Origin: a virus
DNA: 25,104 nt
Virus record (IMG/VR): IMGVR_UViG_3300043410_001535
Location: 1 to 25,104 of that record
Strand: one strand, 5' to 3'
Part shown: positions 1 to 25,104 of the stretch, piece after piece
How the letters are laid out: every line of letters begins with the position of its first letter
Position numbering within the stretch: position 1 is the first letter of the stretch
The notes under the pieces: model-generated
Told to the model about the DNA's origin: nothing
The model's database searches: none
The model's input: the letters and a program-made list of their open reading frames with translations, nothing else
Made by a program: the position numbers and the translations under genes

Positions 1-136
1 GCCCCGTGAGATGGTAGCCTGTCAGCAGGCTAGCAATAGCCGCAACATTCTCCATGCTTTGCCGAACATTGCCGTACTTCGCTCCGCGCTCATTAAAGAT
101 TTTGGCGGATTCCGACATGATGTCGATGTATTCCAT
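1..136 (-). CDS. DUF6378-like phage protein, 3' part missing
   Basis: Only the first 45 residues lie in the window; the frame is open to the left edge. The start ATG at 136 is preceded on the minus strand by GAGGAG at a good distance. The visible part has an acidic start and then KYGNVRQSMENVAAIASLL, which resembles the N-terminus of DUF6378 proteins, small helical phage proteins distantly like MazG-type nucleotide hydrolases. It follows the 96-aa gene by about 10 nt and is the last visible gene of the leftward operon. The family call rests on a short stretch and is tentative; catalytic residues, if any, lie outside the window. Confidence 0.5.
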   Translation of the reverse strand, partial: MEYIDIMSESAKIFNERGAKYGNVRQSMENVAAIASLLTGYHLTG

Positions 137-147
137 TCGCTTTCTCC

Positions 148-438
148 TCACTCAAAGAAGGGTTTGATTTTGCCGATAAGCTGGCAGTTGATGATAACTT
201 CACCCCTATCTTCATATGATCGGGTGCCGTCAAACTTTGTCTTTGCGTTAAACTCACGCGCGACAATAAAGTCGCTTTGATGCAGGACGTTCAGTAGATC
301 TTGAAGATCTTTGGATTCCACCACTGCATATACATTTTGAAATGGCAAAATCACGCTGTCGTGCTCTTCTGATGGAAACTCGAGTCTAGCTTTTGGCCTG
401 ATCGACTTCGGTAGGTTCAACGTAAAAATGACCTTCAC
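148..438 (-). CDS. Hypothetical protein, 96 aa
   Basis: A GTG start at 438 overlaps the stop of the HNH gene (GTGA) and has AAGGAG six bases upstream, so translation is likely coupled. I do not recognise the family. The protein has a beta-rich N-terminus (KVIFTLNLP), a central run with LQDLLNVLHQSDFIVAREF, and a short C-terminus ending KIKPFFE. There is no signal peptide, membrane segment or cysteine motif. It sits between a nuclease and a DUF6378-like gene in the recombination operon, which suggests an early accessory role, but nothing in the protein itself shows a function. Confidence 0.7.
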   Translation of the reverse strand: MKVIFTLNLPKSIRPKARLEFPSEEHDSVILPFQNVYAVVESKDLQDLLNVLHQSDFIVAREFNAKTKFDGTRSYEDRGEVIINCQLIGKIKPFFE

Positions 439-782
439 TTTTCTCTCCTTACTACAGTTCCGTCCATTTTCCTTTTGAACGCTGAGTTTCTGCCTAATGG
501 CATAGGGGTTCGAGACTTTTTCGCCCCAACATGCTTTTGATGTATGCGCTTCACTTTGGCGATTAGGGGAGCGTCAACAGTGCTAGTGTGAACCCTGTGA
601 CACTTGCGATGAGCAACCAGCCAGTTAGTTGCATCATCCTTACCGCCAGCCTCCAAAGGAATATCGTGACTGACATCCCAATCCTCTCCGGGTACGACTT
701 TCATGCTGCATAGGTGGCAAATGCCTCCATGGTTCATGAATATGTCTGCCCTTATTTTTGCGGTTATGCGAACTCGTTTCAT
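435..782 (-). CDS. HNH endonuclease
   Basis: A 115-aa protein with a compact HNH nuclease fold. C22-x2-C25 and C61 probably form structural zinc ligands; the metal-binding core is H39-D40 followed by N53 and H58-RKCH-62. Basic segments at both ends could contact DNA. The start overlaps the upstream stop in an ATGA junction and has no clear Shine-Dalgarno, so it is probably read by coupled translation. HNH proteins in phages serve in packaging, homing or recombination. This one lies in the recombination operon far from the terminase, so a role in DNA processing is more likely than packaging, though that is inference. Confidence 0.85.
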   Translation of the reverse strand: MKRVRITAKIRADIFMNHGGICHLCSMKVVPGEDWDVSHDIPLEAGGKDDATNWLVAHRKCHRVHTSTVDAPLIAKVKRIHQKHVGAKKSRTPMPLGRNSAFKRKMDGTVVRREK

Positions 783-1021
783 TGTAGCGGCCCATCATAG
801 TCATGAACTTCGTGAATGCAGTCTCCGTATGCTTCGGTCAGAACTTGCTTCATGAATCCAAGAATGAGCGGCATTCCAATTACAGGTGGAACGCTTTCAA
901 TCATGTTGCTCATAATTGGCGCAAAAACATTGCAAACCATCTCAAAGCTTTGTCCATCCATAATGGTGCCAACGGCATCCGTCAGCTTTTCCTGCTTCTT
1001 CTGTTTTTTTGATTTGCTCAT
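779..1021 (-). CDS. Hypothetical protein, 80 aa
   Basis: Starts at ATG 1021 with GAGG seven bases upstream and ends in a 4-nt overlap with the HNH gene. The N-terminus is very basic (MSKSKKQKKQEK). The middle (IMSNMIESVPPVIGMPLILGFMKQVL) is hydrophobic and could be an amphipathic helix or weak membrane association. The end is acidic (HEVHDYDGPLQ). I recognise no family. Codon structure and tight spacing support a real gene of the leftward operon. Confidence 0.65.
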   Translation of the reverse strand: MSKSKKQKKQEKLTDAVGTIMDGQSFEMVCNVFAPIMSNMIESVPPVIGMPLILGFMKQVLTEAYGDCIHEVHDYDGPLQ

Positions 1022-1022
1022 A

Positions 1023-1340
1023 TCAAAGCCTCATCTCTGCTCGTTTAGTAGCGGTATGCGATTGCCATTCATGAAATTGCATCCTGATGTATTCAAGCTG
1101 CACTTTAAGTAGAGCTGCTTTTTCTCTAGCTTTTACCATGTTGGTCACAAACTCTAACCATTCTTCGGATGACTTCACGTTAAGCTCTGCGCGATTGACA
1201 GGCATGTCGCCCTGAGCCGCCATCATGCGGGCAAGGACCGCGCTCTTGGTTTCCTCAAGAAGGCTTGCTGCGGAATCTGCATCCACCCATTTTTTTGCTA
1301 CTAGTCTAAACTGTTCACTTAAGGGTCTCTCTTGGTCCAT
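1023..1340 (-). CDS. Conserved phage protein, 105 aa, helical
   Basis: Two ATGs are available, at 1346 and 1340. AGAGG ends eight bases before 1340 but only two before 1346, so 1340 is preferred. The gene starts inside the 3' end of the PD-(D/E)XK gene. The product is largely alpha-helical; its second half (EWLEFVTNMVKAREKAALLK, then QLEYIRMQFHEWQS) resembles a small protein often found beside Rad52 or RecT genes in alphaproteobacterial phages. No catalytic motif is visible. A helper or structural role in the recombination module is likely but unproven. Confidence 0.7.
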   Translation of the reverse strand: MDQERPLSEQFRLVAKKWVDADSAASLLEETKSAVLARMMAAQGDMPVNRAELNVKSSEEWLEFVTNMVKAREKAALLKVQLEYIRMQFHEWQSHTATKRAEMRL

Positions 1341-1824
1341 TTTCATTTCCTCTTAAAATAAGCGATCCGGTCATGTCGATGTATGCGTTATAGCGGACTG
1401 CTTTTCCGCCATTGATTGTCGCCTGCGTCTCTGTCTTCTCCGTGTATATGTCTGTTGTCCAGCCTGTGGTCGCTTTCCATAGTGACTTCACAAGAAGGAC
1501 ATCGGCTGAAGGAAAATACAGGAAACCTACAAAATCGGTGTGCATGGTTTTGGCTAGTTCAGCTCCTTCATCAATCTTCCTTTGCGTGACCAACCATCGT
1601 TTTTCGTAGGTCACTATGAAGTCAATGAAGGATATGCCGGGCCTCGATTTCTGCTCAACAACTCCTATCAGCTTCCTATCTTTGACGAGAACCGCATCGA
1701 CTACGCATGGCGCATCTTTGTCGGTAGAGGCATAGATTATATTCGGGTAATGGGAGGACCAGATCTCGATGGCCCGGTCCTCCCACTTCCTCGACTCCTG
1801 CCCCCTAGGAGTGAGGATGTCCAT
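1315..1824 (-). CDS. PD-(D/E)XK superfamily nuclease
   Basis: A 169-aa protein with the features of a PD-(D/E)XK nuclease core: an early helix with E20 (WEDRAIEIW), a beta strand carrying D43 (CVVDAVLVKD), and the E57-Q58-K59 triad in IGVVEQKSR. This fold cuts DNA with two acidic residues and a lysine around Mg2+. The C-terminal half is beta-rich with no second domain. It overlaps the 105-aa gene by about 26 nt and abuts the SSB-like gene. With Rad52, SSB and Gp157 nearby it may act as the exonuclease or resection partner of the annealase. It is shorter than lambda Exo, so the exact activity is uncertain. Confidence 0.7.
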   Translation of the reverse strand: MDILTPRGQESRKWEDRAIEIWSSHYPNIIYASTDKDAPCVVDAVLVKDRKLIGVVEQKSRPGISFIDFIVTYEKRWLVTQRKIDEGAELAKTMHTDFVGFLYFPSADVLLVKSLWKATTGWTTDIYTEKTETQATINGGKAVRYNAYIDMTGSLILRGNENGPRETLK

Positions 1825-2102
1825 CAGAATGGTAGATCGTCGCCGATCTCCTCGGCTGTTGACCGAGCAACAGGTTTAGATGCTGGGCGAGAGCCCTGCG
1901 CTCCATCACGCTGCTCAGGTTCTTTGATGTACAAGCGAACCTTGCCTTCCTTATCGCTAATAGGAAGCGCTACAAGCTCCATCGAGAACGATCCCCCATT
2001 CTTGTTGGGAAACATGGTTCCAATCTTTGTGAAGAAGCTCTTTTCATCGCCATTGCGGTCGATGTATTTGCTGACGGTCAGCACATCATAACGGTTAGCC
2101 AT
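1824..2102 (-). CDS. SSB-like protein with acidic DDLPF tail
   Basis: A 92-aa protein. Its N-terminal two thirds are beta-rich (KSFFTKIGTMFPNKNGGSFS, then ELVALPISDKEGKVRLYIKE), followed by a polar linker and the terminal DDLPF. An acidic tail ending in Pro-Phe is the protein-interaction tip of bacterial and phage single-strand binding proteins. The body is shorter than E. coli SSB and resembles the compact OB-fold-like proteins seen next to Rad52 in alphaproteobacterial phages. It probably coats ssDNA during annealing and replication. Its start lies in a repeated junction sequence shared with the next upstream gene. Confidence 0.7.
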   Translation of the reverse strand: MANRYDVLTVSKYIDRNGDEKSFFTKIGTMFPNKNGGSFSMELVALPISDKEGKVRLYIKEPEQRDGAQGSRPASKPVARSTAEEIGDDLPF

Positions 2103-2136
2103 TTACGTTCTCTCCTGCTTTCAGTTTTTCTCTCTG
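2095..2136 (-). repeat. Repeated gene-junction sequence, copy 2
   Basis: On the minus strand this junction (HTH gene end to SSB start) contains AGCAGGAGA and then AATGGCTAA. It matches the Rad52/HTH junction at 2330-2372 at roughly 29 of 36 positions. Both encode a tail of the form K-L-x-A-G-E-x-V-N-G-stop, whose GGA-GAx codons double as the Shine-Dalgarno for the next ATG-GCT-AAY start. Confidence 0.7.
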
Positions 2137-2337
2137 AGCTTTTACTTCTGCTGCGATGTCTTCTGGCCGCTCTCCATTCCTCACGCGCTCATAATGTGAA
2201 AATGGAACTTTGTAGCTTCGTCCAAACTTGATTGAAAACCCCAGATTGTCTCGGCAAACTCGCCAAGCCACCGTTCTTTCTTCTCCAAGAAGATTGGCTA
2301 ATTCTTTTGTCGATAAGAATTTCTCTGGATTAGCCAT
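2095..2337 (-). CDS. Small HTH DNA-binding protein (excisionase-like)
   Basis: An 80-aa protein opening with FLSTKELANLLGEERTVAWR, a predicted helix-turn-helix like MerR/excisionase family proteins. A basic beta-hairpin region (FSIKFGRSYKVPFSHY) could form the wing. The C-terminal helix is charged (EDIAAEVKAQREKLKAGEN). It lies between Rad52 and the SSB-like gene with 8-nt overlaps on both sides. Position suggests a recombination accessory or regulator; an excisionase role is possible, but no integrase is in view. Its last residues and the start of the next gene mirror the junction just upstream. Confidence 0.65.
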   Translation of the reverse strand: MANPEKFLSTKELANLLGEERTVAWRVCRDNLGFSIKFGRSYKVPFSHYERVRNGERPEDIAAEVKAQREKLKAGENVNG

Positions 2338-2372
2338 TGACTGTTTCTCCTGCTGCTAGTTTTTTGCCATGC
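2330..2372 (-). repeat. Repeated gene-junction sequence, copy 1
   Basis: End of the Rad52 gene and start of the HTH gene. Reading on the minus strand it shows an A-rich run, AGCAGGAGA, and AATGGCTAA, as in the copy at 2095-2136. The downstream start follows the internal AGGAG by about nine bases. Confidence 0.7.
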
Positions 2373-2989
2373 TTTACGAACAACCCATAAAGCTTCTCAA
2401 ACTCTTCAGTTCCCTCAACAAGGCCTATGCTCTTGCGAAAGTCCGCTGTCTGTTTCCACCATTTGCGGAGAGCCACAGTTGTTTGCATGCGAAGTATTTC
2501 GTCCACCATCGCTTGCAAGTCAGTCGGCTGCATCTTTTCTGGTTGCGCTTCAACAACCTGCTTTTGCTCCTTGTCGTATAGCGCCAATCCAAATGGATTC
2601 CCAAAAGTCATCAGTGCGCGTTTCATTGCGTCAGTTTCAGCTTCCTTAATAGCTGACTCGTGAGCAAGGCCGCAGTCTGCATCAATGCCGTGACCGCTTC
2701 CCATACCATCGCGGATAACGTCACCAACAATAATGCGACAACGCACGATATAACTAACGCTCCACCCATCACGACCATCACGACCGATTTTGCGAGGTCT
2801 TTCAGAGACGAGGCGAATGTCAACGGTTTCCCGGTGCCATCCGTCAAAGTTAAAAATTCGGTTAGCTTCAGCGATCGCATGCCAGCCCTCAATGTATGAA
2901 AGGGATCGCCCGGATTGATTGCGCTCTTTCACATGCGAGCGATCTAGCGGCGCTGAGAGCGCATTCTTCTGCCTGTCTGTAAACATCAT
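2330..2989 (-). CDS. Rad52-family single-strand annealing protein
   Basis: A 219-aa protein. The N-terminal 140 residues match the Rad52/22 annealase pattern: GRSLSYIEGWHAIAEANRIF (about 27-46) followed by FDGW, a beta-hairpin region, then a Gly-rich loop (GSGHGIDAD), and a basic helix (KEAETDAMKRALMTFGNPFG). The family anneals complementary ssDNA for phage recombination and circularisation. The remaining 75 residues are helical with paired Trp (RKWWKQTADFRK) and resemble a separate protein-interaction tail. Two start ATGs exist (2989, 2986); 2989 overlaps the Gp157 stop in an ATGA junction and is preferred. Confidence 0.9.
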   Translation of the reverse strand: MMFTDRQKNALSAPLDRSHVKERNQSGRSLSYIEGWHAIAEANRIFNFDGWHRETVDIRLVSERPRKIGRDGRDGWSVSYIVRCRIIVGDVIRDGMGSGHGIDADCGLAHESAIKEAETDAMKRALMTFGNPFGLALYDKEQKQVVEAQPEKMQPTDLQAMVDEILRMQTTVALRKWWKQTADFRKSIGLVEGTEEFEKLYGLFVKHGKKLAAGETVNG

Positions 2990-3474
2990 CCTATCCTTAT
3001 GGTTTCGCTACCGTTGTCTAACGTGGCACCCGGAACTGAGAATCCCGCCGCTAAGGCCTCTTTGATGGCTGTCTTTGAGACCTCGCGCTTAATTTTGCAA
3101 AGCGTATCAGGGATCAACGATTCATCAATGATCTGAACAGCAGGCCCGCGACGACTAATGCTGATTGTAGCTTCCGGGAACTTCAGTTTTCGAAGATCCG
3201 CAAGCTGCATGATCGACATCATTACGTCGCGCAATGACTGCTGACGATTCCGAAATGAGGCTCGCCTAGTGGCAAGCTTGTCGATGCGGGCCTTGGTTGC
3301 TTCAACAAGGCCATCGGCCTCGCGTTCTTCGGATAGAAGCCGCTCCATGATCTCATGAAGATTTGTGCTTCCTTCCAGCATGTCGGCTCGAAGATCTTCG
3401 TCTTCAGCTAGTTCCGGGTGCCGGTCCATCATCAGACCGATTTGCATTTTTAACTGAGCTATATCTGTTTTCAT
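2986..3474 (-). CDS. Siphovirus Gp157-like protein
   Basis: A 162-aa protein matching the Gp157 family (PF05565) in length and layout: a long N-terminal coiled coil (about 1-95, rich in Glu/Leu/Arg) followed by a small beta domain containing LKFPEATISISRRGPAVQII, then a C-terminal strand with ATLDNGSETIRIG. The family is widespread in phage recombination modules. Its molecular role is not well defined, although it was first linked to phage resistance in Streptococcus thermophilus. It is the first gene of the leftward operon, with GGAGG seven bases before the ATG. Expression likely starts from the promoter candidate at 3497-3526. Confidence 0.88.
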   Translation of the reverse strand: MKTDIAQLKMQIGLMMDRHPELAEDEDLRADMLEGSTNLHEIMERLLSEEREADGLVEATKARIDKLATRRASFRNRQQSLRDVMMSIMQLADLRKLKFPEATISISRRGPAVQIIDESLIPDTLCKIKREVSKTAIKEALAAGFSVPGATLDNGSETIRIG

Positions 3475-3496
3475 CTCATCCTCCGATGATTCCTTA

Positions 3497-3526
3497 TAGC
3501 TACGATGATTTGGGGAAGGCGGTCAA
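3497..3526 (-). promoter_or_regulatory. Candidate leftward early promoter
   Basis: On the minus strand a TTGACC -35 box (3526-3521) is followed after 18 bp by TAGCTA (3502-3497). It lies 23 bp upstream of the Gp157 start and its strong GGAGG site. The -10 box is imperfect. Position in the divergent gap between the leftward operon and the Cro-like gene makes it the natural place for the early promoter. Confidence 0.4.
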
Positions 3527-3568
3527 GCGCAGTATTTACAAATCACACAGGTTCTATATGATGTGCTC

Positions 3569-3763
3569 ATGAAACGTGATCCAATCCTTACTGAGGTGTT
3601 TGCCGCATATGGCAGCGCCTCCTCGCTTTCCCGGACACTTGGCATCTCGCGTCAATGCGTCGGCCAATGGAAACGGATTCCTCTGAAATATGTGCGCGAT
3701 GTCGCCAAGCGCACTGGGATATCTCCGGATCGATTGAGGCCAGACGTCTATGCCGAAATCTAA
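3569..3763 (+). CDS. Cro/YdaS-like repressor
   Basis: A 64-aa helix-turn-helix protein. GSASSLSRTLGISRQCVGQW (about 15-34) is the HTH and the C-terminus ISPDRLRPDVYAEI matches the Cro/YdaS type, where LRPDxY is characteristic. These proteins bind operators in the divergent control region and decide between lytic and repressed states. I prefer ATG 3569 over GTG 3563. Neither has a Shine-Dalgarno, and a TATATG box ends only nine bases before the ATG, so a leaderless message is possible. It is divergent to the recombination operon. No large CI-type repressor is seen in this window. Confidence 0.75.
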   Translation: MKRDPILTEVFAAYGSASSLSRTLGISRQCVGQWKRIPLKYVRDVAKRTGISPDRLRPDVYAEI

Positions 3764-3974
3764 AGCAGCACCTCGCCCGGTGGTGACACCGCAACAAGTC
3801 CTTCGCGCCTTCCTGAGCGGTAAAAATACGCACGAGATTGCAGCGCAGTTTCAGATTCGCGAACCGGACGCATACAAGCTTCTGACCCTATCCCGAGATG
3901 CTTTGAGGCTGTTCAGTGCTGAAGATCGAGATACCCTTCCCCCCGAGCATGAACCGCCTGTGGCGATCCGCTAA
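3750..3974 (+). CDS. Small HTH-like protein, 74 aa
   Basis: Starts inside the end of the Cro-like gene (14-nt overlap) and overlaps the RusA gene by 59 nt. The segment VTPQQVLRAFLSGKNTHEIA and following QFQIREPDAYKLL looks like a helix-turn-helix of the kind found in phage regulators. The Pro-rich C-terminus (LPPEHEPPVAIR) falls in the overlap with RusA. A later internal stop position would have been expected if this were only a shadow. I call it a probable gene of unknown regulatory role. Confidence 0.5.
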   Translation: MPKSKAAPRPVVTPQQVLRAFLSGKNTHEIAAQFQIREPDAYKLLTLSRDALRLFSAEDRDTLPPEHEPPVAIR

Positions 3975-4266
3975 AGGCGGCGGCGTCTATCGGTCGCCGG
4001 AATACACAAAATGGAAACAGCAGGCTGGCTGGGTGATCGCCTCTCAGTGCCGCTCAGAGCGCCTTGGAGGGCCATTCAAGCTCACCATGCTGGTAGTACC
4101 GCCCGACAAGCGGCACAGGGATCTGGACAACCTCCTGAAGGCTTCTTTGGATGCCTTAGCTGGGGCTGGAGTTATAGCGAATGACCGGCATTGCCGGTGG
4201 ATCGAGGCGCGCTGGGTCGAGGACGGCGCTCCTTGCACACTGATCCTCGAAAGCTTAGGGGACTAA
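3916..4266 (+). CDS. rusA: RusA-family Holliday junction resolvase
   Basis: A 116-aa protein matching RusA in length and motifs. It opens with IEIPFPPSMNRLWR, the standard start of the family, which supports the GTG start at 3916 with a GAGG upstream. The acidic metal-binding cluster is visible as D69-x-D71-N72 with K75, D79 and D90 (HRDLDNLLKASLDAL, then VIANDRHCRW). RusA dimers cut Holliday junctions symmetrically, resolving branched DNA from Rad52-type annealing and replication. It lies in the rightward early operon and directly precedes the GapR-like gene. Confidence 0.92.
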   Translation: MLKIEIPFPPSMNRLWRSAKGGGVYRSPEYTKWKQQAGWVIASQCRSERLGGPFKLTMLVVPPDKRHRDLDNLLKASLDALAGAGVIANDRHCRWIEARWVEDGAPCTLILESLGD

Positions 4267-4268
4267 GA

Positions 4269-4550
4269 ATGAACGATATCGGCGATAATCATACCAAGGA
4301 TCTGATCCGCATCATCGAACGCATTGAGCGGCTTGAGGAAGAAAAGAAGCAGCTATCTGCTGACATCGGCGACATCTACAAGGAATCTAAAGGTCGCGGT
4401 TATGATGCCGCTGCACTGAAGGAAATCATCAAAATCCGCCGCGAAGATCCCAGCAAGCGCGAGGCTCGCGAGACAATGGTAGATGTCTACATGCGGGCGA
4501 TCAGTGGTTGGGAAACCACTCCGCTTGGGAAAACTTCTCAAGCCGACTGA
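4269..4550 (+). CDS. GapR-like nucleoid-associated protein (DUF2312)
   Basis: A 93-aa protein from ATG 4269, three bases past the RusA stop. It opens with DLIRIIERIERLEEEKKQLS, then ADIGDIYKESKGRGYDAAAL and KEIIKIRREDPSKREA, the characteristic DUF2312/GapR pattern: an N-terminal coiled coil followed by a basic helical segment. In Caulobacter, GapR forms a tetramer that clamps overtwisted DNA ahead of replication and transcription and stimulates topoisomerases. The family is essentially alphaproteobacterial, so this gene is one of the best pointers to the host. A DnaA box and promoter follow immediately. Confidence 0.85.
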   Translation: MNDIGDNHTKDLIRIIERIERLEEEKKQLSADIGDIYKESKGRGYDAAALKEIIKIRREDPSKREARETMVDVYMRAISGWETTPLGKTSQAD

Positions 4551-4556
4551 AAATAA

Positions 4557-4565
4557 TTATCCACA
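4557..4565 (+). promoter_or_regulatory. Perfect consensus DnaA box (TTATCCACA)
   Basis: A 9/9 match to the bacterial DnaA box lies seven bases after the GapR-like stop and just upstream of the operator/promoter at 4571-4609. A second perfect box lies at 9128-9136 on the other strand. Candidate readers are host DnaA or the phage DnaA domain IV-like protein at 8302-8856. Confidence 0.7.
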
Positions 4566-4570
4566 GGGGG

Positions 4571-4609
4571 GCATGACGAGTTGACATGCTCCCCGATTTG
4601 GGACTATCT
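4571..4609 (+). promoter_or_regulatory. Promoter with palindromic operator, module 1
   Basis: TTGACA (4581-4586), 17 bp, CTATCT (4604-4609) forms a strong sigma70-type promoter. The -35 lies inside an inverted repeat, GGCATG and CATGCTCC arms around ACGAGTTGA. The 23 bases 4571-4593 are identical to 4953-4975 in module 2. A regulator binding the repeat would cover the -35 box. Confidence 0.7.
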
Positions 4610-4618
4610 TCTGTTCAT

Positions 4619-4634
4619 GGGGTTGGATTACCCC
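4619..4634 (+). other. Leader RNA hairpin, module 1
   Basis: GGGGT (4619-4623), loop TGGATT, ACCCC (4630-4634). The predicted transcription start is near 4616, so the hairpin would be at the 5' end of the message, eight bases before AGGAG. Confidence 0.55.
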
Positions 4635-4652
4635 GCAACACAGGAGATGGAT

Positions 4653-4940
4653 ATGTCCAACATTGCTTCCCTCGCTGACCGCTACGCTGACATCAAGGCT
4701 GAGATCGAAGGTCTGAATCTTCTTCTTGAAGAGGTTCGCACAGAGATATTGAAGACCGGCTACGCTGAACTGGTCGGCACCCGCTCCATCGTCAATGTTT
4801 CGATGTCTGAGCCCAACCGCTTCGACTCTGCCGCCGCTAAGAAGCTGCTCACCGAAGAGCAGATCGCGGCCTGCACCAAGCGCGGCAAACTTCAGTATGC
4901 TCTGACCATCAAGGGCGTGAAGGCCCCGGTTTTTGCCTAA
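4653..4940 (+). CDS. Hypothetical phage protein, 95 aa
   Basis: ATG 4653 is chosen because AGGAG (4642-4646) is six bases upstream; an ATG at 4647 would touch it. The protein begins with a coiled-coil-like helix (LADRYADIKAEIEGLNLLLE) and continues into a small domain with VSMSEPNRFDSAAAKKLL and a TEEQIAACTK helix. The arrangement, a helix plus small mixed domain, recalls the C-terminal part of Gp157-type proteins, but this is only a loose likeness. It stands alone behind its own promoter, which is a near copy of that of the next gene. Confidence 0.75.
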   Translation: MSNIASLADRYADIKAEIEGLNLLLEEVRTEILKTGYAELVGTRSIVNVSMSEPNRFDSAAAKKLLTEEQIAACTKRGKLQYALTIKGVKAPVFA

Positions 4941-4946
4941 TAAATA

Positions 4947-4991
4947 TCGGGAGCATGACGAGTTGACATGCTCCCGAATCATCTGTAGGAT
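4947..4991 (+). promoter_or_regulatory. Promoter with palindromic operator, module 2
   Basis: An 11-bp perfect inverted repeat, TCGGGAGCATG (4947-4957) and CATGCTCCCGA (4967-4977) around ACGAGTTGA, contains the -35 TTGACA (4963-4968). TAGGAT (4986-4991) follows after 17 bp. The central 23 bases match module 1 exactly. Confidence 0.75.
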
Positions 4992-4999
4992 ACATTCAT

Positions 5000-5013
5000 G
5001 GGTTGGATAACCC
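5000..5013 (+). other. Leader RNA hairpin, module 2
   Basis: GGGTT, tetraloop GGAT, AACCC. Like module 1 it follows a shared TTCATGGG sequence and sits near the expected 5' end of the transcript, about ten bases before AGGAG. Confidence 0.55.
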
Positions 5014-5034
5014 GGCACTAACAGGAGCAAAACA

Positions 5035-5265
5035 ATGGCTTTCAACGTGAACCTCAAGGAATATGGCGACTGCACCTTCGATAACCTTTATGAGGCTTTC
5101 GAGATGTCTTCCTCGATCTATGACCGTAAACCTACCGACCAAGACATTTATGACCTCATTGATCTTTCACACAAGCTTTACAACCGTCTGCCTCTTTCCC
5201 TCACCGGCAAGCAGATCGACGATGTTGTTCATCGCATCCTTCATCCCGAAAATTACGAGGATTAA
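5035..5265 (+). CDS. Hypothetical protein, 76 aa
   Basis: Has AGGAG eight bases before ATG 5035 and is driven by the module 2 promoter. The protein is acidic and mostly helical, with many Asp and Tyr (YEAFEMSSSIYDRKPTDQD, then IYDLIDLSHKLYNRLPLSLT). It ends in HPENYED. I recognise no family; there is no cysteine motif or membrane segment. Small acidic early phage proteins of this type often inhibit host enzymes, but nothing here shows a target. Confidence 0.7.
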   Translation: MAFNVNLKEYGDCTFDNLYEAFEMSSSIYDRKPTDQDIYDLIDLSHKLYNRLPLSLTGKQIDDVVHRILHPENYED

Positions 5266-5304
5266 TCTTCGACAAACTTCAACAAACACCAACAGGAGCA
5301 AATT

Positions 5305-5655
5305 ATGAAAATCATCGTCACCTATGATCCGCCTGCCGTTCCCTCTAACTGCTTTGATTGGTGCGCTGTTGATGACAGCACCTACGGCGGCGAACCCAGT
5401 GATCCGATTGGGTATGGCCCAACTCGCGAGGCTGCAATTCTTGAACTGATCAATCAATTTGCTGATGATCTGTTTCCGGAAATTCCTAGCACTGACCTGT
5501 GCAGCACAATCAACCCGGCGCTCTGGTCAGCGTTCTGCACCCTCAAAATGCGTCCGCAAGAGCCGTCTAATGTCTGGACGGAATCCGATGTCATGCAGTC
5601 CATTGATCAGATGTATGAGGCTTTCTTCAATGCCCGCACAGCAGCCCCTGTCTAA
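5305..5655 (+). CDS. Conserved phage protein, 116 aa
   Basis: AGGAG is seven bases before ATG 5305. The N-terminus (VTYDPPAVPSNCFDWCAVDD, then STYGGEPSDPIGYG) resembles a small domain found in many phage proteins, where a YDPPP...FDW...D motif is followed by a Gly-rich IGYGPT turn and a helix (REAAILELINQF). The second half (WSAFCTLKMR, ESDVMQSIDQMYEAFFNA) seems to be an added helical region. The role is unknown. It is the last gene that clearly follows the two operator modules, and its end overlaps the next HTH gene by 26 nt. Confidence 0.7.
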   Translation: MKIIVTYDPPAVPSNCFDWCAVDDSTYGGEPSDPIGYGPTREAAILELINQFADDLFPEIPSTDLCSTINPALWSAFCTLKMRPQEPSNVWTESDVMQSIDQMYEAFFNARTAAPV

Positions 5656-5839
5656 TCGAGAGATCCTCAATGGGCTTCTCTGGCAGCTTAATCTTGTTAA
5701 TGTTGAGGCCGCTGAATTGTGCGGAGTCAGCGAGCGGACAATCTATCGTTGGCTGTCAGGAGATTCCAAAGTTCCGCCCGGCATTATCAAAATGCTTCAG
5801 ATGACTTTGGACTTGCGGAAGCGCGACACAAAGGCGTAA
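5630..5839 (+). CDS. HTH regulator, 69 aa
   Basis: ATG 5630 has GAGG nine bases upstream and lies inside the previous gene. Residues about 18-45 (QLNLVNVEAAELCGVSERTI and YRWLSGDSKVP) form a clear helix-turn-helix of the XRE/Cro style, with the recognition helix SERTIYRWL. A helix follows (GIIKMLQMTLDLRKRD). It is a likely DNA-binding regulator of the early or replication genes. It is followed by a strong hairpin at 5852-5883, so this looks like the end of a transcription unit. Confidence 0.7.
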   Translation: MPAQQPLSNREILNGLLWQLNLVNVEAAELCGVSERTIYRWLSGDSKVPPGIIKMLQMTLDLRKRDTKA

Positions 5840-5851
5840 TATACAAAGATT

Positions 5852-5883
5852 GAGGCCCGCCGGGGTTGCAGCCAGCGGGCCTC
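5852..5883 (+). terminator. Strong GC hairpin, attenuator or terminator
   Basis: GAGGCCCGC (5852-5860) and GCGGGCCTC (5875-5883) form a perfect 9-bp stem with a 14-nt loop, 12 bases after the HTH regulator stop. No run of T follows, so it is not a textbook intrinsic terminator; it may be an attenuator or RNA processing site between the early and replication units. Confidence 0.5.
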
Positions 5884-5940
5884 TGAAACCAACCAAGCGT
5901 GTCGGCGCTCGTTGGACTAGCCCGTTTTATATCACGGGTC

Positions 5941-5974
5941 TGGCTCCTCGTGCAACGCACAAACCAAGGAGCCA
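5941..5974 (+). promoter_or_regulatory. Inverted repeat that would hide the replication gene RBS
   Basis: TGGCTCC (5941-5947) pairs perfectly with GGAGCCA (5968-5974). The right arm contains the GGAG of the Shine-Dalgarno for the GTG start at 5979. A smaller hairpin (CCCGT/ACGGG) lies just upstream. If formed, the stem would lower translation of the replication protein. Confidence 0.45.
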
Positions 5975-5978
5975 ACAG

Positions 5979-6662
5979 GTGACTTTCAAAATAAAGAACT
6001 GGCACAAGTTCCAGCACTTCAAGGACCGTCGCCCTCCTTGGATTAAACTCTATCGTGACATTTTGGACGATGTTGACTGGCACGATCTTGATCCGCTGGC
6101 CGCAAAAACACTCATCATGCTCTGGCTTATCGCCAGTGAGAACGATGGAGATCTTCCTGATATCAGGACGATATCATTTCGTCTCAGGATGCCAGAAGCT
6201 CAAATTAAGTCACTGATTTTTAAGCTAAAACACTATTTGGATCATGATGATATCAATGCGATATCAGATCGATATCAAGCTGATACACCAGAGACAGAGA
6301 CAGAGACAGAGTCAGAGAGAGAGAAAGAGGCAGAGACAAAAACGCGCGCGGCGCGTGGAAAGTTTGATGAGTTCTGGTCCGCCTATCCGAGGAAATTGGG
6401 AATAGGAGCCGCTGAACGCGCGTGGAAAAAGGCAACCAAAGACGACGACGCAGATCGGATTATCGCCAGAGTGAAGGATTATGGATGGTCTAAAGATCCC
6501 CAATACATCCCGCATCCTGCAACGTGGCTAAATCAAAAACGCTGGCTAGATGACCCTCCTAAGCCTGCCGAGAAAAAAGAAACCCTCTCGCAATACTACG
6601 CAAGATTGGCAATGGAGGGCGAAGATATGGAGCCTAACATCCTGCAATTGAGGAAGTTCTGA
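5979..6662 (+). CDS. Phage replication initiation protein (lambda O-like layout)
   Basis: A 227-aa protein. GTG 5979 is chosen since AAGGAG is seven bases upstream and the protein then starts with KIKNWHKFQHFKDRRPPWIK, the usual N-terminus of phage replication proteins. Residues 15-85 form a winged-helix domain (LYRDILDDVDWHDLD, LWLIASEND). Residues 105-120 are a charged linker of Glu-Thr/Ser repeats. The C-terminal domain has FDEFWSAYPRK and YIPHPATWLNQKRW, as in replication proteins that contact helicase loaders. The gene contains an 11-bp iteron array, so it probably binds an origin inside its own coding sequence. Confidence 0.8.
   Translation: MTFKIKNWHKFQHFKDRRPPWIKLYRDILDDVDWHDLDPLAAKTLIMLWLIASENDGDLPDIRTISFRLRMPEAQIKSLIFKLKHYLDHDDINAISDRYQADTPETETETESEREKEAETKTRAARGKFDEFWSAYPRKLGIGAAERAWKKATKDDDADRIIARVKDYGWSKDPQYIPHPATWLNQKRWLDDPPKPAEKKETLSQYYARLAMEGEDMEPNILQLRKF
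6160..6292 (+). repeat. 11-bp iteron array, candidate replication origin
   Basis: GATATCA occurs at 6160, 6171, 6249, 6260 and 6271, and a partial copy (GATACA) at 6282. Within each cluster the period is exactly 11 bp, about one helical turn. Since 11 is not a multiple of three, successive copies fall in different reading frames and do not produce a repeated peptide, so the pattern is at DNA level. The array lies in the replication gene before the linker-coding region, as the lambda iterons do in gene O. Confidence 0.7.
6291..6337 (+). repeat. Purine-rich GAGACA microsatellite
   Basis: Three GAGACA units followed by GAGTCA and degenerate GAGA repeats, directly after the iterons. It encodes the Glu-rich linker (ETETETESEREKEAET) of the replication protein. 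The 6-nt unit would let length change without a frameshift. One strand is almost pure purine, which could ease unwinding or give unusual DNA structure. Confidence 0.8.
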
Positions 6663-6663
6663 A

Positions 6664-7221
6664 ATGGCAAGCAAAGTTCACATCCAAAAGACCATCGCCA
6701 TCTTGATCGCGGCATATCCCAGTGCCGACGCGAAGGAGAAGGAGGCCATGGCTCCATTTTTGAGAATGGTTGAGCAGATGATGCTGCCCTATCCTGAGAG
6801 GGTTCTCTCAGAGTTGGTAAATTCACGCATTGGGATCATTGCTACGTCGAAGTTCTTCCCTTCGATTGCTGAACTCAAGCAGTTTTGTGATCGTTTGTGG
6901 GATAAGCTTGATCCACAGGTTCAAGTCGATCGCGCTCCAGATCCCTTGATGCTTGGGGGGCCTGCCAAAGATCCTGAGGTAGAAGCTGCTCAGAGGGCTT
7001 GCATCATTCAAGGCTTCAAGGATCTGCTTGCGGAACTGAAGTCTGTTCCTGATCCCCTGCGGCCAAACCAGCCGCCGCCAAAGTCCAAGGTTGAGGAAAA
7101 GGCTGAGGCTGAAGCTTGGCTGGAAAGACAGGCGGAACGGGCAAAGACTGATCCGTTGCCGAAGCTTTCAGAGTCCGCGCTTAAGGCCTTTCACAATCCA
7201 CTGTCGGGGAGGACGATATGA
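6664..7221 (+). CDS. Putative replication accessory protein, 185 aa
   Basis: Starts one base after the replication protein stop, with GAGGA upstream inside that gene. The N-terminal half has helices with IAILIAAYPSADAKEKEAMA and IGIIATSKFFPSIAELKQF. The latter, a FFPSIAE motif near the end of a helical domain, is typical of proteins encoded just after O-like genes, some of which act as helicase loaders (lambda P-like). The C-terminal half is Pro- and Glu-rich and probably flexible. No Walker motif is present, so it is not a DnaC-type ATPase. The loader role is inferred from position. Confidence 0.6.
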   Translation: MASKVHIQKTIAILIAAYPSADAKEKEAMAPFLRMVEQMMLPYPERVLSELVNSRIGIIATSKFFPSIAELKQFCDRLWDKLDPQVQVDRAPDPLMLGGPAKDPEVEAAQRACIIQGFKDLLAELKSVPDPLRPNQPPPKSKVEEKAEAEAWLERQAERAKTDPLPKLSESALKAFHNPLSGRTI

Positions 7222-7559
7222 CATCGGAAGAGTTCCATACCAAAGTAAAGGGTTTTGCCAAGCTTAACCCGCAAATGATGTTCGTGATTGAATCCAATCC
7301 AAAAGAGGATCATGCGCGGCAGGAAAAAGCTCGAGCAAGTTGGATCAGATATCTGAGCGACAACGACCTAAAGAATACATTGGGGACTTGGAAATTTGTG
7401 TGGAACGGTGGCGGCAAGGCGATCACGGTTCCTTCGGAAGACCCGCGAAACTTTGACCTCAAGTACCATCCCGCATCAGATGCCCCGCGCCGGGCCTACG
7501 GAGCCCGTGGACAGGCGAGAGATATTTCGGAGCCCAATACTTACCGATCAAATGAGTAG
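7218..7559 (+). CDS. Hypothetical protein, 113 aa
   Basis: Coupled to the previous gene by an ATGA overlap. The product is basic, with an N-terminal helix (TSEEFHTKVKGFAKLN) and a second helix rich in Glu/Arg, then LSDNDLKNTLGTWKFVWNGG. The C-terminus is polar and probably disordered (RRAYGARGQARDISEPN). I recognise no family. It is the last gene of the replication unit before the promoter candidate at 7570-7599. Confidence 0.65.
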   Translation: MTSEEFHTKVKGFAKLNPQMMFVIESNPKEDHARQEKARASWIRYLSDNDLKNTLGTWKFVWNGGGKAITVPSEDPRNFDLKYHPASDAPRRAYGARGQARDISEPNTYRSNE

Positions 7560-7569
7560 GGAGTGCCGC

Positions 7570-7621
7570 TGGACACGTTTAAACGTATCGTGCTATAAGC
7601 AGCATAGGTCAATCGTTTAAA
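7570..7621 (+). promoter_or_regulatory. Promoter with palindrome in the spacer
   Basis: TGGACA (7570-7575), 18 bp, TATAAG (7594-7599). The spacer holds the 12-bp perfect palindrome ACGTTTAAACGT (7575-7586), and half of it, CGTTTAAA, is repeated at 7614-7621. It lies in the 72-bp gap before the HNH-like gene. The repeat arrangement suggests an operator. Confidence 0.45.
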
Positions 7622-7631
7622 TGGGTCAGTC

Positions 7632-8090
7632 ATGGGGAAATCCGGCTTTAAGTCTCTGTCATCGCGGGGTTCGGATTATGCAAGAACGCATATCAAAGGG
7701 ACGCAGTGCATTTATTGCGGGATGTGGGCTAACACAAAAGAGCATTTCCCTCCGGCATCTGCAACGCCACGAGGGGTAATTCTGCCATGTTGCAAAGAAT
7801 GCAACGTGTTAGTTGGAACAAGCAACCCGTTTGATTTTGAAAAGCGTGTGGACTTGGTAAAAAATAAACTTAAGCGCAGATACCGCAAAGTGCTCGAAAT
7901 GCCTGTTTGGTCTGAAGATGATCTTGAAGACACGGGCTTTGCAATAAGAGGGAGTATAGAGGAATGGCAAAACGAACGAAGGATCGCGAAATCAAGGCTT
8001 GCGTGGAATGCAATGAGCTATTTGGCAAGTATCGACCATCACAACGCTTTTGCTCGGTTTCTTGCCGATTACGGTTCCATAACCGAATGA
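7632..8090 (+). CDS. HNH-like zinc-binding protein, 152 aa
   Basis: Residues 26-58 show C26-x2-C29 (CIYCG), E37-H38 (KEHFPPAS) and C53-C-K-E-C57-N58, the layout of a divergent HNH or treble-clef nuclease domain in which EH replaces the usual DH. The next part is basic (DLVKNKLKRRYRKVL). The C-terminal 43 residues are encoded by DNA that also carries a second zinc-finger ORF in another frame. The start has only a weak Shine-Dalgarno. It may be a small endonuclease or a DNA-binding remnant; an insertion into the replication operon is possible. Confidence 0.65.
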   Translation: MGKSGFKSLSSRGSDYARTHIKGTQCIYCGMWANTKEHFPPASATPRGVILPCCKECNVLVGTSNPFDFEKRVDLVKNKLKRRYRKVLEMPVWSEDDLEDTGFAIRGSIEEWQNERRIAKSRLAWNAMSYLASIDHHNAFARFLADYGSITE

Positions 8091-8140
8091 GGTCCGAAGC
8101 CTACAAAAAATTTTGTGAAACAATAAACCGCCCGGAGTGA
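7964..8140 (+). CDS. Small zinc-finger protein, 58 aa, overlapping the HNH gene
   Basis: A 58-aa ORF starting at ATG 7964 within the HNH-like gene and running 50 nt beyond it. It has a clean CxxC...CxxxC pair (ACVECNELFGKY, then RFCSVSCRLRFHNRM), like the zinc ribbons of the MYM or DUF2116 type found in many small phage proteins. GGGAG lies about nine bases upstream of the start. Its stop is three bases before the next ATG, and GGAG of that gene lies in its last codons. The complete Zn pair and spacing argue that it is real even though it shares 127 nt with the HNH frame. Confidence 0.6.
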   Translation: MAKRTKDREIKACVECNELFGKYRPSQRFCSVSCRLRFHNRMRSEAYKKFCETINRPE

Positions 8141-8143
8141 ACC

Positions 8144-8305
8144 ATGCCCACGGAGCTTCTAATCGCGATTGTGCTATTCGGCGTCATTCCGATGGGACTG
8201 ATGCTTGCCGCTGCGGTCATGGCTTATTGGTGGCCACCGCAGAACGATCCATACACCGACCCCGCCAACTGGGGATCTCAAGATGTCGATGGGAGAAAAG
8301 AATGA
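8144..8305 (+). CDS. Small single-pass membrane protein, 53 aa
   Basis: ATG 8144 has GGAG six bases upstream. Residues 4-28 form one strong membrane helix (ELLIAIVLFGVIPMGLMLAA, then AVMAYWW), followed by a polar tail rich in Pro, Asp and Asn (PPQNDPYTDPANWGSQDVDG). No signal-peptidase site is obvious, so it is probably anchored with the tail in the cytoplasm or periplasm. Its stop overlaps the DnaA-like start (ATGA), so the two are likely co-translated. The role is unknown; superinfection exclusion and membrane tethering of replication are both possible but unsupported. Confidence 0.7.
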   Translation: MPTELLIAIVLFGVIPMGLMLAAAVMAYWWPPQNDPYTDPANWGSQDVDGRKE

Positions 8306-8856
8306 TTGCCAAGTTTAACTCTGCAGAAGATCTGCTTGCTCACTACGCGACCGTCCGCGCCCGCATAGGCGCCCCAACTAAGGGGCCAACAATCAACTGG
8401 CAAGCGATGCAGGTCAAAAAAAAGAAAGAGAAGGTGGCCGAAGTGAAGGAAAAGCCCGCACCCGTTATCGCCCAGCCTGTGGTTCGCATGCCAGCGGTTC
8501 CAATTAACCCAAACGATGTCCGCATTACGTTTGAAGAGGTGGTTTCTCTGGTCTGTTTGCGTACCGGATACCATCGTCGGGAAATCTTTGCGCCTCGCCG
8601 CAAACAGGATCTTTGCTTCAGCCGTCAGCTCGCTTGGGCATTAGCTCGCAAGTTTTGCAATCACATGAGCCTGCCTCAGATAGGCCGAGCATCAGGCGGT
8701 AAAGATCACACTACGATTCTTCACGGCTGCAAAAAGGGGGTCAAACATCCTGCTTATCAGATCCTCAATGATGAGTTGGAGGAAATGTACAATCAGAAAT
8801 TCGCCGCAAATTTGGCGCTGATCGAGCAAGCCGAATTGGAAAAAGAGGGGGTTTGA
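8302..8856 (+). CDS. DnaA domain IV-like DNA-binding protein
   Basis: From ATG 8302 (GGGAG upstream, overlapping the membrane-protein stop), 184 aa. Residues 75-150 match DnaA domain IV: RREIFAPRRKQDLCFSRQLA, a WALARKFCNHMSLPQIGRA helix, and the signature GGKDHTTILHGCKK (132-145), which in DnaA contacts the TTATCCACA box. There is no AAA+ domain; the N-terminal 70 residues are a Lys/Glu/Pro-rich linker. It may therefore occupy DnaA boxes without DnaA's ATPase activity, acting as a competitor, repressor or initiator aid. Two perfect boxes exist in this window. A GC hairpin follows the stop. Confidence 0.85.
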   Translation: MIAKFNSAEDLLAHYATVRARIGAPTKGPTINWQAMQVKKKKEKVAEVKEKPAPVIAQPVVRMPAVPINPNDVRITFEEVVSLVCLRTGYHRREIFAPRRKQDLCFSRQLAWALARKFCNHMSLPQIGRASGGKDHTTILHGCKKGVKHPAYQILNDELEEMYNQKFAANLALIEQAELEKEGV

Positions 8857-8864
8857 GCCCCCTC
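8845..8864 (-). terminator. GC hairpin, likely bidirectional terminator
   Basis: GAGGGGG (8845-8851), loop TTTGAG, CCCCCTC (8858-8864). On the minus strand the stem is followed by TTTTT, giving a good intrinsic terminator for the small leftward gene at 8891-9085. In the plus direction the downstream sequence is AT-rich but lacks a T run. It separates two convergent genes. Confidence 0.7.
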
Positions 8865-8890
8865 ATAATTCGCCAAATAAATCGCCGCGA

Positions 8891-9085
8891 TTAAATCCGT
8901 TGGCGATTTTTCCCAAGGCCAGCGTAGGCATTCATCTCGGCCATCGCTGCGGCAACAGCCGGATCTTCTGAATACCGCTCTCGGAGCACTGGGGGCGTTC
9001 GCACCGCAGGCTGCGGGCGTTCTACAGGCTTCAGCTTCGATCCAATGGCCTGAAGCATAGCTGGTGGGATTCGATTGATCTGCAT
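8891..9085 (-). CDS. Small hypothetical protein, 64 aa, minus strand
   Basis: The only minus-strand gene right of 3475. ATG 9085 has GGAG seven bases upstream; an in-frame ATG at 9097 is less well placed. The protein is Pro/Ala-rich with a basic beginning (NRIPPAMLQAIGSKLKPVER) and the helix SEDPAVAAAMAEMNAYAGLG. A terminator hairpin with a T run follows its stop, which supports a separate transcript. The upstream region contains a perfect DnaA box. I do not recognise it; the size and orientation suggest an antagonist or regulator of the flanking units. Confidence 0.55.
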   Translation of the reverse strand: MQINRIPPAMLQAIGSKLKPVERPQPAVRTPPVLRERYSEDPAVAAAMAEMNAYAGLGKNRQRI

Positions 9086-9127
9086 GGCTGTCTCCATGGG
9101 GTCATATCTTGTAGCACGAAACGCGAT

Positions 9128-9136
9128 TGTGGATAA
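9128..9136 (-). promoter_or_regulatory. Perfect consensus DnaA box
   Basis: TGTGGATAA on the plus strand, that is TTATCCACA on the minus strand. It lies between the small leftward gene and the rightward leader at 9167-9246. This is the second 9/9 match, and I saw no other. A one-mismatch relative (TGATCCACA) lies at 6909-6917. Confidence 0.7.
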
Positions 9137-9166
9137 CTTTTTCTGGGGGAAAGTGTAAACAAATCC

Positions 9167-9246
9167 TTTTACGAAGCGTTTGGTGTGATACTCTAAGTTG
9201 CTGATTTTGCAGCAAAAGCCGGTTGCGGGGCCGGTGAACAACCCCG
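9167..9246 (+). promoter_or_regulatory. Candidate promoter and structured leader
   Basis: TTTTAC (9167-9172), 16 bp, TACTCT (9189-9194) is a weak promoter candidate. It is followed by hairpin TTGCTG/CAGCAA (9198-9215), then two mutually exclusive pairings: GGTTG/CAACC (9221-9243) or CGGGG/CCCCG (9226-9246). AGGAG follows just after. The CCCCG-then-AGGAG layout recalls the leaders of modules 1 and 2. Confidence 0.35.
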
Positions 9247-9259
9247 TTAGGAGAAGACC

Positions 9260-10186
9260 ATGACTGCATTGCAATTGAAAAATCCGCCGCAGCGGTTTTT
9301 TACCCCCGGCCAATCCTTGGAAGAACAGATCCTCGTGCTGGACACGTTGATCGATACTGCTCCATCGGATTCCGCTCGCACTTACACGATCAGCCCTGAG
9401 TTGGCTGAACACATCTTAAAGACCCGCAATGGCGCTAATCGCAAGCCTAACGCTCGCAAGGTGGATGAATACGTTCATGCCATGAAGACCAAGCGCTGGC
9501 CTGTCACTGGCTCGACGATCGTCTTCAGCAAGTCAGGGTATTTGCTCGACGGTCAGCACCGGCTTCTTGCCTGCGCTCGCGCTAAAGTGCCATTGACGAC
9601 ATTTGTGGCGTTCAACATCTCCGATGGCTCGTTCGCTATGATCGACATTGGTCGTAAGCGCAGCAATGTGGACGCCTTTACGATCCAGCGTGTGCCTCAT
9701 CCCGGAGTGGCATCCTCTGCTGCTCGTTGGGTGATGATCCACGAGAACGATCCGTTGAATCGGGGCGTCACCTATACGAACGACGACCTGTTCAACTACT
9801 TCAAGGCAAACCTCGACGGTCCGCTGTTCCATGCGGCGGTTACTGCTGCGGTGGCGATCGAGAAAGCTGGCAAGGATCGTCTGTCTGGTGGCGCTCGCCG
9901 GAACTATCTTCCGGCTGGCTCTATGGCTGCGTATTTGCTGATCTTCAGCAAGGTGAATCGCAAGCATGCCGGGGCCTTCGCTGACCAGCTTCTGAACAAC
10001 CAGCGTCATGGTCGGGCATACATCCAAGCTATCAAGGACCGCATGGATGCCAATGGTGGTCGCCTCCACGAGGCTGTCCGCAATGCGCTGCTGGTGCAAG
10101 CTTGGAACGCTTTCCGTCAGGATGTGCGGCCCAGCAAGGCGATATTTACATGGAACCTATCTGGCGATTTCCCAGAGGTTCGCTAA
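9260..10186 (+). CDS. DGQHR/ParB-like nuclease-fold protein
   Basis: A 308-aa protein with D97-G-Q-H-R101 in SGYLLDGQHRLLACARAK, the hallmark of the ParB/sulfiredoxin-like fold that binds nucleotides or DNA. It is preceded by a basic helix (KPNARKVDEYVHAMKTKRW) and followed by an all-helical C-terminal half with DIGRKRSNVDAFTIQR and a YFKANLDGPLFHAA helix. Such proteins are common in phages next to methylases, but their activity is poorly known. AGGAG is eight bases before ATG 9260. The neighbouring gene has a related DGRHR domain fused to a methyltransferase. Confidence 0.75.
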   Translation: MTALQLKNPPQRFFTPGQSLEEQILVLDTLIDTAPSDSARTYTISPELAEHILKTRNGANRKPNARKVDEYVHAMKTKRWPVTGSTIVFSKSGYLLDGQHRLLACARAKVPLTTFVAFNISDGSFAMIDIGRKRSNVDAFTIQRVPHPGVASSAARWVMIHENDPLNRGVTYTNDDLFNYFKANLDGPLFHAAVTAAVAIEKAGKDRLSGGARRNYLPAGSMAAYLLIFSKVNRKHAGAFADQLLNNQRHGRAYIQAIKDRMDANGGRLHEAVRNALLVQAWNAFRQDVRPSKAIFTWNLSGDFPEVR

Positions 10187-10194
10187 AGCATCAA

Positions 10195-10216
10195 GGGGGC
10201 GCTTCATAGCGTCCCC
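10195..10216 (+). terminator. Strong hairpin between the ParB-like genes
   Basis: GGGGGCGCT (10195-10203), loop TCAT, AGCGTCCCC (10208-10216) gives nine pairs with one G-U. GTTAACTTA follows, not a T run, so it may be an attenuator or RNA-stability element rather than a full terminator. Confidence 0.45.
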
Positions 10217-10235
10217 GTTAACTTAGGGGGATGAT

Positions 10236-11378
10236 ATGGAATACGATATACACGAGCTTTGCAGTCTGTTTCCGTTGATGCCGCAGGACCAGTTCGATGC
10301 ACTGGCTGACGACATGCGCGCCAATGGGCAGCGAAACCCGATCACGCTTTACGAGGGCAAGATCCTCGATGGCCGTCACCGCTACAAGGCTTGCATCAAT
10401 CTCGGGCTGGAGCCACTGATTACGCACTTCGAGGGTGAAGACGCCCTTGGCTTCGTGATCAGTCATAACCTGACGCGCAGGCATCTGGACGAATCGCAGA
10501 GGGCTATGATCGCTGCCAAGCTTGCCAACTTGAAGGACGGTCAGCGGAAATCTTCAGGTGCATCAATTGGAGCACCTCGCACGGAAGTCAGTCAGATAGA
10601 CGCCGCCAACAAGATGGGCGTTGGCCGCATGTCAGTGCAGAGAGCCAAGAAAGTTTTGGACAAGGGGACGCCGGAACTGGCTCAAGCTGTTGAGTCTGGG
10701 CAGATTGCTGTCTCGGTCGCCGCTAAGATCGCCGAGATGGAGCCAGAACAGCAGGCGCAAATTATCGCTGACCCTAAGCCTGAACAGGCTATCAAGAAGG
10801 TTGCTCGGCAGGAAAAAGAACAGGCGCTCGCAGACAGAACCATTCAGCAATCCTTGCAGGCGACAACCAAGCTGTATGGGGTGATCTACGCTGACCCGCC
10901 ATGGAAGTATGAGACGTTCTCTGAGAATGGGATGGACCGCAGCGCGGATAACCACTACCCCACTATGAGCATGTTCGACATGCTTGCTATGAGCATCCCT
11001 GCGGCAGACAACTGCGTGATGTTCATGTGGGCTACTGTCCCCATGCTCCCAGAAGCAATCGACCTTATGTCCACATGGGGCTTCGACTATAAGTCGCACA
11101 TCTGTTGGATCAAGGATCGCATTGGCACCGGCTACTGGACCCGTAACAAGCACGAGCTGCTACTGATCGGAACCAAGGGCAATGTCCCCGCTCCAGCCAT
11201 GGGCACCCAGCCGCCATCGGTCATCGAACTCCCTCTCGGTCGCCACAGCGAAAAGCCAGCATTCTTCGCGGATATGATCTCGACATTATACCCGACGACT
11301 CCCAAGTTGGAGATGTTCGCTCGCATTGGTCGTGTGGGCTGGGATGTCATGGGCAACGAGGCCCCAGACGATGACTGA
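10236..11378 (+). CDS. ParB-like domain fused to MT-A70 adenine methyltransferase
   Basis: A 380-aa protein with two domains. Residues 1-120 are ParB-like with D45-G-R-H-R49 (ILDGRHRYKACINLGL) and a downstream HTH-like part (DAANKMGVGRMSVQRAKKVL). Residues 210-375 are an MT-A70 type methylase: D220-PPW in VIYADPPWKYETF, the DPPW motif for N6-adenine methylation. SAM-fold elements follow (FMWATVPMLPEAIDLM, KHELLLIGTKG). The family modifies adenine in DNA and often occurs with ParB-like domains in phages, probably to protect the genome from restriction. GGGGG precedes the start. Its end overlaps the next gene by 8 nt. Confidence 0.92.
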   Translation: MEYDIHELCSLFPLMPQDQFDALADDMRANGQRNPITLYEGKILDGRHRYKACINLGLEPLITHFEGEDALGFVISHNLTRRHLDESQRAMIAAKLANLKDGQRKSSGASIGAPRTEVSQIDAANKMGVGRMSVQRAKKVLDKGTPELAQAVESGQIAVSVAAKIAEMEPEQQAQIIADPKPEQAIKKVARQEKEQALADRTIQQSLQATTKLYGVIYADPPWKYETFSENGMDRSADNHYPTMSMFDMLAMSIPAADNCVMFMWATVPMLPEAIDLMSTWGFDYKSHICWIKDRIGTGYWTRNKHELLLIGTKGNVPAPAMGTQPPSVIELPLGRHSEKPAFFADMISTLYPTTPKLEMFARIGRVGWDVMGNEAPDDD

Positions 11379-11856
11379 TCTGCCTGAGCTGACGGGCAAA
11401 TGGAAGCATGGTCGGCTGAAGGTCGATCAGGTTCCTCGCCATAATTGGGAAGGCGATGTTGACTACTACAAACGCGTTGCCCAGTTTTACACCTTGCAGA
11501 AGGGCGCAGAGCATAGGAACGCCTGCATTGTCAGCGATTATGAGGGAAGCATAAGCATAGCAAACATCGCGCAGCGCTACGGCATAAGCACGGTGTCTGT
11601 CCGCAATATCCTTCGGAAGGCCAACTGCTCGTACAAGATCAGGCCGCCTACCCCTGAAGGGCGAAACCAAGACATCATCAAGAGCCGCTCCGATGGGCAA
11701 AGCTATGCCTCAATTGCGCGAGCCTATGGATTAACCGCCTGCCGCATACGAGATATATGCAAGGGCGAAGAGCGCAGGCTAAGGCTCGAACGCTGGAAGC
11801 TGGAGCGAGAGGCAAAACGAAATGCCGAGAGAGAGCAAGATCATCAAGAAGGTTAG
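11371..11856 (+). CDS. Protein with two tandem HTH motifs, 161 aa
   Basis: ATG 11371 lies in the last codons of the methylase. The protein has two separate helix-turn-helix units: ISIANIAQRYGISTVSVRNI near residue 60, and SYASIARAYGLTACRIRDIC near residue 112. Each follows the Ala-x3-Gly-I/L-[ST]-x-x-x-[VI]-R pattern of resolvase-type HTHs. The C-terminus is a long charged helix (RRLRLERWKLEREAKRNAER) that overlaps the small-terminase-like gene by 35 nt. It may be a DNA-recognition partner of packaging or a regulator; the tandem arrangement is unusual for a protein this small. Confidence 0.65.
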   Translation: MTDLPELTGKWKHGRLKVDQVPRHNWEGDVDYYKRVAQFYTLQKGAEHRNACIVSDYEGSISIANIAQRYGISTVSVRNILRKANCSYKIRPPTPEGRNQDIIKSRSDGQSYASIARAYGLTACRIRDICKGEERRLRLERWKLEREAKRNAEREQDHQEG

Positions 11857-12373
11857 TGAGACGCCGGAGGCTGTCGAAGCGATCAAACGTCGCGTCGGTC
11901 GCCCGGCAAAGCTTGAGTATTCGCCTGAGCTTGGTCAGCAGATCTATGAGTGCATGATTGCAGGAATGGATATGGTTGAAGCTTGCAAGTATCTCGAGCT
12001 TAATCGTGGTCAGGTTTATAGGTGGAAGGATCAGTATCCAGAATTTGAGTCTTTATGTACACGCGCGCGTGAAGGGATGATGGAAAAGCGTCTGTCTGAT
12101 CTGCGGATGTCCATCAAGGATGCAAAGAGCAAGAAGGAAGATCCAACTTGGTTCAAGATCGAGTTGAGCTTCGAGCAGTGGAACGCAGAGCGCATGGCTC
12201 CGCGCATGTACGCTCAGAGGAATCGGACGGAAGTCACCGGCAAGGATGGCGCTCCGATCCAGATGCAGCAGCATACGATTATAGACAGCTCGACGCTGGA
12301 CCCTGACCAGCGGGACGCGCTTAGAGCCATTCTGATGGCCGCTCAGGGGCAAACAGAAGGAGATGAGGACTGA
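11822..12373 (+). CDS. Small terminase subunit-like protein
   Basis: A 183-aa protein with the layout of Sf6-type small terminases. An AT-hook-like RRVGRPAKL (23-31) is followed by an HTH (MDMVEACKYLELNRGQVYRW) and the typical YPEFESLCTRAREGMMEKRL helix. C-terminal parts contain AERMAPRMYAQRNRTEVTGK, frequent in this family. The small terminase recognises packaging sites and loads the large subunit. The large terminase lies 5.5 kb downstream, which is unusual but seen in some phages. The start is inside the tandem-HTH gene; the end shares one base with the Dam start. Confidence 0.8.
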   Translation: MPRESKIIKKVSETPEAVEAIKRRVGRPAKLEYSPELGQQIYECMIAGMDMVEACKYLELNRGQVYRWKDQYPEFESLCTRAREGMMEKRLSDLRMSIKDAKSKKEDPTWFKIELSFEQWNAERMAPRMYAQRNRTEVTGKDGAPIQMQQHTIIDSSTLDPDQRDALRAILMAAQGQTEGDED

Positions 12374-12885
12374 TGGCTCATTGGGAGGGAATTGGGAAGT
12401 CAGATGAATGGTACACGCCGAAGTACATCTTCGATGCCCTTGGCGTTGAGTTCGACATGGATGTGGCCCACCCGGCAGATGTGAAAACATGGGTTCCGGC
12501 TAAAACATTCATTTCATTCAAATCTTTGGAACGTACTTGGGTTGGCTTCATTTGGATGAATCCTCCTTTTGGAGGAAGGAATGGTCTGACACCTTGGGTT
12601 CTGAAGTTCATAGAGCACGGTGATGGGATTGCTCTTGTACCTGATCGAACCAGCGCGCCTTGGTTCCAGTGGACTGCGCATAGGTCTCATGCGGTTCTAT
12701 TCATGTCCCCAAAAGTTAAATTCCAAGCGCCTTCGGGGGAGTTGGGGAAGTCTCCCAGTACTGGAACCGCGTTATTCGCTGTTGGTCAAAATGGTGTAGG
12801 CGCGTTGCGCCGTGCATCAAGGCTTGGCTGGTTTATAGATTTGCTGGCCGCGCAGGGGCAGCAGCAGGGAGGCGAGGATGATTGA
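12373..12885 (+). CDS. dam: Phage DNA N6-adenine methyltransferase (Dam, PF05869 type)
   Basis: A 170-aa protein. The start KSDEWYTPKYIFDALGVEFD and the catalytic N63-PPF in GFIWMNPPFGGRN are diagnostic of the phage Dam family (PF05869), which methylates adenine at GATC or similar sites. A FMSPKVKFQAP strand and the C-terminal LRRASRLGWFID follow. It is the second adenine methylase in the window, next to the ParB-MT-A70 fusion. Two methylases suggest protection against several restriction specificities or control of packaging. It overlaps the next gene by 8 nt. Confidence 0.9.
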   Translation: MAHWEGIGKSDEWYTPKYIFDALGVEFDMDVAHPADVKTWVPAKTFISFKSLERTWVGFIWMNPPFGGRNGLTPWVLKFIEHGDGIALVPDRTSAPWFQWTAHRSHAVLFMSPKVKFQAPSGELGKSPSTGTALFAVGQNGVGALRRASRLGWFIDLLAAQGQQQGGEDD

Positions 12886-13216
12886 GTGGCTTAAACAGAC
12901 ACTGGACTATCGAAAGAAGTATCTCGCTGCGGTTGAGTCCGCTCGTGAGGCGTCAGCAAATGCGTTGCTGATCATGGGTCAATATGAAGCGTTGAGGGCA
13001 AATCTCCCGTATGACCATGAACTATCCACTCGTCGTCATTGGGAGGAATACGCTGATAATCGGCTTTTCACTGAGCATAAAGCTTTGAAGCGGGATCTTG
13101 AGCATCTTCGTGAAGCTCATCGTGCGATGGTTCAGCGGTGGACTGAGAACATCGAGACCTATGGCGTTTACATGTACGCTGAGAAGATTGCGCCTGAAGG
13201 GGGTAGTGATGAGTGA
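12878..13216 (+). CDS. Hypothetical protein, 112 aa, coiled coil
   Basis: Starts inside the Dam gene at ATG 12878. The whole protein is predicted helical, with a Trp near the start (IEWLKQTLDYRKKYLAAVES) and a central coiled coil (KALKRDLEHLREAHRAMVQ). No enzyme motif or membrane segment is visible. It overlaps the following DUF551-like gene by 8 nt. The role is unknown; its position with methylase and accessory genes fits no clear pathway. Confidence 0.65.
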   Translation: MIEWLKQTLDYRKKYLAAVESAREASANALLIMGQYEALRANLPYDHELSTRRHWEEYADNRLFTEHKALKRDLEHLREAHRAMVQRWTENIETYGVYMYAEKIAPEGGSDE

Positions 13217-13502
13217 GTGGCAACCTATTGAGACCGCGCCGAAAGACGGCACCCACATCTTCGCGGGCTACTACTACGACTACAGCGATATGGATGGGAA
13301 GCCGGACTGGGAGTGGGTCAGTGATGTTGTTCTGCTAAAACAGGCCAAGGGAATCATCGATGGCAATCGCGACTATCACATGCACTACGTCAGGAACGGC
13401 GAACTGGTGAACATTGCCGAGTTCTACACGCATTGGATGCCGCTGCCCGATCCGCCAAAGTTAGCTGATTGGTTAACAGAGTGTGACATTGAAGAGGATT
13501 GA
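13209..13502 (+). CDS. DUF551-like phage protein, 97 aa, copy 1
   Basis: ATG 13209 gives EWQPIETAPKDGTHIF at the N-terminus and FYTHWMPLPDPP near the end. These two motifs bracket a small beta-rich protein and fit the DUF551 pattern (PF04448), common in phage accessory regions and of unknown role. A second copy lies at 14995-15273 with the same start and end motifs but a divergent middle. Aromatic residues are frequent (GYYYDYSD). The start overlaps the previous gene by 8 nt. Confidence 0.75.
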   Translation: MSEWQPIETAPKDGTHIFAGYYYDYSDMDGKPDWEWVSDVVLLKQAKGIIDGNRDYHMHYVRNGELVNIAEFYTHWMPLPDPPKLADWLTECDIEED

Positions 13503-13503
13503 C

Positions 13504-13776
13504 ATGATACGTCTAGCTAAAGTTCACATGACATCCGCCGAGTTCCTTCGCGACAAAGCGCTCAAAGAGGATCTCCCTGAGCTTGCAGCCATCGCTGACC
13601 AGCTTGACGACTATGAGGAGATGAAGCCCCTCATGCATTACTACGTGACGGCCTATGCGCGCATGAAGGCCGCACTAGAAATGATCGCCAAGCAGCACGA
13701 TGGCCGCAACGCCGAGACCTACAAGGAGGCGCTTGTGGTGGCCAAGGAAGCCTTGCGCTATGCGGAGGACCAGTGA
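13504..13776 (+). CDS. Hypothetical small helical protein, 90 aa
   Basis: ATG 13504 has GAAGAGGA seven bases upstream. The product is helical and acidic (LPELAAIADQLDDYEEMKPL) and then has AYARMKAALEMIAKQHDGRN and VVAKEALRYAEDQ. The middle and end resemble the coiled-coil and AxxAL tail of the ORFs at 15625-17533, so it may be a distant member of that group. Its stop overlaps the next GTG start. No function can be assigned. Confidence 0.65.
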   Translation: MIRLAKVHMTSAEFLRDKALKEDLPELAAIADQLDDYEEMKPLMHYYVTAYARMKAALEMIAKQHDGRNAETYKEALVVAKEALRYAEDQ

Positions 13777-13985
13777 CACAGACCATGATGCAGTTGAACC
13801 CACCGCTGCCTATAGTGACGCCAAAAGGTAAGGCTCTGGCTCATGTCCTGATCGACTATGGCCCGGAGGCCGATCTGATCTGGGTCTGCTTCCAAAGCGA
13901 CGGTGAAGTATGGTGCTGGCAGAATCAGGAAGTGCGTGCGGATAAGAACATCACGTTTCAGCGCCCTCCATTCATGCCATCATAA
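13773..13985 (+). CDS. Conserved small phage protein, 70 aa
   Basis: GTG 13773 (GTGA overlap) with GGAGG four bases upstream; ATG 13785 is an alternative. The segment VLIDYGPEADLIWVCFQSDG followed by EVWCWQNQEVRADKNIT matches a short protein often seen in alphaproteobacterial phages, a small beta-rich domain of unknown role. It is the last gene before the promoter and hairpin at 13999-14065, so it likely ends a transcription unit, although no terminator is visible. Confidence 0.7.
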   Translation: MTQTMMQLNPPLPIVTPKGKALAHVLIDYGPEADLIWVCFQSDGEVWCWQNQEVRADKNITFQRPPFMPS

Positions 13986-13998
13986 TCCTGTGGCTATT

Positions 13999-14028
13999 TT
14001 GGCTGGACCTTGAAACGACAAGAATAAT
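13999..14028 (+). promoter_or_regulatory. Candidate promoter inside an inverted repeat
   Basis: TTGGCT (13999-14004), 18 bp, AATAAT (14023-14028). The -35 overlaps GCTGGACC (14002-14009), whose inverted copy GGTCCAGC lies at 14043-14050, so the repeat flanks the promoter. Transcription would start near 14035. Confidence 0.45.
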
Positions 14029-14033
14029 GTTTA

Positions 14034-14065
14034 CATTGGTGTGGTCCAGCTAGGAGACACCAATG
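14034..14065 (+). promoter_or_regulatory. 5' hairpin that pairs the start codon
   Basis: CATTGGTGT (14034-14042) and ACACCAATG (14057-14065) form a perfect 9-bp stem. The last three bases are the ATG of the gene at 14063, and AGGAG (14052-14056) lies in the 14-nt loop. If transcription starts near 14035 the hairpin is at the very 5' end of the message. This looks like a translational switch. Confidence 0.6.
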
Positions 14066-14599
14066 ACCCAATACAATGCATACCGAATCATTAGAGAAGT
14101 CACTGAGGCGCTTGAGGGATCTATCCCGCGCCAGCATCACATCGAGGTTTTAAACGCTCTCAACCGCTGCCGTGAGATGATCGGTGGCCTTGCTGCTGTT
14201 ATTGTTGCGATCGATAAAGAGCAAAAGCACGGCGAGCTTATGCTTGAAGCAAAGCTCTACGCAAACATCCTCAACGGTTACTTTGAGCAAGAAGGTGCGC
14301 GCTTTGGATTTCGTGACATCAAGGACGGCTTTGATCCTCGCGAGTATTTAGCCGACAAGGGCGTTATCAAATCCACAAACCCGACGCGCATTGCGATGGA
14401 GGAGCAGTTCGCTGCGGAACGCAAGCGCAAGCGTGAGGAGCTTGATGCGTTGATCGCAGAGATCGATGGCAAACCTAAGCGTCGGCGCGGTCGTCCTATT
14501 GGCAGCAAAAACAAACCGAAAGCGCCTAAGGTTCCTGTTGGTCCGCTTTATCCCAATTCTTTGAAGCGCACTTCTAAGAACAAGGGAGGCAAAAAATGA
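14063..14599 (+). CDS. Hypothetical protein with AT-hook tail, 178 aa
   Basis: First gene of the accessory-ORF train. The N-terminal half is helical (RIIREVTEALEGSIPRQHH, EVLNALNRCREMIGGLAA). The C-terminal 40 residues are very basic and include KRRRGRPIGSKNKPK, an AT-hook (GRP at 143-145), which usually binds AT-rich minor groove. A charged helix (EEQFAAERKRKREELDALIA) joins the parts. Its start codon is paired in the hairpin at 14034-14065, so expression is probably controlled at translation. The role is unknown; DNA binding is likely. An ATGA overlap joins it to the next gene. Confidence 0.65.
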   Translation: MTQYNAYRIIREVTEALEGSIPRQHHIEVLNALNRCREMIGGLAAVIVAIDKEQKHGELMLEAKLYANILNGYFEQEGARFGFRDIKDGFDPREYLADKGVIKSTNPTRIAMEEQFAAERKRKREELDALIAEIDGKPKRRRGRPIGSKNKPKAPKVPVGPLYPNSLKRTSKNKGGKK

Positions 14600-14799
14600 G
14601 AACAAAAGAAAGCCATTACTGGGCCGCTCAAGAGCAGCGTTGGTACGATCAGTATCTAAACGCAGAGAAAATTATCAACGAGCTTGAAAGCGCGATAAGT
14701 GCGCTTGAAATGATCGCGCTTAAGCACATCAATGATCAGGAAGCGCGCAAAGCGATCAAGGATTTGGTTGATTCCGTTTGGAGGGGAGCAAGGCAATGA
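14596..14799 (+). CDS. Small helical protein, 67 aa
   Basis: Coupled to the AT-hook gene by an ATGA overlap. Residues 20-45 contain LNAEKIINELESAISALEMI, a coiled-coil segment like those in the ORFs further right, then KHINDQEARKAIKDLVDSVW. This looks like a reduced member of the same small-protein group. The start has GGAGG upstream. No function is known. Confidence 0.65.
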   Translation: MRTKESHYWAAQEQRWYDQYLNAEKIINELESAISALEMIALKHINDQEARKAIKDLVDSVWRGARQ

Positions 14800-15002
14800 G
14801 CGATGCGAAGAGAGGATTTGCAACCATGAGCCCGGAGCGACTGCGTGAGCTTGGGAGCATGGGCGGCAAGGCTTGCCCTGCATCTGCCCGCACCTTCTCC
14901 AATCGTGAGAAGGCTGTTGAGGCAGGCAAGAAAGGCGCTGCTGCTCGGATTGCTAACATGTGGAAAGCAAAACAGAATTTGTTGGAGAAGAACAATGACT
15001 GA
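14796..15002 (+). CDS. KGG-repeat (con-10/YciG-like) small protein
   Basis: A 68-aa protein from ATG 14796, overlapping the previous stop. MSPERLRELGSMGGKACPAS and SNREKAVEAGKKGAAARI match the KGG motif family (PF10685 style, as in con-10 and YciG): conserved [SM]-x-P-x-R...MGGK and a second [R/K]-x-A-x-x-AGKKG. These proteins are small, hydrophilic and linked to stress in bacteria; in phages their role is unknown. GGGGAG precedes the start. It ends inside the next DUF551-like gene. Confidence 0.7.
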   Translation: MSDAKRGFATMSPERLRELGSMGGKACPASARTFSNREKAVEAGKKGAAARIANMWKAKQNLLEKNND

Positions 15003-15273
15003 CTGGCAACCAATCGAAACAGCGCCGAAGGATGGAACAGAAGTGTTGGTGTTCCGCTTAGACTGCGGATGCACGGCTATCGCTCATGTTGCCTTCTATC
15101 GCAGCGAAGAGTCGTGGGATGAGTATTATTTGCCAGACTGGGAATCTAAAGAAGAATACGTTGGGTGGTGGTCTTACATCAGGAATAGCATTTCGCAAGA
15201 GAAGCTCGATGGAGTTTATACGCCCACTCATTGGATGCCGTTACCGCCAGACCCTGCGAATGGAGATGAGTGA
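14995..15273 (+). CDS. DUF551-like phage protein, 92 aa, copy 2
   Basis: ATG 14995 gives DWQPIETAPKDGTEVLVF, nearly the same as copy 1 (13209-13502), and the end has THWMPLPPDP. The middle differs: a CGCTAIAHVAFYRSEESWDE stretch replaces the Tyr-rich region. The pair may have arisen by duplication or separate capture of the same family. GGAG lies upstream. Its stop TGA shares a base with the ATG of the membrane protein at 15273. Confidence 0.75.
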   Translation: MTDWQPIETAPKDGTEVLVFRLDCGCTAIAHVAFYRSEESWDEYYLPDWESKEEYVGWWSYIRNSISQEKLDGVYTPTHWMPLPPDPANGDE

Positions 15274-15431
15274 TGGAAGAGTTCATCTTAGTTGTGAGTG
15301 TTTCTTTGTGTCTCTTTGGCTTTGCGTGCGTCGGGTATCACACTGGCGCATACGAGAAACGAGAATATCAAAAATGCAGACAGTTTGCTGGCATTGAAAC
15401 ATGCCTCAAATATGCGGGGTTAGAGAAATGA
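15273..15431 (+). CDS. Small membrane protein, 52 aa
   Basis: Starts in TGATG overlap with the previous gene. Residues 4-22 (FILVVSVSLCLFGFACVGY) form one hydrophobic helix; the remainder is basic and polar with three cysteines overall in the tail region (YQKCRQFAGIETCLKYAG has two). No lipobox is clear. It may be an inner-membrane protein of the host-takeover or lysis type, but it lacks holin features such as two or more helices. The end overlaps the next ATG (ATGA). Confidence 0.6.
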   Translation: MEEFILVVSVSLCLFGFACVGYHTGAYEKREYQKCRQFAGIETCLKYAGLEK

Positions 15432-15628
15432 CTGAACATACAGTGACGCTTACTGCCGAAGAGTATGCAAGATTTTTGATGCAGCCAACTCTCCGCGATC
15501 AGTTCGCAATGGCGGCGCTGACGGGATTGTCTGCTAATCCTCAGTATGACTGGACATGGGAGAGAATGGCAGAACACGCTTATATTGCCGCCGACGCCAT
15601 GCTCGAAACGCGAAAGGAAAAGAAATGA
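15428..15628 (+). CDS. Conserved accessory phage protein, 66 aa
   Basis: ATG 15428 overlaps the membrane protein stop. The middle TLRDQFAMAALTGLSANPQY and the end MAEHAYIAADAMLETRKEKK match a small domain seen in many proteobacterial phages, where [LT]LRDxFA...AL.GL...P is followed by a helix with AYxxADAML. The role is unknown. It is part of the chain of overlapping small genes from 14063 on. Confidence 0.75.
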   Translation: MTEHTVTLTAEEYARFLMQPTLRDQFAMAALTGLSANPQYDWTWERMAEHAYIAADAMLETRKEKK

Positions 15629-15900
15629 TTCACGATTACAAAGAAGGCCCCTATTCAACAGGAACGCTCATTGAGCGTTTGGAGAACATGTGTGGGCGTG
15701 GCGAAGATTATGGCGTTTTGTTGGGTCGCGATGTGTGGCCCGATGATGTTCTGGAGGCTATTGAACGCATCAAGCTACTTGAAAAACACATGCAGTTGAT
15801 CATCACTAGAACTAAATACAGGGGCGGCTCTTTCGACGATGAAATGCCTGATGTTGTTTGTGCCATAGCTCGCGATGCACTTGAGGGAAAAGAAAGATGA
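15625..15900 (+). CDS. Accessory protein of the RIExLE/ALEGK group, 91 aa
   Basis: ATG 15625 follows in an ATGA overlap. The protein starts with YKEGPYSTGTLIERLENMCG and has a central helix (LEAIERIKLLEKHMQLI), then ends DVVCAIARDALEGKER. The last motif is shared with three or more downstream ORFs. Its codons GAG-GGA serve as the ribosome binding site for the next gene (ATG 15897). No function is known. Confidence 0.7.
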   Translation: MIHDYKEGPYSTGTLIERLENMCGRGEDYGVLLGRDVWPDDVLEAIERIKLLEKHMQLIITRTKYRGGSFDDEMPDVVCAIARDALEGKER

Positions 15901-16157
15901 CTGACCTCATTCTTCCCCGCCGCAAGTTCCTCACCGGCCTCATGGGCCTTGTAGCAGCGCCAGCAGTGGTGAAGGCAAACAGCTTGATGCCGGTGAAGTC
16001 GTTCGTTGAGGTTGAACTTCCGCCGCCTCCTGCTGGATTCAGGAGGTTAACACTCGCTGATTATCGCAGACTATTTGAACCCGGCCTGCAAAAGCTGTTC
16101 GATGATATGTACGAAGATCGTTCAGAACAATGGGCAAACGTATTTAGGAGCGCATGA
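15897..16157 (+). CDS. Tat-signal protein with a capsid-like tail motif, 86 aa
   Basis: An ATGA start with GAGGG in the previous gene. The N-terminus LILPRRKFLTGLMGLVAAPA is a clear twin-arginine (Tat) signal: RRKFL followed by a hydrophobic stretch and a possible VKA site at 25-27. After a Pro-rich part (VELPPPPAGFRR), the C-terminus LADYRRLFEPGLQKLFDDMY and SEQWANVF resembles the start of some phage coat proteins. A Tat signal would send a folded product to the periplasm, which is unexpected for a capsid-like part. It may be a recombined remnant or an exported effector. Confidence 0.6.
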   Translation: MTDLILPRRKFLTGLMGLVAAPAVVKANSLMPVKSFVEVELPPPPAGFRRLTLADYRRLFEPGLQKLFDDMYEDRSEQWANVFRSA

Positions 16158-16158
16158 C

Positions 16159-16506
16159 ATGATAGACAAATCTAAAACCTACCGCACACGCGATGGCCGT
16201 GAAGTCCGCATCTATGCGACGGATGGGGGTGGCGAATATCCTGTTCATGGTGCAGTTCTTGGGGCCAATTTCTGGTCTGCAACAAATTGGTCCGAAAATG
16301 GATGCTACAGAATAAACCATGATGACCATGAATATGACCTCATCGAAGTCCGCCCCCACCACAAGCGGACGGTGTGGTTGAATGTGTATCATGACGAACC
16401 AGATATACTTGCTTATCCTAGCAAAGAAGAGGCCGACGGGCCATTTCATAACCGCATCGCCTGCATCAAGGTCGATCTGGATTTTGAGGAGGGCGAGGGG
16501 CTATGA
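16159..16506 (+). CDS. Conserved phage protein, 115 aa
   Basis: ATG 16159 lies two bases past the Tat-protein stop. The start KTYRTRDGREVRIYATDGGG and following EYPVHGAVLG match a small beta-rich protein found in many phages. The mid-part has YDLIEVRPHHKRTVWLNVYH and a C-terminal acidic strand. It may be a small beta-barrel domain of unknown role. Its stop overlaps the next ATG. Confidence 0.75.
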   Translation: MIDKSKTYRTRDGREVRIYATDGGGEYPVHGAVLGANFWSATNWSENGCYRINHDDHEYDLIEVRPHHKRTVWLNVYHDEPDILAYPSKEEADGPFHNRIACIKVDLDFEEGEGL

Positions 16507-16994
16507 GCGATGATCTTGCGAAGCGGCTGCGCGACAATGTTGCGGACATTCTTGATTGGAATGGAAAGGTTATGACCGCATGGGATACCGTGCGGGCCAT
16601 GATTGCGAAGGGCGACAAAGGCTCTTTGCCTCGCGACATCATGGAGAGTTACCTTCATGGTTATGCGGAAGATATGAAAGAAGCCGCCGACCGCATCGAG
16701 AAGCTGGAGTCGATTGCTAACGAAGCATATACGGAACGCAACCGCCTTGTCGCGTTGCTTGCCAGTCTGTTTCCGTCTGGTGTGAAGAAGACAGACATTC
16801 CCGGATGGGATGCCGCATGGCACGGCTGTGTTTACATAGATTTGCCGCATGGACAAGCGTCTTGGCATTTCCATGACGATGAGGCGCATTTGTTCGCGCA
16901 TCTGCCGCCGTACAAAGGCGAATGGGACGGCCACACAACTGAAGAAAAATACGAGCGCATCGCCCGTCAAGCACTGGAGGAGAAAGATGAATGA
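16503..16994 (+). CDS. Conserved phage protein with shared C-terminal cassette, 163 aa
   Basis: Starts in an ATGA overlap. The N-terminal part is a coiled coil ending DRIEKLESIANEAYTERN. The middle matches a widespread phage domain: LVALLASLFPSGVKKTDIPG, then DLPHGQASWHFHDDEAHLFA and HLPPYKGEWDGHTTEEKY, with a His-rich strand that might bind metal. The end is ERIARQALEEKDE. The domain's function is unknown. The GGAGGAG in its tail precedes the next start (16987). Confidence 0.78.
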   Translation: MSDDLAKRLRDNVADILDWNGKVMTAWDTVRAMIAKGDKGSLPRDIMESYLHGYAEDMKEAADRIEKLESIANEAYTERNRLVALLASLFPSGVKKTDIPGWDAAWHGCVYIDLPHGQASWHFHDDEAHLFAHLPPYKGEWDGHTTEEKYERIARQALEEKDE

Positions 16995-17226
16995 TGATCT
17001 TGTGAACTATCTTCGTGCCTTAGCAAACGGAGTTATGCACTGGGTAACGGTGGAACGTATGGCAAGGGAAGCAGTTGACCGCATCGAGGCACTTGAGGCG
17101 GCGCTGCGGCGGTGGTCAAACTATGGTTGTCCCGATTGTGGCGGTGACTGTGGAGGCGCTAACCCTCCTGTAGTTTGTTGCATCATGCTTGAAACCCGTA
17201 AAGCACTGGAGGGGAAAGATGACTAA
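16987..17226 (+). CDS. Accessory protein with Cys-rich segment, 79 aa
   Basis: ATG 16987 is inside the previous tail. DRIEALEAALRRWSNYGCPD, followed by CGGDCGG, gives a coiled coil and then a CxxCxxxC cluster that may bind zinc. A hydrophobic CC follows, then METRKALEGKDD-like end (MLETRKALEGKDD). It belongs to the group sharing RIExLEAAL and ALEGK. Fifteen bases (17095-17109) match 17408-17422 in the next gene exactly. No function is known. Confidence 0.7.
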   Translation: MNDDLVNYLRALANGVMHWVTVERMAREAVDRIEALEAALRRWSNYGCPDCGGDCGGANPPVVCCIMLETRKALEGKDD

Positions 17227-17533
17227 ATGGTTTGTGACAGTCGATAAGTATTCCAGCTACATTGATGATCCTGACGCTCCTGTTTGGACAGTGAGCAAAG
17301 ACCCAAACAATGTTGGCTGGGAAACAGACAGTGGGCATTGCGGTTATGGGCTTCCTAAAAAGGATGCTGAAGAATTGGCCAATGCAGCCAATCGCATTGA
17401 ACAGTTGGAGGCGGCGCTGCGGGAAATTATTGAACGTGCGGAGCATCGTATGAGTCATAGTGTTAGTGATGATACATGCCTTATTGCTCGCAAAGCACTG
17501 AAGAAGACGAATGCGTCGGAAGAACATATCTAA
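17219..17533 (+). CDS. Accessory protein of the RIExLE/ALEGK group, 104 aa
   Basis: Starts at ATG 17219 in the tail of the previous gene, with GGAGGGG before it. The N-terminal domain (TKWFVTVDKYSSYIDDPD, PVWTVSKDPNNVGWETDS) is unlike the others and beta-rich. The C-terminal part repeats the group pattern: ANRIEQLEAALREIIERA, then DDTCLIARKALKKTN. This shows different heads joined to the same helix and tail. The end overlaps the next small ORF by 23 nt. Confidence 0.7.
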   Translation: MTKWFVTVDKYSSYIDDPDAPVWTVSKDPNNVGWETDSGHCGYGLPKKDAEELANAANRIEQLEAALREIIERAEHRMSHSVSDDTCLIARKALKKTNASEEHI

Positions 17534-17687
17534 ACGGCGCTGGAAAGCTCGCTTGATGCAAGGGCTGTGGATTCCCGGAATGGTGATCCATGCCTATGGC
17601 TTTGTCGTGCCTGACGGATATGCTGGGGAAGCTCACCCTGAGCTAGACTTTTATAGGATCGTTAGATGTGGTACGATGACAATATGA
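17511..17687 (+). CDS. Small basic protein, 58 aa
   Basis: A 58-aa ORF from ATG 17511 that fills a gap otherwise without a gene. It starts very basic (RRKNISKRRWKARLMQGLW) and continues IPGMVIHAYGFVVPDGYAGE, a beta-like segment. GAAGAAG precedes the start. Its end overlaps the next gene by 22 nt. It has no recognised family; the fit between neighbours supports a real gene, with moderate certainty. Confidence 0.5.
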   Translation: MRRKNISKRRWKARLMQGLWIPGMVIHAYGFVVPDGYAGEAHPELDFYRIVRCGTMTI

Positions 17688-17926
17688 CAGACGACACCTA
17701 CGTCTCTAGCGGCTGGCACTACAATTACGGATGGCTTCGTAGGCCGGAGTTGGACGACGAGAACGGCTATGCCTATGAGGAGCCGGATGGCGATCTGATC
17801 TTCACGAGCCGTGTCTGTCATTCCGTTCGGGCGTATCTCGATTGCTGGTTGGATAATGAGAGCGGCGTTAAGTACCTGACGTTTACACGTCAGCCTGTTA
17901 GGCTTTGGTCGAAGGCCAGCAAATGA
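17666..17926 (+). CDS. Hypothetical protein, 86 aa
   Basis: ATG 17666 has AGGA seven bases upstream; ATG 17684 is the alternative. The protein is rich in Tyr, Trp, Asp (DDTYVSSGWHYNYGWLRRPE, then DDENGYAYEEPDGDLIFTS), suggesting a small beta domain. No family is recognised. It ends in an ATGA overlap with the large terminase, so it could be a terminase-linked protein. Confidence 0.65.
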   Translation: MWYDDNMTDDTYVSSGWHYNYGWLRRPELDDENGYAYEEPDGDLIFTSRVCHSVRAYLDCWLDNESGVKYLTFTRQPVRLWSKASK

Positions 17927-19599
17927 CGATCATTGATCTCGATGGCAAAAAGATTTCAGTCGAGGAACAGCTTAAGGATCTCGACAGAACCGACTTTGAG
18001 GAAAGCCTGTATAAGTTCACTGTGAACGCATGGCCGCACATCGACAGCGCGCCGTTTGCTCATGGGGGCTATGCGTTGCAGGCAATCTGCGCGCATCTCG
18101 AAGCCTGCGCCGACGGATACATTCCCAATCTGCTGATCAATGTGCCTCCGCGCTTTTCCAAGTCCACCATCGTTGGGACGATGTTTCCTGCATGGGTTTG
18201 GGCGCAGCGTAATCGTACAATGTTGAGCGGGCCGGGCGTTCAGTTCCTTTGCGCGGGCTATGCGTTGGGCTTGTCCTTGCAGGATTCCGTGAAGTGCAGA
18301 AGCCTGATTTTGAGCGACTGGTATCAGAATTTGTGGGGCGATCGGTTCTCACTGGTCGATGATCAGAACACGAAGACCCGTTTCCAGAACGATCAGAAGG
18401 GCATCCGCAATACGGTTTCGGTGGGCGGCGCGACAACCGGCCTTGGCGGCAATTACCTCATTGGTGATGATCTGAACAACGCTGCGGAATCTAACTCTGA
18501 GGCGATGATTGAGGCTGCTATCAACTGGTGGGACACTGCTTGGTATAACCGCCTGAACAACTCCAAGCCGGGCATGGGATGCCGCATCGTGGTGGCCCAG
18601 CGGCTCAATGAGCAGGACATTTCCGGACATGTGCTTGAGAAGCAGATCGGCGCTTGGACGCATCTCTGCCTGCCTATGCGATATGAGCCTGAGCGGTCCT
18701 TTCACACTGTGCTGGTCCCTGACTGGGCGACTGAGGACGGAGAACCAATTCTTTGGGAAGATCCCCGAACGGAACCGGGAGAGCTTCTGTGGCCTGAGCG
18801 CTTCGACGAGGAACAGGTTCGCCTGCTTGAGGCTACCCTAGGACCATACGCAGCCGCAGGGCAGCTCCAGCAGCGTCCTGAGCCCGCTGGTGGCGGTATC
18901 ATCAAGCGGGAATGGTGGCAGCTATGGGAGCGCGACAAATTTCCGCCGCTGGACTATGTGGTGGCCGCGCTGGACACGGCCTACACGACGAAGACTGAGA
19001 ATGATTTCTCTGCGCTTACTGTCTGGGGCGTTTTCTCCGGCGGTGATCAAAAGGCAATGGCTACCCGTGTCATTGGGCGCGATGAGGAAACCATTTCGGT
19101 CATCCGTAGGGCGTACTCAGAAGAGCACCCAAAAGTGATGATGCTCTTTGCGTGGCAGGAGCGTCTGGAGCTTCATGAGCTTGTCCTAAAGGTCACTGAG
19201 ACCATGCGGCAGTTCAAGGTCGATAAGCTGCTGATTGAGAACAAGGCTGCTGGGCATAGCGTAGCGCAGGAGATCCGCAGGCTGTTCAGCCACGAGGATT
19301 GGGCTGTTCAGATGTACGATCCAAAGTCCATCGACAAGCTATCGCGGCTTTATTCGGTGCAGCATCTGTTTGCTGAAGGTCTGATCTGGGCTCCCGATCG
19401 CGCGTGGGCAGATCAGGTAATCACGCAAGTTGGGACGTTCCCCAAAGGCAAGCATGACGACTTGGTGGATACTGTCAGCATGGGGCTGAGGCATCTGCGC
19501 GAGATTGGCCTGTTGTCGCGTGGTGCGGAGTTTACCGCAGAAATCGATGCAAAGATGGATTTCACGGGTTCCGGACTTCAACCTTTGTATGGTATTTAG
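17923..19599 (+). CDS. terL: Terminase large subunit
   Basis: A 558-aa protein from ATG 17923, overlapping the previous stop. The ATPase domain has a Walker-A-like P75-PRFSKST (NVPPRFSKST) and an acidic Walker-B-like strand (YLIGDDLNNA, D182-D183). The nuclease domain begins with D351 in VVAALDTAYTTKTENDFSAL, and a late pair H511-D-D in GKHDDLVDTVSMGLRHL supplies more metal ligands. The usual Arg finger region lies between. It packs DNA into proheads and cuts concatemers. Its length is typical. The structured stretch and tRNAs follow directly. Confidence 0.95.
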   Translation: MTIIDLDGKKISVEEQLKDLDRTDFEESLYKFTVNAWPHIDSAPFAHGGYALQAICAHLEACADGYIPNLLINVPPRFSKSTIVGTMFPAWVWAQRNRTMLSGPGVQFLCAGYALGLSLQDSVKCRSLILSDWYQNLWGDRFSLVDDQNTKTRFQNDQKGIRNTVSVGGATTGLGGNYLIGDDLNNAAESNSEAMIEAAINWWDTAWYNRLNNSKPGMGCRIVVAQRLNEQDISGHVLEKQIGAWTHLCLPMRYEPERSFHTVLVPDWATEDGEPILWEDPRTEPGELLWPERFDEEQVRLLEATLGPYAAAGQLQQRPEPAGGGIIKREWWQLWERDKFPPLDYVVAALDTAYTTKTENDFSALTVWGVFSGGDQKAMATRVIGRDEETISVIRRAYSEEHPKVMMLFAWQERLELHELVLKVTETMRQFKVDKLLIENKAAGHSVAQEIRRLFSHEDWAVQMYDPKSIDKLSRLYSVQHLFAEGLIWAPDRAWADQVITQVGTFPKGKHDDLVDTVSMGLRHLREIGLLSRGAEFTAEIDAKMDFTGSGLQPLYGI

Positions 19600-19605
19600 T
19601 TGACA

Positions 19606-19748
19606 GGTGGCTGGGGAGACCAGTGAGGCGACCGAGTGATCGACGGTATCCAAGATGCTGGAGCCCTCGCCCAGCCCACCATAAAATTCGCCCGGTGTGC
19701 GGTCCGTGCCGGGGCCTCATCGAAGCTCTGCGAAAGGGGCAACGGACC
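19606..19748 (+). ncRNA. Candidate structured RNA upstream of the tRNAs
   Basis: Two large hairpins fit in the 189-bp gap after terminase. In the first, GGTGG-CTGGG-GAG (19606-19618) pairs with CTC-CCCAG-CCCACC (19667-19681) with small bulges, enclosing CCAG/CTGG and GTATC/GATGC stems. In the second, GGTCCGT-GCC (19701-19710) pairs with GGC-ACGGACC (19738-19748) with one bulged A. A TGCATATGCA palindrome follows at 19749. The segment has no T-loop, so it is not a tRNA. A possible short ORF from GTG 19623 exists but runs into the tRNAs. Confidence 0.4.
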
Positions 19749-19788
19749 TGCATATGCAAAGCGGAGAATAGTGTATGCACAAAAAATA

Positions 19789-19866
19789 CGGAGTGTAGCG
19801 CAGTCTGGTCAGCGCATCTGGTTTGGGACCAGAGGGCCGCAGGTTCGAATCCTGCCACTCCGACCA
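19789..19866 (+). tRNA. tRNA-Pro (anticodon TGG)
   Basis: Acceptor stem CGGAGTG/CACTCCG, anticodon stem TCTGG/CCAGA with loop TTTGGGA, T arm with GGTTCGAATCC, discriminator A and encoded CCA. It would read CCA and, by wobble, other Pro codons. Confidence 0.97.
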
Positions 19867-19871
19867 ACAAT

Positions 19872-19946
19872 GCGGGTGTAGCTCAGTGGCAGAGCTTCTG
19901 CCTTCCAAGCAGAATGTCGCGGGTTCGAACCCCGCCGCCCGCTCCA
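19872..19946 (+). tRNA. tRNA-Gly (anticodon TCC)
   Basis: Acceptor GCGGGTG/CGCCCGC (one T-G pair), anticodon stem TCTGC/GCAGA with loop CTTCCAA, T arm GCGGG-TTCGAAC-CCCGC, discriminator T and encoded CCA. Reads GGA. Confidence 0.97.
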
Positions 19947-19981
19947 TTAAATTTAGTTGATCGACTGACGTTTTCTAACAG

Positions 19982-20055
19982 TCCCTTGTCGTCTAAAGGT
20001 AGGACACCGCACTTTGACTGCGTGAATCGTGGTTCGAATCCATGCGAGGGAACCA
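19982..20055 (+). tRNA. tRNA-Gln (anticodon TTG)
   Basis: Acceptor TCCCTTG/CGAGGGA (one T-G pair), anticodon loop CTTTGAC with a mostly paired stem (CCGCA/TGCGT, one mismatch), T loop GTTCGAATC, discriminator A and encoded CCA. Reads CAA. The weak first anticodon-stem pair is its only irregular point. Confidence 0.92.
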
Positions 20056-20092
20056 AAATTGTGCTATCTTCCCTCAATCACAGGGGAAAACC

Positions 20093-20305
20093 ATGGCACG
20101 GGTATTGGCAAACGCAGTAGTGGACATCATCAAGCCGTCCACTCCGGTCAGGATTGGTCATTTCAAGGTTGAGGTCTGGGGCAAGGCTCCTCATGACTAT
20201 GTTCGCACCTATGAAATCATGGCAAAATCCGATACAATAGCTGCTCAGGAAGGCATCCGTCGCTTTGTCGACGAGATGGAAAAGCTCGACATTTCAGAGG
20301 GTTAG
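20093..20305 (+). CDS. Conserved small phage protein, 70 aa
   Basis: ATG 20093 has AGGGG a few bases upstream. The core RIGHFKVEVWGKAPHDYVRT and YEIMAKSDTIAAQEGIRRFV match a small protein commonly found just before portal genes in alphaproteobacterial phages. The mixed alpha/beta layout with an acidic C-terminus (DEMEKLDISEG) gives no enzyme motif. Its neighbours, terminase and portal, suggest a morphogenesis-linked role, but this is positional inference. Confidence 0.75.
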   Translation: MARVLANAVVDIIKPSTPVRIGHFKVEVWGKAPHDYVRTYEIMAKSDTIAAQEGIRRFVDEMEKLDISEG

Positions 20306-20308
20306 CAC

Positions 20309-22576
20309 ATGCCAATGGTGCCGGGGCTCGTGCCTCACATTCGACAGCTCGCCCCGGAAATGCCCGGCATTGCTTCCAATGATGACGGCATCGAAGTCGT
20401 CGTTGATGAGGATAAGCCCTCCGTTGACACGGATGACAAGGGCAACATCCTTCGGATTGAGCATCCAGATGGCTCGATTTCCATTTCCTTGGATGGCAAG
20501 GGCATCGGTGGCAATGAAGAAACCGAGGCAGAGCGCGCCAAAGAATGGTTCCGCAACCTTGTCGACGATATTGATGAGGGCGAACTTGTCAGGATCTCTG
20601 ATGAGTTAATGCGCGGCATTAGTGACGACATCGAAAGTCGTCGCGAATGGATCGATGACCGTGCTCAAGGCATCAAGCTCCTTGGCTTGAAGATTGAAAT
20701 TCCCGGTTTGCAGGGTGCGTCTGACGGCGCACCGATTGAGGGCATGTCAAAAGTTCGACATCCGCTGCTGCTTGAAGCGGTGCTGCGATTCCAAGCGAAC
20801 GCCCGTGGCGAAATGTTGCCCACTGATGGTCCGGTTAAGGTTCGAAATGACGCTGTGGCGTCAACTTTGGAGCAGGACCAGCTTGGAAATGCGCTTGAGA
20901 AGGATCTCAACCACTATCTGACGGCTGTCGCGAGCGAATATTACCCTGATACTGACCGCATGTTGCTCATGCTCGGCTTCGGTGGGACCGCCTTCAAGAA
21001 GATTTACTACTGCCCGCTTCGGAATCGTCCAGTCAGCGAGAGCGTTGACGCTGATGATCTGCGTAATGCAAAGCGCGTCACGCATCGCACAAAGATGCGT
21101 CCTTCGACCGTTAAGCGTCTTCAAATCCTCGGTGTCTATCGAGATGTCGATCTTGCAACGCCCAAGCCCGTCGATCTCGACAGTGTGCAGCGTGAAAAGA
21201 ACTCGCAGCAGGGAATTTCGCAAGAAAGTTTCAATCCTGACGATAGAGACCGCGAAATCTACGAATGCTACTGCGAACTCGACATTTCTGGGTTTGAACA
21301 CAAGTACAAAGGCAAGGAATCTGGCCTTGAGATCCCCTATCGAGTGACAATTGACGTTTCCAGCAAGGAAATTTTGTCGATTGTCCGCAATTACGACGAA
21401 GATGACGCCGAACTGCCCACTGCGCGGCAGAATTTCGTCAAATACACCTTCGTTCCGGGCATGGGCTTCTATGATCTCGGCCTTCTGCACATCCTTGGGA
21501 ACACCACAAACGCCCTGACGGCTGCTTGGCGCGAGATGCTGGACGCTGGCATGTACGCCAACTTCCCCGGCTTCCTGATGGCCGACACTGGCGCGCGTCA
21601 GAACACCAATATCTTCCGTGTTCCGCCCGGCGGCGGCGCTCTGGTGAAGACTGGCGGCGTTCCGATCAATCAAGCGATTATGCCGCTTCCCTACAAGGAC
21701 GTTGGCAGCGGGCTTATGACGCTCTCTGACAACATGGCGCAGACCGGCGCTCGGGTTGGCGGCACGGCAGAGCTTGCGGTCGGTGAAGGCCGCACAGACG
21801 CTCCTGTGGGCACTACGCTCGCGATGATCGAGCAGGCCACGAAGATCCTCAACGCCGTCCATAAGCGCATGCATAGCTCTCAGGCAGAAGAGTTTCAGCT
21901 TCTGGCCCGTTGTTTCAAGGAGAACCCAGAGAGCTTCTGGCAGCGCAAGGGCAAACCTTCGTATCCGTGGAGCGAGCAGACGTTCATTCAGGCTCTGAAC
22001 GATTGCGAACTGATCCCGCAGGCTGATCCGAACACCTCAAGCCATACACAGCGCCTGATGAAGATCATGGCCCTGAAGCAGCTTCAGGCGGCTAGCCCCT
22101 CGATGTACGATCCCATCGCGATCGACACGGCAGCGTTGAAGGCTATCGGTTGGAGCAATCCAGAGCAGTTCCTTGCGCCGCAACAGGCGCAGGCTAATCC
22201 GCCGCCTGAACTGATACAGGCGCAGGCGATGATGCGGACCAATGAAATGAAGGCTCAAGCCTCCATGATGGATTCGCAGACGAAGGCACATGCCGCGCAG
22301 CTTAAGGGCGAAGCTGATCTGATGAAGGCCAAGATTGAGATGATCAAGGCCCAGAACAGTCTGGATCTCGCCGAGCAGGAATTGCACAGCAAAGCTGCGG
22401 ATCGCGTTTCGCGTGAGCGCATCCAGCTTGTGGATCTGGCGCAGAACCTTTCGGTTCACCCAGAGAGTGCTGGTCTCGTTGAGCCGCTGATTCAACCTGC
22501 CATGCAGGACATCGATAAACAGGAAGAAATCGGGATGCGCGGCTTGCAGACGCCTCGTCCCCTTGGAGGTGAGTGA
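20309..22576 (+). CDS. Portal protein (P22-like size)
   Basis: A 755-aa protein three bases after the previous gene, with GAGGG seven bases upstream. The length, gene order and motifs (RMLLMLGFGGTAFKKIYY, NFVKYTFVPGMGFYDLGLLH, LHILGNTTNALTAAWREMLD) match portals of P22/podovirus type, which form the ring for DNA entry and tail attachment. Residues from about 640 form a long coiled coil with KAQASMMDSQTKAHAAQL and ADLMKAKIEMIKAQNSLDLA, which would make the crown or barrel. It ends in TGATG overlap with the next gene. Confidence 0.9.
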   Translation: MPMVPGLVPHIRQLAPEMPGIASNDDGIEVVVDEDKPSVDTDDKGNILRIEHPDGSISISLDGKGIGGNEETEAERAKEWFRNLVDDIDEGELVRISDELMRGISDDIESRREWIDDRAQGIKLLGLKIEIPGLQGASDGAPIEGMSKVRHPLLLEAVLRFQANARGEMLPTDGPVKVRNDAVASTLEQDQLGNALEKDLNHYLTAVASEYYPDTDRMLLMLGFGGTAFKKIYYCPLRNRPVSESVDADDLRNAKRVTHRTKMRPSTVKRLQILGVYRDVDLATPKPVDLDSVQREKNSQQGISQESFNPDDRDREIYECYCELDISGFEHKYKGKESGLEIPYRVTIDVSSKEILSIVRNYDEDDAELPTARQNFVKYTFVPGMGFYDLGLLHILGNTTNALTAAWREMLDAGMYANFPGFLMADTGARQNTNIFRVPPGGGALVKTGGVPINQAIMPLPYKDVGSGLMTLSDNMAQTGARVGGTAELAVGEGRTDAPVGTTLAMIEQATKILNAVHKRMHSSQAEEFQLLARCFKENPESFWQRKGKPSYPWSEQTFIQALNDCELIPQADPNTSSHTQRLMKIMALKQLQAASPSMYDPIAIDTAALKAIGWSNPEQFLAPQQAQANPPPELIQAQAMMRTNEMKAQASMMDSQTKAHAAQLKGEADLMKAKIEMIKAQNSLDLAEQELHSKAADRVSRERIQLVDLAQNLSVHPESAGLVEPLIQPAMQDIDKQEEIGMRGLQTPRPLGGE

Positions 22577-23730
22577 TGGCTTTTAAAGATGATTATATTC
22601 CAGAGGGACTTCTCGTAGCTGGAAGCAATCGTGTTCCTGAGTATGCCAAACCGGGATACGATCCGACGACTGCTGAAGCTGCTAAACGGTATCTTGGCGA
22701 AAGAATTGCAGCCCCTAGTGCATCTCCCGCAGGCCGTTGGTGGCAGCGTCATGGGATTATGCCAGAGGTGCTGACTGGCGATGCCCCTCGCACCATGTCT
22801 GAAGAAGAACAGGCTTTCCGCAATCGCGTTCTTGCGGATGCTTTGGCAGTTGCCGAACAGCGGAAGAAGACTGAGGCTGATTACGGGAAGCTTGCTGAAA
22901 CGGCTTCTGCGTTGCGTGAAATGCCTCGTGTGACTGGATCAACGTACTTTGAGCCAATCAGCGATGAAGAGCTTGCGCGGCGCGAGCAGGAAGAGGCCGC
23001 AAGGGCTCAGGCTATCATCAATCGCCAGTATCCTAATCCTGCTGCGGAGCCCGGTGGGGCTACGCCGATAACGGATACAGCCAGAAGCGTTTTGCGCCAG
23101 AGACTAAACCTTCCTGTTCAGGGTTCTGTTGCGGCTGCGCCTGCAATCACTCCTCCCGCTTCAGTTGAGGGCGAACCCGGATACACAACGCCGGGCGCCG
23201 CTGCTCAGTGGGCATATGGTGACATCAACGCCAAGCCTCTCGGCGCTCCTCCGGCTTCCGCTGGGGCCGGACGTGGTGCTGCGCCTGCTATGCTGGGCAG
23301 TCAACTTGCTGAGGATATGGCTAGGGCGCAAACTGAAAATGCCGCGCTTGATCGTAAGCAGGTCTCTTCGCCTACCCCTCGTCCTGCGCCGCTTCCTCCT
23401 AAGCGTCCCGTTGAGTTTGCCCCCGCCACTGAGCAGGGCAACCAGTCTCTGTTCTCGTCCATCCTTGAGCGCCTTAAGCCGCAAGACCCCTATGCTGGCA
23501 TGAGTCGTCAGCAAATGGCGCAGCGGGCTCAGGAAATGCAGCGCAGTGGCGATGAGGCAGGCGCAAACATTCTGACGCAGCGCCTCGATCGTGGCATTAC
23601 ATCACCAGACCAGCAAAGCTCTGATGGCATGAAGCGCGGTGGCACTGCGAAGACTGCTGGGCCACATAAGGATGCTGCTCTTCATAAGGCTTTGGACATC
23701 ATTCACACCATGTTGCAGCGCGGTCGCTAA
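22576..23730 (+). CDS. Ala/Pro-rich virion-associated protein, 384 aa
   Basis: ATG 22576, six bases after GGAGG; a GTG at 22573 is also possible. The N-terminal 60 residues contain a GRWWQRHGIMPEVLTGDAPR segment. The middle is low-complexity, rich in Ala, Pro, Gln and Glu, and mostly disordered. The end KTAGPHKDAALHKALDIIHT is a short His-containing helix often seen in this class. Position after the portal suggests a scaffold, ejection or internal virion protein. No catalytic motif is present. Confidence in a structural role is moderate. Confidence 0.55.
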   Translation: MAFKDDYIPEGLLVAGSNRVPEYAKPGYDPTTAEAAKRYLGERIAAPSASPAGRWWQRHGIMPEVLTGDAPRTMSEEEQAFRNRVLADALAVAEQRKKTEADYGKLAETASALREMPRVTGSTYFEPISDEELARREQEEAARAQAIINRQYPNPAAEPGGATPITDTARSVLRQRLNLPVQGSVAAAPAITPPASVEGEPGYTTPGAAAQWAYGDINAKPLGAPPASAGAGRGAAPAMLGSQLAEDMARAQTENAALDRKQVSSPTPRPAPLPPKRPVEFAPATEQGNQSLFSSILERLKPQDPYAGMSRQQMAQRAQEMQRSGDEAGANILTQRLDRGITSPDQQSSDGMKRGGTAKTAGPHKDAALHKALDIIHTMLQRGR

Positions 23731-23748
23731 TATCTTCGGAGATCAATT

Positions 23749-25104
23749 ATGGACGACAACCACTTCAGTGCTCTTGCGGAGGATATCCATCATCTGCATC
23801 GGCAAGATGATCCTGCCGTCCTAGCTGCTATGCTGCATGCCTTTATGATGAAGCATGGCGACCTATCGCATGAGCATGCAAATCATGTTGTGCGCGACAT
23901 GTTTCGTCGGGGAATGCCGCAGCAAAGGTTTGCCTCTGGCGGCGACGTAGAGAAGGCTCTACAGGCTGTTGGGGGGGCACAGAATGATCCAGTAGCAGCC
24001 GCCCAGCAAACTGTTGCGGCCCCGCGCCCAAGGTTCTCTATTCGCCCTGCTGGAACCGCTCCTGCGGCACCTACCTCTGCGCCTGCTTATCAGTTTCAGC
24101 AGCTTGATGAAGGCAACGCGAATACAAATTCGCTTAGGGATGCGTTTAGGCGTGGCATCGAGCGCCACCTGTCTCTTCCTGAAGGAGAGCGCATTGTAAA
24201 TTCTCGCAATGCTATCAAAGCTCTTGAGCCATATATGGGAACCCGCAAAGATGGGAAGCCCATTGCTTTGCTTAGTCAAAATGCAAAGCTGCTTAAGGCG
24301 CAAACTGGAACAGATGAGAAGAAGCCTATTGAACTTGAAGATGGGCGAGGCGTGGAGACCATCGGTCTATCGTTGTATCCAGACTATCGCGAAGGAGAGA
24401 TGAAGCTTTGCCCGAATAGCGCATCTTGCCGCGATGAGTGCCTTGGGAAGACATCCGGTCAATATTCGGAAGCCTTTTCTGGATCGCAAGAGAAGAAGGG
24501 CGGCATCAGTGTCCGCAAGAGAGCCCTGAATCGCACGATGGCAATGATGCGCGAGCCTGAGGCATTTGCTGTTCGTCTTTGGGATGACATTGAAAGCGCT
24601 CGTAGAGAAGCGGAGCGCAACGGAAATCACCTTGGTGTGAGGCTCAATACCCTGTCGGATCTTAATCCGATCATCCATGAACCGATCATCAAGGGCCAGC
24701 CCGATGTTTCGTTCTACGACTACACGAAAATGGGTTGGAATCCGGTAGCTGAAAATCACCATTACACTCATTCTTCGACCGGCTTGTCTCAAGATGAGGT
24801 TCACAACCCTCATTCCAACTGGAACAAGATGCGCCGGAAGTTGGATCAGGGCGATAATGTCGCGATGGTCTTCACTAATAAGGGAAAACAGATCCCCGAT
24901 TTTGTTCACGATCAGGAAACTGGCAAAAAATACCGTGTGATCGACGGAAGAACGCACGATTTTCGCCCGTTAGACATGCTTGAGAACGATGGCGTTGATG
25001 GTCAGATCGTTGGATTGAGCAATTTGAAAAGTACGGGCCAGCGTGACAACGCTCATATCGATTCCAATGGGTTTTTTGTGAAGTATGACCCTAAAGTTCA
25101 TGGC
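23749..25104 (+). CDS. GP88-domain protein, 3' end beyond the window
   Basis: ATG 23749 has GGAG seven bases upstream, and the frame stays open for 452 codons to the right edge. Residues 1-60 are His-rich and helical (LAEDIHHLHRQDDPAVLAAM), followed by a Pro/Ala linker. From about 200 the protein matches GP88 (PF17338): TIGLSLYPD, C221-x5-C227-x3-C231 (CPNSASCRDEC), RALNRTMAMMREP, and F322-YDYTKMGWNP, then a THSSTGLS motif. The Cys cluster suggests a bound Fe-S or metal site. Here GP88 is joined to an N-terminal region and to more sequence beyond the edge, so it may be part of a long polyvalent protein delivered with the virion. Confidence 0.75.
   Translation, partial: MDDNHFSALAEDIHHLHRQDDPAVLAAMLHAFMMKHGDLSHEHANHVVRDMFRRGMPQQRFASGGDVEKALQAVGGAQNDPVAAAQQTVAAPRPRFSIRPAGTAPAAPTSAPAYQFQQLDEGNANTNSLRDAFRRGIERHLSLPEGERIVNSRNAIKALEPYMGTRKDGKPIALLSQNAKLLKAQTGTDEKKPIELEDGRGVETIGLSLYPDYREGEMKLCPNSASCRDECLGKTSGQYSEAFSGSQEKKGGISVRKRALNRTMAMMREPEAFAVRLWDDIESARREAERNGNHLGVRLNTLSDLNPIIHEPIIKGQPDVSFYDYTKMGWNPVAENHHYTHSSTGLSQDEVHNPHSNWNKMRRKLDQGDNVAMVFTNKGKQIPDFVHDQETGKKYRVIDGRTHDFRPLDMLENDGVDGQIVGLSNLKSTGQRDNAHIDSNGFFVKYDPKVHG

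Follow-up and report, generated by a model that had tools for sequence, protein, structure and literature searches.

Aca proteins, mostly of 60-65 aa, recognise inverted repeats that lie in the core promoter and bind to them (PMC9410906, PMC8434428). SO3848 is a relative of Aca2 (PMC8434428), and the structure of an Aca2-RNA complex has been solved (PMC11239489). Repeated regulatory sequences have also been described in other viruses: the consulted part of a report on the Bacillus phage SPbeta presents SPBRE as an element that recurs in several promoter regions and is bound by the repressor MrpR (PMC10516654), and the consulted part of a study of archaeal viruses describes consensus regulatory sequences of early genes that were used for finding anti-defence genes (PMC11065993). 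Here we describe a viral locus that we read as an early operon under autoregulation of the Aca type, with a cassette of promoter, operator and leader that has been copied and for which repression is predicted, a reading that we judge to be slightly on the probable side.

The window, meaning the whole stretch of 25,104 nucleotides that was analysed, is a 25-kb viral contig encoding terminase and portal proteins, with three tRNA genes (Pro, Gly and Gln, 19789-20055) between the terminase and portal genes. The nearest match of its terminase is an uncultured Caudoviricetes record (49%), and the nearest cultured phages are those of Roseobacter and Paracoccus (36-39%). It also encodes a GapR-like protein of a type typical of alphaproteobacteria, and the virus probably infects alphaproteobacterial hosts. 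One protein with ParB-like and DNA methyltransferase parts is encoded at 10236-11378.

A cassette pattern search over viral contigs returned six contigs, and a search with the gene 1 protein added one more (L014), so that the window and these seven related viral contigs, all scanned whole, hold 17 cassette sites. In five of these seven, two copies occupy the same two loci as in the window (Table 1), and a third cassette site stands before other genes in L005 and L014; the L008 contig ends shortly past the first, gapR-proximal site. The gapR-proximal site of L006 precedes an ArdC antirestriction gene (ArdcN, 1.5e-32), and its second site precedes a distant gene 1 relative. In all standard copies the start codon lies 80-83 nt from the core start. 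In the scan of whole contigs, high scores were confined to the cassette sites: in the window the two sites scored 33.5 each and about 15 on the reverse strand, and no further place in it scored above 12.4. Searches with blastn and with gene 1 against 50,697 phage records gave no match, and the three matches of a leader-pattern genome scan, in Bacteroidota and Hydrogenedentota MAGs, had the wrong spacing and were taken as chance. The cassette is thus retained, whereas the downstream genes differ between genomes. The preliminary description had called it a portable promoter and leader cassette, and this view held: a few unrelated genes share it, and it is kept in all seven related contigs.

Table 1. 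Positions of the cassette elements and neighbouring genes in the window
Feature	Position	Strand	Description
GapR-like DNA-binding protein gene	4269-4550	+	directly upstream of copy 1
Exact DnaA box TTATCCACA	4557-4565	+	upstream of copy 1
First locus			behind gapR, before gene 1; same position as window copy 1
Copy 1 extended palindrome	4566-4594	+	outer arms GGGGGG/CTCCCC around core CATGACGAGTTGACATG (4572-4588)
Promoter 1	4581-4610	+	TTGACA 4581-4586, 18 bp, TATCTT 4605-4610; inferred start near 4617
Leader hairpin 1	4619-4634	+	GGGGT-TGGATT-ACCCC, RNA 5' end
Shine-Dalgarno AGGAG, gene 1	4642-4646	+	
Gene 1	4653-4940	+	95 aa, 38 related viral loci
Second locus			behind gene 1, before small gene; same position as window copy 2
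Copy 2 extended palindrome	4947-4977	+	11-bp arms flanking core 4954-4970
Promoter 2	4963-4991	+	TTGACA 4963-4968, 17 bp, TAGGAT 4986-4991; predicted start near 4998
Leader hairpin 2	5000-5013	+	GGGTT-GGAT-AACCC, RNA 5' end
Shine-Dalgarno AGGAG, gene 2	5023-5027	+	
Gene 2	5035-5265	+	76 aa, variable slot
Gene 3	5305-5655	+	116 aa, conserved
HTH protein gene	5630-5839	+	69 aa, Aca1/Aca2-like, proposed autoregulator

Genes 1-3 matched no Pfam, PHROG, NCBIfam or PADLOC family; no known anti-CRISPR was found among the phage's genes. Gene 1, which most likely starts at 4653 with MSN as in its relatives, has a predicted shape of a long N-terminal helix followed by a small alpha/beta part. Comparison of genes 1 and 2 agreed with the earlier statement that the two are not similar. 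The gene 2 slot holds four mutually unrelated proteins across six genomes, and no relative of gene 2 itself was found in the viral contigs searched. The phage GapR-like gene immediately precedes the cassette in all eight genomes. Distant gene 1 relatives (L020-L024, L027-L029, L032-L034, L036, L039-L041, L044 and L046) are preceded by other -35-spanning palindromes (TGTAGCG..CGCTACA, TGTCGCG..CGCGACA) and by a different leader hairpin, AAGGCAAT..GCCG, so that the layout is the same and the sequences are other.

The two copies share an exact 23-bp stretch (4571-4593 and 4953-4975), whereas by our own arithmetic a random sequence of 25 kb would contain about 5e-6 such exact 23-mer pairs, and this lies within a longer repeat of 27 bp at 96% (4567-4593 and 4949-4975). 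Both copies carry TTGACA inside the palindrome, and the 11-bp arms of copy 2 (4947-4957 and 4967-4977) are perfect, all as previously proposed; the arms of copy 1 are 10 bp with one G-T. The statement that a -10 box follows after 17 bp stands for copy 2 and not for copy 1, in which that spacing gives CTATCT and the box that aligns best with the relatives is TATCTT at 18 bp. TTGACA and a TAnnnT-like -10 box 16-18 bp apart, as in sigma70 promoters, occur in nearly all 17 sites, with the inverted repeat inside the -35/-10 core promoter. The -10 words include TATCTT, TAGGAT, TATTGT, TAATGT, TATGGT, TACAAT and others with variable flanking bases, and two sites have a weak box (CACTGT and TAAACA).

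The palindrome is made up of a 17-bp core, CATG-N5-TTGACATG, and of outer arms. The core is almost constant inside one genome and differs among genomes: N5 reads ACGAG in both window copies, CAGAG in three sites of L005 and two of L009, and ACAGG in both sites of L007. Outside it, at least 5 bases to the left are paired with as many to the right. This pairing is considerably better within a site than between sites (mean fold energy -18.5 versus -14.1 kcal/mol), and the difference was reached by none of 100,000 permutations, a figure that overstates the strength because related sites are counted as independent; the within-class ranks were 2 of 720 and 12 of 720. In an alignment of the palindrome helix, 4-5 pairs are altered on both sides, and the covariation score was reached by 0 of 500 shuffles. 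The outer arms thus pair within each site, whereas a genome's two sites carry different arms, as in L004 (GGGCGG versus CGGGGAG), so that conservation concerns their ability to fold back and not their sequence. Three sites (L5.3, L6.1 and L14.3) have the core without arms. The 9-9-9 palindrome that the preliminary description proposed to seek in relatives therefore survives in part, with the 17-bp core kept in seven contigs, the fixed word not conserved and the arms covarying. A cruciform or single-strand promoter of the N4 or Frpo type was rejected, as the -10 box lies outside the arms and arm-less sites exist.

Arms that differ between the sites of one genome are not needed by a simple repressor, and they count against the autorepressor reading. 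They would be accommodated if the locus had no dedicated repressor, with a strong constitutive early promoter, a palindrome that folds into an RNA hairpin when transcription reads through it (serving the upstream gene in 3'-end formation, in processing or as an insulator) and a leader that stabilises the mRNA 5' end. The covariation of the arms agrees with this explanation, as do the mismatches on the + strand (5 G-T and 0 A-C, as expected of RNA), the full pairing beyond one bulged A predicted for an armed site in each of L005, L006, L008 and L009, and the position of most armed sites close behind a stop codon. However, the palindrome is followed by GATTCGG or GAATCAT with no U tract, unlike an intrinsic terminator, and L6.1 lacks outer arms although it lies about 24 nt behind gapR. 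Within genomes, moreover, the core is kept together with its N5, arm-less sites included, which RNA pairing does not explain. We consider this explanation unlikely. The outer arms are a separate feature of foldback type that possibly acts in RNA, and the core, rather than the arms, is the likelier protein site.

One regulator likely serves all cassettes, and the HTH protein at 5630-5839 is the best candidate. Its gene is the last of the operon, on the same strand as genes 2 and 3 and with a 26-nt overlap with gene 3. In the window, as in each of the four relatives with a contig long enough to include the whole gene, it is found downstream of the cassettes. As in acr-aca operons, the HTH gene thus lies downstream in the same operon, with presumed co-transcription and with a gene order that recurs in the relatives extending this far. 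The family profile matched the solved structures of Aca1 of JBD30 (9e-5) and Aca2 (0.007), with other HTH proteins nearly equal. An AlphaFold model (mean pLDDT 81) superposed on Aca2 with a Z score of 9.1 and 1.4 A over 62 residues and also matched Aca10 and SO3848. The match (Z about 9, Foldseek E 0.01) covers an arrangement common among HTH proteins that can by itself yield such scores, so the Aca likeness is a lead and not a proof.

Gene context in two further contigs, L083 and L084, is a stronger lead to this protein than its profile or fold. There the order is ArdC, promoter, gene-1-like gene, two small genes and a relative of the HTH protein. The promoter again has its -35 box in a palindrome loop, but the arms are different (TTGCAGCCG-CTTGA-CGGCTGCAA), and the HTH relatives, encoded about 1 kb behind it, have a changed recognition helix. 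The core types point in the same direction. L005 and L009 share the CAGAG core, and their HTH proteins are the closest (71%); their RusA proteins are also 96% identical. This suggests, in few genomes with partly shared ancestry, that the core type goes with the HTH protein and not with the Cro/YdaS-like protein encoded at 3563-3763.

That second protein, also named as a candidate by the preliminary description, could replace the HTH protein as regulator with the operator scheme otherwise unchanged. All eight genomes encode it a short way upstream of the locus, and it matches the YdaS and P22 Cro models. Its own promoter region nevertheless lacks the core and holds a different conserved word, and its recognition helix hardly varies among L004, L007, L008 and L009, in which the core types differ; L009 and L007 have Cro proteins that are 92% identical, but the L007 core differs and the L009 core is of the L005 type. 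We therefore regard the Cro-like protein as an improbable regulator of the cassettes. The word in its promoter region (3480-3572), TTGACTGnATCCACAGG, is conserved in most relatives and resembles the DnaA-box region of the cassette.

The sequence TTATCCACA itself occurs in nine exact copies in 159 kb of eight phages, where about one is expected, and eight of the nine lie within 40 bp upstream of a cassette. It is found at the gapR-proximal site in 7 of 8 genomes and also accompanies the third L005 site. The distance to the core is mostly -15, -25 or -35, which puts these boxes on one helix face. A second exact box of the window (9128-9136, minus strand) lies in the gap at 8857-9259, where the position seems homologous to that of the third L005 site although the core itself is missing. 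The neighbouring gene (8305-8856) encodes a DnaA C-terminal, domain IV-like (box-binding) domain without an AAA+ match, and the protein is conserved in L005, L009 and L014. The main control might thus lie with DnaA, if host DnaA or this phage protein activated or repressed promoter 1 and coupled the early genes to replication, for which the near restriction of exact boxes to cassettes, their spacing and the phage-encoded domain can be cited. The box is, however, missing from copy 2 and from all of L014, and it explains neither the core nor the leader, making DnaA a doubtful main control. A replication origin, considered for the DnaA box and the GapR-like gene, was rejected, as the boxes are single and promoter geometry is present at every site, which points to transcription.

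The short GGG-TT-GGAT-type hairpin reported ahead of AGGAG was recovered in both copies, and the predicted transcript begins at or beside its stem, GGGGU-UGGAUU-ACCCC. In copy 2 one G is missing from the stem, a U-U pair has become U-A, and an alternative fold has near-equal energy. The leader stem is 100% paired at 14 sites, with one GC pair, the outer one, exchanged to C-G in one copy each of L007 and L014; as only one of five pairs varies, compensatory changes lend modest support to a 5'-end RNA hairpin conserved across relatives. The loop is kept better than the stem, with GGAY inside it at 16 of 17 sites (L6.1 being the exception), including the third sites of L005 and L014, where the stem is unrelated and the loop is still GGAU; in shuffled leaders a GGAY loop arises in about 3.6% each. 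Rfam gave no leader match above the gathering score and only the three tRNAs in the window. A leader peptide read from the predicted 5' end, MGLDYP, is not conserved, and its frame is shifted by the G missing in copy 2 while the stem is kept, so that a leader peptide is rejected. The 3' end of 16S rRNA is GGYTGGATCACC, and the likeness of the leader (GGTTGGATTACC) to it is probably chance, given that GGAY alone survives in variant sites. A CsrA-type translational control site for host CsrA, made of the GGA loop and the Shine-Dalgarno GGAG, would fit the conserved loop but is very unlikely, as the loops read UGGAUU, UGGACU or GGAU in place of A-N-GGA and no csrA was found in the phage contigs examined.

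Aca2 also represses translation through leader stem-loops, and RNA-level control by the HTH protein is possible because the Aca2-RNA complex has been solved. One domain might thus control twice, at the -35 core on DNA and at the GGAY leader hairpin of the mRNA, where its binding would keep ribosomes out, with new anti-defence genes picked up behind copied cassettes, an extension that we hold to be speculative and rather unlikely.

In the autoregulated operon that we favour, the cassette would be a mobile expression unit for early phage genes, combining a sigma70-type promoter whose -35 box lies within a palindromic operator with an RNA 5' end in which a small GGAY-loop stem is followed by the Shine-Dalgarno sequence at a fixed distance. 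The two copies would drive gene 1 and the stretch from gene 2 through gene 3 to the HTH gene, and host polymerase would be expected to fire both promoters together on entry. As the HTH protein accumulates, it would occupy the two cores and mask the -35 boxes, silencing its own operon together with all other cassette genes, and the leader hairpin may act as a second, RNA-level brake. Sequence comparison establishes the cassette with its conservation, its regular spacing and the covariation in both hairpins, as well as the place of the HTH gene in the operon and the Aca-like predicted fold of its product; promoter activity, HTH binding, the direction of control and the RNA-level brake we infer.

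If this is right, a small early regulon of a little-known phage group can be recognised by the cassette, which provides a sequence tag for new early, possibly anti-defence genes, one site already driving ArdC. It would also represent a minimal single-domain Aca-like system in which DNA and RNA control are separable. Should dual control by one domain be true, the cassette could serve to search phages of alphaproteobacteria for anti-defence genes.

Among known systems, 5'-terminal stem-loops of the ompA type stabilise bacterial mRNAs, and the leader resembles them in its short GC-rich stem at a fixed place at the predicted 5' end. It differs from them in that the GGAY loop persists even where the stem is altered, a constancy that stabilisation alone would not require. 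With SPbeta the locus shares a short element repeated in several promoter regions and, as proposed here, one phage regulator; MrpR is a recombinase-fold protein, though, SPBRE is an unrelated 15-bp element, and the consulted part of that report describes no leader hairpin. The archaeal viruses, as presented in the consulted part of that study, likewise have one regulatory sequence ahead of many unrelated small early genes, but their promoters are archaeal and the anti-defence link is validated there, whereas here it is conjectural. Like the acr-aca operons (acrIF1-aca1 of JBD30, acrIF8-aca2 of ZF40), the locus has small genes behind a strong predicted sigma70 promoter, a core promoter overlaid by an inverted repeat and, in last place, a single-HTH regulator that resembles Aca1 and Aca2 by profile and fold. 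Unlike them, it has no known acr gene and its HTH protein lacks the C-terminal dimerisation domain of Aca2, and it has a leader hairpin with GGAY, a DnaA box and a cassette present in 2-3 copies per genome.

Follow-up and report, generated by a model that had tools for sequence, protein, structure and literature searches.

The window (the whole stretch of viral DNA that was analyzed, 25,104 bp) carries at positions 5979..6662, on the plus strand, a GTG-initiated gene for a 227-aa protein, Rep, which we assign as a replication initiator from its PHROG matches: residues 3-168 match PHROG 26426 (replication protein), and residues 100-201 match PHROGs 270 and 9327. The AlphaFold2 model of Rep (mean pLDDT 84) has a helix-turn-helix-like N-terminal domain extending to about residue 90 and a C-terminal domain beyond a linker and a helix. 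The N-terminal domain (residues 1-90, FQHF family, 5979..6248, plus strand) is predicted to be a winged-helix DNA-binding domain, with helices at residues 62-69 and 73-82 followed by a strand at 87-89 (pLDDT about 90), and the C-terminal domain (phrog_270/9327 type from its PHROG matches; 6345..6659, plus strand) presumably contacts a helicase or helicase loader. Neither a PDB sequence search nor a fold search with Rep gave a significant match, and no Pfam family matched it above the cut-off. This last point distinguishes Rep from the DnaD-like helicase loaders and phage replisome organizers, with which it shares the winged helix, a presumed loader-contact domain and a weak match to PHROG 186; a DnaD model was also its top, non-significant, Foldseek match in the PDB. 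The next gene (6664..7221, plus strand; phrog_9804, function unknown) may encode a helicase loader, judging by its position only, and the genes downstream of rep in several relatives match P-like loaders, DnaC or helicases, some of them weakly. Further along the window, 8137-8856 encodes a phage protein with the DnaA C-terminal DNA-binding domain only (PF08299, E = 2e-18), and 10236-11378 encodes a ParB-like domain fused to an MT-A70 DNA methyltransferase.

An exact-match search of the window identified five copies of GATATCA within rep, beginning at 6159 and 6170 and at 6249, 6260 and 6271, and a degenerate copy, GATACA, that begins at 6282. The first-pass annotation had placed the first two copies one base too high (6160 and 6171) but had correctly located the other three and the partial copy at 6282. 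Its claim of an exact 11-bp spacing within each cluster agrees with the exact-match positions, and the distance between the clusters, which it gave as 78 bp, is 79 bp from start to start (6170 to 6249), with a gap of 72 bp. All copies are confined to 120 bp; outside the five array positions the heptamer is absent from both strands of the window, and its two minus-strand matches are the palindrome TGATATCA at 6158 and 6248. The main array, as defined by exact matches and by conservation in homologues, consists of iteron 1 (6249..6255, palindrome TGATATCA), iteron 2 (6260..6266), iteron 3 (6271..6277) and the half copy, iteron 4 (6282..6287), all on the plus strand. Every iteron core lies within a palindrome, being either TGATATCA or a GATATC core preceded by C; the palindromes read TGATATCA or CGATATCA in the window and TGNTANCA across the two main classes of relatives described below. 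When the codons of rep were shuffled synonymously, GATATCA occurred on average 0.62 times, and neither five copies nor three 11-bp-spaced pairs arose in any of 20,000 trials (0/20,000 for each).

The main array was present in 11 of 11 loci from an initial protein search, some with one degenerate copy. As a control for bias, we limited the alignment to residues before the array, which gave at least 542 relatives. We kept 80 of these, representing 72 distinct sequences; the alignment was seeded from array-carrying phages, but the scan patterns drew on different regions of the protein. In this protein-selected sample, 71 of the 72 distinct homologues carried all three copies at a strict 11-bp spacing, matching in at least 5 of 7 bases. 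The fourth lattice position was GAT in 69 of the 72, and AGAG followed in 70. A scan of viral contigs by DNA alone found the triple repeat in at least 120 stretches, and 108 of the matches listed lay in the rep family (E < 1e-5). The same scan of bacterial genomes returned at least 110 stretches, with 3 of the matches listed in the rep family.

We then compared codon choice at fixed amino acids in 41 representatives. Synonymous identity in the iteron codons was 0.90-1.00 versus 0.19-0.58 under the codon-shuffle null (z mostly 9-32), whereas most codons of the N-terminal domain were near the null. Relatedness inflates z in some columns, an effect that is common to the whole gene and for which the gene itself serves as the internal control. 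Some constraint at the DNA level already sets in about 27 bp upstream of iteron 1, within a block at 6222..6248 (plus strand) that reads AAG...TCTCATTGG...GAACAA in homologues. The homologue comparison proposed in the first-pass annotation thus came out in favor of its reading, with spacing kept and synonymous sites elsewhere variable, for the main array and for the purine-rich tract that follows it. Homologues lacking the repeats at normal divergence, the outcome that would have counted against that reading, did not appear: the array is retained in 71 of 72 distinct close homologues, and a concerted replacement heptamer occurs in 43 distant ones. We conclude that the main array (6249-6287) and the tract are conserved as DNA. 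The arrangement recurs in well over 100 related phage sequences, in at least two interchangeable DNA spellings.

The first pair is a different matter. The two-cluster array described in the first-pass annotation holds for the main array, but the pair at 6159 and 6170 (6159..6176, plus strand) is missing in nearly all homologues and is essentially private to this phage. Both of its sites recur in 0.4% of synonymous codon shuffles, which is weaker than the result for the full array, and among the 41 representatives an upstream GATATCA occurred as a single copy in 4 others and as a pair in none. A subclade (L033, L041, L106, L111 and L121) has an 11-bp-spaced pair near codon 30 that displaces an otherwise conserved peptide; accessory pairs may therefore have evolved repeatedly. 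We regard the 6159/6170 pair as putative accessory iterons.

In more divergent relatives, among them Iodobacter phage PhiPLPE (gp04) and record MW202481, all three copies jointly become GCTAGCA-like in the same codon register, at 11 bp and followed by a purine tract; the half copy becomes GCT in many of these relatives, and one small group has GTCTAGA copies. We assigned 141 sequences to a GAT class (84), a GCT class (43, of which 7, L339-L345, rest on two clear copies only) and a TCT class (4), leaving 10 unassigned. The best period was 11 bp in 69 of 69 GAT-class and 27 of 33 GCT-class sequences. These data bear on whether a conserved linker peptide (DDINxISxxYQxD and a Glu-rich helix) could account for the DNA repeats. 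Within the GATATCA class the encoded peptide does show fair conservation, but its synonymous codons are frozen, and the three main copies occupy all three reading frames relative to the GTG at 5979, as the first-pass annotation had noted in dismissing a peptide repeat. Moreover, in the distant relatives the peptide changes to DASTxLA... exactly as GATATC changes to GCTAGC. Since the copies change jointly and in the same register, the DNA site drives the peptide rather than the reverse, and a peptide-level explanation, already contradicted, deserves practically no credence. The class of the array also follows residue 14 of the initiator, which is Phe in 30 of 30 GAT-class and Tyr in 13 of 13 GCT-class representatives. 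Residue 14 may mark binding specificity; because the tree permits a single switch, the correlation may stem from one ancestral change and is not proof. The PhiPLPE N-terminal domain, used as a scan query, retrieved zero relatives.

The array is followed by a purine-rich AGAGNN tract (6288..6339, plus strand), whose purine content peaks at 87% and whose AT content is about 54%. In the AlphaFold2 model, the array encodes a low-confidence (disordered) linker between the domains and the tract encodes a helix. The tract had been described in the first-pass annotation as a purine-rich linker just after the array; it is indeed there, but it is not merely linker, as both codon identity and codon usage indicate constraint on the DNA. 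In the 41 representatives, identity at the tract's Glu and Thr codons was 0.86-1.00 versus a null of 0.19-0.58. Glu was encoded by GAG in 172 of 180 cases versus 190 of 533 elsewhere, Thr by ACA (113/113), Arg by AGA (31/31) and Ile by ATA (11/11), and the third position was A in 21 of 22 Leu codons, 4 of 4 Val codons and all Pro codons. Lys was the exception (third-position A in 22 of 37, vs. 0.56 expected).

The tract is also where relatives exchange domains. The N-terminal domain is one family across 77 homologues, while the C-terminal domains represent several PHROG families and form six groups at E 1e-5, some of the swapped ones matching O-like PHROGs 345 and 678. Sequence comparison indicates that C-terminal domains are swapped between phages, with one breakpoint in the purine tract: the N-terminal domains of L295 and L310 share 97% identity, and the DNA identity of the two falls from 0.97 over the array to 0.77 and then to about 0.5 inside the tract. 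Such a breakpoint would suit a passive tract that plays no part in the origin and is only a slippage repeat or a junction for recombination, with the iterons alone mattering, and slippage can expand hexamer repeats. Slippage alone, however, predicts poorly that third-position A in Arg, Ile, Leu and Val codons and GAG for Glu are retained, and we consider a passive tract, which would be compatible with an iteron origin, possible but rather unlikely. The minus strand at 2330-2989 encodes an annealing protein of the Rad52 family (PF04098, E = 4e-37) that might drive the exchange of modules.

A nearest-neighbor stability scan of the whole window found its least stable 50-bp segment at 6203..6252, which starts between the two iteron clusters and is a candidate unwinding element. 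Averaged over 41 homologues, the instability of the region from -90 to +40 of the array ranked in the 81st-93rd percentile. The first-pass annotation had also suggested computing GC skew. The cumulative minimum in the window falls at 6133, but the turn averaged over the loci of relatives is about 1 kb upstream of the array and coincides with a divergent promoter, so skew alone cannot place the origin; it is compatible with an origin at the array and is weak support, confounded with gene direction. Two other signals were rejected: the two perfect DnaA boxes (TTATCCACA) at 4557 and 9128 are at chance level and away from the array, and RNA structure over 6210-6340 was unconvincing (z = -1.8).

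Taken with its location inside an initiator gene, the conservation of array and tract as DNA supports the proposal of the first-pass annotation that the array is the phage origin, and we consider it highly probable that 6249-6339 is a lambda-type intragenic replication origin. From this arrangement we infer the following sequence of events. Copies of Rep would bind the three palindromic sites and the half copy through the N-terminal winged-helix domain; because 11 bp is about one helical turn, all of them would lie on the same side of the double helix. The complex would then open the adjoining weak DNA at 6203-6252, the tract at 6288-6339 or both, the AGAGNN strand of the tract might be held single-stranded, and the exchangeable C-terminal domain would recruit a helicase loader or helicase.

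In lambda-type origins, which occupy the middle of gene O, 19-bp iterons that are imperfect inverted repeats are combined with an AT-rich tract (PMC7466680). Like the origins of lambda and of the Stx phages P27 and 933W, the array described here has dyad-symmetric iterons in mid-initiator gene, to which Rep would bind, and low-stability DNA adjoining them (PMC7466680). In lambda the loader gene lies downstream (PMC7466680), and the counterpart by position in the window is the phrog_9804 gene. Lambda has four 19-bp iterons and the Stx phages have six, whereas here there are three and a half copy with a short palindrome and 11-bp spacing. The AT-rich tract of lambda is distal to the iterons, whereas here the AT-rich stretch is upstream and the downstream tract is purine-rich and, unlike the opening region of lambda, not AT-rich. 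The parallel with lambda drawn in the first-pass annotation therefore holds for iterons at an inter-domain linker, conserved DNA and adjoining weak DNA, but not for a downstream AT-rich tract, and we therefore class the locus as lambda-like in its working rather than as a strict member. The N-terminal domain of Rep, unlike lambda O, belongs to PHROG 26426, not to an O-like PHROG, and matches no solved structure by sequence. Our best reading is that the array works like the lambda origin, a statement about its working rather than about membership in the O family.

The same heptamer at the same spacing occurs in bacteria. GATATCA-like 11-bp triples lie immediately upstream of SPFH/band-7-like membrane protein genes (assigned by eye from their sequence) in Lachnospiraceae, Brevibacillus, Planctomycetes, Bacteroides and others (L135, L147, L157, L164, L172, L196, L206, L133, L240, L208 and further loci), where they are probably a widespread kind of operator. 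These triples are intergenic and, unlike the phage array, are accompanied neither by an initiator homologue nor by a purine tract. An Aeromonas tecta contig (L143) has a long GATATCA run at 11-bp spacing, also outside the rep family. Given these bacterial triples, the DNA motif is not diagnostic by itself, and the phage array might likewise serve Rep or another regulator as an operator for transcriptional control, all the more as replication initiators often autoregulate. The phage array, however, is found 270 bp into the coding sequence, which is no promoter position, is inherited together with the initiator's DNA-binding domain, and has a second DNA-constrained tract after it and, beside it, the weakest DNA in the window. 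We therefore regard an operator as improbable. Less probable still is that the array is a centromere-like site for the partition of a plasmid prophage. ParR of plasmid R1 binds 11-bp repeats, and ParB-like genes are present in the window at 9260-11378, but no par gene is adjacent to the array, which in homologues accompanies the replication initiator, its heptamer class tracking the initiator's N-terminal domain.

If the origin reading is right, it predicts at base resolution the origins, apparently unannotated, of a large and mostly uncultured phage group (at least 542 relatives). Proteins of PHROG 26426 from Iodobacter phage PhiPLPE (gp04), Xanthomonas phage PBR31 (orf4) and Limnohabitans phage DC33 share the N-terminal family and have an array at the same place, and their records annotate only a replication or hypothetical protein, with no origin feature on the array; PhiPLPE and MW202481 have GCTAGCA-class iterons, unlike the GATATCA of the window. 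In a literature search that was not exhaustive, we found no description of such an origin and no link between GATATCA and phage iterons, the sole co-mention concerning a plant virus. More tentatively, and with the odds against it, these phages may represent an undescribed large origin family, in which the initiator's DNA-binding domain and a palindromic array spaced at one helical turn (GATATCA, GCTAGCA and possibly GTCTAGA) are inherited as a unit, helicase-recruiting domains are exchanged at the tract, and opening relies on a single-strand element with the specific sequence AGAGNN in place of an AT-rich region. Whether helicase-recruiting domains are exchanged at the origin while origin and binding domain stay together is a testable question, and related initiator pairs with different predicted DNA specificity, together with the marker residue Phe/Tyr14, offer a specificity that can be swapped and tested. 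The DC33 record (L323, PQ492659.1), a 39-kb genome with this rep family, is filed under Inoviridae, a taxonomy that looks wrong.
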